Origin: Bacillota bacterium
Lineage (GTDB): Bacteria > Bacillota > UBA994
NCBI GenBank assembly: GCA_018333655.1
Contig: JAGXTJ010000002.1
Span: forward strand, 1-57,461
Direction of reading: 5' to 3'
Length of the DNA: 57,461 nucleotides
Within the stretch, counting starts at the first letter, position 1. Each line of letters begins with the position of its first letter. A program made the position numbers and the translations under genes. Shown here piece after piece: positions 1 to 57,461 of this stretch. The notes under the pieces are model-generated. The model was given only the letters and a program-made list of their open reading frames with translations, ran no database searches and was not told the DNA's origin.

Positions 1-1290
<1,290 letters not shown>

Positions 1291-1298
<8 letters not shown>

Positions 1299-1995
1299 GT
1301 GGCGTCTCGGCCAACTTGTAACCCACACCTCGGATGGTAAGCAGAAGTTTAGGGTCACTAGGGTCTGTTTCTACTCTCTTGCGCAACCAGGTCATGTGCA
1401 CATCTACCGTTCGCGTCTCCCCTGCGTAATCCATACCCCAGACCTTCTCTAATAAGTCGTCGCGCGTAAAGACGCGACCTGGGTTTCGCACCAAGAGATG
1501 AAGAATATCAAATAGCTTGGGGGTGAGTAGTAGATCTTTTTCGCCTAAGTAAGCGACATATTTTTGCGGGTAGAGGGTAAAAGGGCCATAACTAATGCTC
1601 TCAGAAGTCGCTAAATCGGGCGAAGCGGTACTGTCTCTACGGCGTAGCACGGCCTTAATCCTAGCCAAGAGCACGTTTAAAGAGAAGGGCTTGGTTATGT
1701 AATCGTCTGCACCCACTTCAAGACCCACGACGGTATCAATTTCCCCATCCTTGGCTGTGACCATGATAATAGGTACATCAGACTTAGCCCTGATTTGACG
1801 ACACACCTCGATACCGTCTTGCCCTGGCAGCATGCGGTCAAGCAAGATGACGTCGGGGTTAACCTCTCTGGCTTTTTTCACCGCGTCAAAACCATTGTCT
1901 GACACAAAGACTAAGTATCCCTCACTCTTAAGGGCATAGCTCAAACCAGAACGAATATTCTCCTCGTCATCCACAATGAGAATTTTACGCGACAT
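1291..1995 (-). CDS. OmpR/PhoB-family response regulator
   Basis: Two-domain transcription factor of 234 residues. The N-terminal receiver domain has the acidic pocket DDEE (residues 9-12), phospho-acceptor Asp53 in LLDRMLPG, and the conserved Thr/Lys positions (MVTAKD, ITKPFS). The C-terminal winged helix (about 130-230) has the typical GETRTVDVHM and GVGYKL signatures. It is phosphorylated by the overlapping downstream kinase. A GGGGGAG ribosome site precedes the ATG. It follows fabZ by 27 bases and is probably co-transcribed with it. PhoP, WalR and ResD share this architecture. PhoP is favoured because PhoP-box-like repeats precede the pst operon in this window, but sequence alone does not settle the regulon. 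Confidence 0.92.
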
Positions 1996-2022
1996 AGGGC
2001 TCCCCCTTCCAAGTATCTAACT

Positions 2023-2448
2023 CTACTGCAGAGCAAAGAGCATCTGCCCAGATACTGCCAGTTTGCCATCACCCACATACGCTTCAGCGTTCCCCCTGCC
2101 GACACCTAGCTTAATTGCTTGCAGGGTGACGACTAAACGCAGACTATCGCCGGGGCGCACCTGTGCCCTAAACCGCACGCCATCTAGGCCGGCAAAGAGT
2201 GCTAGCCTTCCTTGATACTGCGGTAGAGAGAGAAGCGCTACGGCCCCTACCTGCGCGAGCGCCTCTATGACGAGAACCCCCGGCATAATGGGGTAGTCCG
2301 GAAAATGGCCCGCAAAAAACGGTTCATTTATGGTGACGTTTTTGTGCCCCACAGCACGCACACCCGGCTCTAGCTCGGATATACGATCTATAAGTAAGAA
2401 AGGGTAGCGATGCGGAATGATCTTTTTAATTTCATCGATGTTTAACAC
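2023..2448 (-). CDS. fabZ: 3-hydroxyacyl-ACP dehydratase FabZ
   Basis: Cytosolic hotdog-fold enzyme of type II fatty acid synthesis that removes water from (3R)-hydroxyacyl-ACP. The 141-residue length is normal. The [10 protein letters not shown] opening, catalytic His48 in GHFP and catalytic Glu62 in VIEALAQ are all present. A GGAGGTG ribosome site lies upstream. It sits between mbl and the response regulator on the same strand with 35 and 27 base gaps. An mbl-fabZ (ywpB) neighbourhood is also found in Bacillus. Confidence 0.97.
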
Positions 2449-2483
2449 CTACCACACCTCCACCACTATGGTCATTCTCTTTA

Positions 2484-3509
2484 TTATTTTCGTTCGCGGC
2501 GTGAGTATTCCATAGTACTACGCAACAGCTCGAGGTTTTCTAGCGCCACGCCTGTGCCATGCGCCACGCATGAAACGGGGTCTTCCGCCACATTGCAGGG
2601 CACTTGCGTTACTTCGGCAATCAGCTTGTCCAACCCATCGAGTAACGACCCGCCGCCCGTCATAATAATGCCCTTCTCCACGATATCTGCCGAAAGTTCA
2701 GGGGGTGTACGCTCTAGCACAGAGCGCACCAGGGCCACAATATTATTGGTAGGCTCAGCAAAGGCATCCAAGCACTCGGTGGAAGTGATGGTAATTGCGG
2801 CTGGCAAGCCCGAGACTAGGTCTCTACCTCTCACTTCCATACTGGCGTTACGCCCGCTGGGGAAGACCGTCCCCACTTGCACTTTAATTTCTTCCGCGGT
2901 GCGCTCGCCAATCAGCATATTGTAGCGCTTCTTAACATAGCGCACCATGGCTTCGTCGAATTTGTCTCCACCGATGCGCACCGAATCACTAAGAACTATC
3001 CCCCCGAGCGACATTACCGCCACATCAGTGGTGCCTCCACCGATATCAAGCACCATGCTACCCGTGGGCTTAGTGATGTCTATGCCCGCTCCTAAGGCTG
3101 CGGCAACTGGCTCTTCAATCAAGTACCACTCCTTGGCGCCAGCATTGCGAGCCGCGTCTTCCACGGCACGTTTTTCTACCGAAGTAGTATTCGAGGGCAC
3201 GCAGATAATAACCCTCGGTTTAAATAGCGGATTGCTACCGCAAATTTTATGTATAAAGTGCTTCAACATGCGCTCAGTGATATCAAAGTCGGCTATTACA
3301 CCTTCTCGCAGTGGACGCACCGCAATGATATGGCCAGGCGTACGGCCTATCATGCGCCGCGCCTCTTCACCAATTGCCAGAATGCGATTCGTGTTGCGGT
3401 CAATAGCCACTACCGCAGGCTCATTTAGCACCACTCCCTTGCCTCGCACGTAGACAAGCACCGTAGCTGTCCCTAAGTCTATCCCGATGTCTTTTCCCTT
3501 AAACCACAC
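2484..3509 (-). CDS. mbl: MreB-family cell-shape protein Mbl
   Basis: Bacterial actin that forms membrane-associated filaments guiding cell-wall elongation. The ATPase phosphate-1 motif DIGIDLGTA, phosphate-2 motif VLDIGGGTTDVAVMS, the RRMIGRTPG loop, ERTPPELSADI and TGGGSLLDGL are diagnostic. Mbl is preferred over MreB because the gene is next to spoIIID, as in Bacillus. Start chosen: GTG at 3509, preceded by GAGGGGG with 7-base spacing, giving 341 residues beginning just before KGKDIGIDLG. A GTG 36 bases further upstream is in frame, but it has no ribosome site and would add a tail unlike the family. Confidence 0.95.
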   Translation of the reverse strand: MWFKGKDIGIDLGTATVLVYVRGKGVVLNEPAVVAIDRNTNRILAIGEEARRMIGRTPGHIIAVRPLREGVIADFDITERMLKHFIHKICGSNPLFKPRVIICVPSNTTSVEKRAVEDAARNAGAKEWYLIEEPVAAALGAGIDITKPTGSMVLDIGGGTTDVAVMSLGGIVLSDSVRIGGDKFDEAMVRYVKKRYNMLIGERTAEEIKVQVGTVFPSGRNASMEVRGRDLVSGLPAAITITSTECLDAFAEPTNNIVALVRSVLERTPPELSADIVEKGIIMTGGGSLLDGLDKLIAEVTQVPCNVAEDPVSCVAHGTGVALENLELLRSTMEYSRRERK

Positions 3510-3605
3510 ATCCCTGACCCCCTCAATATGCTTGCCTGTCGGCACGACAACAAGGGCTTATCGCCCTGATGTCTAATGTGGTATCTTCTACACGGAGAAT
3601 AGTAT

Positions 3606-3625
3606 TCCTGCAACACTTTGCAGGA
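3606..3625. repeat. Perfect 8-bp inverted repeat upstream of mbl
   Basis: Arms 3606-3613 and 3618-3625 are exact reverse complements (TCCTGCAA / TTGCAGGA) with a 4-base loop, in the spoIIID-mbl gap. On the minus strand no U-tract follows, so this is not a standard terminator. A second short stem (AGGGC/GCCCT) lies closer to mbl at about 3554-3568. It may be an operator or an mRNA leader structure; the function is not known. Confidence 0.5.
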
Positions 3626-3699
3626 TCACCACCGGGCAACTTCACCCGCTAGCCACAGTCTTCTACTGAGTCGCCCTTTTTCTCTACAGAAGAAGACAC

Positions 3700-3713
3700 C
3701 GGGCACAGGCCCG
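3700..3713 (-). terminator. Weak candidate terminator after spoIIID
   Basis: A CGGGC/GCCCG stem with a 4-base loop begins a few bases past the spoIIID stop codon and is followed on the minus strand by the T-rich TGTCTTCTTCT. The stem is short and the U-tract is interrupted, so partial read-through into mbl is likely. Confidence 0.3.
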
Positions 3714-3719
3714 ATGCCT

Positions 3720-3968
3720 TTACTCCTTCTTATATTTGCGCCGCGTGGCGTCACCCCCGCGCAAGTGGCGCGTAGCCTTGTTAAAGCTTAGCACTTCGCT
3801 TACTTCTTCATACATCCCACTGTTTATAGTACGCAGTCTCTCCGTGACATCTTTATGTACAGTGCTCTTGCTGACATTAAAATGGTCAGCTGCGGCTCGC
3901 ACTGTCGCCTTGGTGTCAGCAACATACTTGGCAATCTCAATGACCCGCTCATAGATATGATCGTTCAC
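3720..3968 (-). CDS. spoIIID: Sporulation transcription regulator SpoIIID
   Basis: Small mother-cell DNA-binding protein that modulates sigma-E-dependent genes. The family core is clear: ERVIEIAKYV, the helix-turn-helix with VSKSTVHKDVTERL, and the C-terminal basic stretch RHLRGGDATRRKYKK. Start chosen: GTG at 3968 (82 residues, beginning NDHIYERV), because AGGGGGGTGG lies 5-10 bases upstream and the family starts here. The upstream ATG at 3992 lacks a ribosome site and would lie only a few bases from the predicted transcription start. Its neighbour mbl is the expected Bacillus partner. Confidence 0.95.
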   Translation of the reverse strand: MNDHIYERVIEIAKYVADTKATVRAAADHFNVSKSTVHKDVTERLRTINSGMYEEVSEVLSFNKATRHLRGGDATRRKYKKE

Positions 3969-4004
3969 TCGCCCCACCCCCCTGTTGCTCATAACTTCAC
4001 TTAA

Positions 4005-4032
4005 TATATATGAGCAGGGGAGTGGGATATGC
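4005..4032 (-). promoter_or_regulatory. Predicted sigma-E promoter of spoIIID
   Basis: On the minus strand a -35-like GCATATC (4026-4032) is separated by 13 bases from a -10-like CATATATA (4005-4012). The Bacillus sigma-E consensus is about GMATATT, 13-15 bases, CATACANT. The start of transcription would fall near 3998, upstream of the chosen GTG. spoIIID is sigma-E-dependent in B. subtilis, so the match is expected. Confidence 0.6.
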
Positions 4033-4095
4033 CTAAAGAAACAGCTTACTTGCTAAACCAATCTCGAAACGGGAAATGGGAAGTTATACACGTAT

Positions 4096-4665
4096 TTACA
4101 CCCTAATATTCCACAACTCTCGCTTACTAGTACTTACCGCGCATGCCCCGGCCTTTAGGGCCTGCAGCACGTCTTCGCGAGAGGTGACTAAGCCGCCGGC
4201 GAACACCGGCAGAGAGGCTCCCCGCACAATTTCCTGCACGGCCGCCCTAGGCACCGAGGCTGGCAGAATTTCGACGGCGTCAGGCTTATGTTCGCGAAGA
4301 AGCTTTATACCTGTTCTGAGCGCCTCTGAATCAATGAGAAAGAGGCGCTGTATGACTACTAGTCCTTCTTCCCGCGCCATCTTCACCAAATGCGGCTTAG
4401 TCGTGACTAAGGCCGTGACCCCCTGCCGAGCAAGGTACTTGATACCGGCTTTGTCCTTGCCTACGCCTTCAAGCAGATCCCCATGCACAAGCAGGCGTTT
4501 TTTGTGTTGCTCTGCGAGGCGGAGTAGTTTCGGCAGGTTATTAATATCGCCAAACAAGAGAAAGAGGCTTGGCGCTGTGGTATCTGACAGCGCCAAGTTA
4601 AAGTCTTCTATACTACGCACGGAGGGGATTACTGGCCCTTTATACAAAGACTCCATTAGACTCAT
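4096..4665 (-). CDS. glpP: Glycerol uptake operon antiterminator GlpP
   Basis: RNA-binding antiterminator that, bound to glycerol-3-phosphate, lets polymerase read through leader terminators of glp genes in Bacillus. The 189-residue protein has the family's TIM-barrel-like pattern: PVIPSVRS at the start, LFLLFGDI, LLVHGDLLEG, GIKYLARQG, DSEALRTG, VEILPA, and PVFAGGLVTS near the end. It is the last gene of the dha/pts run, 15 bases behind ptsI. A candidate target, a terminator with an overlapping alternative stem, lies at 12230-12306 between glpK and the GlpA-like gene. No terminator is seen after it. Confidence 0.93.
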   Translation of the reverse strand: MSLMESLYKGPVIPSVRSIEDFNLALSDTTAPSLFLLFGDINNLPKLLRLAEQHKKRLLVHGDLLEGVGKDKAGIKYLARQGVTALVTTKPHLVKMAREEGLVVIQRLFLIDSEALRTGIKLLREHKPDAVEILPASVPRAAVQEIVRGASLPVFAGGLVTSREDVLQALKAGACAVSTSKRELWNIRV

Positions 4666-4680
4666 TGGCGTGCTCCTTCG

Positions 4681-6402
4681 CTACGACTTTAGCTTCTGTT
4701 TCGCGCCTTTGTCTTTAGACAGGTACTCTCGCACCCTTTCCACGCTATCTAGCCTTAAAATGTCTCGCGCGAGCGCGTCGTCTAACTGCGCATGCCTGAT
4801 AAGGTCTTTTATTATTGGTATCGCGGGGGCGCCCATACTGAGCTCATCGACACCTAGGCTTATGAGAAGTTCGGTAGCCAGAGGGTCACCTGCCATTTCG
4901 CCGCATACTCCTACCCAGATCTTACTAGCATGCGCCGCACGGACTGTCATAGCTATGAGCCGCAGTACGGCGGGGTGAAAATGGTCAAACAAGTAGCTGA
5001 CGCTATGGTTGCCCCTGTCGGCTGCCAAAGTGTATTGCACCAAATCATTCGTGCCGATGCTAAAGAAGTCGCACTCCTTGGCGAACTCTACCGCCATGAC
5101 AGCGGCTGCGGGTGTCTCGACCATAATACCGAGCGGTATGTCAGTCGGCACAGGCCCCCCTTCCGCTGCCAGCTCAGCCTTAGCCTGCGCTAGCAGCGCC
5201 TTAGCCTGCACGATTTCACTAACACTAACAATCATAGGGAGCATGATGGCGGTCTTGCCAAAGGCTGCTGCCCGCAAGATAGCACGAAGCTGTGTGCGAA
5301 AGATATCCGTACGTTTAAGAGATATCCTGATTGCTCGCCAGCCGAGAAATGGATTGTCTTCCTTGGCTATATTCAAGTAGGGCAGCGGTTTATCGCCCCC
5401 GATGTCCAGGGTTCTTATCACACAAAGTTGCCCTTGGCACCGTTCAATGACATACTTGTAGGCTCGAAACTGTTCTTCTTCACTAGGCATGCTGTCTCTC
5501 CCCATGAAGATAAACTCTGTGCGCAAGAGACCGACGCCCTCACAGCCGTGCTCGACGGCCGCATCAATTTCCTCAGGCTGACCAATGTTAGCGGCCACTA
5601 CAACCTTCTTGCCGTCCCGCGTTGTTGCCGGCAACTGGGCCAGACTCCTGTACTGCGCCTGCTTGTCCCGCTCCTCTGCAATCTTATGGCCGTATGCGGC
5701 CAGTTGTTCGGCAGTAGGGTTGATAATTAGTAGCCCATGTGTGGCATCGAGAATAACTGGCGCACCGTCCTCAAGCTGTTGGATCTGTTCTCCTAGCCCC
5801 ACGAGGGTGGGTAGGCCACGTGCCTTGGCCATAATAACGGCGTGGGACGTAAGACTACCCTGTCCGAGGATTAAGCCGGCAACCTTGTCACTCGGCAGAG
5901 TGGCCACCACGGAAGGCGGAAGCTCCCCCGCGCAGAGAATAGTGCCGCTATCGTCAAATCGCTGCGACTGGCCGCCGAGGAGTACTCGCACAATTCTACT
6001 ACCCACATCGCGCACATCGCCTGCTCTCTCGCGCAAGTAGGCGTTTTCAAGTCCTGCGAAAAGATCTGCAATTTCTTCCGTCGCTGCTCTGACCGCCGCA
6101 GGAGCCGCGGCGCCTTGCTCAATCTTGGCCAGGATGTTCTCCGCGAGGATAGGGTCCGAAAGGATGCTTTGGTGCGCTTCCATTATTTCTGCTTGCTCGC
6201 GCCACGCCTTCCTCGTCGCTTCTGCCACAACTTCAGCGACTTCTTGCAGAGCGGCGGCATGCGCTAGATGATACTTCGTGGCCTCTTCTTCTGCCGCCCC
6301 CTGCACATAGTTAAGCAATTCGCTCTCGTTCTTGGCCGACAACATTTTGACTGTGCCGATGGCCATGCCTGGCACGGCGGCTAGACCCCTGATGACAAGC
6401 AC
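4681..6402 (-). CDS. ptsI: Phosphoenolpyruvate-protein phosphotransferase, PTS enzyme I
   Basis: Cytosolic enzyme that takes phosphate from PEP and gives it to HPr. At 573 residues it is a full-length enzyme I. It has the swivel domain with active His187 (LTSHAVIMAKARG), the PEP-binding barrel with GVGLLRTEFIFMGR and IRTLDIGGDKPLPY, and the C-terminal GVCGEMAGDP holding the catalytic Cys. GTG start at 6402 with GGGAGG 6 bases upstream. It follows HPr and DhaM in one run, so its main local client is probably dihydroxyacetone phosphorylation. It may also serve any sugar PTS elsewhere in the genome. Confidence 0.96.
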   Translation of the reverse strand: MLVIRGLAAVPGMAIGTVKMLSAKNESELLNYVQGAAEEEATKYHLAHAAALQEVAEVVAEATRKAWREQAEIMEAHQSILSDPILAENILAKIEQGAAAPAAVRAATEEIADLFAGLENAYLRERAGDVRDVGSRIVRVLLGGQSQRFDDSGTILCAGELPPSVVATLPSDKVAGLILGQGSLTSHAVIMAKARGLPTLVGLGEQIQQLEDGAPVILDATHGLLIINPTAEQLAAYGHKIAEERDKQAQYRSLAQLPATTRDGKKVVVAANIGQPEEIDAAVEHGCEGVGLLRTEFIFMGRDSMPSEEEQFRAYKYVIERCQGQLCVIRTLDIGGDKPLPYLNIAKEDNPFLGWRAIRISLKRTDIFRTQLRAILRAAAFGKTAIMLPMIVSVSEIVQAKALLAQAKAELAAEGGPVPTDIPLGIMVETPAAAVMAVEFAKECDFFSIGTNDLVQYTLAADRGNHSVSYLFDHFHPAVLRLIAMTVRAAHASKIWVGVCGEMAGDPLATELLISLGVDELSMGAPAIPIIKDLIRHAQLDDALARDILRLDSVERVREYLSKDKGAKQKLKS

Positions 6403-6444
6403 TGCGCACCTCCCGAGCAGTATCGCTCTACATGACCAGCGAGC

Positions 6445-6711
6445 TTATTCTTCATAGAAGTTATTGGCAATGAGGTCCGTCAACGCGGCCAAGCAGGCGG
6501 CTTCGTCCGGACCGTGGGCGGTAATGGTTAACTCCGCTCCTTTTGTCACACCAAGCGCCATAACCATGAGGACACTCTTGACATTCGCTGACTTACTTGC
6601 CCCATACAAATGGACTACAGACTCAAACTTGGCCGCCACCTTAGTCAGCATGGCCGCAGAACGAGCATGTAGCCCCAGTTTGTTGGTCAAGACTACTCTC
6701 GCCTCAACCAT
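6445..6711 (-). CDS. ptsH: Phosphocarrier protein HPr
   Basis: Small PTS phosphocarrier of 88 residues. The active His15 is in GLHARSAAML and regulatory Ser46 in NVKSVLMVMALG, so both the enzyme I site and the HPr-kinase site are kept. That makes it HPr, not Crh, and capable of taking part in CcpA-type catabolite control. Strong AGGAGGAG ribosome site. It lies between dhaM and ptsI with gaps of 26 and 42 bases. Confidence 0.95.
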   Translation of the reverse strand: MVEARVVLTNKLGLHARSAAMLTKVAAKFESVVHLYGASKSANVKSVLMVMALGVTKGAELTITAHGPDEAACLAALTDLIANNFYEE

Positions 6712-6737
6712 GGCCCTCCTCCTGTTCTTTCAGTTGA

Positions 6738-7133
6738 CTAGAGTTTAAGTATCCCTCTCGCGGCCTCGGCGGCCGCCACTACTTCGGCGAGAGAACCGCC
6801 GATGGAGGCCTCCACAGCGGCGCTAATACTGCCCTCCACTAGGGGGGCATCGGCAATCTGCGCCCGACAAGCAGTCGACGGTTCTAGTAGCTCGAGGGCA
6901 GTCTTTGCACTGAGCACGGCACTCCCGAGATCAACGAGCACTACCACGCCCTGCCCTGAATCAGCTTCGACAATAGCTTCATGGATCCGAAGGGTATCGG
7001 TCCCTAGGCTGCCATCTGGCATGCCTCCTGCCTCGACAATCTTCAGACCGCGGTCTGCCATCTGCCCCGCTAATTCTTTGACGCCCAGGGCGATCTGAGC
7101 ACTGTGCGATACTATGACCAGCCCCACCATCAC
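6738..7133 (-). CDS. dhaM: PTS-dependent dihydroxyacetone kinase phosphotransferase subunit DhaM (EIIA domain only)
   Basis: Mannose-type EIIA protein of 131 residues that passes phosphate from HPr to the ADP bound on DhaL. The active His10 is in VIVSHSAQIALG. The family glycine-rich segments GGMPDGSLGTDT and VVVLVDLGSAVLSAKTALELL follow. Unlike E. coli DhaM, which is fused to HPr-like and enzyme-I-like domains, this protein stops after the EIIA domain, and HPr and enzyme I are the next two genes. It overlaps dhaL by 4 bases. Confidence 0.93.
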   Translation of the reverse strand: MMVGLVIVSHSAQIALGVKELAGQMADRGLKIVEAGGMPDGSLGTDTLRIHEAIVEADSGQGVVVLVDLGSAVLSAKTALELLEPSTACRAQIADAPLVEGSISAAVEASIGGSLAEVVAAAEAARGILKL

Positions 7134-7771
7134 GCCGCCCCCTGACTGTGCGCTCGGCAGAACTCAGTCAGCGCCCTTAGGATTAGATATGCCGACGTCG
7201 CGCCAGGGTCTTGGTGGCCGATACTTCTTACACCTAAGTAACTAGCCCGGCCCTTCGTGGCCATGATCGTCTTAGTATACTCTACCCCTGCCTCTGCAGC
7301 GACACACGCCGCTTCGAGGCATTCTAAGAGGTTTTTCCCTTCTTCTAGTCCTCGCGCGAAGGCCTCCTGCGCTGGCAGCAGGGCATCGAGCATCGTCTTC
7401 TCGCCTTGCGCCGCCTTTCCTCTCTCCCTTATACCGGCAATTGCCGTCGCCAGCATTTCACCAGCTACTTCCTTGGTAAGATCAGCCTGCCCCTGTGCTG
7501 CAGCTCCCGCACGGAGAAAGGCGGTGCCGTACAAGGGCCCAGAAACGCCACCCACTGTCGAAAGCAAAGTCATCCCAACTTTTTTAAGCAAAGAGGCGAG
7601 GTCGTCCTCCGTGGCCACAGCAATTTTAGCTACGACTGCAGCGAACCCCCTCGCCATATTTATGCCATGGTCAGCATCGCCTATAGCGCCATCAAGCTCC
7701 GTCAGCCATTCCTTGTTTTCTTTGATGGTGCCTAGAATAGCTTCCATGCTCATTAAGAATGGTTTGTTCAT
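7130..7771 (-). CDS. dhaL: Dihydroxyacetone kinase ADP-binding subunit DhaL
   Basis: All-helical barrel subunit that holds ADP and transfers its phosphate to dihydroxyacetone on DhaK. The Mg-ADP loop DGAIGDADHGINM (the family's GDxDHG aspartates) and the nucleotide segment MLSTVGGVSGPLYGTAF are present. Start chosen: ATG at 7771 (213 residues, NKPFLMSMEAIL), because the GGGAGG site is 12 bases upstream. A GTG 12 bases earlier directly abuts that site and is unlikely. dhaK is 41 bases upstream. Confidence 0.93.
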   Translation of the reverse strand: MNKPFLMSMEAILGTIKENKEWLTELDGAIGDADHGINMARGFAAVVAKIAVATEDDLASLLKKVGMTLLSTVGGVSGPLYGTAFLRAGAAAQGQADLTKEVAGEMLATAIAGIRERGKAAQGEKTMLDALLPAQEAFARGLEEGKNLLECLEAACVAAEAGVEYTKTIMATKGRASYLGVRSIGHQDPGATSAYLILRALTEFCRAHSQGAA

Positions 7772-7812
7772 GCTACTGCGCACCCTCCCTTCGCGCTTGG
7801 TTGCTACATAAC

Positions 7813-8808
7813 TTAGAACTGCACAAGCCCCGGGGTGTCTGCGGGAGCTAAGAGTAGCGCTTTCAGCTCAGCGTCTAGTTTTAGTACGGTGAGTGAAAAT
7901 CCTGCCATCTCCAAGGATGTCATGTAGTTGCCCACGTATGTTTTGGCCGTCTTAACCCCTGCCGTCGCCAAGATATGCGCTACCCTGTTGCTTATAACGT
8001 AGAGCTCCATTATGGGTGTGCCCCCAAGCCCATTCACCAAGACAGCAACTTCATCTTCCGCAGTCAAGGCTAGCTCAGAAAGTATCTTACTCATCAGATG
8101 GTCGGCAGTCTCATCCGCCGTGCGCAGCTCTTCGCGATGCGTTCCTGGCTCACCATGAATCCCCATACCAATCTCCACTTCGGATTCCGCCAGGGTGAAA
8201 CTAGGCTTTCCTGCCGCTGGTACGATGCAGGGAGAGAGCGCCATGCCCATAGAACGCACATTGGCAATAACTTTTTCGGCGACCCGCTTGACTTCCTGCA
8301 GTTCGCCTCCTGCCTCAGCTTTGGCCCCCGCCAATTTATGCACAAAAATGGTGCCGGCGATGCCTCTGCGCCCTACGGTCCAGGTGCTATTTTCTACCGC
8401 GACATCATCATCAATTACTACTTTGTCCACCAGCAAGCCCTCTTCTTGGGCCATCTCAATGGCCATCTCGAAATTAAGCACATCGCCTGTGTAGTTCTTA
8501 ATGATCAAGAGGACGCCTTCCCCTCCGTCGACGGCTTTTATGGCTTCGTAAACTTGATCAGGTGTAGGAGAAGTGAACACCGCTCCAGCCACCGCACCGT
8601 CAAGCATGCCCTTGCCCACAAAACCACCATGCGCGGGTTCATGGCCGCTACCCCCGCCACTGACCAGAGCAACCTTCTTAGCGGGCTCCCCTGCCCGCGC
8701 TAAAATACTAAAACCTGGAATGAGCCGCACATACTGGGGATGCGACGCCACCATACCGAGAAGCATTTCCTCAACAACATTGTCGGGTTTATTGATCAAC
8801 TTCTTCAT
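7813..8808 (-). CDS. dhaK: Dihydroxyacetone kinase substrate-binding subunit DhaK
   Basis: Binds dihydroxyacetone as a covalent hemiaminal on a histidine and presents it to phospho-DhaL. The binding residue is His218 in GMGIHGEPG, the same number as in E. coli DhaK. Other conserved blocks are LVSGGGSGHEPAHGGFVG, IIKNYTGDVLNF, VIDDDVAVENS and the C-terminal LVNGLGGTP. The 331-residue length is normal. First gene of the dhaKLM-ptsH-ptsI-glpP run, with a good GGGAGG ribosome site. No glycerol dehydrogenase gene is nearby, so the source of dihydroxyacetone is not shown. Confidence 0.96.
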   Translation of the reverse strand: MKKLINKPDNVVEEMLLGMVASHPQYVRLIPGFSILARAGEPAKKVALVSGGGSGHEPAHGGFVGKGMLDGAVAGAVFTSPTPDQVYEAIKAVDGGEGVLLIIKNYTGDVLNFEMAIEMAQEEGLLVDKVVIDDDVAVENSTWTVGRRGIAGTIFVHKLAGAKAEAGGELQEVKRVAEKVIANVRSMGMALSPCIVPAAGKPSFTLAESEVEIGMGIHGEPGTHREELRTADETADHLMSKILSELALTAEDEVAVLVNGLGGTPIMELYVISNRVAHILATAGVKTAKTYVGNYMTSLEMAGFSLTVLKLDAELKALLLAPADTPGLVQF

Positions 8809-8843
8809 CGTTTATACCTCCCTTTTTTTGTACGAGATATTGC

Positions 8844-8856
8844 GATCACCGTGATC
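8844..8856. promoter_or_regulatory. 13-bp palindrome upstream of dhaK, possible operator
   Basis: GATCACCGTGATC is a perfect 6-bp inverted repeat around one base, 36 bases upstream of the dhaK start and inside the 266-base gap 8809-9074. A TTGACA on the minus strand (8879-8884) lies just upstream but has no clear -10 at 16-18 bases. The rest of the gap shows only a short GCCA/TGGC hairpin near 8951-8961. The position suits a repressor or activator of the dha genes; no regulator is identified. Confidence 0.4.
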
Positions 8857-9074
8857 CCCCAAAAATGGCGCTTTGCGTTGTCAAGTGGTGCATTAACTGG
8901 CCGTGATAAGAGCGAACTGCAATTTTGCTGACCTTTCCATACCTCCCCCCCGCCACCCTGGCAGCATGGCAACATCTCCCCTAGTAGATTCGATTATGAG
9001 TTAGAATATTCCTTGTTTACTTACTAATACAACATAATATTTTCGGGCATTTCTTTGTCGGGGAGGTCACAACG

Positions 9075-9464
9075 TTACTCTATATCTGCTCCGGCCATGC
9101 TTCTGCTGGCCACAATGTTTACCCCAAGCCCTAAGATATCGCGGCAGACTACATCGCCCTCCTTGATGGGGGCGTGAACCACGATGTCTGCCAGGTGGCG
9201 CGCACAAGCTAAGACCTTATCTTTCGGCAGTACTCCCTCTGACACTACAGGTAGGAGCGGCAACTCGCCACCTATGATGCGCACGGTGGTAGTTAGCATG
9301 CGCCTCGGGGCGACTACTTCCTCGCGTGCATAAAGTTCGCCGCGGCGACAAGTCATATTTTTGATGATGGTGATTTCGCCCTTCTCTATAGTGACCTCGC
9401 CTAGGCAGCTCAGGGGACAGACGATACACCTTACTGCCCTCTTTTCTTGCTCCACTACACTCAT
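9075..9464 (-). CDS. DUF1667 protein, small cysteine-rich partner of the GlpA-like oxidoreductase
   Basis: A 129-residue cytosolic protein of the DUF1667 family. Four cysteines in its N-terminal third (CIVCPLSC and the later CRRGELYA) look like a metal or Fe-S site. The later region has MLTTTVRI and GVNIVASRSM. It begins 4 bases after the FAD oxidoreductase upstream and is a regular third gene behind GlpA-like and FAD-dependent oxidoreductases in Clostridia. It may be an electron-transfer or assembly partner. The biochemical role is not established. Confidence 0.85.
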   Translation of the reverse strand: MSVVEQEKRAVRCIVCPLSCLGEVTIEKGEITIIKNMTCRRGELYAREEVVAPRRMLTTTVRIIGGELPLLPVVSEGVLPKDKVLACARHLADIVVHAPIKEGDVVCRDILGLGVNIVASRSMAGADIE

Positions 9465-9468
9465 CCCC

Positions 9469-10734
9469 TCACCGCTTAATCTCGACGATGACGTCGCCGA
9501 CAGCCTTCTCTAGTTGCGAAGCATCTAGCTCAAGGACAATCATCTCGCCTGGCTTGGCCACGGGGAACCTCTTTTCGAGCAAAGTCATGCCCCCGCTACT
9601 GACACTGAGCGTTATTTTGCGCTGTGGCTCGGCGACCCGTAGATACAACTTTGCCGTTCCTGGATCCTTAACGTCGATTTTGATTTTTTGCGGCACCACG
9701 GTGCGAACCCCATGACCTGGGGTGACACTAAATTCTTGTGCGCCAACATTAGTCTGGCCCTGAGCGAGGCGAGCGGCAAAGCGCCCGGCTATATCACCTT
9801 CTTCGGAGACAAAGTCCACTAAGTCATGCACATGCACCACATTGCCTGCCGCGAAAAAGCCGGGCAAACTTGTTTCGCGCTCTTGATTGACCACGGGGCC
9901 GCCAGTGAGGGCGTCCATGTTGAGCCCAATCTCACGCGACAGCTCGTTCTCAGGAATGAGGCCGACCGACAGCAGCAGACAATCGCAAGCCAAGTACTTC
10001 TCAGTCCCCGGTAGCGGGCGCAAATTCTCATCTACGGCAGCATAAGTAAGGCCCGTGATGCGTTCGCGGCCATGAATGGCCGTTACCGTGTGCGAAAGAT
10101 GGAGGGGAATGTTAAAGTCTTCGAGGCACTGCACGACATTACGCGTCAAACCACTGCTGTGGGGCATAATCTCAAACACCGCCAGAACTTTGGCCCCTTC
10201 AAGCGTCATGCGGCGGGCCATAATAAGGCCAATGTCGCCCGAACCTAGAATGACCACTTTCTTACCGGGGATGTAGCCCTCCATGTTCACCATGCGTTGA
10301 GCCGCGCCAGCCGTAAGTACTCCTGCCGGACGCGTGCCGGGAATGCGAATCGCCCCGCGCGTTCTTTCGCGGCATCCCATGGCTAGGACAATAGCTGGGC
10401 AAGTAATTTTTTGCAGGCCCTCTACGGAATTGATAGCTAGTACAGTTTTGTCTGGCATTAAGTCGACTACCATGGTATCGAGCAAAACATCGATACTTGG
10501 GGTTGCCTTAACCATCTTGATATATCTCTCGGCATAGCCAGGCCCAGTCAGCTCTGTATCGAAGCGATGCAGCCCAAAGCCATTGTGAATACATTGTTGC
10601 AAAATGCCACCTAGCTCGCGGTCGCGCTCGATAACTAAGACCCGCGCCGCCCCCTGCTCACTCGCACTTAGGGCTGCCGCCAAGCCTGCTGGGCCTCCAC
10701 CGATAACGACGACGTCGTAATGCTTTTCATTCAT
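9469..10734 (-). CDS. FAD-dependent pyridine-nucleotide oxidoreductase of the glycerol-3-phosphate module
   Basis: A 421-residue flavoprotein. The N-terminal FAD dinucleotide fold shows VVVIGGGPAGLAAALSA, a second Rossmann motif for NAD(P) is VVILGSGDIGLIMARRM, and the C-terminal FAD motif is GFFAAGNVVHVHDLVDFV. It has the same role in the cluster as the GlpB-like partner of anaerobic glycerol-3-phosphate dehydrogenase: taking electrons from the GlpA-like enzyme, probably to NAD or another carrier. It overlaps the GlpA-like gene by 8 bases. It is not a sequence relative of E. coli GlpB as far as can be seen, so no symbol is given. Confidence 0.85.
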   Translation of the reverse strand: MNEKHYDVVVIGGGPAGLAAALSASEQGAARVLVIERDRELGGILQQCIHNGFGLHRFDTELTGPGYAERYIKMVKATPSIDVLLDTMVVDLMPDKTVLAINSVEGLQKITCPAIVLAMGCRERTRGAIRIPGTRPAGVLTAGAAQRMVNMEGYIPGKKVVILGSGDIGLIMARRMTLEGAKVLAVFEIMPHSSGLTRNVVQCLEDFNIPLHLSHTVTAIHGRERITGLTYAAVDENLRPLPGTEKYLACDCLLLSVGLIPENELSREIGLNMDALTGGPVVNQERETSLPGFFAAGNVVHVHDLVDFVSEEGDIAGRFAARLAQGQTNVGAQEFSVTPGHGVRTVVPQKIKIDVKDPGTAKLYLRVAEPQRKITLSVSSGGMTLLEKRFPVAKPGEMIVLELDASQLEKAVGDVIVEIKR

Positions 10735-12202
10735 GGTCTTTCACCTCGTGCGTGCCGCGAATTTTGTCAAAAAAGAGGAATGACCCTGCCGTGTCCTTGC
10801 GCACTGCTGGGATAGGGATCTTTAGTTCGCGAGACAAAATACTAGTGACGCGCGGGCCACAGAAACCACCCTGGCAACGGCCCATGCCGGCACGCGTTCT
10901 GCGCTTTACTCCATCAAGGGTTCTCGCCCCACAGGGGCGATGGATGGCGTCTAGGATGTCTCCTTCGGTAACCATCTCGCAGCGGCAAATAACCCGACCA
11001 TAGAGAGGGTTTTCGGCGATGAGTTTCTGTTTTTCTGGCGCTTCCTGATCTCTGAAGAGGGCCCGAGCTGGATTTTCGGGACAAAAGTCTATCTTCGCAT
11101 GCAGACTAAGCCCCTCGCTGCGCAAAATGTCCACAACCATCTCGGCAATGGCCGGTGCGGCAGTCAAGCCAGGGGACTGTATGCCCGCGGCGTGAATGAG
11201 CCCCCGGACTCCTGTCGCGGGGCGAATAACAAAGTCATCGCCATCGGCTACGGCGCGTAGCCCGGCAAACTGAGTTATGGCGGCATTAAGGGGCACACCA
11301 GGCACCAGTGACTTGGCGCCAGCGACAATAGCCGCTAGGCCTTCGGCTGTCGTACTTAAATCTTCTTTATCGTCAATAGCCAGTGCATTCGGCCCGACAA
11401 AAGTGTTGTGATGCACTGTAGGGGCAATGACTATACCCTTGGACACTTTGCTCGGCGTGGGGAAGATAACCGACCGCACAAAATTACCTACGCTTTTATC
11501 GAGCAACATGTACTCACCTTTACGAGGGTGAATGGCGAAACTATGGTCGTTGGCACTACGACTAATGTCATCGGCGTGTACGCCAGCCGCATTAATGATG
11601 TACCGCGCTTCTATAAAGCCCTGCGAAGTATGCACGCCCACCACCTCATCATCACTGACCTCTACCTGCTCCACCTTGCACTCGGTGAGCACTTCCACCC
11701 CGTTTCGCACGGCGTTTTCGGCGAAAGCAAGTGTCACACCGAAGGGGTCCATGATACCGCCTGTGGGCGCAAACAAGGCCCCGAGCGTGGCCGGTGTAAG
11801 ATGTGGCTCACGCTCTAACACGGCCTCTCTACTTAAGAGGACTAGCCCGGGCACTCCATTTTGTCGCCCACGCTCATGTAGTTGCTCGAGGACGAGCAGC
11901 CCCTCCTCATCGGTCGCCACGACTAGAGACCCGATAAGTTTGATATCTAACCCCAGTTCTTCTTGCCACGCCCTGTACAATTCATTACCACGCACATTAA
12001 GCTTGGCCTTTAGCGTCCCTACCGCGGCATCAAAGCCCGCGTGCAAGATAGCGCTATTGGCCTTGGTCGTGCCCATCGATAAATCTGGGTGCTGTTCCAC
12101 CAGAGTTATGTCGAGCTTAAAACGAGCTAACTCGCGGGCGACAGCGGTACCTACGATGCCACCGCCAATTATGACGACATCAGCTTTCTTCCTCATCGGC
12201 AT
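10727..12202 (-). CDS. GlpA-like FAD-dependent glycerol-3-phosphate dehydrogenase with C-terminal BFD-type [2Fe-2S] domain
   Basis: Oxidises glycerol-3-phosphate to dihydroxyacetone phosphate in this context. The N-terminal FAD motif is DVVIIGGGIVGTAVARELA, followed by a DAO-type catalytic body. The C-terminal 90 residues carry the BFD-like iron-sulfur motif (CRCEMVTEGD ... GRCQGGFCG). Start chosen: ATG at 12202 (491 residues), with GGGGAG 8 bases upstream; a GTG 15 bases earlier overlaps that site. It is preceded by a terminator-like leader at 12230-12284 and lies downstream of glpK. This BFD-containing form is typical of anaerobes. Strict substrate proof is lacking, but glpF-glpK linkage makes glycerol-3-phosphate very likely. 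Confidence 0.88.
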   Translation of the reverse strand: MPMRKKADVVIIGGGIVGTAVARELARFKLDITLVEQHPDLSMGTTKANSAILHAGFDAAVGTLKAKLNVRGNELYRAWQEELGLDIKLIGSLVVATDEEGLLVLEQLHERGRQNGVPGLVLLSREAVLEREPHLTPATLGALFAPTGGIMDPFGVTLAFAENAVRNGVEVLTECKVEQVEVSDDEVVGVHTSQGFIEARYIINAAGVHADDISRSANDHSFAIHPRKGEYMLLDKSVGNFVRSVIFPTPSKVSKGIVIAPTVHHNTFVGPNALAIDDKEDLSTTAEGLAAIVAGAKSLVPGVPLNAAITQFAGLRAVADGDDFVIRPATGVRGLIHAAGIQSPGLTAAPAIAEMVVDILRSEGLSLHAKIDFCPENPARALFRDQEAPEKQKLIAENPLYGRVICRCEMVTEGDILDAIHRPCGARTLDGVKRRTRAGMGRCQGGFCGPRVTSILSRELKIPIPAVRKDTAGSFLFFDKIRGTHEVKDHE

Positions 12203-12229
12203 GTTTTCACTCCCCACTTTCTTGGTGCC

Positions 12230-12284
12230 AAAAAAAGATAAAGGGACCCCATTGCATGGCAGGTACTGCCAGCAATGAGGACCC
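12230..12284 (-). terminator. Leader terminator between glpK and the GlpA-like gene, candidate GlpP antitermination site
   Basis: On the minus strand a long hairpin (12243-12284, two mismatches and a bulge, TAC loop) is followed by TTTATCTTTTTTT (12230-12242), a good intrinsic terminator. It stands between two genes of one pathway, and the downstream start codon is only 28 bases beyond. Upstream, GGTCCT (12299-12304, plus strand; part of the palindrome CTAGGTCCTAG at 12296-12306) can pair with AGGACC (12278-12283), which is the 5' arm of the terminator. The two folds exclude each other. GlpP, encoded at 4096-4665, controls glpD in Bacillus through a leader terminator of this kind. Confidence 0.7.
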
Positions 12285-12336
12285 TCTCTTTTACTCTAGG
12301 TCCTAGTTTATTTTATTTCTCTCAGGCTAATCTGGT

Positions 12337-13878
<1,542 letters not shown>

Positions 13879-13887
13879 CTAAGACAA

Positions 13888-14613
13888 CTAAATGACGCCA
13901 ATCGCTCGGCCGATAACGAAGGCTAGGCCACCTGCGATCATTGGCCCGACCACGGGAATCCAAGAATAGGCCCAGTCTGAATCACCCTTGCCAGCGATAG
14001 GCAGGAGGAAGTGGGCAATGCGAGGCCCAAGGTCGCGGGCGGGGTTTAGGGCATAGCCAGTTGGTCCGCCTAGGCTTAAGCCAAGGGCCCAAACGAGCAT
14101 ACCCACTAAGTAGGGACCGAAGCCTGGAGTTGTCATGGCCACGGGCTCGGAGAAGATGTTGAAAATAGCCACAATGAGCGCGGTAGTCGCGATTATTTCG
14201 CAAAGCAAGTTTGAAAAAGTATCGCGAATGGCCGGTCCTGTGGCGAAGACACCTAACTTCGCGCCCTTATCGGGAGTAATGGCCCAGTGTGGTAGGTAGG
14301 CAAGCCATACCAAGGTCGCACCAGCCATAGCACCGAGCACTTGCACGAGCATAGTGGTTAGCGCATGCGAGAAAGAGTACACACCCATGAAGGTCTTAGC
14401 TAGAGTTACCGCGGGGTTGATGTCAGCCTGAGGAGCACCAGTGGCCTGTGCCGCAAATACACCCAGCATAACGGCCATAGCCCATCCTGTAACGATTACG
14501 ATCCAGCCGGAATTCTCGCCTTTGGATTTCTTTAGCAAGACATTGGCAACCACACCGCAGCCAAACAAGATCAAGACTAGAGTACCGAAGAATTCGCCGA
14601 AGAGATTTGTCAT
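13888..14613 (-). CDS. glpF: Glycerol facilitator GlpF (aquaglyceroporin)
   Basis: Membrane channel of 241 residues with six transmembrane helices and two half-helices. Both pore motifs are visible: INPAVTLAK (first NPA) and LNPARDLGPR (second NPA). The Asp after the second NPA favours glycerol over water. A GAGGAGG ribosome site precedes the ATG. First gene of the glycerol block, with glpK next. Confidence 0.95.
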   Translation of the reverse strand: MTNLFGEFFGTLVLILFGCGVVANVLLKKSKGENSGWIVIVTGWAMAVMLGVFAAQATGAPQADINPAVTLAKTFMGVYSFSHALTTMLVQVLGAMAGATLVWLAYLPHWAITPDKGAKLGVFATGPAIRDTFSNLLCEIIATTALIVAIFNIFSEPVAMTTPGFGPYLVGMLVWALGLSLGGPTGYALNPARDLGPRIAHFLLPIAGKGDSDWAYSWIPVVGPMIAGGLAFVIGRAIGVI

Positions 14614-14837
14614 TAGTAAGTAGCCCTCCTCTTAAAATTTCTCCCTTCCTGCACTGCTTCCCACTTCGACCCCACGTATCCTTTACTCTATCCTATCACT
14701 CCTTCCGCAGTTACTGACCCAGCTGTGCATGTCTTCTTGTAAGATTTACTCGCCTCGCCGCGAGATTATGCCTCGAAATACGCTTAGGGTTTAGGCCAAT
14801 GCCTAGGTATCGCGCTGCTAATTGCCTGGTGCCCCCG

Positions 14838-14877
14838 TTTAACACGAAGGCAAGATTTAACATGGCCTTAGTTAAAC
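14838..14877 (+). promoter_or_regulatory. PhoP-box-like repeats upstream of the pst operon
   Basis: TTAACA occurs at 14839-14844 and 14857-14862, with the variant TTAAAC at 14872-14877, all in the same orientation and just upstream of the predicted pst promoter. The B. subtilis PhoP box uses TT(A/C/T)ACA direct repeats, normally about 11 bases apart. Here the intervals are 18 and 15, so the assignment is tentative. A PhoR/PhoP-like pair is encoded at 1-1995. Confidence 0.4.
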
Positions 14878-14884
14878 CATAAAG

Positions 14885-14913
14885 TTGCCTTGTTCTACAA
14901 CTGCTAGCATAAG
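14885..14913 (+). promoter_or_regulatory. Candidate promoter of pstS
   Basis: TTGCCT (14885-14890) and CATAAG (14908-14913) are separated by 17 bases, 4/6 matches each to the sigma-A hexamers. A weak promoter is expected where an activator binds just upstream. Transcription would start about 23 bases before the GTG start codon of pstS. Confidence 0.35.
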
Positions 14914-14942
14914 AGCGGATGACATTCTAAGGAGGAAAGTTT

Positions 14943-16409
14943 GTGAAAAAGAGCATCCCCATTCTAAGGTCAGTAGCCTTGGTGTTATGTCTTGGCATTT
15001 TGGCCTCCACACTTCAGGGCGTAGCCCTAGCCCAAACCGCGCCCATCACCATTCAGCTTGACGGTCGCCAACTGGTCACCGACGTCGCACCGATCATTGT
15101 CAATGGACGCACCTTAGTGCCCATGCGCGCTATCTTCGAGTCTCTGGGCGCCTCGCTCACCTGGACCGAGGCTACCCAGACTGTGACGGCACGTAAAGCA
15201 GCCACGACAGTCACCTTAGTCATTAATCGTGCTACCGCCACTGTCAATACTCAGTCCGTTCCACTAGATCAACCTGCACAGATCCGGAGCGGGCGCACCT
15301 TGGTGCCTCTGCGCTTTGTAGCAGAAGCCCTCGGCGCAGAGGTGGACTGGGATGGCAGTCGAAACCGTGTCATCGTAACCAATACCGCGGTATCACGCCG
15401 CCGTGCGCCCGTCGCGCAAGAGCTTCGTCTCACCACCGGTGGAGCGTCCTTTCCCTTCCCCCTTTACACGCGTTTGGTCGCTGAATACCGCAATATTACT
15501 AGCCCTGCTGTCAGTATAGACTATGCCTCGGTAGGCTCGGGCGCTGGTATTCGCGGCATCTTAGCCCGTACCTTTGATTTTGCCGGCACCGATGCCCCCC
15601 TCACAGACGCCCAGCAGAGAGAAGTTCTCCCGAACGAAATTCTCCACATCCCCACTGTCATGGGTGCAGTAGCTGTCACCTACAACCTGCCCGGTATCGG
15701 CAGCGGCCTTAGACTCTCGCCCGACATCTTGGCCGACATCTTCCTCGGCCGCATTACCCAGTGGGCCCACCCTCGCATCGCCGCACTCAACCCAGGCATT
15801 GCCTTCCCCGATACACCAATGACCGTAGTACGCAGATCAGACGCTAGCGGCACAACTTTCATTTTCACGGACTACTTGGCTAGGGTAAGCGAGGCCTGGA
15901 GATCCGGAGTAGGTGTCGGTACTTCGGTAGCTTGGCCCGGAACTACCGTAGGTGCACGCGGCAACGAAGGTGTTTCGGCTAAGGTCATGCAAGTTCCCGG
16001 TGCAATCGGTTATGTCGAGCTCTCTAATGCCATTCTGAACAATCTACATGTGGCCCAATTGCGTAACCGCGCTGGCAATTTCGTCCTCCCCTCCCCTGAA
16101 GGAGCTACAGCCGCGGCCGCGGGCTTGGCTGCTAACATGCCGGCCGACATGAGGGTGTCCCTTGTGGATTCACCAGGTCCCGATGCCTACCCCATAGTGG
16201 GCTTGACATGGATATTGGTCTACCGGGACCAAGCCGATGAGGCCAAGGCGCGTGCCACAGTCGACTTCTTGCGGTGGGCCATCGCTGAGCGCAACCTCGA
16301 GCCCTTCGCCCTAGAGCTGCACTACGCCCCCTTGCCAGAAGTGATGCTGCAGAGAGTACGGCAGATGCTGCGCACAATTAACCACAATGGTGTTGTTATC
16401 TGGCCCTAG
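14943..16409 (+). CDS. pstS: Phosphate-binding protein PstS with N-terminal copper-amine-oxidase-N-type domain
   Basis: Extracellular phosphate receptor of the Pst ABC importer, 488 residues. Residues 1-31 form a signal peptide ending in VALA|Q, a type I signal peptidase site with no lipobox Cys. Residues about 35-147 are two copies of a copper-amine-oxidase-N-type (PF07833-like) unit, each with the GRTLVPMRAIFESLGA / GRTLVPLRFVAEALGA signature. Residues about 158-488 are the PstS domain, with TTGGASFPFPLY, the GSGAGIRGI loop, FAGTDAPL and RSDASGTTFIFTDYL. GTG start with AAGGAGG upstream. Gram-positive PstS is usually a lipoprotein; here the N-terminal repeat domain may hold it at the wall instead. 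First gene of pstSCAB. Confidence 0.92.
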   Translation: MKKSIPILRSVALVLCLGILASTLQGVALAQTAPITIQLDGRQLVTDVAPIIVNGRTLVPMRAIFESLGASLTWTEATQTVTARKAATTVTLVINRATATVNTQSVPLDQPAQIRSGRTLVPLRFVAEALGAEVDWDGSRNRVIVTNTAVSRRRAPVAQELRLTTGGASFPFPLYTRLVAEYRNITSPAVSIDYASVGSGAGIRGILARTFDFAGTDAPLTDAQQREVLPNEILHIPTVMGAVAVTYNLPGIGSGLRLSPDILADIFLGRITQWAHPRIAALNPGIAFPDTPMTVVRRSDASGTTFIFTDYLARVSEAWRSGVGVGTSVAWPGTTVGARGNEGVSAKVMQVPGAIGYVELSNAILNNLHVAQLRNRAGNFVLPSPEGATAAAAGLAANMPADMRVSLVDSPGPDAYPIVGLTWILVYRDQADEAKARATVDFLRWAIAERNLEPFALELHYAPLPEVMLQRVRQMLRTINHNGVVIWP

Positions 16410-16442
16410 GCGAGCCTACATCCTCTAATGACTGCATGAGAA

Positions 16443-16478
16443 TTAGGATGCCTGTGCCAATTGGCAAGGGCATCCTAA
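16443..16478 (+). repeat. Intercistronic hairpin between pstS and pstC
   Basis: Perfect 10-bp arms TTAGGATGCC (16443-16452) and GGCATCCTAA (16469-16478) enclose an inner palindrome TGCCAATTGGCA. No U-tract follows. It resembles the mRNA-stabilising or partially terminating stem often found after pstS, which lets binding protein exceed permease in amount. Confidence 0.6.
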
Positions 16479-16532
16479 ACTTCTCGCTAGACGAGTTGGT
16501 CATACTTGGGGCTTCAGTTGGGAGGAAATAGT

Positions 16533-17489
16533 ATGTTTATAAAAAGACTAGTGTCTCGCACCCATAGCGGCGAAGGGCTCTTCCCTATGGTCACCGCACT
16601 CGCGGCAGCGCTACTGCTGTCCCTCGTCGGCGGCATCTTTTGGGTGGTGCTCCGCGGCGCATGGCCAGCTATGAGTGCCTTTGGTCTGGGCTTCTTAGTG
16701 TCTACCGCCTGGGACCCCGTGCAAAATATCTATGGTGCCGCACCTGTCATGTTGGGCACCTTAGCGACTTCTATACTGGCGCTGCTTATTGCCGGGCCTC
16801 TAGGCGTCGCGACGGCCGTCTACATTAATGAGCTGGCACCAGGTTACCTGCGCAAACCTGTCTCTTTTGCGGTGGAGCTTCTCGCCGCGGTACCGAGCGT
16901 GGTATATGGACTATGGGGACTTTTTGTCCTGGCCCCGTGGATAAGGACGGGCCCTGGAGCCTTCCTCGAGCAGCACTTCGGATTCTTGCCCGTCTTTCGT
17001 GGCCCTTCGCTGGGAGTCGGGGTTTTAACAACGGGCCTCCTGCTAGCGATAATGATTCTGCCCACCATCACCGCCTTAACGCGGGAGGTGATGCGTGGAG
17101 TGCCGCTCGATCTGCGCGAGGCTCTTTTTGCGCTCGGCGCTACGCGCTGGGAGATGATAACGCGGGTCGTGCTGCCAAACAGCAAAGCTGGAATTATCGG
17201 CGCTCTGCTCCTTGGCTTGGGACGGGCCATCGGCGAGGCCATGGCTGTGACCATGGTCATAGGCAACGCTAATCGCCTGCCGGTATCCCTACTAGCGCCC
17301 GCCCAAACGGCGGCCTCGCTCATCGTCAACGAGTTTCCCGAGGCCTTCGACCTACAACTATCTTCGCTCCTCTTGCTAGGTCTCTGGCTTTTTATTACCA
17401 CCTCCCTCGTAAATTTGGCTGCGGTCTGGCTAGTGTATCGCCCGACGTCCGTCAAAAGTGCACAAGGAGGCGCCCTTCATGCCAAGTAA
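16533..17489 (+). CDS. pstC: Phosphate ABC transporter permease PstC
   Basis: Inner-membrane permease, 318 residues from the ATG at 16533, chosen because GGGAGG lies 7 bases upstream; an in-frame TTG 27 bases earlier has no site. About six hydrophobic segments are visible, with the binding-protein-dependent EAA loop VPLDLREALFALGATRWEMI and GLGRAIGEAMAVTMVIGN. Pairs with PstA to form the phosphate channel. Its end overlaps the pstA start by 11 bases. Confidence 0.95.
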   Translation: MFIKRLVSRTHSGEGLFPMVTALAAALLLSLVGGIFWVVLRGAWPAMSAFGLGFLVSTAWDPVQNIYGAAPVMLGTLATSILALLIAGPLGVATAVYINELAPGYLRKPVSFAVELLAAVPSVVYGLWGLFVLAPWIRTGPGAFLEQHFGFLPVFRGPSLGVGVLTTGLLLAIMILPTITALTREVMRGVPLDLREALFALGATRWEMITRVVLPNSKAGIIGALLLGLGRAIGEAMAVTMVIGNANRLPVSLLAPAQTAASLIVNEFPEAFDLQLSSLLLLGLWLFITTSLVNLAAVWLVYRPTSVKSAQGGALHAK

Positions 17490-18327
17490 TCACAGACGCA
17501 GAGTTGATGGACGGGCAGCAGAAGTTATCAGTAGCCTCTTTGCTCTTGCCGCCACGTTAATACTTGGACTCATTTTGTACTTCATCGCCCGACGGGGATT
17601 AGGCGCCATAAACTGGACCTTTTTGACGAGCTTGCCTACTCCCGTCGGTCAGCCAGGAGGTGGCATCGGCAATGCCTTAATCGGCAGCGCCATCATGATT
17701 GGCATTGGCACCTTGCTGGCTGTGCCGTGGGGTGTTACGGCGGCTATTTTTCTTGATCAACACCCTCACAGCAAGCTCGCCTCCGCTACACGTTTTGCCT
17801 GTCGTGTACTCACGGGGGTGCCCTCACTCATTATTGGGCTCTTCGTTTTCACCCTGTTGGTTTTACCGACGAGAACTTACTCCGCCCTAGCTGGCGGTAT
17901 TGCGCTGGGGGTAATGATGACCCCCCTCATTACGCTGTCCTCAGAGACGATACTGGCCACTGTTTCGTCTAGCTGGCGAGAAGCTTCTTATGCGCTGGGG
18001 GCAACTAAGCAACAGACTGTGCGCATGCTCATTTTGCCCACCGCCGCGGGCGGCCTGACCGTGGGCATTATGCTCGCCGTGGCCTTGGCGGCTGGCCAAA
18101 CCGCACCTGTACTACTAACCGCTCTAACCAGTCGCTTTTGGCTTGAGAACTTGACACAGCCCGCGGCCTCTCTGCCTGTACTCATCTATACCTATGGGAT
18201 TTCGCCCTTTCCGGATTGGCAGTCGCAGGCCTGGGGTGCCGCCCTGGCCTTGGTGACTATCGTGCTGGTCTTGAATATCGTATCCCAGGCTGTTGTTAGT
18301 GTCGTAAACAGAAGGAGGGGCGTGTAG
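17479..18327 (+). CDS. pstA: Phosphate ABC transporter permease PstA
   Basis: Second permease subunit, 282 residues. Start chosen: ATG at 17479, with AAGGAGG 8 bases upstream inside the end of pstC. The EAA-type loop is [18 protein letters not shown], followed by [19 protein letters not shown]. Six membrane segments are expected. pstB follows after one base. Family members in Firmicutes are 270-300 residues, so it is complete. Confidence 0.95.
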
Positions 18328-18328
18328 C

Positions 18329-19087
18329 ATGGCACAAGCTGTCAGTATAGCAGATTTGTCCGTCAGCTTTGGCCGACAACAGGTACTTCGTCGCGTGTCC
18401 TTGACGGCACGTGCCGCAGAAGTTACCGCTCTCATCGGCCCGTCTGGCTGCGGCAAGACAACTCTTTTGCGTAGCATCAATCGCTTACATGATCTTTACT
18501 CGGGAGCGAGCGTCTCGGGTCAAATTTTACTCGGCACAGAGAATGTTTACGCTAAGCAGACTGACCCGGTGGAGCTACGCCGCCGCATCGGCATGATATT
18601 TCAGAAGCCGAATCCCTTTCCTCATTTGTCCATTTTTGAAAACGTGGCTGTGGGCATACGCCTGCACGGCCTGGCCTCCCCGGCGTCTCTCGCTCTACAG
18701 GTGCAGGCCTGCCTACAGAAGGCCTCTCTGTGGAATGAAGTCAAGGATAGATTGCACATGCTCGGTACCTCGCTTTCGGGTGGCCAGCAACAACGCCTAT
18801 GTATTGCGCGCGCCTTAGCGGTGAATCCGGAGGTGTTCCTAATGGACGAGCCATGTGCTTCGCTCGACCCGATCAGCACTATGCATGTGGAAGAATTGAT
18901 TGCGGAGCTAGGCCGCGAGTACACTATTATCATTGTCACCCACAACATGCAGCAGGCCGCCCGGGTGTCCCAGCAGGCGGCCTTTGTCTTAAATGGCGAA
19001 CTTATTGAATTCGGGGCGACAAAAGAGCTCTTTGTTCACCCACAGGACCCGCGCAGCGAAGCCTACATCACGGGGCGGATGGGTTAG
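18329..19087 (+). CDS. pstB: Phosphate ABC transporter ATP-binding protein PstB
   Basis: Cytosolic ATPase driving the Pst importer, 252 residues. Walker [18 protein letters not shown]-loop [16 protein letters not shown], signature [15 protein letters not shown], Walker [14 protein letters not shown] and the switch His in IVTHNMQQA are all present. Last gene of the pst operon. phoU, which often follows, is absent; the next gene (spoIIQ) is convergent 30 bases away and no clear terminator separates them. Confidence 0.97.
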
Positions 19088-19117
19088 GGTGTCGCACGCT
19101 CCGTCTCAAACCACTGG

Positions 19118-19909
19118 TTACCGGAACATGTAGGTTGGGTCCACTGACTCACCCTCTTTATAGAGAGCGAAGTAAAGCTGAGTCGCCTCGGCACCTTTAG
19201 CGGCTGGATTCGTGTCTAGCTGCCCAAGCTCTTGCCCTGTAGTAACGACTTGGTCAACCCGTACCGTAACGCGCCTGAGGTTGGCATAGACTGTCTGCCA
19301 GCCACTACCATGATCAATGGTGACTTTGGTACCCCAGGCGGGGTCTTGTTGCCCGATACTTACCACACGTCCGCCATGCGCGGCCACTACTGGCGTACCG
19401 ATCGTGGCCTCGATGCCAACTCCATGGTGGTACTGAAAGGCTTGAAACGTAGCGGACCACTGAAAGCCATAGGGAGCGATGATGGGCCCGGCGATGGGCT
19501 TAGTCAGCTGCTCGATGCGGGTGACTACCGCCGCGACCGGCTCGGCAGCTACCTCTGGCGGGGGGGTGCTGGCTCCCGGCGGAGAGGTAACGACCGGGTC
19601 GGCTGTGACTACTAGGGGTGGCACTGTGATGACAGGCGGCTCTTCTGGAGGATCTTCAGGGGGGGTAGTAATGGGTTCCAAAGTGCCAGGCGGCTCCGAT
19701 ACCCGCGTTCCCCATAGGCGGTAGGGGCTATTCCACCACCACACGCCAGCCAGGAGAACCACGACCAACAAGTAGCTGGCCATAAGAAAACGCCTGCTGC
19801 GAAATAATCGTACCACTCGACCGGGGGGCAGGCTGAACTTCAGTCGGTGCCACAGGAGAACGCCCTTTAGGCGCAAGCGATTTACGAGAGCTTTAATACG
19901 TAAGATCAT
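19118..19909 (-). CDS. spoIIQ: SpoIIQ-like forespore membrane protein with degenerate M23 (LytM) domain
   Basis: Single-pass protein of 263 residues: basic N-terminus, membrane segment about 41-58, Pro/Thr-rich linker 70-125, LytM domain about 135-263. In sporulation SpoIIQ bridges forespore and mother-cell membranes with SpoIIIAH. The zinc-site motifs are altered: HxGxD reads HHGVG (Gly165 where Asp is expected), the second motif has Asn210 (VYANL) in place of His, and the third reads LYFAL with Tyr246 in place of His. It should therefore have no endopeptidase activity. The gene next to spoIID and a sigma-F-like promoter support the identity. Confidence 0.82.
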   Translation of the reverse strand: MILRIKALVNRLRLKGVLLWHRLKFSLPPGRVVRLFRSRRFLMASYLLVVVLLAGVWWWNSPYRLWGTRVSEPPGTLEPITTPPEDPPEEPPVITVPPLVVTADPVVTSPPGASTPPPEVAAEPVAAVVTRIEQLTKPIAGPIIAPYGFQWSATFQAFQYHHGVGIEATIGTPVVAAHGGRVVSIGQQDPAWGTKVTIDHGSGWQTVYANLRRVTVRVDQVVTTGQELGQLDTNPAAKGAEATQLYFALYKEGESVDPTYMFR

Positions 19910-19931
19910 TTAGTCTTCACCTCTTGAGTGA

Positions 19932-19960
19932 AGTGTTGACAAGTTATATCTATTTTATAC
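19932..19960 (-). promoter_or_regulatory. Predicted sigma-F promoter of spoIIQ
   Basis: On the minus strand GTATA (19956-19960), a 15-base spacer, then GTCAACACT (19932-19940). The sigma-F consensus is GYATA, about 15 bases, GGNNANANT; there is one mismatch. Transcription would start near 19925, giving a very short leader that begins at the AAGAGGTGA ribosome site. spoIIQ is sigma-F-dependent in B. subtilis. Confidence 0.55.
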
Positions 19961-19983
19961 CAGCAGATAGGGCTTTAGTGGTA

Positions 19984-20973
19984 CTACCTGCCCGCAAGGG
20001 AAACTATACTGACTTCACCATAGTAGAACTTAAGTATGTAAGTATGATCCTTTCCTGCACGTGCTAAGCCGTCGGCTCCCCACTGACACATACCCACACC
20101 ATGCCCATGTCCGCGTGTCACAATAATGACCTCATTTTGACTGGCGCTGACGGTAAAGTTGGTGGAGCGCAAACCCAAAAGCCTGCGCAGCGTAGTACCA
20201 GAGAACTGTCGATTGCCGACCCTTAACTCCTGGACACGCCCGCTAGCACTACGCCGCAGGATTTGGATGGGCGGTGGTCGGCGGGCTAGATCGCGTGTTG
20301 CGAGGACTAGGGCAGCGTCTTCCTGCCTAAGTAGGGCAATAAAGTCAAGACTTGCAAAGCGGCGTTCTTCTGTGAAACGGTTGGAGTGGGTACAGAAAGC
20401 GCATTCGCGCCCACTCAGGTAAGGATAGCTGTTGCTCCACACGTTTTCGGCATACTCTGTTCTGCCTCCACAAGTCGAGTGATAGATGGGGTCGATAGGG
20501 CGGCCCCGGTAGGTGATTATCTTGCCCGCCGTGTTTCTAACGGCAGCTTGAATCTTAGCTAGGTTGCTGCCAAAATCCATCATTCCCCACTTTAGTTGCA
20601 GGGCCTGCTCGGATAAGTAGGCCTGGCAGTGAGCCGGGTCATCACAGACATCGGCCTCTTGGTGGCGAGAACAGCCGCCACCACCTAGCTGCCTGGCGCG
20701 ACGAACCACATAAGTTCTCGCGGCAATGGCTTGTGCCTCTAAGGCGGCAGGAGCAAAGAGTGCCGGCATTTCTGCGGCGACTACTCCAGCTACATATTCT
20801 TCTAGCGGTAGCGAGACGACCTGCCCTGTTCTTGTTGAGTAAACATTTACCATGAAGGGGCTGTCCAAAGGAGGTGGGGGTGGCTGCCACCACCCCCACA
20901 CTGCGACTATTATGCTTGGCATGACAACGAGTATAATTGCCAAAAACACACCATACCGTAGCAAGACGCGCAT
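19984..20973 (-). CDS. spoIID: Stage II sporulation protein D, SpoIID lytic transglycosylase
   Basis: Membrane-anchored peptidoglycan hydrolase of the engulfment DMP complex, 329 residues. Anchor helix at about 8-28, then a proline run. The catalytic Glu68 is in VVAAEMPALF, after LPLEEYVAGV. The STCGGRTEYAENVW block and the C-terminal TRGHGHGVGMCQWGADGLA are diagnostic. A GGAGGG ribosome site lies 6 bases before the ATG. It lies between murA and spoIIQ as in Bacillus, all on the same strand. Confidence 0.96.
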   Translation of the reverse strand: MRVLLRYGVFLAIILVVMPSIIVAVWGWWQPPPPPLDSPFMVNVYSTRTGQVVSLPLEEYVAGVVAAEMPALFAPAALEAQAIAARTYVVRRARQLGGGGCSRHQEADVCDDPAHCQAYLSEQALQLKWGMMDFGSNLAKIQAAVRNTAGKIITYRGRPIDPIYHSTCGGRTEYAENVWSNSYPYLSGRECAFCTHSNRFTEERRFASLDFIALLRQEDAALVLATRDLARRPPPIQILRRSASGRVQELRVGNRQFSGTTLRRLLGLRSTNFTVSASQNEVIIVTRGHGHGVGMCQWGADGLARAGKDHTYILKFYYGEVSIVSLAGR

Positions 20974-20996
20974 CCGTTACCCTCCTCGACATAGTA

Positions 20997-21023
20997 ACTA
21001 TATGCCGAGCCCAGGTAATTAGA
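20997..21023 (-). promoter_or_regulatory. Possible sigma-E promoter of spoIID
   Basis: On the minus strand the -10-like CATATAGT (20997-21004) matches CATANANT closely. The best -35-like element, TCTAATT (21017-21023), is a 5/7 match at a short 12-base spacing. spoIID is sigma-E-controlled in B. subtilis, which raises the prior, but the -35 is weak. Confidence 0.35.
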
Positions 21024-21038
21024 AGAAGTATACGTAGA

Positions 21039-22292
21039 TCAGTCCTTTTTGCAGATGTCGGCGCCAACTTGTTGCAACTTGCCGACAATGTCGCCATACC
21101 CTCGCTCGATATGGGACACGCCGCTAATTTCCGTGACACCCTGTGCGGATAACCCGGCCAGAATTAAGGCCGCGCCCGCGCGCAAGTCTGAGGCAGCTAC
21201 AGGTGCACCAGAGAGATTCGGGACACCCTTGATAATGGCATTGCGTCCCTCAGTGCGAATCTGCGCCCCCATGCGGCGCAGCTCAGGTACATGCATGAAC
21301 CTGTTTTCGAATACTGTCTCGGTAATCATGCTAGTCCCCTGTCCCCGGCACAAGAGCGCCATCATCTGGGGCTGCATATCGGTAGGGAAACCGGGATAGG
21401 GTAAAGTTTTTACGTCCACCGGCGCAATATGCGAAGTGCCAGAAACACGCACACTATCACCGAGAATATCGATCTGCACCCCCGCTTCACGCAGCTTGGC
21501 CGTCACGCTGACCACATGCTCTGGAATAACATTTTCTACCAACAGCTCCCCGCCGGTGATGGCCGCCGCCATCATGTAGGTGCCAGCCTCGATGCGATCA
21601 GGTATGACCCGGTAATGCGGGCCACGGAAGGTTTTACGGCCGTGTATCACAATGGTGTCCGTACCTGCCCCATCAACACGGCCCCCCAGGCAATTAATGA
21701 AGCAAGCCAAATCAACAATCTCTGGCTCCTCGGCCGCATTTTGAATAAATGATACTCCGTCCGCAAAGCAAGCGGCCATCATAATATTCTCTGTGGCGCC
21801 CACACTAGGGTAGTCCAAGTAAATAGTGTTGCCGATAAGAGTCTTGGCGGTAGCCTCGACAAAGCCATGCCCAACTACGATATCAGCCCCGAGCAATGAG
21901 AAGCCTTTGAGGTGTAGGTCGATGGGGCGCGTACCAATAGCGCAGCCGCCTGGCAGTGATACCTTAGCCTTGCCTAGGCGCCCCAAAAGGGGACCCATAA
22001 TGAGCACAGACGCCCTCATTTGACTGATGAGGTTGTAGGGGGCGTCATTGCCATTTAGGTTTTGGCAATCAATCTCAATCTCTTCGCCAAACGAATTGAT
22101 GGTTCCACCCAAGTGGGAGATTACCTCCAACATGGTGGAAACATCGTTGAGCCTTGGCACCGACTCAAGCTTGGTTTTACCGTCATTCGCCATTAACGCG
22201 GCCGCCAAGAGAGGCAACACCGCATTTTTTGCCCCGCTGACAGCTATTTTTCCATTTAAGGGCACCCCTCCGCGCACTAACATAGTTGCCAC
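21039..22292 (-). CDS. murA: UDP-N-acetylglucosamine 1-carboxyvinyltransferase MurA
   Basis: First committed enzyme of peptidoglycan synthesis: adds enolpyruvate from PEP to UDP-GlcNAc. 417 residues with Lys22 in SGAKNAVLPLLAAAL, catalytic Cys117 in LPGGCAIGTRPIDLH (the fosfomycin target, so Cys is kept), and FPTDMQPQMMAL. GTG start with GAGGAGGT upstream. Follows ywmB and precedes spoIID; together they match the Bacillus ywmB-murAA-spoIID order. Confidence 0.97.
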   Translation of the reverse strand: MATMLVRGGVPLNGKIAVSGAKNAVLPLLAAALMANDGKTKLESVPRLNDVSTMLEVISHLGGTINSFGEEIEIDCQNLNGNDAPYNLISQMRASVLIMGPLLGRLGKAKVSLPGGCAIGTRPIDLHLKGFSLLGADIVVGHGFVEATAKTLIGNTIYLDYPSVGATENIMMAACFADGVSFIQNAAEEPEIVDLACFINCLGGRVDGAGTDTIVIHGRKTFRGPHYRVIPDRIEAGTYMMAAAITGGELLVENVIPEHVVSVTAKLREAGVQIDILGDSVRVSGTSHIAPVDVKTLPYPGFPTDMQPQMMALLCRGQGTSMITETVFENRFMHVPELRRMGAQIRTEGRNAIIKGVPNLSGAPVAASDLRAGAALILAGLSAQGVTEISGVSHIERGYGDIVGKLQQVGADICKKD

Positions 22293-22328
22293 AATATTAC
22301 CTCCTCGCTGACTTATTGCGACAGCTAT

Positions 22329-22356
22329 ATTATGCCCAAATTGCCGGCGCTGTCTA
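22329..22356 (-). promoter_or_regulatory. Candidate sigma-A promoter of murA
   Basis: On the minus strand TAGACA (22351-22356) and CATAAT (22329-22334) are each 5/6 matches to the sigma-A hexamers, with a 16-base spacer. The -35 overlaps the ywmB stop codon. This would give murA its own vegetative transcript independent of the upstream genes. Confidence 0.45.
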
Positions 22357-23097
22357 GATGGAAAGACTTAAGTTTGGTGAGGCCAACCAGATTCGCGTTT
22401 TGTTATTTCCTGGGTCAAAACGCATCATCAACGATAAATTCGTGTGCCTGCCGGCGATGTTCACGCCCGGGGGCAAGTAGCGGCTGAAGCCGACAACATT
22501 GACGCTTGTTCCATCTGTATAAAATTCTTGCGTTTCTGCATGCAGCGCAGTGAGCACTTGCCCCACAATGAGGGCGACCTCACTCGGCGTGAGCTTGCCT
22601 TTCAGCACGCCTACGAAGCAAGTTGTGACCGTAGGACGAACACCTGCCGCCAGAAAAAAAGTGCGCAGAGTTGCCTCCATTTTCGCGATGGAGTGGCTCG
22701 GCACTGTAGTCGTCATAGTTAGTACGAGGTAGGTCTCCTGCCGCCCGTTGTTCATGAGCGATTGAGAATTTGTTTCTATAGAGTAGATGTCCGTGATGAA
22801 GGTGGCGTGCGCCTGTCTGGCGCCCATGTCTTCCCAATACTTTATATCTGTCGGCACTAGCCCGAAGGCCGCTTGCGAGGCGTGGCGAAGCAGTTCTTGC
22901 AGTTGTCCCACACTCTGCTTACTAACCGGGATGCTCGCCCAGCCGTTCATGCTCACCTCGAGCAAGGTCGCCTGAGATGCGGCGAAAGCCCGTTCCAATG
23001 GACTCCATTGTGGGCCCTCGCCACCCAAACGCAGCGCCATGTTGCCCCCAAAAAACATGAGACCTACAACCATAATACCAGTTACAAATTTTCGCAT
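22354..23097 (-). CDS. ywmB: YwmB-family (DUF1779) secreted protein
   Basis: A 247-residue protein with an N-terminal hydrophobic segment (about 5-24) that is either a signal peptide or an anchor. The rest is a mixed alpha/beta domain without recognised catalytic residues, ending in a beta-rich segment (GVNIAGRHTNLSLMMRFD). Assignment rests on its place directly upstream of murA and behind the atp operon, as ywmB in Bacillus, plus the overall pattern of DUF1779. Function is unknown. SD GGGAGGGAG precedes the ATG. Confidence 0.7.
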   Translation of the reverse strand: MRKFVTGIMVVGLMFFGGNMALRLGGEGPQWSPLERAFAASQATLLEVSMNGWASIPVSKQSVGQLQELLRHASQAAFGLVPTDIKYWEDMGARQAHATFITDIYSIETNSQSLMNNGRQETYLVLTMTTTVPSHSIAKMEATLRTFFLAAGVRPTVTTCFVGVLKGKLTPSEVALIVGQVLTALHAETQEFYTDGTSVNVVGFSRYLPPGVNIAGRHTNLSLMMRFDPGNNKTRIWLASPNLSLSI

Positions 23098-23104
23098 GAA
23101 TACT

Positions 23105-23142
23105 CCCTCCCTTTGACCATGATTATTGGCCTTCTGGGAGGG
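23105..23142 (-). promoter_or_regulatory. Stem that could mask the ywmB ribosome site
   Basis: CCCTCCC (23105-23111) and GGGAGGG (23136-23142) can pair across a 24-base loop. On the transcript the 3' arm is the Shine-Dalgarno sequence of ywmB. This may simply reflect G-rich ribosome sites, or it may be a thermosensor-like or translational control element. No ligand-binding fold is evident. Confidence 0.25.
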
Positions 23143-23172
23143 CTTTATACCATAACTCTCACTTACAGGCCC

Positions 23173-23547
23173 CTAAGCGTGGCGTAGGAGAACTAGCACC
23201 ACATCACCCGTAAAATCTGGCGAGCTAACCACGGAGAACTGTACGCCGCGTTTTACAGCAGCTTGCACATAGGCCATGGCACGACTTAGGTAGTCGGAGC
23301 GAACTAGTAGTTTCTCAATTTGCCGAGGGTCAAGTAAGGCGCTGAAGTCAGCACTTACCACATTGGTCTCTAGCTGTGGCAGCGTTAAGACCCAAGCCAC
23401 CCGCTCTAAGAGCTGGCCTAAATGGGCATTGCGCTCTTTACGTCTGAAAACCGGAGTAGCGCCGTGGCCCTCTCGTAGCAGGGTGCGCTTCAGTTCACAA
23501 CGCCGTCCATACTTCGAGAGAGCCTCGCGCTCAATTTTATCGCTCAC
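23173..23547 (-). CDS. YueI-like (DUF1694) protein
   Basis: A 124-residue cytosolic protein that overlaps atpC by 4 bases and so is translated from the end of the atp operon. The pattern fits DUF1694/YueI: an N-terminal basic part with GATPVFRRKERNAHLG, then LLERVAWVLTLPQL, and a C-terminal QFSVVSSPDFTGDVVLVL. The match is from memory of the family pattern, and an unrelated fold is possible. Function is unknown. Confidence 0.55.
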   Translation of the reverse strand: MSDKIEREALSKYGRRCELKRTLLREGHGATPVFRRKERNAHLGQLLERVAWVLTLPQLETNVVSADFSALLDPRQIEKLLVRSDYLSRAMAYVQAAVKRGVQFSVVSSPDFTGDVVLVLLRHA

Positions 23548-23953
23548 TCGTCTCTGTCAACCGCTCTTATACGGGCTATGGCTTTACGCAAGGCCATTTC
23601 ATTGCGCACAAAGTCGATCTCGGGGTTGCCCTTCTGTGCCAAGCGCTCCTCGGCGCGTGTCTTGGCGCGGCGAGCGCGCTCCACATCAATTTCGCTAGAG
23701 AGCTCTGCCGTTTCAGCGAGAATAATAACCTTGTGATCGGCGCCGACTTCCAGAAAACCTGCGCTCAGGGCTATTCTTTGCTCACCCTGCTCGTCTTTGA
23801 TGCGCAATACGCCTGGTACGATTACGGTGACAAGGGGGATGTGCCCAGGTAAGATACCAATTTCGCCGTCGAGGGCGCGTACACTGACCATGGTGCACTC
23901 CCGGCTCACCACTTTGCGCTCCGGGGTCACTACCTCCACCCACATCGTACCCA

Positions 23954-23954
<1 letters not shown>
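23544..23954 (-). CDS. atpC: ATP synthase epsilon subunit
   Basis: Central-stalk subunit of F1, 136 residues: N-terminal beta sandwich (WVEVVTPERKVVSRE, DGEIGILPGHIPLVT) followed by a C-terminal helical pair (ERARRAKTRAEERL). Regulates ATP hydrolysis. Its start overlaps the atpD stop by one base and its end overlaps the YueI-like gene by four. Confidence 0.96.
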
Positions 23955-25387
<1,433 letters not shown>

Positions 25388-26245
25388 TTACTTGAGCGCT
25401 TCTGCACCGGCTACCAGCTCCGAGATTTCCCGGGTAATACTGGCTTGCCGTGCACGGTTGTATTTAAGGGTTAATCTCTTTATCATGTCGTCCGCATTAT
25501 TAGTAGCCGCATCCATGGCTGTCATGCGAGCGCCATGCTCACCGGCTTTCGCCTCGAGCAGTGTGCGATAGATCAGGGTATTGATATGGCGCGGGAGCAG
25601 ATGCTCGAGCACCTCATCTGAACTCGGCTCAAAAAGGTACTCTGCCTCAACCTTTTCCCTTGGCGAACGAGAACCCACTACCGGTAGAATCTGCAGGGCC
25701 TCCTGCCGCTGTACTAAGGGATTGATAAAGTGGGGGTATACTAACCAGACTTCGTCGACGAGGTTGGCAAGGTAGAGGTCGCGCACCGTCTCGCCTATGC
25801 CCTGGGCTTGCTTAAAGGAAATGTTATCGCCAAGCCCCGTAAAGTCGCCCACTAGAGGATACTTGCGCCTCTTAAAGTAATCGCGTCCCTTGCGTCCCAC
25901 GGCAAAGATCATCGGTAGCTCGTCGCCATTCTCCTGCATTACCTTCACGGCTTTGCGAATAAGGTTGGCGTTAAAGCCACTGCACAAGCCCCGGTCTGCC
26001 GTCACCACCAAGTAGGCGCGACGCTTTCCTTCTCGTTTAACTAAGAATGGATGCAGGTTTTCATCTGTTCGCGCTGCGACACGGCGCAGCACCTCCTGCA
26101 TGGCGAGCGCGTAGGGGCGAGCTGAGATAAGAGCAGATTGGGCCCGGCGGAGCTTAGCAGCCGAGACCATCTTCATGGCACGTGTTATCTGTTGCGTGTT
26201 TTTTACGCTACGAATTCTGCGGCGAATATCGCGCAAGGTGGCCAC
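25388..26245 (-). CDS. atpG: ATP synthase gamma subunit
   Basis: Rotor shaft of F1, 285 residues. Long N- and C-terminal helices form the coiled coil: RDIRRRIRSVKNTQQITRAMKMV at the start and NNADDMIKRLTLKYNRARQ at the end, the latter with the conserved RARQASITREI. Length is typical. Confidence 0.98.
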   Translation of the reverse strand: MATLRDIRRRIRSVKNTQQITRAMKMVSAAKLRRAQSALISARPYALAMQEVLRRVAARTDENLHPFLVKREGKRRAYLVVTADRGLCSGFNANLIRKAVKVMQENGDELPMIFAVGRKGRDYFKRRKYPLVGDFTGLGDNISFKQAQGIGETVRDLYLANLVDEVWLVYPHFINPLVQRQEALQILPVVGSRSPREKVEAEYLFEPSSDEVLEHLLPRHINTLIYRTLLEAKAGEHGARMTAMDAATNNADDMIKRLTLKYNRARQASITREISELVAGAEALK

Positions 26246-26262
26246 TATACCTCACCCCCTCT

Positions 26263-27768
26263 TTAAGAAAACAAGCGCTTAAACTCGGCTATGGCCTCAT
26301 CGAGAGCTTTGCTGGTCTCTGGGCTGAGGGCTTTTTCTTCTCTAATAGTAGAGAGAATGCGGCTATGCTTGTCTCGCATGACACGCAAAAATTCCCCTGC
26401 AAAACCAACTACTCGCTTAACTTCAACACTGTCTAAATGTCCGTGCACGCCGAGGTAGATGCTAACCACCTGCTCTTCGATAGGCATGGGGACATTTTCT
26501 CCCTGCTTGAGGAGCTCCGTAAAGCGCTCCCCGCGTGCCAAACGCGCCTGGGTGGCCCTGTCTAGCTCTGAACCGAACTGCGCAAAGGCCGCCAGCTCAC
26601 GATACTGCGCCAGTTCAAGGCGGAGTCGCCCCGCTACTTGGCGCATGGCCTTAATCTGAGCCTTGCTACCCACGCGGGAGACAGATAGGCCTACGTTGAC
26701 CGCAGGACGAATACCAGAGTAAAACAGGTCGCTTTCCAAGAAAATCTGCCCATCAGTGATAGAAATGACGTTCGTGGGAATGTAGGCTGAAACGTCGCCT
26801 GCCTGTGTCTCGATAATGGGGAGAGCGGTAAGGCTTCCGCCGCCATACTCTTTCGATAGACACGCAGCGCGCTCCAGAAGACGAGAGTGCAAGTAGAAGA
26901 CATCCCCAGGGTAGGCTTCGCGGCCGGGCGGGCGCCTAATCAGGAGCGACATGGCGCGATAGGCAACGGCATGCTTGGAAAGATCATCGTATATCACGCA
27001 GACATCGCGACCCTCATGCATAAAGTATTCACCCATGGCGCAACCAGCGTAAGGCGCCAAGAACTGCAGGGTAGCGCTGTCTGCAGCGGTAGAAGATACT
27101 ACGATGGTGTAGGAGAGTGCACCATGGCTTTCTAGCGTGCGCACAATTCGCGACACTGTCGACGCTTTTTGGCCAATGGCCACATAGATGCAGATAACTC
27201 CCTGCCCTTTTTGGTTGATGATGGTGTCTACGGCGATGGCGGTCTTACCTGTGCCGCGGTCGCCAATAATTAGTTCGCGCTGGCCACGTCCAATAGGGAT
27301 CATCGAGTCAATGGACTTAAGCCCAGTCTGCAGCGGTGTATCTACTGGTCTGCGCTCGATAACACCAGGCGCGATAATTTCCACCGGGCGATACTTGTCT
27401 GTTACGATGGGGCCGTTGCCATCGAGGGGCTGGCCTAGGGGGCTGACGACTCGTCCAAGCAGTGCTTCCCCGACAGGTACCGAGGCAATGCGCCCCGTGC
27501 GCTTTACCGTGTCGCCTTCTTTGATGCCCACGTCAGAGCCAAAAATGGCCACCGCCACATTGTCTTCCTCAAGATTGAGTACCGCACCAAAAACGGCACC
27601 CGGAAACTCCACGAGTTCACTCGCCATGACATTGTCTAGCCCGTAAACACGAGCAATACCGTCACTAACGGTTAGGACGGTGCCGACCTCGGCCACTTCG
27701 ATTTGCGACCGGTAATTTTCTATTTCCCGCCGCAGAATAGAGCTAATTTCTTCTGGCTTAAGGCGCAA
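26263..27768 (-). CDS. atpA: ATP synthase alpha subunit
   Basis: Non-catalytic nucleotide-binding F1 subunit, 501 residues: P-loop [28 protein letters not shown], and the catalytic-site Arg in [17 protein letters not shown]. It overlaps atpH by 11 bases. Confidence 0.99.
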
Positions 27769-28321
27769 TATCTTTCACCTCTGCAATCCTGACTTCTACT
27801 TGTGAAAGCTGATTTTTTAGGGCCTTGAGTCGTGCCATAACGCTGCCATCGTAGACTACATTGCCCACCCGTACAGTGACCCCGCCTAAGAGCCTAGGCT
27901 CTATACGAAGGTCAAGCACTACTCTCTCTGGCTCCCCGAGTTTATGCTTAAGACTTTGGATTTCATCATTCGTCAGGGGGGTGGCACTATGCACCACAGC
28001 GTGGAGCTCGCCCCTATCTCTTTGCGACAGTTTCGTGAAGGCTACGACGATGCTATCAAGCTCTGACTCGCGCCCCTTGTCGATAAGTAATTTGAGAAAG
28101 TCGACCGCGGCGACTTGGTAGCCGACAGAGAGCTTGTCCACGATGGCTTTACGTCTCTTTTTCTCCACGCGGGGGTGCGAAAAAAGAAGACTCGCGGCTT
28201 TGTCTTTGACGAGAGTTGAGAAGGCGAAAAGATCCTCGTGCACTTCATCGACAATGCTTTGCTCTTTGGCCACAGCAAAGAGGGCCAGAGCATAGCGCAT
28301 GGCCAGAATTTCGCCGGCCAT
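27758..28321 (-). CDS. atpH: ATP synthase delta subunit
   Basis: Peripheral-stalk cap linking F1 to subunit b, 187 residues. N-terminal helical bundle ([15 protein letters not shown]) and C-terminal [20 protein letters not shown] are characteristic. Overlaps atpF by one base. Confidence 0.96.
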
Positions 28322-28809
28322 TACTGCCTGCCCATCCCTTCAAGGGTGTCGGAGATGAGTTGGCGATGTGTGGCAGGGTTGATCTCCCGCCCGATGACCA
28401 TGGCCGCCGAACTGATGGTCAACTCTAAGACATGCTCCTTGAGCATGGCCATGGCCTTGCCCACTTCATGTTGCACCTCAGATTGCGCGCGCTCTACAAT
28501 GCGTGCGCTTTCCTTCCGCGCCTCGGCAACTAGTTCATCCTTAATTTTTTGGCCATGTTTGGTGGCCTCTTCTATAATGCGCTGGCTGGTCTCCCTCGCC
28601 TGCGCAATCTCGCTTTCAAAGGTTTGACGCATACTCTCGGCTTCTTCCCGAGCGAGAGCGGCCTCATTCAATGCCCTTTCAATGCCCGCTGACCTTTCCG
28701 CCATGACCTTGCGCACCGGCTTGTACAAGAAATAGGTGAGCAAACCCATGAGCACGAAAAAGTTCAGGAGCATCTGGACCATGTACAACGGGTTCAGCAT
28801 CCCGACCAC
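28321..28809 (-). CDS. atpF: ATP synthase b subunit
   Basis: Peripheral-stalk subunit, 162 residues: one N-terminal membrane helix (about 9-30), then a long charged amphipathic coiled coil (EEAESMRQTFESEIAQARE) to the C-terminus. Follows atpE with a structured 75-base gap. Confidence 0.96.
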   Translation of the reverse strand: MVGMLNPLYMVQMLLNFFVLMGLLTYFLYKPVRKVMAERSAGIERALNEAALAREEAESMRQTFESEIAQARETSQRIIEEATKHGQKIKDELVAEARKESARIVERAQSEVQHEVGKAMAMLKEHVLELTISSAAMVIGREINPATHRQLISDTLEGMGRQ

Positions 28810-28839
28810 TCCTTTTTAGGTAGAACAAGCGCCAAGAAG

Positions 28840-28861
28840 GGAATGGGCCTTGGCCCATTCC
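28840..28861. repeat. Perfect 22-base palindrome between atpE and atpF
   Basis: GGAATGGGCC (28840-28849) and GGCCCATTCC (28852-28861) are exact reverse complements with two bases between. On the transcript they form a strong stem directly after the c-subunit gene, without a U-tract. This fits an mRNA processing or protection element supporting the high stoichiometry of subunit c. Confidence 0.6.
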
Positions 28862-28884
28862 ACTTCCTGACCCAGGTACATATA

Positions 28885-29187
<303 letters not shown>

Positions 29188-29202
29188 TCAAAGTGAGCGA
29201 AA

Positions 29203-29868
29203 TTACTCCGCTTGGACTTGTATATAGGCAACTGCTAGCAAGGTAAAGACTAGCGATTGCACCACACCCACAAAGACTCCGAACCACAAATTAAGAATTC
29301 CGGGCATGACCCAGGGCACCAACTGATAAAACACAAAAGTCATTACTAAGCCACCAAACATATTGCCATAGAGGCGAAAACCATGCGACAAGACCTTGCC
29401 GAGCTCGCCAATGATATTCATCGGCAACATAATTGGGTAAGGCTCAATGTAGGCCTTTAAGTAGGCCCCCAAGCCTTTGCGATGGATGGCCGTACCATGG
29501 GCCACCAGAAACACGAACGTCGCTAGGCCTAAGGTTGTGTCTAAGCGCGTAGTGGGGCTAGTCACAAAGGGTATGAGTCCAGACAAATTGAGTGTCAGGG
29601 TGAAGATGCCGATGGTCGCAATGAGCGGAATATAGGATACACCTGACTTACCCATCATGTCTATGACCATAGACTCAAAAAAGGACATCATCATTTCGGC
29701 CACATTTTGCGCCCCGCGCGGCACAGCCTGTAGCCTACGCGTGGCCATGTAGGCAAAGAGCACTATAAAGGCCATGACCACCCAAGAGACGACCACAAAA
29801 TCTGGCACGGGAACGCCAAAGATACGAAAAATTATTGCTGATTCGACTTCTAACATCTTCTCCACCAC
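29203..29868 (-). CDS. atpB: ATP synthase a subunit
   Basis: Membrane stator, 221 residues, 5-6 helices. The essential Arg is in SHGFRLYGNMFGGLVM, and the C-terminal helix ends in FTLLAVAYIQVQAE. Forms the ion half-channels against the c ring. Lies 7 bases behind atpI. Confidence 0.97.
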   Translation of the reverse strand: MVEKMLEVESAIIFRIFGVPVPDFVVVSWVVMAFIVLFAYMATRRLQAVPRGAQNVAEMMMSFFESMVIDMMGKSGVSYIPLIATIGIFTLTLNLSGLIPFVTSPTTRLDTTLGLATFVFLVAHGTAIHRKGLGAYLKAYIEPYPIMLPMNIIGELGKVLSHGFRLYGNMFGGLVMTFVFYQLVPWVMPGILNLWFGVFVGVVQSLVFTLLAVAYIQVQAE

Positions 29869-29874
29869 ACCCCA

Positions 29875-30252
29875 TCATTTGTGTCTGCGATTAAGGACGT
29901 GCACAAGTTCCCCAAGATAAATGGCCATCTTAATGGTAAGGACCCCGATAACGGTGGCCGCAAAATTGAACCAAGGATTAAAGAATGGTACAACCATTAC
30001 GGCGGCAATAAAGAACATGCGTTTAGCAAAAGCGCGCCGAGCGATACGGGTGGCGACGAGAGGGTTCTTGTGTCGTGTAAGGGAGTGGACATCAAGCACC
30101 AAGAGGCGCAGGTAAACAATCGCGCCCACACCGCCAAGGAGCAAACCTAGCGAGGCCTGCCAGGCGAAAAGGAGCGAGGCCGCACTAAGTGCGAGAACAA
30201 TGAAAATAATGCGCCCCCGCAATTCGCGTTCGAGCTGTAAGGGGTCATTCAT
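29875..30252 (-). CDS. atpI: ATP synthase subunit I (AtpI)
   Basis: Small membrane protein (125 residues, four hydrophobic segments) that helps assemble the c ring and is linked with AtpZ to Mg2+/Ca2+ supply in alkaliphilic bacilli. Start chosen: ATG at 30252 (NDPLQLEREL). In-frame ATG/GTG codons 9-12 bases earlier are alternatives; the far upstream start would overlap most of the atpZ tail. Overlaps the atpZ reading frame by 8 bases. Confidence 0.85.
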   Translation of the reverse strand: MNDPLQLERELRGRIIFIVLALSAASLLFAWQASLGLLLGGVGAIVYLRLLVLDVHSLTRHKNPLVATRIARRAFAKRMFFIAAVMVVPFFNPWFNFAATVIGVLTIKMAIYLGELVHVLNRRHK

Positions 30253-30478
30253 TGTGCTCACCATTCCTCTCGCGAAAGAACCCCTCGATGGTGTTATAGA
30301 CACTCCACAAGGCGCCTCCTATACCAGCTACGGTCCCTAGCAAAGTGAATACTACTCCCGTAGTTAGCTACTTGTCAAGCCACAGGCCAATATAGGCCCC
30401 TACGGCCACCGCCACAACTACATTTAACCCAATCTGCGTGAGGAGCGACAACAGCTCATACCCGGAGCGCAGGCGCAT
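30245..30478 (-). pseudogene. atpZ: atpZ interrupted by an in-frame TAG codon
   Basis: Reading from the ATG at 30478, the frame encodes a typical AtpZ: RSGYELLSLLTQIGLN, first membrane helix, then GLWLDK, an amber codon at 30370-30368, then LTTGVVFTLLGTVAGIGGA, the second helix, and a stop TGA at 30247-30245. Both halves fit the family, in which a residue follows LDK and a LGTxPxFTLxG segment begins the second helix. One TGG-to-TAG change would explain it. It may be a recent nonsense mutation, a sequencing error, or read-through. The ribosome site before the ATG is poor; a GTG at 30508 is also in frame. Confidence 0.75.
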
Positions 30479-30581
30479 ACTACACCGAAACGTGTATACA
30501 ATATGCACTCGTGTTATGATTTCCACGAGAATTTTGCGTCTCCTGCAAAGTGAAAAAGTTAACTTGATATTCTTTCATCTT

Positions 30582-31727
30582 TTAGACCACCCACTCTGCT
30601 GGTCTTTCATCGCGTCGTCCAAAGTAGTGCAAGAGCCCCTCGGCCACCCGACGTGAGGCCTGCCCATCGCCGTAGGGATTAACGGCGTTCTTCATCGCTA
30701 GGTAGGCCTCGGTAGATTTCAGCAAACGCTTAGTCTGCTCCACTATCCCCTGTCGCGACGTGCCCACTACGACCACGGTTCCAGCCAGTACGGCTTCTGG
30801 GCGCTCGGTGTTGTTGCGCATAACCAGTACGGGTACTCCGAGCGCTGGCGCCTCCTCCTGCAGCCCACCGGAGTCGGTAAGGATGAGGTAGCTCTTGGCC
30901 ATCAAATTATGAAAGTCATCGGTATCGAGGGGGTCGAGGAGATGTATTCTCTCCTGGCCGGAAAGAAGTGGCATCACCACCTCGCGCACAACGGGGTTAA
31001 GATGTACGGGGAAGACCACCTGTATATCAGGAAAATCGTCCACAATGTCAAGCAGCGCCTGGCACATCTCGCCCATGGGCGCGCCCCAGTTTTCTCGCCG
31101 GTGCACCTCAACGAGAAGCACCCGACCGCCTAACGGCAACTCTTTAAGCGCAGGGGCGTGAAACTCATACTGCGCTCGCACAGTAGTCGCTAAAGCGTCG
31201 ATAACGGTATTGCCCGTAACGTAAATGCTCGCGGCTTTAATACCTTCGCAGAGCAAGTTGTCGCGCGAAGTTAAAGTGGGGGCAAAGTGTATGTCTGCTA
31301 GGGCGCCAGTAAGCTTGCGGTTCATCTCCTCGGGGAAAGGCAAGTACTTATGGTGGGTGCGTAGCCCCGCCTCGACATGGCCCACGGGTACTTGGTTAAA
31401 AAAAGCAGCCAAGCTGGCGGCAAAAGTGGTGAGGGTGTCGCCATGCACGAGTATAATATCCGGCCGATCCTCACGGAAGATATTGTCTAGCCCCAAAACC
31501 GCGCGAGAAAAAGTCTCTGGCAAGGTCTGCCTGTCGCGCATAATATTTAAGTCGTACCGCGGTTCAATATGGAAAAGGCGCAGCACTTGATCAAGCATGG
31601 CGCGATGCTGCCCTGTGACGCAAGCGGCGACACTAAACTCCGGGCGCCTGGCTAATTCCGTTATGACGGGGGCCATTTTAATGGCCTCTGGCCTCACGCC
31701 AAAGACAGTAAACACTTTAATCGTCAA
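30582..31727 (-). CDS. wecB: UDP-N-acetylglucosamine 2-epimerase (non-hydrolysing)
   Basis: Interconverts UDP-GlcNAc and UDP-ManNAc for wall teichoic acid linkage units or other surface polymers. 381 residues, GT-B-like fold: FGVRPEAIKMAPVI at the start, HGDTLTTFAASLAAF, VEAGLRTHHKYLPFPEEMNR, HRRENWG, and the C-terminal LTDSGGLQEEAPALGVPVLVMRN. Lies between comEB and the atp operon, as mnaA-like genes often do in Firmicutes. No strong terminator follows it. Confidence 0.95.
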   Translation of the reverse strand: MTIKVFTVFGVRPEAIKMAPVITELARRPEFSVAACVTGQHRAMLDQVLRLFHIEPRYDLNIMRDRQTLPETFSRAVLGLDNIFREDRPDIILVHGDTLTTFAASLAAFFNQVPVGHVEAGLRTHHKYLPFPEEMNRKLTGALADIHFAPTLTSRDNLLCEGIKAASIYVTGNTVIDALATTVRAQYEFHAPALKELPLGGRVLLVEVHRRENWGAPMGEMCQALLDIVDDFPDIQVVFPVHLNPVVREVVMPLLSGQERIHLLDPLDTDDFHNLMAKSYLILTDSGGLQEEAPALGVPVLVMRNNTERPEAVLAGTVVVVGTSRQGIVEQTKRLLKSTEAYLAMKNAVNPYGDGQASRRVAEGLLHYFGRRDERPAEWVV

Positions 31728-31762
31728 TCAATGCTCCACCTTCCGCCACAGCTAGGCCGATA

Positions 31763-32224
31763 CTATTCTTCTGCCCCGGCTTCACCGAGACGTTTAACTT
31801 GCAGTCCTGCTTCTGCCAGTAGTTCTTGGCCCAAGCGATCTGGGTAGTCCGAATTAAATACGACGCGCGCAATCTTGGCGTTAATAATCATTTTGGCACA
31901 CATAACACAGGGGAAGTGGGTGGTGTACAGCGTGCCGCCCCGAATGGACACCCCAGAAGAGGCCGCCTGGATGATAGCGTTTTGCTCGGCATGCATGCCG
32001 CGGCACAGCTCGTGGCGCTCGCCAGAGGCGATGCCCCGCTCTTCCCGCAGGCAGCCGATATCTGTGCAGTGCCGCAGCCCAGAGGGTGCGCCGTTGTACC
32101 CGGTAGTCAGAATACGGCGGTCATAAATGATAAGCGCCCCAATACGCCGCCGGCAACAGGTGCTGCGCTCTGCCACCACCTTGGTAATAGCCATAAAGTA
32201 TTCATCCCAGCCGAGCCTCGTCAT
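31763..32224 (-). CDS. comEB: dCMP deaminase, ComEB family
   Basis: Zinc deaminase converting dCMP to dUMP, 153 residues. The zinc site is HAEQNAII with PCVMCAKMI, preceded by [12 protein letters not shown]. The four-base overlap with upp (ATGA) shows operonic coupling of pyrimidine salvage genes. Confidence 0.95.
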
Positions 32225-32859
32225 TTTGTGCCAAAGAGCCTGTCGCCGGCATCACCGAGGCCGGGTACTATGTAGGCGTGTTCATTAAGATGCGAATCTA
32301 TGGCCGCCGTATATATCTCTACCTCGGGGTGTGCGCCGTGTACGGTGGCAATGCCCTCTGGGGCGGCAATCAAGCACATCAGCTTGATATTTGTGGCGCC
32401 CTTGCCCTTCAGGTAGTTTATAGCGGCGACAGCAGAGCCGCCCGTGGCCAGCATGGGGTCAAGGACAATAAGCTCTCTTTCGGCCACATCTGTCGGCAGC
32501 TTGGCATAGTACTCAACTGGGCTAAGCGTCTCTGGGTCGCGGTACAGGCCAATATGGCCGACTTTCGCCGTAGGAACAAGGCGGAGGAGCCCATTGACCA
32601 TGCCTAGACCGGCCCTGAGAATGGGCACGATGCCTAGCTTCTTGCCCGAGAGCACTTTGCTATGCGTCTTTGCTACCGGTGTCTCTATAAGCACCTCTTC
32701 TAAAGGCAGGTTACGCGTCACTTCGTAGGCTAGGAGCATGGCCACTTCGTCAACTAACTCCCTAAACTCTTTGGAGCCGGTATGCTTGTCCCGGATAAAA
32801 GTCAGCTTGTGCTGGATAAGGGGGTGGTCTAGCAGGTAGACATTATTATCGCTACGCAT
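32221..32859 (-). CDS. upp: Uracil phosphoribosyltransferase
   Basis: Makes UMP from uracil and PRPP. 212 residues from the ATG at 32859, which overlaps the glyA stop and gives the usual start [18 protein letters not shown]. An upstream in-frame start would add an atypical tail inside glyA. PRPP loop [15 protein letters not shown] and C-terminal [14 protein letters not shown] are diagnostic. Confidence 0.96.
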
Positions 32860-34087
32860 AAAGCGGAAACTCAGCACACAAGGTGCCAACGCCCTTTATC
32901 ACACTCGCGAGCACCACTTCATTGTCGCTGTTTTCCAGAGCATCGGCCACTAGGTCGGCAATCCTCGCCATAGCGCTTTCTGTCATGCCGCGCGAGGTCA
33001 TGGCAGGGGTACCAATGCGAATACCGCTCGTGGTAAACGGACCTTCGGGGTCGAAGGGGATGGTGTTCTTATTTACCGTTATGCCGACGCTATCGAGGAC
33101 TTTTTCGGCCTTCTTGCCCGTGAGCCCCTTGCTACGCAAGTCAACGAGCAGCAGATGGTTGTCAGTACCGCCCGACACCAGGTCAAAGCCACGCCGCAAG
33201 AGGCCCTCAGCCAGTGCTTTGGCATTGACTACAACCTGCTCTTGGTATGCGGCAAATTCTGGCAAGAGGGCTTCTTGGAAAGACACGGCCTTGGCGGCGA
33301 TGGTGTGCATGAGCGGCCCGCCCTGCATGCCGGGAAAAACTGCTTTGTCGATGGCCTTGGCCCAGTCTGCCGTACAGATGATCATGCCACCACGTGGTCC
33401 ACGTAGCGTCTTATGGGTGGTGGTAGTGACAAAGTCAGCAAAAGGAATAGGACTGGCATGGAGGCCGGCGGCCACGAGGCCCGCAATGTGGGCCATATCT
33501 ACCATAAACAAAGATCCAGAGAGGGTGGCGATCTCTTTAAGACGCTTAAAATCTATTTTGCGTGGGTAGGCACTAGCCCCCGCCACGAGGAGCTTGGGCT
33601 TGTGCTCTAGAGCTAGCCGCTCCACTTCGCTGTAGTCGATAAAGCCGTCCGTACCGACCCCGTACGAGACAAAGTTGTAAAGCTGCCCCGAGAAATTGAC
33701 GGGACTGCCATGGGTTAAATGCCCCCCATGTGAGAGATTCATGCCGAGCACCGTGTCGCCAGGCTTTAAGCAAGCAAAGTACACAGCCATATTGGCCTGT
33801 GCGCCGGAATGCGGCTGCACATTGGCATGGTCACCACCAAAAATACGCAGCGCACGTTGACGCGCGTAGTCTTCAGCCTTATCTACCACCTGGCACCCAC
33901 CATAGTAGCGCTTGCCTGGGTATCCTTCAGCATACTTGTTGGTCAGCACTGAACCCATGGCCTCTAGCACGGCCCGCGAGACAAAATTCTCAGAGGCAAT
34001 CAACTCTAAGTGATGCTGCTGACGCACAAGCTCCTCATCAAGCACCGCTGCGATCTCGGGGTCAATTAACTTTAAACTCACTGTCAT
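32852..34087 (-). CDS. glyA: Serine hydroxymethyltransferase
   Basis: PLP enzyme converting serine and tetrahydrofolate to glycine and methylene-THF, 411 residues. PLP lysine in [51 protein letters not shown] and [10 protein letters not shown] are typical. In the glyA-upp neighbourhood known from Bacillus. Its 5' end overlaps rpiB by 26 bases. Confidence 0.98.
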
Positions 34088-34550
34088 CCGCTCCTCTACA
34101 TGTCTTGTTAATCGTCTCTTGTTCAGCTATTTTTTGCAGTCGCAAGGCGTGTTTTCCGCCCGCAAACTCATTCTCTAGCCAAGCTGTGACAATCTCAAGG
34201 GCCAAACCAACGCCCACAATCCTTTGCCCCAGACATAAAACATTAGCGTCATTATGCTGACGCGACATCTTGGCCGAATAGGTGTCGTGACAGAGGGCGG
34301 CGCGCACACCACAGCGCTTATTGGCAGCAATCGACATGCCAATGCCCGAACCACAAATTAAGATACCAAGATCAGCTTCTACACCAACTACATCGTCGCA
34401 AACTAATGCTGCAAAATCTGGGTAGTCGACAGAAAGCTCACTGAAGCACCCGCGGTCCTGTGTTTCGTGCCCTAGGCGAGAGAGTAGGCCTAAAATTTCT
34501 TGCTTGAGCGGGTACCCAGCGTGGTCACATCCGAGCGAGATCCTCACCAC
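34062..34550 (-). CDS. rpiB: Ribose-5-phosphate isomerase B
   Basis: Interconverts ribose-5-P and ribulose-5-P. 162 residues, with [13 protein letters not shown], the catalytic-loop [13 protein letters not shown] and [18 protein letters not shown]. The C-terminal tail extends 26 bases into glyA. Corresponds to ywlF of Bacillus, in the same order ywlC-ywlE-rpiB-glyA-upp. Confidence 0.95.
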
Positions 34551-34613
34551 TTAACACCTGCCTCACCAATAATCCAAACTATATTCTATCATAACTAAGT
34601 CCTAGACGCGCCC

Positions 34614-35288
34614 TCAGGAAGTCTCTTTTAGTTTTTCTTGTACCTTGGCTAAGAGCAATTCTATCTCTTCCGCACTTTGCAGGTAGATGTCTTCGCCCTG
34701 CCCAAAAGGGTCGGCTACGTCGGATGAGGCGAGAAAAGCCTCTACTTTCTCAATTTCTTGCCGTTCACGGTAGAGAAGTTCCCTAAGTTGCCCTTGCATT
34801 TCCACCAGCTGTTCCTCCACAGCCTGCAACTCGGCTAAAAGCTCGCTGCGTCTAATTTGCAGATCGGCAATGTTGGGGGAGTTTTTAAGAGCAAACTGAC
34901 GTCGCTTCTCGTCCACAGACGCATAGAGCGCATGAAGTCTGGCCGTAATTTCTTGCTTGTCCGCCTCGCTTAAAGCAAAGTCTTTAATGGTATGTATCTT
35001 GCCCTTAGCAGCAGGAAAACGCTCGCAGACCACCTCTTTGTGCCGCTTAGTCATGGTCAGTACCATGTCTGCCCACTCCACCATTTCTTCCGTGATCATT
35101 TGTGCCCGGTGCTCGGCTAAATCTATCCCTCTCTTGCCCATCACCAGAGTCGCCCCGCGCGAGGCCTGCGCCCCTGTTTCTGCCGCCACACCAGCTGAAC
35201 GCACGGTGTCGTTACCGCTACGTTTAAACATAGCCTCCGCCATGGTGCTACGGCAGGTGTTCCCTGTGCAGACGAAAAGAATCTTCAT
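34614..35288 (-). CDS. ywlE: YwlE-type low-molecular-weight phosphatase with coiled-coil insertion
   Basis: Family members dephosphorylate protein arginine or tyrosine. The P-loop is at residues 6-14 (VCTGNTCRS, nucleophile Cys7, Arg13). The catalytic acid lies in DPFG at 193-196. Normal YwlE is about 150 residues, with these motifs only about 10-15 residues after KDFAL; here residues about 108-186 form a charged heptad-like helix (LQIRRSELLAELQAVEEQL) between them, for 224 residues in total. The frame is continuous and codon use is like its neighbours, so it is an insertion, not an assembly join. Overlaps tsaC by 4 bases. Confidence 0.85.
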   Translation of the reverse strand: MKILFVCTGNTCRSTMAEAMFKRSGNDTVRSAGVAAETGAQASRGATLVMGKRGIDLAEHRAQMITEEMVEWADMVLTMTKRHKEVVCERFPAAKGKIHTIKDFALSEADKQEITARLHALYASVDEKRRQFALKNSPNIADLQIRRSELLAELQAVEEQLVEMQGQLRELLYRERQEIEKVEAFLASSDVADPFGQGEDIYLQSAEEIELLLAKVQEKLKETS

Positions 35289-36301
35289 GCTTGTCCTCCT
35301 ATGACTTGTGATGCGGCCTTGTAGAGGCGATTCATGACCGCCTCACCGAGCCCCTTACTTTCGATTCCTTCGACCAAAATTCTCTCCACCCCTAGACTAT
35401 CAGCTTCTCTTAAGTAGGCATAGAGTCTCTGCGCGGCTAAATCCACACTTCCCCTTTCTCCCAACGTAAACTTGTGTACATTGGCGGGCAAACCATCTAA
35501 GGTATCGGCATAGGCGATAACTGCCGTGCTCAAATCGCGAGCTAAGGAGGCCGCAATTTCATCTCGGTTCGCTTTTACATATAGAATTAGCTGAGCCTCC
35601 GGAGCGTAATGTACATACTTCATACCAGGCGCCTCTGGAACGCCCTCGGTCTCTGTCGAAAGCATGACCGGAAGCTTGGCCACCTCTTCTAACATGGAGC
35701 GGGTTACAGAGCCCGGCCGTAACACGACAATGCGGTCAGAAAAGACCCTGATTACTGTTGACTCAAGCCCCACCGTTGTCTCACCGCCGTCTAGCAAGGC
35801 GTCAATCCGGCCCACTAAATCTTGGGCCACGTGCTGGGCTGTGGTGGGGCTCGGGCGACCAGAAATATTGGCGCTTGGCGCCACGAGAGGAACACCTGTC
35901 GCGGCAATGAGCTTTAGCGCGAGGGGATTGCTCGGCATGCGCACGCCAACTGTGTTGCGCCCCGCTGTGACGAGAGGAGACACCGCCTCCTGCTTGTTTA
36001 GAACTAGGGTCAAAGGTCCCGGCCAAAAGGCCATCATCAACTTCTCTTCGGTAGGGCTAAACTCCCGCGCCACGAGGGCAAGTTCACGAGGATGCGAGAT
36101 GTGCACGATGAGAGGGTTGTCACTAGGCCTACCCTTAGCGGCAAAGATTTTCTTTATGGCCACCTCGCTGTCATAGCGTGCCCCTAGACCGTAAACCGTT
36201 TCAGTCGGAAAAGCCACCACGCCGCCCTCCTTAAGGATCTCCGCGGCAGCCTGCACATCTTTTTCTGGGACGCTGCCCCACTGGGCTGAAAAAATGAACA
36301 T
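35285..36301 (-). CDS. tsaC: L-threonylcarbamoyladenylate synthase TsaC/Sua5 (YwlC)
   Basis: Makes threonylcarbamoyl-AMP for the tRNA t6A37 modification. 338 residues from the ATG at 36301; CAGGTGA lies 6 bases upstream, and the start fits MFIFSAQWG. YrdC domain with GGVVAFPTETVYGLGARYD, KGRPSDNPLIVHI, FWPGPLTLVL and PSANISGRPSPTTA, then the C-terminal Sua5 domain (about 215-338). Confidence 0.96.
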   Translation of the reverse strand: MFIFSAQWGSVPEKDVQAAAEILKEGGVVAFPTETVYGLGARYDSEVAIKKIFAAKGRPSDNPLIVHISHPRELALVAREFSPTEEKLMMAFWPGPLTLVLNKQEAVSPLVTAGRNTVGVRMPSNPLALKLIAATGVPLVAPSANISGRPSPTTAQHVAQDLVGRIDALLDGGETTVGLESTVIRVFSDRIVVLRPGSVTRSMLEEVAKLPVMLSTETEGVPEAPGMKYVHYAPEAQLILYVKANRDEIAASLARDLSTAVIAYADTLDGLPANVHKFTLGERGSVDLAAQRLYAYLREADSLGVERILVEGIESKGLGEAVMNRLYKAASQVIGGQA

Positions 36302-36400
36302 CATTGTCACCTGCTTAAGTTTTGCTCTTTCTATTTTACCACGACTTGTTTCCAATATGTTCTCTATCCACGCTACGCGAGCCTCTCTCGTTTCTCTCGC

Positions 36401-36429
36401 TTCTCATTTTCATCACTAAGGTGTATACT
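36401..36429 (+). promoter_or_regulatory. Candidate promoter of dinB
   Basis: TTCTCA (36401-36406) and TATACT (36424-36429) with a 17-base spacer; matches 4/6 and 5/6. The predicted start of transcription falls inside the LexA-like site immediately downstream. Confidence 0.5.
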
Positions 36430-36433
36430 AATA

Positions 36434-36447
36434 CAAACATATGTTTG
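36434..36447 (+). promoter_or_regulatory. LexA/SOS-box-like operator of dinB
   Basis: CAAACATATGTTTG is a perfect 14-base palindrome with the AAAC-N4-GTTT layout of the Gram-positive LexA box (CGAAC-N4-GTTCG), differing symmetrically at two positions. It sits just downstream of the -10 and upstream of the ribosome site, where a repressor would block dinB. Confidence 0.6.
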
Positions 36448-36458
36448 GAGAGAAGCTC

Positions 36459-37625
36459 ATGCGTCAGATTATCCATCTCGATATGGATGCTTTTTTTGCG
36501 TCCGTGGAGCAGCTAGATTTTCCCCATTTGCGCGGCAAGCCTGTGATTGTCGGTGGTGCCCCCAATGAGCGGGGAGTCGTCTCCACTTGTTCTTACGAGG
36601 CCCGCAAATTTGGCGTGCACTCCGCCATGCCTCTCAGCGAAGCTTATCGGCGTTGCCCGCACGGCATCTTTGTGCACGGCAGAGGTAGACGCTACCGCGA
36701 GATATCGCAACAAGTCTTTGCCATTATGGCCGCATTCTCCCCTCTCTTTGAGCCTGTTTCTATCGATGAGGCCTTTCTCGATGTCACTCACTCGCAAAAC
36801 CTCTTTGGCACCGCTCCCCATATGGCGCGAACCATTCAAGAGCGCGTGCAGGCCGAACTACACCTCTCCTGCTCCTTAGGGGTAGCCCCCAATAAGTTTC
36901 TCGCCAAACTAGCGAGCGACCTCAAAAAGCCCGGCGGGCTGGTGGTTATTACGGAGCAACACGCTAAAGACATTCTCGCCCCCCTGCCGGTGGGCAAAAT
37001 TTGGGGCGTGGGCGCGAAAACAGCGGCCGAGCTCCACAAACTCGGCCTAAAAACCATAGGAGACCTGCAAAAATGCGACGCTTCTTCTTTAGAGAGACGC
37101 CTAGGGGGCCATGGACGACACATTTGGCATCTCGCTCGAGGTGAGGATGACCGCGCCGTAGAAAGCTATGATGCGGTCAAATCAATTGGTCACGAGCACA
37201 CTTTTGCTGTCGATGTAGCGGAGGTGGATGTCATCAGGGCCTCTCTCTTGTCTCTGGCGGCAAAAGTGGGCCGCCGCTTGCGCAAGCTGGGGTTACGAGC
37301 ACGCGTAGTCCATTTAAAACTTCGCTACCTAGACTTTACTACCTACTCGCGCCAAACAACCTTACCCCTAGCTACCGACATCGATAGCGAGATTTTTGCT
37401 GTAGCCCGCAAACTATTCGACACCAACTTTGATGGGCGACCGGTGCGCCTCGTCGGGGTTTCGGCTCATCAACTGGTGGGAGAGGGAGAGCGCGAAGAAC
37501 AGCTTGACCTCTTCGTACCGCGTAGCGAAAAGAGCCGCCAAGTGGCAGCCGTAATGGACAAAATTAAGGACCGTCACGGTGAGAAAAGCATTACTTACGG
37601 CCTAATCACCGAGCATGAAGAATAA
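36459..37625 (+). CDS. dinB: DNA polymerase IV (Y-family)
   Basis: Error-prone translesion polymerase, 388 residues from the ATG at 36459 (GGAGAG 8 bases upstream; an ATG 18 bases earlier overlaps the operator). The active-site carboxylates are in HLDMDAFFASVEQ and PVSIDEAFLD. SYEARKFGVHSAMP, SLGVAPNKFLAKLASDLKKP and a little-finger domain follow. The sliding-clamp motif EQLDLF is near the C-terminus. Monocistronic: own SOS-like promoter and a terminator directly after. Confidence 0.96.
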   Translation: MRQIIHLDMDAFFASVEQLDFPHLRGKPVIVGGAPNERGVVSTCSYEARKFGVHSAMPLSEAYRRCPHGIFVHGRGRRYREISQQVFAIMAAFSPLFEPVSIDEAFLDVTHSQNLFGTAPHMARTIQERVQAELHLSCSLGVAPNKFLAKLASDLKKPGGLVVITEQHAKDILAPLPVGKIWGVGAKTAAELHKLGLKTIGDLQKCDASSLERRLGGHGRHIWHLARGEDDRAVESYDAVKSIGHEHTFAVDVAEVDVIRASLLSLAAKVGRRLRKLGLRARVVHLKLRYLDFTTYSRQTTLPLATDIDSEIFAVARKLFDTNFDGRPVRLVGVSAHQLVGEGEREEQLDLFVPRSEKSRQVAAVMDKIKDRHGEKSITYGLITEHEE

Positions 37626-37658
37626 AACCGCCAGAGTCCTGCGGAACTCGGGCGGTTT
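37626..37658. terminator. Bidirectional terminator between dinB and the ECF S-component gene
   Basis: CCGCC/GGCGG outer stem with an inner GAGTCC/GGAACTC stem. It is flanked by an A-rich run on the left and TTTATCTTTT on the right, so it can end both the plus-strand dinB and the minus-strand coaX-ECF transcripts. Confidence 0.75.
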
Positions 37659-37663
37659 ATCTT

Positions 37664-38221
37664 TTAGACATTTATCTTGCCTTGCCTAATCAAAGGAAGG
37701 AGCGCCACCAAGAGCGACCCAACTACAAACCCTGCCAGGACCAACTCGGGCACGCCATGGGTAAGGGCAATGGTCCATGCTGCTGTCGGGGTGAGGTACC
37801 CTCGCCATACCGCCAAAAGCAAAGTGCCCGCGGTGTTAGTAAAAGTACCCACAACGCCAGCCACAATTCCGGCCACACCTAAACCACCCAGTAGACCCTT
37901 CCCGGCGGGTAGGTACTGTGCTGTGAGCTTACGCACACCGCGAAAGGCCAGCCAGGCAAAAAGCCCGATGACTAAACGTGCGGGTATCACCACCAAGGGG
38001 TCAGCCATAAAGCGCAAACTAAAGAGCCCAAACAAGAGCCCCACAAAGGCACCTACCAGCGGCCCTTCCAACACCCCGGCTATAATTACCGGCACATGCA
38101 TAAAAGTAGCTGCCCCCGCAGGGGTTGGTAAGGCGATAAAACCCCAATTGGTTACACCTAGGACCACGGTCACGGCCGTGAGCAAGCCGGAAATAACGAT
38201 TTGCCTCGTCGAAACTTTCAT
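37664..38221 (-). CDS. ECF transporter S component, probably pantothenate-specific
   Basis: Integral membrane substrate-binding subunit, 185 residues, about six helices. The start at ATG 38221 is set by CGGAGGA 9-10 bases upstream. The small-residue-rich helices with GALPTPAGAA-like turns (LPTPAGAATFMHVPVI) and PLVGAFVGLLFGL are usual for S components, which share the energising EcfAAT module. Placement directly after coaX (pantothenate kinase) suggests pantothenate uptake, PanT type; this is context-based inference. Confidence 0.75.
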   Translation of the reverse strand: MKVSTRQIVISGLLTAVTVVLGVTNWGFIALPTPAGAATFMHVPVIIAGVLEGPLVGAFVGLLFGLFSLRFMADPLVVIPARLVIGLFAWLAFRGVRKLTAQYLPAGKGLLGGLGVAGIVAGVVGTFTNTAGTLLLAVWRGYLTPTAAWTIALTHGVPELVLAGFVVGSLLVALLPLIRQGKINV

Positions 38222-38302
38222 CTTCTTCTTTCCTCCGTTCTCGTTCCTCTCGGATACCAGACGCATGCATAGCGATTATCGAAACTCGGGTCGAGTCCCG
38301 CA

Positions 38303-38330
38303 GGGTATTCACCATTGGCTGTGAATACCC
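38303..38330. repeat. Hairpin spanning the coaX stop codon
   Basis: Perfect 10-bp arms GGGTATTCAC (38303-38312) and GTGAATACCC (38321-38330) with an 8-base loop. The coaX stop (38309-38311) is inside the 3' arm on the transcript. A second small stem, ACTCG/CGAGT, follows at about 38284-38296. No U-tract is present. Confidence 0.55.
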
Positions 38331-39067
38331 CAGGGTACTCGCCCTAGGGCGCGTGTGGCAGCCACCCATATGCCCGTAAGCGAAAGATGGGGTTCATAGA
38401 CGTCCACCACATCTCGCAAACCATCTTGCAGAAAGGCACCAATGCCCCCCGTCAGCACGACGCGCAACCTGCCTTGTTCTTCTTGCACGCGGCGAATCAT
38501 ACCGCGCACTAGTTCCAGATAGCCGTAGTAAATTCCTGCTTGCAGGCATTCTACAGTCGTCACATTGATAACACGGGGCGGTTTTTTCAAGGGCACCTCA
38601 GATAATAAGGCGGCACGCCGCGTCAGCGCTGCAAAAGACAACTCCATGCCGGGGACAATAGCCGTTCCACAGTAGACACCGCTCTTAATAACACAGAAAG
38701 TAGAGCCGGTGCCAAGATCCACATTAAGGCTATCCTGCCCCCACAACCACTGCGAGGCTAGTGCATTGACATAGAGGTCGGGGCCTAGCTCGGCATAGTT
38801 CACAGTGGCAAAAGTTAGACCGAGGTCATCCCGAACAGTGAGGACTTCCATGTCCCGCGGGAAAAGGGCCTGCTTAAGAGCCTCTGTTGCTTGCGGCACG
38901 ACCGAGGCACAGACAACCCTGGCCAGAGGGGCTAACTGCTTGGCTAGCCCAGAATACTCATCGGCATGGCGAGTAGTTGCTTGCGCCATCACCGACAAGA
39001 CTCTCCCCTGCTCATCGAGGTAGCCTATGTTCGTACGGGTATTGCCAATGCTTACCGCAATCAACAT
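38309..39067 (-). CDS. coaX: Type III pantothenate kinase CoaX, divergent active site
   Basis: Phosphorylates pantothenate, first step of CoA synthesis. 252 residues, ASKHA fold: SIGNTRTNIGYL at the start, LGPDLYVNALAS, NVDLGTGSTF, PGMELSFAALTRRAALL, TTVECLQAGIYYGY and LTGGIGAFL. The usual first motif DxGNT has Ser6 (codon AGC) instead of Asp, and GADR reads GPDL, while the Asp in VDLGT is kept. It may be a variant enzyme or have lost activity. Position behind ftsH in the Bacillus order and next to an ECF S component supports a CoA role. Confidence 0.85.
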   Translation of the reverse strand: MLIAVSIGNTRTNIGYLDEQGRVLSVMAQATTRHADEYSGLAKQLAPLARVVCASVVPQATEALKQALFPRDMEVLTVRDDLGLTFATVNYAELGPDLYVNALASQWLWGQDSLNVDLGTGSTFCVIKSGVYCGTAIVPGMELSFAALTRRAALLSEVPLKKPPRVINVTTVECLQAGIYYGYLELVRGMIRRVQEEQGRLRVVLTGGIGAFLQDGLRDVVDVYEPHLSLTGIWVAATRALGRVPWGIHSQW

Positions 39068-39215
39068 ATGCCACTCCCCCTTAAGCTAATTTTATGGCCT
39101 CGCGCTAGGCAGTGTCAATAAGGAAGGTGTGTGGCGAGAAATTGAGTACACCAAAAGGGATTGCCCCCCCTGAAAGCGAATAAACGCTAGTACGTCTTTG
39201 AAAGGAGTGTCTGCC

Positions 39216-40580
39216 TTGACCGACAAACGTAGCCCCCATAAACGGAATAGAGTGGCGCACAGCATCTACATTCTTGCTGTTGTGGCCTCCTTTGCGATAC
39301 TGGCTATGACCATAGTGCTAATTATTCCTGCCGATCTGGGAACTCCCTATGAACCGTTAGAAATAGGCCAGAGCTTTGTTTTTGACCCTTGGGAAATCAC
39401 CCTTGGGCATTTACATCTCTCTTATCCCGCGGGGGGTGTTATGGTGGAGGCGAGCCGACACGGCGAGCTTACGGCCTTTGTCCTCCTGGCTGAAGGAACG
39501 GCCCATTTCTCTGGAAATGAAGAGGGCGCGTCTTTCCCCATTACGCAGCTGGTGCTACATGCGCATCCGGCCGAAATCGCTGTCCTGCGTGGGCAGACCT
39601 TCATTGCCCAGGAGGTGCTGCCTGAGGCCATGGACGAGGCCATGGCCCTCTTGGCCACGATTGCCCATGAAGAACCTGTGCTTGAGGTTTTCGGCGTGCG
39701 CAAAGTCTTTCTGCCCCGGCGTGGAGTGGCGCGCGTCGCCCTGTTTAGTCCGGAGGGCGAGCGTGCGACCTACATACAGGCACGGCGCACCTTGTGGCAA
39801 GGACCAGGGGCGTTGCCCATTGCACTGCACAACCCCGGCGCCAAGCAATACCCCCCGCACGACCAGTTCATTATGAGCTTGGCGATACTAGCGGTCATGC
39901 TTGCCGCTGTAGCTGCCGGGGTGGTCTTTGTTACGCAAGATTACGACCCTCAGGCCACCTATGGCCATGAGGGGGCCAAAATAATGTGGCCCTTAGGGCT
40001 GGCCTTACTTCATGTGGTGGTCGAGTCCTACCTAGTGCTTCAGGCCCTCCACCCCCTAGTCATCTTGGGCTGGAGAGTAATGATTATGTCGGGTATTTTG
40101 TGGATCGCCGATACCTATGGCAATGCCTTGACTTTCCTCGGCTGCACCATGAAACGCGTGCTGCCTGCCATTGGGACAGGCATCTGGACAGGTCTACTTC
40201 TGTATCTCTGTGGCACCTTAGCCCTGCCGAGTGGCCTCAACATTGTCACCGCCGACCTCTTGACTAATCTAGTCTATGTCACTGTCAGCTCTGCCCTTTT
40301 CCACGAAATATTGTGGCGAGGCTTGGTGCAAGGCGCTTTGCGACAACACCACAGCGCCAGCTTTAGCATCGGTGTGACCACCGTTCTCGCCGCCCTTTTC
40401 TCCTTAATCCCTGCCTTGCTCGCAGGCAACTTTGCTGCGGCCGTACTAATTCAAAGCTTTTTCATTGTGCCCATGAGCACAATTATGCTTGGCTTGGTTT
40501 ATGAGCGCACCCACAACATCTTCGCCCCTCTAGCCACGGTGACAACCATGCACATTCTCTCGTTTCTGTTGCATTTTTGA
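39216..40580 (+). CDS. CPBP-like multi-pass membrane protein
   Basis: A 454-residue protein starting at TTG 39216 (AAAGGAG 8 bases upstream). One N-terminal membrane helix (about 15-37), a large outside region of about 180 residues, then about seven helices. The C-terminal part resembles the CPBP (Abi/CAAX protease) fold: FHEILWRG corresponds to motif 1 (EExxxR) with one Glu replaced by His. The later segments LFSLIPA and TMHILSF only partly match motifs 2 (FxxxH) and 3. Protease activity is uncertain. Stands alone on the plus strand before a strong terminator. Confidence 0.6.
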   Translation: MTDKRSPHKRNRVAHSIYILAVVASFAILAMTIVLIIPADLGTPYEPLEIGQSFVFDPWEITLGHLHLSYPAGGVMVEASRHGELTAFVLLAEGTAHFSGNEEGASFPITQLVLHAHPAEIAVLRGQTFIAQEVLPEAMDEAMALLATIAHEEPVLEVFGVRKVFLPRRGVARVALFSPEGERATYIQARRTLWQGPGALPIALHNPGAKQYPPHDQFIMSLAILAVMLAAVAAGVVFVTQDYDPQATYGHEGAKIMWPLGLALLHVVVESYLVLQALHPLVILGWRVMIMSGILWIADTYGNALTFLGCTMKRVLPAIGTGIWTGLLLYLCGTLALPSGLNIVTADLLTNLVYVTVSSALFHEILWRGLVQGALRQHHSASFSIGVTTVLAALFSLIPALLAGNFAAAVLIQSFFIVPMSTIMLGLVYERTHNIFAPLATVTTMHILSFLLHF

Positions 40581-40610
40581 GCAGCGCCGACCACTGAAGG
40601 AATCAAAAAA

Positions 40611-40630
40611 GCCCCACCTTGAGGTGGGGC
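40611..40630. terminator. Bidirectional terminator between the CPBP-like gene and the PlsY-like gene
   Basis: Perfect 8-bp stem GCCCCACC/GGTGGGGC with TTGA loop. Six A residues precede it and CTTTAACTTT follows, so it works in both directions for the convergent genes. Confidence 0.85.
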
Positions 40631-40651
40631 CTTTAACTTTGCCGCTTGTGG

Positions 40652-41266
40652 CTAACTCGCCTGTACTTTGCGTTTACGCTGATCCCTTAAATACATGGAG
40701 TAACCGCCGCCCGCGATGGGTAGGAGCATGGCCACCAGCAGGGCTGCGTGGGGGTATAAACCATGCCTCTGCCACACGAGAAAAAATACCGCCAAGAGCC
40801 CCGTCACGCTGAGCACGGGCACCGGACCGACATGGGGCAGGTACAGTGGGAGGGAGGTGTGCTTGTAAAGCAGGTAGGCCAGCAAGGCGGGAACTAACCC
40901 CAGCGCAAATTCGAGGGGAAAATGGTAGATAGTAACCCCAAAAGCCGGAGCTAGACCGCCGCCACCGCGAAAACCAAAGTAGAGCGGCCAGTTGTGCCCG
41001 GCCACTACGGCCATAGCACTTAGGAGCATCACCACAGGGTCTCTGCTTAGCGTGTAGACAAAGTAGGCGACTAAAACACCCTTTAGCGCATCAGAGATGC
41101 CCACGAGTAGTCCGAAACCCCAGCCAAACTGACGAACGGAGCCCGAGCCACCAGGATTGTCTGTGTTGCGGATGTCTTTCCCTTTAAGCAGTCGGCTATA
41201 GACAACGCCAAACAACAAGGAACCGACTAAGTAAGCCAGTGCTACTACTGTCAAACCCCAAAACAC
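40652..41266 (-). CDS. PlsY-like membrane protein (glycerol-3-phosphate acyltransferase family)
   Basis: 204 residues, about seven membrane helices. The PlsY layout is visible: GSLLFGVVYSRLLKGKDIR, then NPGGSGSVRQFGW in place of GSGNIGATNVLR, and GHNWPLYFGFRGGGG in place of GHxxPxxxxFxGGKG. The loss of the Lys in GGKG and changes in motif 2 suggest a divergent acyltransferase or a non-enzymatic relative. It is the last gene of the hut/fhs run, 27 bases behind fhs. A separate housekeeping plsY is likely elsewhere. Confidence 0.65.
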   Translation of the reverse strand: MFWGLTVVALAYLVGSLLFGVVYSRLLKGKDIRNTDNPGGSGSVRQFGWGFGLLVGISDALKGVLVAYFVYTLSRDPVVMLLSAMAVVAGHNWPLYFGFRGGGGLAPAFGVTIYHFPLEFALGLVPALLAYLLYKHTSLPLYLPHVGPVPVLSVTGLLAVFFLVWQRHGLYPHAALLVAMLLPIAGGGYSMYLRDQRKRKVQAS

Positions 41267-41293
41267 ATTTACTCCCTCCGCTCCTGCTTTTGA

Positions 41294-42964
41294 CTAGAAT
41301 AACCCGGAAATTTTGCCGTCTGCATCCACGTCGATTTTCTCAGCCGCAGGCTCTTTTGGTAAGCCGGGCATGGTCATAATATCGCCGGTAAGAGCTACTA
41401 TAAACCCCGCACCGCGCGAAACTCTAAGCTCGCGCACGGTAATGCGAAAACCACGCGGGCGACCGAGGAGGCTGGGGTCGTCACTGACGGAATACTGGGT
41501 CTTGGCCATGCAGATCGGCATCTTGTCAAAGCCAAGTTTCACAAACTGGCGCATGGTGTTTTCGGCTTCCTTGGTGAAATCAACGCCATCGGCACCGTAT
41601 ATTTCCCGGGCAATGGTTGCTATTTTATCCTTTATGGGCAGGTCAACAGAGTAGAGCGGCTTGAAATCGGCCGGCTCGTTTTCGATAGTAGTGAGTACCG
41701 CTTCGGCGAGAGCCTTGCCGCCCTCCCCGCCCTTGGCCCATACTTCTGACAAAGCCACCTTTGCACCTATCTTATGGCAACTTTCCGCAATCAATGCTAG
41801 TTCGGCTTCCGTATCCGCGGGGAAGCGGTTAATAGCCACCACTACCGGCACCCCAAACTTCTGCATGGACTCAATATGGCGCTCAAGATTGGCCACACCG
41901 AGACTTAAGGCCGCTAGGTTCTCTGTGTTGAGCTTCTTGATGTCGGCATTGCCGTGCAGTTTAAGTGCACGGGCCGTCGCCACAATGACGGCAACCTTCG
42001 GTTTAAGTCCGGCAAACCGGCACTTAATATTAAAGAACTTCTCTGCACCAAGGTCCGCCCCAAAGCCGGCCTCGGTCACCACATAGTCGGCTACCTTGAG
42101 AGCTAGTTTAGTGGCCTGCACGGAGTTACAGCCATGTGCGATATTGGCAAAAGGACCGCCATGAATAAAGGCGGGTACATTCTCTAGCGTCTGCACCAAG
42201 TTCGGCTTAATGGCGTCTTTTAAGAGCGCCGCCATAGCCCCTGCTACTTTAAGGTCGGCCACGGTGACTACTTCGCGCTCTGTATTGTAGCCCACAACTA
42301 TGCGGCTGAGGCGCTCTTTGAGGTCGGCAATGTCTAGTGCCAGACAAAGAATGGCCATCACCTCTGAGGCTACGGTGATATCAAAGCCATCCTCGCGGGG
42401 AACGCCATTATTCTTGCCACCCAGGCCGACAATGGTCTGCCTGATGGAACGGTCATTCATGTCCATAGCGCGGCGGAAGGTGATGCGGCGCGTGTCAATG
42501 TTCAAGGCATTACCTTGGTGAATATGGTTATCTAGGATGGCTGCCAGCATATTGTGCGCTGTGGTAATGGCGTGCAGGTCGCCGGTGAAGTGCAGATTAA
42601 TGTCCTCCATGGGTACGACTTGCGAGAAGCCGCCGCCCGCAGCTCCGCCCTTGACGCCCATACTAGGACCAAGCGAGGGCTCGCGCAGGGCGATAGCTGT
42701 CTTCTTGCCTAGCTTAGCAAGAGCCTGACCCAAGCCTACTGTCGTCGTCGTCTTGCCCTCGCCTGCGGCGGTAGGGTTAATGGCGGTGACGAGAATAAGA
42801 TTCCCGTCAGGCTTACTGGCTAGGCGTTTGGCGACCGCAGGTGATATTTTGGCCTTGTACTTGCCATACAACTCGAGGTCGTCTTCGGTAAGACCCATAC
42901 TCTTGGCCACGTCAATGATGGGGAGCATACTAGCGCTTTGGGCAATTTCGATGTCAGATTTCAC
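41294..42964 (-). CDS. fhs: Formate-tetrahydrofolate ligase
   Basis: Interconverts formate + THF + ATP and 10-formyl-THF, 556 residues. P-loop region [41 protein letters not shown] and [18 protein letters not shown] are diagnostic. GTG start at 42964. In this operon the reverse direction is likely: 10-formyl-THF from histidine breakdown gives formate and ATP. The same enzyme serves acetogenic pathways, so both uses are possible. Confidence 0.97.
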
Positions 42965-42991
42965 GCAGTCACATTCCTTCCCTAAATGTAG

Positions 42992-43621
42992 TTAACGTAG
43001 TGCAGCCAGTTTGGCGCTTACTTGCGCTTCGAGAACAGTCGCCCGTGCCAGTAGGGCAGCGGCCTCCGCCGCCATTTCTTCTGCCCACGCAGGCTGCGGG
43101 TCTAAAGACGTCAAGTTAATACGCACATTGTAGAGGGCACCGCGTAATGCGGCGAACGCCATGAGCCCCGCCACACCAGCATCTGTTAGGGCGTTATGAT
43201 TACCCTTTTCGGCTACTATGTTAGCCTGTTCTAACACTCTGAACGCTGCACTTGCCGTCCTGAGTGGCACCTCTGCTGCTAGACGCACCGCCTTTTCGAT
43301 GGCAAGCTGTCTTGCGGCCACTTCGTCTGCGGCCAACTTGGGCAATTTGTGTGCGGCCATAACTGCCTGGTAGGCGAGTGCGTCCTCATCAGCTAAGGCT
43401 AAAAGAGAAGAACGCTGGTCGTGTGCCGCCTCTTTAGCTGCCTCCATCTCGGCCTGTACGGCGACGTACTTCTTGCGGTTCACGGTGAGGCTGGCCACCA
43501 TCTCCACCAGCGAAGCTGCCATGGCCCCGGCGAGCGCGGCTGCCGTGCCGCCCCCGGGCGTGGGGTCACCACTAGCTAGGGCGTCGAGAATACCATTGTA
43601 TTTTTCTGCTGCAAAATGCAA
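42992..43621 (-). CDS. fchA: Formimidoyltetrahydrofolate cyclodeaminase
   Basis: Converts 5-formimino-THF to 5,10-methenyl-THF and ammonia. 209 residues, all-helical, with GDPTPGGGTAAALAGAMAASL and VNRKKY near the start and NHNALTDAGVAGLMAFAALRGALYNVRINL later. TTG start at 43621 with AGGAGG 8 bases upstream. It takes the product of FtcD from the same operon; a FolD cyclohydrolase must link it to Fhs but is not in the window. Confidence 0.94.
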   Translation of the reverse strand: MHFAAEKYNGILDALASGDPTPGGGTAAALAGAMAASLVEMVASLTVNRKKYVAVQAEMEAAKEAAHDQRSSLLALADEDALAYQAVMAAHKLPKLAADEVAARQLAIEKAVRLAAEVPLRTASAAFRVLEQANIVAEKGNHNALTDAGVAGLMAFAALRGALYNVRINLTSLDPQPAWAEEMAAEAAALLARATVLEAQVSAKLAALR

Positions 43622-43633
43622 TTCGTCAACCTC

Positions 43634-43777
43634 CTACTGTCCTGTTACGGCACGGTAAATCATCCAAGCCAAAAGACCAAGCGCCCCGCCGCCCACCATG
43701 TACACCCACATCTCAATTTTTGGCGCTTGCTTCTTCTCTACTTTAGGTGGGGACTTCTTCTTTTTTCCCTTAGCCAT
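43634..43777 (-). CDS. 47-residue lysine-rich single-pass membrane protein
   Basis: Starts AKGKKKKSPPKVEKK, then one membrane helix (about 23-44: MWVYMVGGGALGLLAWMIYR), ending in AVTGQ. ATG at 43777 with GAAGGGAAG 7 bases upstream; it overlaps hutI by 8 bases and ends 12 bases before fchA, so it is within the operon. The basic N-terminus would be inside the cell. I do not recognise a family. It could be a membrane tether or small regulator for the operon's enzymes, or a chance conserved-looking ORF. Confidence 0.6.
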   Translation of the reverse strand: MAKGKKKKSPPKVEKKQAPKIEMWVYMVGGGALGLLAWMIYRAVTGQ

Positions 43778-45044
43778 AAATACACTTCCCTTCACTTACA
43801 ACTAGTTTGCCGCGCTTAATCACTTTATCGACCAAGTTCACCCCGAGGTGGTAAGGCACGAAATCAAGACTGGGAGCATTCAATATGGTTATATCCGCTA
43901 ACTTACACGCTTCTAGGCTGCCGCACTCTTCTCCGCGCCGAATGGCATGAGCAGCATTGATGGTAGAAGCGGCAAAAGCTTGGGCCGGCGTGAAGCCGTA
44001 ATGAAAACAGGCCATAGACTGCAAGAGCTGCATACTGGGCAGTGGTGATGTGCCCGGGTTGTAGTCAGTAGATATGGCTACAGGCACCCCTAAGGCGAGC
44101 ATCTCCTTAAAGGGCGCACGCTTCGGTGTCTGCAAAATGAAGGAGGTCGCCGGCAAGAGCACCGCAATAACCTTTGCGGCCGCCATGGCTACGAGGTGTG
44201 CGGAGTCGGCGTGAATAAGGTGCTCTGCCGAAACTGCGCCTAGCTCAGCCGCGAGAAGCGCCCCCCCGAGAGGGGTAATTTCGTCAGCATGTACTTTAGC
44301 TCCAAGACCCAGCTTTTGCGCGGCGAGCAAGACCTTACGGCATTCTTCAATGGTAAAGGCCTTGTTTTCACAAAAACAGTCGCAAAACTCGGCTAGTCGC
44401 TCTGCGGCAACTTGTGGCAACATATCGTGCACAAGGCTGCCTATGTAGCCCTTTCTGTTGGCAGCATACTCTGGCGGCAGGGCGTGTGCTCCCATAAATG
44501 TACGCACTATGTCTACGGGGTGTTGGCCATCGGCCTCACGCAAAACCCGAAGCTGCTTAAGCTCATCCTCGAGGGTCAGCCCATAGCCGCTCTTGGCCTC
44601 TACGGTGGTGGTGCCATGCAGCAGCATAGTGTCTAGAGAGCTACGGACTTTAGCCAGTAACTCCGCCGGGGTCGCCGCGCGGGTCTTCGTGACGGTACTA
44701 ATAATACCGCCGCCGCTCGCCAGAATATCGAGGTAGGAGTTCCCCGCTAGCCGCAGCGGCAACTCATGGTCTCGCCAACCCGCGAAACTAAGATGGGTGT
44801 GGCAGTCTACATAACCTGGCATAACTAGTTTCCCCGTGGCGTCAATTGTGCTTGTTTCGGCGTCACAATAGGCCATGGCTTCATCATAGTTGTCGGTAAC
44901 CGCTAAGATTCTTTCACCTTGCACGAGCACATACCCCCGGGTAAGGGTGATAACTTCTCCTAGCGCCTTACCAACTTGGGGGCTCTGGCTGTACCCTACC
45001 GTAGTGACGACCCTGCCCTCGGCGATGATGAGACTAGCCTTCAT
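43770..45044 (-). CDS. hutI: Imidazolonepropionase
   Basis: Amidohydrolase-fold enzyme hydrolysing imidazolonepropionate to formiminoglutamate, 424 residues. Metal ligands HxH in VDCHTHLSFAG, a long KSGYGLTLEDELKQLRVL block, KVHADEITPLGG, SAEHLIHAD and the Asp in STDYNPGTSP. Overlaps ftcD by 11 bases. Confidence 0.97.
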   Translation of the reverse strand: MKASLIIAEGRVVTTVGYSQSPQVGKALGEVITLTRGYVLVQGERILAVTDNYDEAMAYCDAETSTIDATGKLVMPGYVDCHTHLSFAGWRDHELPLRLAGNSYLDILASGGGIISTVTKTRAATPAELLAKVRSSLDTMLLHGTTTVEAKSGYGLTLEDELKQLRVLREADGQHPVDIVRTFMGAHALPPEYAANRKGYIGSLVHDMLPQVAAERLAEFCDCFCENKAFTIEECRKVLLAAQKLGLGAKVHADEITPLGGALLAAELGAVSAEHLIHADSAHLVAMAAAKVIAVLLPATSFILQTPKRAPFKEMLALGVPVAISTDYNPGTSPLPSMQLLQSMACFHYGFTPAQAFAASTINAAHAIRRGEECGSLEACKLADITILNAPSLDFVPYHLGVNLVDKVIKRGKLVVSEGKCIYG

Positions 45045-45939
45045 GTCTAGCCGCTAGTTTTAGCTCTAGCACCTGCTCCTGATTAAAGTCGGTGAGCTGC
45101 AAGTAGTGCGCCGCGACGTCGAGCATGGCTTTTGCCGGCAGGAGGCCGATAACCTCGCTACTGGCAACTGTTACTCCATGCTTGGCCGCTTCTAGCTTAA
45201 TGGCTTCGAATACGGTATGCAGCCCGGTCACCGTGAAATCTACCATGTTCATGGAGATTTGCGCCTGTCCCGTGGCCTCGAGCATGAGGCCAAGCCCTTT
45301 GACTGCCGGCAAGCCACCACTTGACTCCCGCACGGCCTTGGCAATGGCCTTGGCAATTTTGACGTCCCCCGAGGCTAGATTGACATTAAAAGCCACCAAG
45401 GGAGGGCGCGCGCCAACTACTGTCGCGCCGGCAGACCTGTGTAGGCGCGCCGGGCCAAAGTCTGGGTGGCGCTCTTCCTTGTTAATGTCAAGCTTCAGCC
45501 CTTCATACTCGCCTCGCCGCACATCGGCTAAGTTCCGACGCTCTGGTTTTTTGGCCGCTTTTTCATACAAGTACACGGGGATAGCGAGCTCGCGCGCAAT
45601 GCGTTCACCAAGGGCTTCGGCAATTTGTACACAGTCCTCCATCGTCGCACCCGTCAGCGGCACAAAAGGAATGACATCTGTCGCTCCCATGCGGGGGTGC
45701 TCCCCCCGGTGCGTTTCCATGTTAATGAGCTCCGCCGCTTTGGCGGTAGCACGAAAAGCGGCCTCGGCTACTACAGAGGCGTCGCCCACAAAAGTTATTA
45801 CCACCCGGTTGTGGTCGACATCAGGTTTGTGGTCGAGCAGGGTCACTCCTTCTACGCCCTTGATGGCGTCAAGAATGGCGGCAATTACCTCGGGGCGCCG
45901 CCCTTCGCTAAAATTAGGCACACATTGTACTAGCTTCAT
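45034..45939 (-). CDS. ftcD: Glutamate formimidoyltransferase
   Basis: Transfers the formimino group of N-formimino-L-glutamate to tetrahydrofolate, releasing glutamate. 301 residues, the single-function form without the cyclodeaminase domain (which is the separate fchA). VQCVPNFSEGRR, LLDHKPDVDHNRVV with the catalytic His region, HRGEHPRMGATDVIPFVPL are characteristic. Thirteen bases behind hutU. Confidence 0.97.
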   Translation of the reverse strand: MKLVQCVPNFSEGRRPEVIAAILDAIKGVEGVTLLDHKPDVDHNRVVITFVGDASVVAEAAFRATAKAAELINMETHRGEHPRMGATDVIPFVPLTGATMEDCVQIAEALGERIARELAIPVYLYEKAAKKPERRNLADVRRGEYEGLKLDINKEERHPDFGPARLHRSAGATVVGARPPLVAFNVNLASGDVKIAKAIAKAVRESSGGLPAVKGLGLMLEATGQAQISMNMVDFTVTGLHTVFEAIKLEAAKHGVTVASSEVIGLLPAKAMLDVAAHYLQLTDFNQEQVLELKLAARHEG

Positions 45940-45951
45940 TATCTAACACCT

Positions 45952-47601
45952 CTACTTCATCATCGGTATCTTAACGCCGCGCTCTTTAGCGACTTGGCAG
46001 GCGAGCTCGTACCCCGCATCGGCATGGCGCATAACGCCGGTGCCCGGGTCCGTAGTCAGCACTCTCTCGAGGCGCTTCCCTGCCTCCTCGGTGCCATCAG
46101 CGACCACCACCATGCCGGCATGAATAGAATACCCTATGCCTACACCCCCACCATGGTGCACCGAAACCCAAGTCGCTCCGGCAACAGAGTTAAGCAAGGC
46201 ATTTAGTATCGGCCAGTCAGCAATGGCGTCTGAGCCATCTAGCATGGCTTCTGTTTCGCGATTAGGTGAGGCTACAGAACCGGCATCGAGGTGGTCTCGC
46301 CCAATGACGATAGGCGCCTTTAGCTCGCCGCTCTTAACCATCTCGTTAATAGCCAAGCCGAACTTAGCCCTCTCGCCATACCCCAGCCAGCAGATGCGCG
46401 CGGGTAAACCCTGAAACGCCACTCTTTCTTGCGCCATGGTAATCCAGCGTCGCAGGGCCTTGTCTTCGGGGAAAAGCTCCAAGACCTTAGCGTCAGTTTT
46501 GTAGATGTCTTCTACATCGCCTGAAAGAGCCACCCAACGGAAAGGCCCTTTGCCCTCGCAGAAAAGGGGACGAATATAGGCCGGAACAAAGCCAGGAAAG
46601 TCAAAAGCATTCTCCACACCGGCCTCTTTGGCCTGTTGGCGAATGTTGTTGCCGTAGTCAAAAACGTTCGCGCCTGCTTTTTGCATGTCAAGCATCGCTT
46701 CTACATGGCGCGCCATGCTCTGCATCGACCTTGCGACGTATTCCTCCGGCTTCTCCGAGCGCAGCTTGGCTGCCTCCTCAAGGCTAAGACCCGCGGGTAT
46801 GTATCCAACTAAGGGATCATGTGCCGAGGTCTGATCAGTCACGAGGTCGGGCACAATACCGCGTCGCACCATCTCTGGCAGTATCACGGCGGCATTGCCA
46901 AGCAGCCCAATAGATAGCGCGCGACCCTCGTGCTGTGCGGCCCGCGCGAGTTCTAGCGCCGCGTCAAGATTATCTACCCAGGTGTCAAGGTAACGCGACT
47001 GTAGGCGTCGCTCGATACGGGTCTGATCAACTTCGATGCACAAGGCTACCCCTTCATTCATGGTCACTGCCAGCGGCTGTGCTCCCCCCATGCCGCCTAG
47101 GCCGGCGGTGAGAGTGAGTCTGCCCTTGAGAGTGCCCCCAAAATGCCGTCGTGCTGCCTCAGCAAAAGTCTCGTAAGTGCCTTGGAGGATGCCCTGTGTG
47201 GCAATATATATCCATGAGCCGGCAGTCATCTGGCCATACATGGTGAGCCCAAGACGCTCTAACTCACGAAATTTCTCCCATGTCGCCCAGTGGGGCACCA
47301 ACATGGAGTTACTGATGAGCACCCTAGGCGCGTGCGCATGCGTGGTGAAGACACCCACTGGCTTGCCCGATTGCACGAGCAGAGTTTCATCGTCCTTAAG
47401 GTCGCGCAGCGCTTTAACTATGGCCTCGTAGCAGGCGGCGTTACGGGCTGCCTTGCCGGTGCCGCCGTAGACGATAAGGTCTTCGGGACGTTCGGCTACT
47501 TCGGGGTCAAGATTGTTCATTAACATGCGCAAGGCGGCCTCTTGCTGCCACCCTCGGCAACTAAGTTCAGTACCCCGTGGCGCCCTAATCTCTTTGTTCA
47601 T
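45952..47601 (-). CDS. hutU: Urocanate hydratase (urocanase)
   Basis: Adds water to urocanate using NAD+ as electrophile, 549 residues. Start chosen: ATG at 47601 with GGGAGG 8 bases upstream; an earlier in-frame start would extend past the ribosome site. [15 protein letters not shown], the NAD-binding [13 protein letters not shown], the active-site Cys in [13 protein letters not shown] and [19 protein letters not shown] are conserved. Upstream gap of 34 bases to hutH. Confidence 0.97.
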
Positions 47602-47635
47602 TGCTTGTTCCTCCCTTTGTTTATGCAAAATGTCA

Positions 47636-49168
47636 CTATGCGAGATGGCAGAACTCGCCGATAACAGACTCGGCGGCTCGCTGTACCTGCCCCCCGTTGA
47701 TCAGGCTGTAGGCATGATTAAGCTCCCCATATAAAACACGATCCTCACCTAGTGTGGGTACCACGACCCGCACCAAGTCGTGCACCGCTTGTGTGGCCGG
47801 AGATAGCTTGCCAGCCACCTGCAAATCTATAGCCTGGCAGGCGGCGATAAGCTCGATGCCTAGGATACGTGTGGTGTTCTCCACCACTTGACGCACTTTG
47901 CGGCAAGAAAAACCGCCCATGCTGACGTGGTCTTCTTGGTTGGCACTAGAGGGGATGGAATCCACGGAGGCTGGGTGGCAAAGCACCTTGTTTTCGGAAA
48001 CTAAAGCGGCAGCGGTGTACTGGGGAATCATGTAGCCGGAGTTAAGCCCGCCAAAACGAGTAAGAAAAGCGGGCAACCCAGAAAGCTGCGGGTTTACTAG
48101 CCTCTCAATGCGCCGTTCCGCTATATTCCCTATTTCAGCCACAGCCATAGCGAGGTAGTCTCCACCTAGCGCTAGAAACTCGCCGTGGAAATTCCCCCCT
48201 GAAATAACCTCGGCCTGTTCGGGGAAAACGAGCGGGTTATCGGTAGCCGAATTACACTCGATAAGCATGGTTTCAGCCACATGGGTGAGGGCATGCAGGC
48301 AGGCTCCGTGTACTTGGGGGATACAGCGCAGGGAGTAGGCGTCCTGCACGCGTATTTCGCCAGGGACAGAGACCCACTCGCTGCCAGAGAGCAAGCGACG
48401 CATGGCCAGAGCAGCCAGCGCTTGCCCGCGATGTGGACGTACGGCAGAGAGCTTTTCATCATAGGCGGCCACTATGCCGCGCAAGGCTTGGTGAGTTAAA
48501 GCCGCGGTGATAAAACTGGCCTTAAGAACCCCTAGCGCATCAATCACAGCCAGACTAAGGCTTGCCCCCATGGCCTGGGTACCGTTAATGAGGGCCAGCC
48601 CTTCTTTAGCCTCTAGCTCTAGCGGCTTTAAGTTACGGCGGGCGAGTGCTACGCTACCAGGAACCACCTCGCCGTCAATCTCGGCTTCACCTTCACCAAT
48701 CAAGACCAAGACAACATGCGACAATGGTGCTAAATCTCCGCTAGCTCCGAGCGAGCCCTGCGATGGCACTACGGGGTGAATCTTTGCATTTAATAGATTA
48801 AGCAAGGCCTGCACCGTAGCCTCTTTCACGCCGGAATAACCTTTGGCGAGGGCATTGGCGCGCAGTAGCATCAGTGTCCTGACGGTATCTTGCGGCAAGG
48901 GAGCCCCGACTCCGCAAGCATGGCTGACAATTAGGTTTCTTTGCAGCTTGGCTACTTGTTCTTTGCTGATAGTTATGTCAGAGAACTTGCCGAAACCGGT
49001 AGTAATGCCGTAGACTGCCTTCTCTTCGGCCACGAGGCGGTCCACAAGGGCGCGGGCAGCGGCAATCTTCCCCCTCGCCTGCTCAGCGAGCAAGACGGGG
49101 GCCCCATTTCTACTTACGGCAAGTATATCTTCATATGTAAGATTGGCACCACTGATGGATACGGTCAT
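47636..49168 (-). CDS. hutH: Histidine ammonia-lyase
   Basis: Removes ammonia from histidine to give urocanate, 510 residues. The MIO prosthetic group forms from Ala-Ser-Gly in [31 protein letters not shown] and [13 protein letters not shown] start the protein, and [12 protein letters not shown] is the later active-site block. ATG at 49168 fits family length; an upstream in-frame start overlapping the previous gene is less likely. Confidence 0.97.
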
Positions 49169-49184
49169 TCCCTCTCCCACTCTC

Positions 49185-49601
49185 CTAATCATCGCCTTTG
49201 CGCACAATTCCAATAGGGGTGAGGGTTCCCTCCTCACCTAGTGGATTGTCGAGCAGTATCTTTCTCATAAGCTTAGTGTCTACCCCTGCTGAATGCGCGA
49301 CAACAGCGCCGTGCCCCGAGGCATTAGCGCTGACAACACAGACCTGCACCCCCAGCCCTCTGGAGATGGCGAGGCACCAAGCCGCTAGATCCACGCTCCT
49401 ACCCCCCTCTGCCGTGCTTATGGCTCGCTGGGAAACAAACACAGTGTCTCCAGGCTGCAGGGAGCCGGCACAGTATCGCTTGAGCAAGGCCGCGAAATCC
49501 TCTCCCGGCATAATACGATGAGTCTTAATCATCACTCGCAAGTAGACCTGGCCGTCTATGGTACGCGTGGGACTTTTTTGTTTGGGGCGGTGAGAATACA
49601 A
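49185..49601 (-). CDS. Short CofE-like (coenzyme F420 gamma-glutamyl ligase family) protein
   Basis: 138 residues from a TTG at 49601 (GAGGTG 6 bases upstream). The first two thirds match the N-terminal part of CofE-type proteins: TIDGQVYLRVMIKTH, RIMPGEDFAALLKRYCAGSLQPGDTVFVSQRAISTAEGGRSVDL. Normal members run 250-400 residues; here the rest is only about 70 residues (VVAHSAGVDTKLMRKILLDN) with no second ligase domain. It ends 16 bases before hutH and so leads the hut operon. It may be a truncated relic or a small domain protein with a new role; ligase activity is unlikely. Confidence 0.6.
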   Translation of the reverse strand: MYSHRPKQKSPTRTIDGQVYLRVMIKTHRIMPGEDFAALLKRYCAGSLQPGDTVFVSQRAISTAEGGRSVDLAAWCLAISRGLGVQVCVVSANASGHGAVVAHSAGVDTKLMRKILLDNPLGEEGTLTPIGIVRKGDD

Positions 49602-49689
49602 TGCTATCACCTCAAACACTATTGTGTTCTTTTCCCCGCCCGCAAAATCCTGCTGCCAATTAAAAATGGCTACCTCGAGCACCAAGCAC

Positions 49690-49725
49690 AAAAAAATAAT
49701 CCGGCACTCATTGCTGAATGCCGGA
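49690..49725 (-). terminator. Intrinsic terminator after ftsH
   Basis: On the minus strand TCCGGCA...TGCCGGA (arms 49719-49725 and 49700-49706) followed by TTATTTTTTT. It begins 7 bases past the ftsH stop and separates it from the hut operon. Confidence 0.85.
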
Positions 49726-49732
49726 CAGACTG

Positions 49733-51544
49733 TTAGGCAGGAGCTAGCGGTGGCAGAGACCCGGTGGCTAGCAATTCGTTTAACTCTTCGCCCCGCAGAG
49801 TTTCGCGCTCCAGCAGAGTGTTGGCAATAAGGTCTAGCTTCTCGCGATTGTTCTTTAGCAATTCTTCCGCTTGGTGGTAGGAGCGATCTACGATACGCCG
49901 CACCTCGCGGTCAATGGTGTGGGCTACCGTCTCGCTAAAATTGCGATGGCGAGATATATCGCGTCCCAGGAAGACTTGCTCCTCTTTCTCACCATAGGTG
50001 ACGGGGCCAAGCTCCTCGCTCATGCCATACTCCATAATCATGCGCCGTACGAGGCGGGTCGACTTGTCGAGGTCATCTTGGGCGCCGGTAGAGATTTCAT
50101 TGAAGACTAGTTGCTCGGCGACGCGACCAGACAAGGCATAGGTTACGTTGTTAAGGATTTCGGTGCGCGTCATGACAAAGCGGTCTTCGGTAGGCAGAGC
50201 AATGACGTACCCACCTGCCATACCGCGCGGAATGATGCTGACGAGATGCACGGGGTCAGCATCCTGCGTCAGGTACCTGCTCAAAGCATGCCCGGCTTCG
50301 TGGTAGGCGAAGACCTTTTTCTCGTGTGCCGAAATGACACGCGACTTCTTTTTCGGCCCGGCAATCACTCTGTTTACAGCTTCCTCTAGGTCTAACATGC
50401 CTATGGTCTGCCGATCTTGACGTGCGGCCAGAAGCGCACTTTCGTTGACTAAGTTCTCAAGGTCTGCCGCGGTAAAGCCAGGGGTTAGCCCTGCTACAAC
50501 GGTCAGCTTAACTTCAGGCGCTAAGGGCTTGTTACGCACATGCACGCCCAAGATAGCTTCTCTTTCTTTGACATCTGGCCGGCCTACGGTTATTTGGCGG
50601 TCAAAACGACCGGGGCGGAGCAAGGCAGGGTCGAGGATATCGGGGCGGTTTGTGGCCGCCATAATAATAACGCCCTCATTGCCCTCGAAACCGTCCATTT
50701 CCACTAGCAACTGATTGAGCGTCTGTTCTCTTTCGTCATGGCCACCGCCAAGGCCAGCGCCGCGTTGTCTTCCGACTGCGTCTATTTCGTCAATAAAGAC
50801 TATGGCCGGCGCACTCTTTTTGGCTTGGTCGAACATATCCCTCACCCGCGAAGCACCCACGCCGACAAACATCTCCACAAAGTCAGAACCGGAAATACTA
50901 AAGAAGGGCACCCCAGCTTCGCCGGCAACCGCCCTGGCCAGCCAAGTCTTACCCGTTCCGGGCGGGCCATACAGCATGACGCCCTTGGGGATACGTGCGC
51001 CGATGGCGCTAAACTTACCGGGGTTCTTTAAGAACTGAACTACTTCGTCAAGTTCTTCTTTGACCTCGTCATAGCCGGCAACATCTTTAAAGGTGATGCG
51101 TCTGCGCACGTCAGACTGCATTTTAGCGCGCGACTTGCCAAAACTCATGACCTTGTTGCCGCCAGCCTGAGACTGCTGCATAAAGAAATACCAGATGCCG
51201 GCGAACAAAGCGAACATCAGGCCGTACGAAAGCAGAGTCGTCCACCATGGTGGGGCGGGAGGATCCCGATATACATACTGTGTTTTCGTGCGGAGCAAGG
51301 GGATGAGTGCTTCGTCCCCTGGCGGCACAGTGACGCGGTAGGCGGTGCCGTCCCTTAACTCACCGGTGATGACATTACCCACCTGATTGGCAGTAGCAAC
51401 CTGTTCGTTGACCACGAGGTTAAAGAATTCGTTGTAGCTGATCTCACGCGGCGCAGCCGTGCGCGCCACAAAAAACTGGATCAGGGACAATCCGACCATA
51501 ATGATCAGCAAGTAGAAACTCGCAGTGCGTAAATTCCTGTTCAA
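49733..51544 (-). CDS. ftsH: ATP-dependent zinc metalloprotease FtsH
   Basis: Membrane-bound AAA+ protease for quality control, 603 residues. Two N-terminal membrane helices (about 8-26 and 105-123) flank an outside domain. AAA module with Walker [20 protein letters not shown], Walker [13 protein letters not shown] and the [22 protein letters not shown]. Zinc site [12 protein letters not shown] start with AGGAGGA upstream. spoIIE-tilS-hpt-ftsH is the Bacillus order. Confidence 0.98.
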
Positions 51545-51578
51545 AATTACTTAGTCCTCCTCTCACAGCACAATAGCT

Positions 51579-51608
51579 ATCTTACCACAACCAAATGTAT
51601 GGCGTAAA
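51579..51608 (-). promoter_or_regulatory. Candidate promoter of ftsH
   Basis: On the minus strand TTTACG (51603-51608), an 18-base spacer, and TAAGAT (51579-51584), within the 113-base gap after hpt. Matches are 4/6 and 5/6. Confidence 0.35.
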
Positions 51609-51657
51609 ATTTTGCATAGGGGGCGGCAATATAGTATGGCTGTGCGCTGTTCTAACA

Positions 51658-52185
51658 TCAATCGACATGCACGCATATATTGGGCAAATTGCGATAATAT
51701 TGCTCAAAGTCTAGCCCATACCCCACCACAAAGAGATCGTCGATGGTGAAACCAAGATAATCTGGCACAATGCTGACCCGACGACGACTTGGCTTGTCCA
51801 GTAGGGTACAGGAACGGAGGCTTTTCGGCTTGCGCGAGCGCAGATTCTCAAGCAAGTAAGTCAGGGTGAGGCCGGTGTCCACAATATCCTCTACAATGAG
51901 CACATGGCTCCCCTCTACTGACTCTTCTAAGTCCTTAAGAAAGCGCACCACGCCGGATGTAGAGGTGGCCGACCCATAGCTAGAAACAGAAATAAAGTCT
52001 AGGACCGACTTGGTAGAGATATGACGGCATAAATCAGCTGCGAAAATGGCTGCGCCTCGCAACACCACGACGAGAAGTAGCTCCTCGCCTTCGTAATCCG
52101 CGCTAATCTGCCGACCCATGGCCTCCACCCTAGTCGCAATCTCCTCCTCTGAAAGCAGCACTCGCAAGTCTAATGGTTCTTGCAT
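51658..52185 (-). CDS. hpt: Hypoxanthine-guanine phosphoribosyltransferase
   Basis: Purine salvage enzyme, 175 residues from ATG 52185 (GGAGGT 7-8 bases upstream). PRPP loop VLIVEDIVDTGLTLTYLL, flap-side SSYGSATSTSG, and the C-terminal DYLGFTIDDLFVVGYGLDF. It begins just after the tilS stop; in Bacillus the TilS-HprT-FtsH genes also adjoin. Confidence 0.96.
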   Translation of the reverse strand: MQEPLDLRVLLSEEEIATRVEAMGRQISADYEGEELLLVVVLRGAAIFAADLCRHISTKSVLDFISVSSYGSATSTSGVVRFLKDLEESVEGSHVLIVEDIVDTGLTLTYLLENLRSRKPKSLRSCTLLDKPSRRRVSIVPDYLGFTIDDLFVVGYGLDFEQYYRNLPNICVHVD

Positions 52186-52186
52186 C

Positions 52187-53572
52187 TCATTTACCTCCAC
52201 GTTGGTAGAATAGCTCTAGTATAGTATTTTGTTCCTTGGGGCAAAAAGCATTGGCTACGCGCAGGCCAGGCACCCAAGCAATCTGACCCTCGATCTCAAT
52301 TATGGGCCAAGTATCTCGCCAAGGCAATGGAATTCGCGCCTCACTCATAGCTTGCTTTACTTTTTTGCGGCCTACGCCCCCTAAAAGTATATACGCATCA
52401 TGCGGTCTACGGTTTCGCACCACGACTAAATCTCCACTGTAAGAAAGACAGGCGGCATAGCCAAAATCGCCTGGCTGGTTAGCCGAGCACTCTGTTACGC
52501 GTCGCGCTACGAGCTTGCCGCCACAGGGCAAATTATATTCACCAGGGACGCTAATGGTCAGATGATAATTTTCTTGGTTTTCTTCTGTGGCAGAATAAAA
52601 AACTAGGTGCTCACGTGTGCGCAAGACACGCACACCTGCGGGCAGGGTAATTCTCCGCCCAACCTGCTTATCTAGCAGCGCAAATGTTTCGGCAAGGTGA
52701 ATTGTCTCTAGGTCTTTTCGCACCGTCGCAACACGAAAATAAGCCTCCGTAAGCACCCGCATCACCAAGGCCGCATGCACACCCATGAGCGCCTCTAGCC
52801 GGACACCAACACCAAAGTCGAGCGCTGAAATAGCGGCCGCACAAATAGGCAGGGCCTGTATGCTCATGTAGTCCACATCTTGAGCCACTTGAGAGGATAG
52901 GCGGTAGAGAGCTACGGCTACTTGCGGGTTAATTTGGCGCAGTAGAGGCATAACACTAAGTCGCACATAATTACGACTGTACTCTGTGCCCAAGTTGCTA
53001 CTATCCACGCGGTAATCCTGACTACGCAGAGCCAAGAAAGCTTCAATTTCCTGGCGAGACACCATTAAAAAGGGTCGCACGATGAGAATGCCGACGAGAC
53101 CCCGCTCCAGCGGGCTCATCGCCCGCAGGCCGCTCAAACCAGTACCACGCAGCAGCCTTAGCAGGACGGTTTCAGCTTGATCGTCCTGGTGGTGAGCCAG
53201 CGCTAGTTTATTTAGACCAAAGCGTTGCATCGCCGCGCTAAAAAAACGAAACCTCTCCTGCCGAGCCACATCCTGCATAGAGACACTCTTGCCCTCTAGC
53301 AACTTAGGTATGGACACATAGCCACACTCGCAGTCTACGCCAAGCTTATGGCACAGATCCTTGACGAAGCGACTATCTAGGTCAGCCTCCTCACCCCGCA
53401 AGCCATGGTTTAAGTGCGCCACGCGGACGGTGAAAGAAAGGCGTAGCGATAGCTCATGGAGGACTAAGAGTAGCGCCACAGAATCCGCACCCCCCGAAAC
53501 ACCCACGAGGATACGGTCTCCTGGCTCTGCCAAGCCATTTTTCACGACAAACTTCATGACCCGCTCTAACAT
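52187..53572 (-). CDS. tilS: tRNA(Ile)-lysidine synthase TilS
   Basis: Essential enzyme that modifies C34 of tRNA-Ile(CAU) to lysidine, 461 residues. PP-loop VGVSGGADSVALLLVLHEL, HLNHGLRGEEADLD, LAHHQDDQAETVLLRLLRGTGLSGL, and the C-terminal domain with RIPLPWRDTWPIIE. RBS AGAGGTG lies upstream of the ATG. Confidence 0.96.
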   Translation of the reverse strand: MLERVMKFVVKNGLAEPGDRILVGVSGGADSVALLLVLHELSLRLSFTVRVAHLNHGLRGEEADLDSRFVKDLCHKLGVDCECGYVSIPKLLEGKSVSMQDVARQERFRFFSAAMQRFGLNKLALAHHQDDQAETVLLRLLRGTGLSGLRAMSPLERGLVGILIVRPFLMVSRQEIEAFLALRSQDYRVDSSNLGTEYSRNYVRLSVMPLLRQINPQVAVALYRLSSQVAQDVDYMSIQALPICAAAISALDFGVGVRLEALMGVHAALVMRVLTEAYFRVATVRKDLETIHLAETFALLDKQVGRRITLPAGVRVLRTREHLVFYSATEENQENYHLTISVPGEYNLPCGGKLVARRVTECSANQPGDFGYAACLSYSGDLVVVRNRRPHDAYILLGGVGRKKVKQAMSEARIPLPWRDTWPIIEIEGQIAWVPGLRVANAFCPKEQNTILELFYQRGGK

Positions 53573-53650
53573 CGTGCAGGAGACACCTCTTATCTAAGAC
53601 TTTAGCGATTATTCTTTACTATAACATTTACAGCACGGGAGCAAAAGGGT

Positions 53651-53742
53651 GAAGCGCTAGTGAAGCGCTAGGGACGGTTCTCCCTGCTTCGCTCTTTGAA
53701 GCAAGGAGAACCGTCCCTAGCGCTTCGTCGCCTAGCGCTTCG
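53651..53742. repeat. Large palindromic element with 22-bp perfect arms
   Basis: Arms 53662-53683 and 53705-53726 are exact reverse complements; the stem continues inward as TGCTTC/GAAGCA after one mismatch, so about 28 pairs form with a 7-base loop. GAAGCGCTAG is repeated just outside the left arm (53651-53660) and CCTAGCGCTTCG outside the right arm (53731-53742), so the arms carry nested direct repeats. There is no ORF or T-tract on either side. It lies between tilS and spoIIE. The GGGACGGTTCTCC core resembles dispersed palindromic repeats seen in Clostridia genomes; REP/MITE-like origin is inferred. Confidence 0.75.
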
Positions 53743-53750
53743 GTCGAGGC

Positions 53751-53777
53751 AAAAAAGGAGGCCGCCGAAGCGGCCTC
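53751..53777 (-). terminator. Intrinsic terminator of spoIIE, overlapping its stop codon
   Basis: On the minus strand GAGGCCGC-TTCG-GCGGCCTC (53758-53777) followed by CTTTTTT. The UUCG tetraloop is especially stable. The stem overlaps two bases of the spoIIE stop codon. Confidence 0.9.
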
Positions 53778-56190
53778 AACCAACGAGGGGGATGCTAATA
53801 GCTTTGTCCAAAATCTTAAGGACCAGCACGGTCATGTCGTCGGTAACCGTCCCGCCGCAATTGTTCCTCGCACGATTTAAAATATACTCTGCTAGGTCTT
53901 TGGCCTTTTCGGCAGTGGCTTGCCGTAATATGCGGCTAAGCCACTCTTCCTTGTCTACCATGCCGCCTTGCCCCTCTAGCACACCGTCTGACAGCATGAC
54001 GAGAATATCTCCGGGGAGAAGCTGCAGTTTGCTGGTTTCTATTTCTATGTTACTAAGAATACCTGCTGGAAGCGTCGTCGCCCTAATGACATCGACTTTA
54101 TCCCCCCGCCGGTGATATGAGGAACTGGCCCCAATTTTCATTACTTCCGCATTCCCTGTGTACAGGTCTAAGAGAGCCATGTCGACGGTAGCAAAGCTCT
54201 CGCCTTGTGAGCGCAAGGCCAGTACGGCATTTATTGTTTGTACCGTTACTTCTTTGTCAAACCCCGCGCGCAGCATCTGCTCCATTAGACTAATGGCTGT
54301 GCGGCTCTCTTGGCGGGCCAAAGGCCCATCGCCCATGCCGTCGCTTATCATCAGCGCTAGCTTGCCACCCACAAGCTCAGCAATGCGGAAACTGTCGCCT
54401 GAGATGCCCTGCGAGCGCGGAAGTTGCGCTATCCCAGCGTCCGTTGCTAGTACCTGTGCTGTGGAAAGACAGACGGTGCACTTGGATTTACCGGCTAAGC
54501 TCGCACAGCGGCGATTCTCGCGTACTACCTGGCGGCCGAGCAACTCCGTGACTAGGGGAATGAGAACGGTGGCACAGTGATTCTGTTCTTTGCTACAGGC
54601 ATGCTTAGTAATTCTTGCTTCAATGCGGCCATTCTTGCCCTTTGTGACCTCAACCTGGGGAGAAAAGAGCCCCTGTTCGGCGAGCTCTCTCTTGATCTTC
54701 TCCTCGCTTTCACACAAGTACTCGACTTCTAAGTTAAAGTCAGCCACTAAAGAATCTATCACTTCCGCAACCCCCTTGAGCTGGCTGGCCACGAGCTGCC
54801 GCGACTCAACGGCCCGTTTCTGCCAGTACAAGGTTTGCCGATGCACTTCACAGAGCGAATTTAGACTCTTAAGCAACTCCTTCTGGCGGTCACATCGTCG
54901 CCTCACCGCCTCGGGGATCATGTCTATCGTTAGCGGTCCGTGCATATCCGTAAGGGCGAGCATATCAAGCAATCCTTGGTATGTCTTGTAAAAGTCCTTG
55001 CCCCAGCAGTTCTTGTGGCCCGGGCAATCTTCACACACATCCTGGGCGAGCCGATCCATGAGTTTATGCGCGCTTTGGTCAAAGGCATCTCCACTTTGCG
55101 CAGGCTGCCGAAAGGTCTCCGCTAGTTCCATGAACACATCGCCGAGCTCCCCTAGTCTTTTTCCGGCTAACACCTGCAATCGAGAAGCGTACCCACTGGC
55201 AACGGGCGCCTCTTCTTCGCGTAGGGCCATCGGCAGGAGGCGGTAAAGGCGCGAACGCACCTGTGAAGACGTGGCCATCAGCAGCAGGCTGGCTACTATG
55301 CCCTCTACCAGTTTATCCCCTAGGTAGTCGCGACCTCCGAAATTCACGGCGGAGAGCGCTGTAGCGGCCATAAAGCCCATAATGACGCCTGGCTTTTTCC
55401 AGTCTTTGAGCGCGCCAGCCACTAGGCCAGTGAAGGCATACGTTCCTACATAGTTGAGCGCCAAAGGGTTGCCGATATATATCAAGAAGGGCGCCGCCAC
55501 CCCTGTAGCTGCTCCCCAGGCAGCGCCACCTAAGAGGCCAGACAACATGACCAAGTACTTGAGCGCTATACCCTGTAGGGCGACCCCGAACAAGCTAATG
55601 CCAGATAGGCCTACGATGGCTAGCGCGCCGGCTATGGCAATCGACAAAATTTCTTCGGATTTGAACCGTCGCTCAGTGGTAAACGAACCGAGCAGGGACA
55701 CGGAGTTGACTAAAATAATGCTCATGGCCATGGTCAAGGCAACTTCGAGCAAGGTAGTAACAACGTCGTAGAGCGTCGGTGCTTGCCACCATAAGAGCGG
55801 TATCCTGACCACAACCACGGATATGCCCGCGAGAACCGCGCGAACTATGCGCTCCCATGAGCTTGGCACCAGTATTTTCTCGAGCGCTAAGTAGGCCAGA
55901 ACCATCCCGAAAAAACTGACCATCATCATGGGGCCGCCACGCCAGAACACTCCTACACTTAAAGCGAGAGCGGTCACCCACTCTGCGCCGGGAACAACCA
56001 TCCGCACGGCGGCAAAAAGGGCGACTGCGAACGGCGACAACTCGTAGAAGAGTGACGCACGACCTAGTAAAATCCCGGCCACGACGAGTGGCGCCAGGCG
56101 CGAGAAATGAGACAGCTCGTCCACCCGCCGATGCCCATAGGGCTTGTTCGCCGCAAGAACAGCTTTGAGGACCTTTGACTGCACATCCAC
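53776..56190 (-). CDS. spoIIE: Stage II sporulation protein E, SpoIIE phosphatase
   Basis: Dephosphorylates SpoIIAA to activate sigma-F in the forespore and takes part in polar septation. 804 residues: about ten N-terminal membrane helices (about 30-320), a linker region with a Cys cluster (CEDCPGHKNCWG), and a C-terminal PP2C phosphatase with LALMISDGMGDGPLARQES and VMLSDGVLEGQGGMVD carrying the metal Asp residues. Length is close to the Bacillus protein (827). The gene is on its own transcript with a terminator at its end. Confidence 0.97.
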   Translation of the reverse strand: MDVQSKVLKAVLAANKPYGHRRVDELSHFSRLAPLVVAGILLGRASLFYELSPFAVALFAAVRMVVPGAEWVTALALSVGVFWRGGPMMMVSFFGMVLAYLALEKILVPSSWERIVRAVLAGISVVVVRIPLLWWQAPTLYDVVTTLLEVALTMAMSIILVNSVSLLGSFTTERRFKSEEILSIAIAGALAIVGLSGISLFGVALQGIALKYLVMLSGLLGGAAWGAATGVAAPFLIYIGNPLALNYVGTYAFTGLVAGALKDWKKPGVIMGFMAATALSAVNFGGRDYLGDKLVEGIVASLLLMATSSQVRSRLYRLLPMALREEEAPVASGYASRLQVLAGKRLGELGDVFMELAETFRQPAQSGDAFDQSAHKLMDRLAQDVCEDCPGHKNCWGKDFYKTYQGLLDMLALTDMHGPLTIDMIPEAVRRRCDRQKELLKSLNSLCEVHRQTLYWQKRAVESRQLVASQLKGVAEVIDSLVADFNLEVEYLCESEEKIKRELAEQGLFSPQVEVTKGKNGRIEARITKHACSKEQNHCATVLIPLVTELLGRQVVRENRRCASLAGKSKCTVCLSTAQVLATDAGIAQLPRSQGISGDSFRIAELVGGKLALMISDGMGDGPLARQESRTAISLMEQMLRAGFDKEVTVQTINAVLALRSQGESFATVDMALLDLYTGNAEVMKIGASSSYHRRGDKVDVIRATTLPAGILSNIEIETSKLQLLPGDILVMLSDGVLEGQGGMVDKEEWLSRILRQATAEKAKDLAEYILNRARNNCGGTVTDDMTVLVLKILDKAISIPLVG

Positions 56191-56218
56191 ACCCCCTAGT
56201 AGCTTGCTGGTGATTAGT

Positions 56219-56252
56219 AGTATAGGGGCAGGTAGTTGTACAATTTGTCGCT
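56219..56252 (-). promoter_or_regulatory. Possible Spo0A-dependent promoter of spoIIE
   Basis: On the minus strand TATACT (56219-56224) serves as -10. At the unusual 21-base spacing used by spoIIE/spoIIG promoters in Bacillus there is GCGACA (56246-56251). It overlaps TTTGTCGCT (56244-56252), a 7/9 match to a Spo0A box. A second ATCGACA (56277-56283) lies upstream. Only suggestive. Confidence 0.4.
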
Positions 56253-56366
56253 CTAAGGCCTCATTCCTAAGAAAAAATCGACATCTTTCGTGCCGGCTAC
56301 CACACTCTGAGTAGCTCTATTACACCTCCATGGTATACTTAGCCTGACAAAGGAGGGTGACCTGTT

Positions 56367-57377
56367 GTGCCTAGAAGAGCGCTAATTTTGCTTATGCTAT
56401 TCATACAGCTAATTCTAGTGACCGTGTGGGGCAGCCTAGCCCATGCCGAAGGCCTGCCCCACATCTCAGACGGACTACCAGGTAGATCGACAGCTTGGGA
56501 GATAGCACCCCCTCATAAGCTTAATATCATCGGTTTCTACGCCCTAGGCGATGCCAGAACAAGCAGCTGGATGGATCTTTTTGGCTCACCCTTCCCCCTT
56601 ACTGCCCTAGGAAACACCGATATCGTCCATGAGTTGGCTTTAGGATGGTACACCATAGATGCGGCTGGGGCGCTCCTGACCCGTAGCCCGCGCCACGCCT
56701 GGCAACGCCCCCTAGCCTGGGAGTACGTCCTTAGCGCTGCAGGGCGCTATGACTTGCGCGCGGAAATGGTCGTCCACGAGACAAACCGTGGCGACCTCTT
56801 GACGACTTTTTTGGCAGATGACAAAGCTATGGAGCAGGCAGTGGCGGCCATAGCCGCCGCGTCCGGTCGTTACGGCGGTGTCAACCTTAACTTCGAAGGG
56901 CTTGGTTTTCTCGCCCGCGGTGAAGAAGAGAAAGCCATACGCGACAGCTTCACACACTTTGTCGCCCGCTTGGCTCCCGCTCTCCGCGCGGCCAATCGGA
57001 CCCTGACCCTAACCCTGCACCCACCGAACAGCGTCTACCGCGGCTATGATTATGCGGCACTAGGCGCTCTTGCTGACCGCATTATCATTATGGCCCATGA
57101 TTATGGCGAAAGCCCCGAACCGCTACATCGCGTCGTACAGGCAGTAGAAATGGCCCTCGTCCACGTGCCGCGAGAAAAGCTCATTTTGGGTATCTCTGTT
57201 TACACTGAAACAGCCGTGAGCATCGTCGACAAACTCGTCGTCGCCGAGCAATACCGCCTGCAGGGCGTATCTTTTTGGCGGCTCGGCCTCTTAATCGACG
57301 AGATGTGGCGCACGCTAAGGCAGGTGTTACCTTTTGTATCTGGCAGACTGAAAGTGAACCATTATGATGGAAAGTGA
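56367..57377 (+). CDS. GH18-like secreted protein, 3' end formed by adjoining mobile-element sequence
   Basis: 336 residues from a GTG at 56367 (AAGGAGGGTGA upstream). Signal peptide about 1-27 (LAHA|E). The remainder looks like the chitinase-like barrel of spore or cell-wall GH18 proteins: KLNIIGFYALGD, GGVNLNFEGLGF in place of DGxxxDxE with Glu177 kept but the neighbouring Asp changed to Asn175, LTLTLHPPN, DRIIIMAHDYGE, REKLILGISVYTE and the end-barrel GVSFWRLG. The final residues after FVSG run into repeat sequence at the window edge, so the native C-terminus was probably replaced. Hydrolytic activity is uncertain. Confidence 0.7.
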   Translation: MPRRALILLMLFIQLILVTVWGSLAHAEGLPHISDGLPGRSTAWEIAPPHKLNIIGFYALGDARTSSWMDLFGSPFPLTALGNTDIVHELALGWYTIDAAGALLTRSPRHAWQRPLAWEYVLSAAGRYDLRAEMVVHETNRGDLLTTFLADDKAMEQAVAAIAAASGRYGGVNLNFEGLGFLARGEEEKAIRDSFTHFVARLAPALRAANRTLTLTLHPPNSVYRGYDYAALGALADRIIIMAHDYGESPEPLHRVVQAVEMALVHVPREKLILGISVYTETAVSIVDKLVVAEQYRLQGVSFWRLGLLIDEMWRTLRQVLPFVSGRLKVNHYDGK

Positions 57378-57461
57378 CATTTAGAAAATGAACCACTCCG
57401 ACCACAAACCCTGTATGCTAGAGGTTGCAAGACATCAAGCATTGGGGGTAATGAGGAGTGA
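57341..57461 (+). mobile_element. Probable left end of an IS21-type insertion sequence
   Basis: Short repeats AAAGTGAACCATT (57351-57363), AAAGTGACAT (57371-57380) and AAATGAACCACT (57386-57397) recall the multiple TGAACCA-type terminal repeats of IS21-family elements. An ATG with GGGGG upstream at 57451 could be the start of the transposase, but the window stops 11 bases into it. The left boundary is not certain; position 57341 is a guess from the TG before the first repeat. Confidence 0.45.

Follow-up and report, generated by a model that had tools for sequence, protein, structure and literature searches.

According to PMC4453477, AtpZ of Bacillus pseudofirmus OF4 is an accessory protein tied to Mg2+ acquisition (work cited therein), and Bacillus subtilis is without atpZ. 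UAG is generally the rarest stop codon in bacteria (reviewed in PMC4989110). In-frame stops under purifying selection are reported to be widespread among bacteria, with conservation as the criterion by which they are recognized (PMC7918605), and ATPase operons have been exchanged horizontally elsewhere, for example in Thaumarchaeota (PMC6863869). For ATP synthase operons, a literature search on read-through found nothing relevant. Here, we analyze an atpZ gene that is interrupted by one amber codon. The gene lies in a 57,461-nucleotide stretch of DNA (the window) from the draft genome of a Bacillota bacterium (G000; 57 contigs, 96.8% complete).

The interrupted atpZ gene and its relatives

The atpZ frame occupies positions 30478-30245 of the minus strand, from ATG 30478 to a TGA at 30247-30245. 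Its translation (window 30245-30478, minus strand) consists of MRLRSGYELLSLLTQIGLNVVVAVAVGAYIGLWLDK, a stop, LTTGVVFTLLGTVAGIGGALWSVYNTIEGFFRERNGEHNE and the final stop; the sole internal stop is the TAG at 30370-30368. The first half (30371..30478, minus strand) encodes 36 amino acids comprising the first transmembrane helix and matches positions 1-27 of PF09527 (ATPase_gene1/AtpZ). An alternative start at GTG 30526 would add 16 residues, for an N-terminal half of 52 amino acids. The second half (30245..30367, minus strand) encodes the second transmembrane helix, matches positions 31-53 and ends in the TGA that overlaps atpI. The profile match crosses the amber codon, covering positions 1-53 of 54 with one TAG inside (54.7 bits, E 2.6e-14), and is not due to chance. 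When scored separately, the N-terminal half yields 33.0 bits, the C-terminal half 16.8 bits and the joined read-through 56.0 bits; the read-through and the first half alone pass the curated cut-off (26.6 bits). An uninterrupted frame with both membrane helices is lacking, which makes this gene a broken or split member of the family, and no other PF09527 match was found in a profile search of the genome. Frame and profile match thus agree with the first-pass annotation, which had described two AtpZ halves in a single frame, parted only by TAG, the first ending after the first helix.

Position also identifies the gene as atpZ: it is the first gene of an atp operon and adjoins atpI, which is followed by atpBEFHAGDC. 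The atpI gene (29875..30252, minus strand; PF03899, 34.0 bits) is intact, and its ATG at 30252 overlaps the end of atpZ (ATGAATGA). On its 3' side, atpB, E, F, H, A, G, D and C (23544..29868, minus strand) are open frames of the usual lengths, identified as intact F-type ATP synthase genes from their ORFs, from matches to PF00119 and PF00137, and from orthologues arranged in the same order in seven genomes (G004, G009, G011, G008, G010, G012 and G014). In sequence, the c subunit (window 28885-29172) most resembles c1 of PDB 4bem and the sodium-specific c rings 1yce/2wgm, and its P, Q and EST residues match the aligned residues of 4bem c1 and 1yce/2wgm. Judging from this similarity, the ATP synthase is probably Na+-coupled.

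Of the 46 atpZ matches found within the phylum (44 genomes), a single one, that of G000, carries an internal stop. A search of 398 genomes revealed no other among the best-scoring matches listed, and a search of IMG/VR returned no further copy of the locus. Conservation of the amber codon, which according to the first-pass annotation would have made this a recoding event, is therefore absent from the orthologues listed: the inactivating change is present here and the relatives are intact. The nearest intact atpZ, in G004 (same family, contig WSXW01000040.1), has Lys at the amber column. In an alignment with 29 other AtpZ sequences, counted by eye, this column holds Lys in 9, Arg in 8 and Trp in 3, the remainder being Tyr, Val, Leu, Ile, Thr, Phe and Asn. 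This bears out the earlier statement that family members carry an ordinary residue there and, since the column is variable, nothing points to a special one. The suggestion that the codon is one base away from TGG fares less well: Trp does occur in 3 of the 29, but a TGG origin is not specially favored because the column varies and is mostly Lys or Arg. AtpZ itself is undetectable in 4 of 46 genomes that have AtpB.

Reading of UAG in the genome

Stop codon usage was determined in about 424 kb, made up of the 57-kb window and 20 further stretches (L103-L122, approximately 366 kb), by counting the ends of the longest non-overlapping open frames of at least 100 amino acids rather than of curated genes. 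Far from being rare as a terminator, TAG is the commonest, ending 152 of 369 such frames (41%; 153 in another count), as compared to 125 for TAA and 92 for TGA. Its share is 39% in frames of at least 300 amino acids, which is not significantly above one third (p 0.12). TAG is also frequent in the sampled stretches of relatives. Release factor RF1 is encoded in G000 (513.7 bits). The dominance of TAG among stops, together with the presence of RF1, rules out a genome-wide reassignment.

The first-pass annotation had also proposed that recoding might be recognized from a suppressor or from additional genes with in-frame TAG codons. No PylRS was found in the G000 assembly; the two weak matches (26 bits, the cut-off being 178) are of a kind that the same search returned in 13 of 14 control genomes, only one of which had a match above the cut-off. 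Likewise, none of the 49 tRNA genes in the draft, all typed by anticodon, has a CUA anticodon. The lack of both PylRS and an amber-decoding tRNA largely rules out pyrrolysine or a suppressor tRNA within this assembly. The tRNA set is without tRNA-Ile(GAU) and tRNA-Ala(UGC), probably gone with unassembled rRNA operons, so that a missing tRNA is conceivable. Conceptual read-through of 30 TAG-ended genes with long in-frame extensions in the 424-kb sample yielded no Pfam domain spanning the stop, leaving atpZ as the sole TAG-interrupted gene in that sample. None of 20 control junctions at TAA or TGA was accepted as a split gene. One junction, L112:9878, showed a weak, below-cut-off Suc_Fer-like match and was judged to lie between two adjacent ferredoxin-type genes. 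All tests agree that UAG means stop in G000 and provide no evidence for a sense reading.

ATPase operons in the slot next to wecB

Comparison of the segment between window positions 23105 and 30565 with corresponding stretches from related genomes (L135, L136, L137, L138, L139, L140 and L176-L183) uncovered an exchange of ATPase operons at this site. The F-type subunit a is missing in two genomes of the same genus (G001 and G002) and in four of the sister genus (G003, G005, G006 and G007). In these six, the slot after wecB is occupied by a V/A-type ATPase operon with genes I, K, E, C, A and B, as assigned from Pfam matches. Where the stretch is long enough, this operon is followed by a ywmB-like gene (G001, G002, G005 and G007) and, beyond it, by murA as well (G001, G002 and G005). 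G000 and G004 carry the F-type operon (atpZ to atpC plus a DUF1694 gene), and neither has a V/A-type A subunit, the best match (about 32% identity) being to F1-type subunits. As the F-type operon also lies between wecB and murA in the outgroup families (G008, G009, G010, G011 and G014), the F-type operon is the ancestral occupant of this site.

A tree of flanking genes groups G000 with G001 and G002 at 100% support; the node that places G004 with respect to the V-type genus is weak (9.3/50). Either two replacements, or one replacement followed by a reversal in G000, would be compatible with this weak node. The left edge of the swapped segment lies in the operon leader (30493..30565, minus strand), which is shared with the V/A-type genomes of the same genus: positions 30542-30565 (AAGTTAACTTTTTCACTTTGCAGG) are identical in those genomes, and positions 30493-30506 (GCATATTGTATACA) are identical or nearly so. 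The right edge (23105..23129, minus strand; CCAATAATCATGGTCAAAGGGAGGG), upstream of the ywmB-like gene, is identical in G002. Since leader and right edge are common to G000, with its F-type operon, and to G002, with its V/A-type operon, the operon was replaced in situ, edge to edge, within this family, and the segment that can be exchanged begins, as far as genes are concerned, with atpZ. A tie between the exchange and the amber codon is speculation. Beside the swapped segment, the ywmB-like gene (PF08680; window 22354-23097, adjoining murA) shows 54% identity to its same-genus orthologues, as against 89% for murA, and is thus diverging fast.

Origin of the amber codon and comparison with known systems

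The best-supported explanation is the one that the first-pass annotation had placed first, a recent nonsense mutation. The stop is single, TAG terminates genome-wide, a suppressor was not found, the relatives are intact and the other genes of the operon are open. It is thus probable that G000 atpZ recently gained a nonsense codon, the gene being accessory and dispensable, with the rest of the operon intact. The mutation would then be real in the organism. With RF1 present, ribosomes would stop at the UAG, and the product would be a peptide of 36-52 residues with only the first of the two AtpZ helices, so that AtpZ function would most likely be lost or greatly reduced. Such a loss is tolerable because AtpZ is accessory and missing from some ATP synthase operons. 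Production of ATP synthase should continue, since atpI starts from a codon of its own and the downstream genes are intact; atpI, which overlaps atpZ, may experience a mild polar effect.

The sequence 3' of the amber codon bears on the age of the mutation. Neither another stop nor a frameshift occurs in the second half of atpZ, which differs from that of G004 by 0.31, 0.41 and 0.85 at codon positions 1, 2 and 3, respectively. This excess of third-position changes is the pattern of a gene whose coding sequence was constrained during most of the time since G000 and G004 diverged. Thus, either the stop arose recently by this measure or the frame continues to be used in some way. An open second half with the family pattern would fit the latter case too, the gene being expressed via leakage or re-initiation.

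An error in the draft genome is an unlikely source of the stop. The gene would then be intact in the organism, one base having been miscalled or a rare variant having entered the consensus. That the assembly is a draft in 57 contigs is in line with this idea, as is the fact that one substitution is the sole defect in an otherwise intact gene and operon. Against it, the nearby sequence is not poor, all the other operon genes are open, and the lack of a second TAG-split Pfam domain at the 30 junctions in about 424 kb implies that stop-making errors are not frequent here.

Distinctly unlikely as well is a tolerated split or leaky atpZ gene, in which the first helix would be translated as far as the UAG, the second helix would be made through re-initiation or near-cognate read-through and function would persist at a reduced dose. 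A possible re-initiation codon in the atpZ frame, TTG (30341..30343, minus strand), is preceded by GGGAG some 11 nt upstream and could restart translation to give a second helix of 32 amino acids. TTG begins the longest frames of atpA, atpE, wecB and upp, in and near the operon; the second half is undegraded, and selected in-frame stops are reported to be widespread in bacteria, as mentioned above. But a helix started at TTG 30343 would miss its first residues, and the stop is conserved in no relative found, failing the very property by which such stops are recognized (PMC7918605). Nor did the search for features of leaky stops yield a candidate: the RNA downstream of the amber codon has no unusual, potentially stimulatory structure (z -0.57), and the CTA directly 3' of it also follows 5 of the 152 terminal TAGs, which argues against a context kept for leaky sites. 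An extended version seems to us highly improbable: here the amber codon would divide AtpZ into two single-helix peptides, each translated on its own (the second starting at TTG 30343) and both still assembling, in a lineage whose ATPase operon is exchangeable. Programmed recoding through pyrrolysine or a dedicated suppressor tRNA is scarcely credible, as nothing speaks for it but the occurrence of an in-frame TAG in a conserved family, against no PylRS, no CUA anticodon, TAG as the commonest terminator, no second case, no conservation and a variable residue column.

Being most likely an ordinary recent nonsense mutation, the amber codon matters little in itself, and a possible lead to recoding in an energy operon is closed. 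The alternation of F-type and V/A-type operons in one slot, on the other hand, provides a natural setting in which to study how cells live through the swapping of their central energy enzyme, and whether atpZ and other accessory genes decay in the vicinity of ATPase exchanges.

Like pyrrolysine or other amber-recoded genes, G000 atpZ has an in-frame TAG in a conserved family; unlike them, it occurs in a genome where TAG is an ordinary stop and neither PylRS nor a CUA tRNA was found, and its codon is not conserved and falls in a variable column. The resemblance to recent bacterial pseudogenes and nonsense polymorphisms is close (one stop in one genome, intact relatives, no more decay), and nothing distinctive was found to set this gene apart from them. 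With AtpZ of the Bacillus pseudofirmus OF4 type it shares its place as first gene of the atp operon, the overlap with atpI, two membrane helices and a GxxxGxxLD-type motif, but it is broken by one TAG between the helices. Finally, the operon exchange parallels the horizontal replacement described in Thaumarchaeota (PMC6863869) in that an operon of the other type stands for the ancestral one in close relatives; it differs in that F-type and V/A-type operons alternate here in one chromosomal slot of a single bacterial genus, preceded by a leader that is shared in part.
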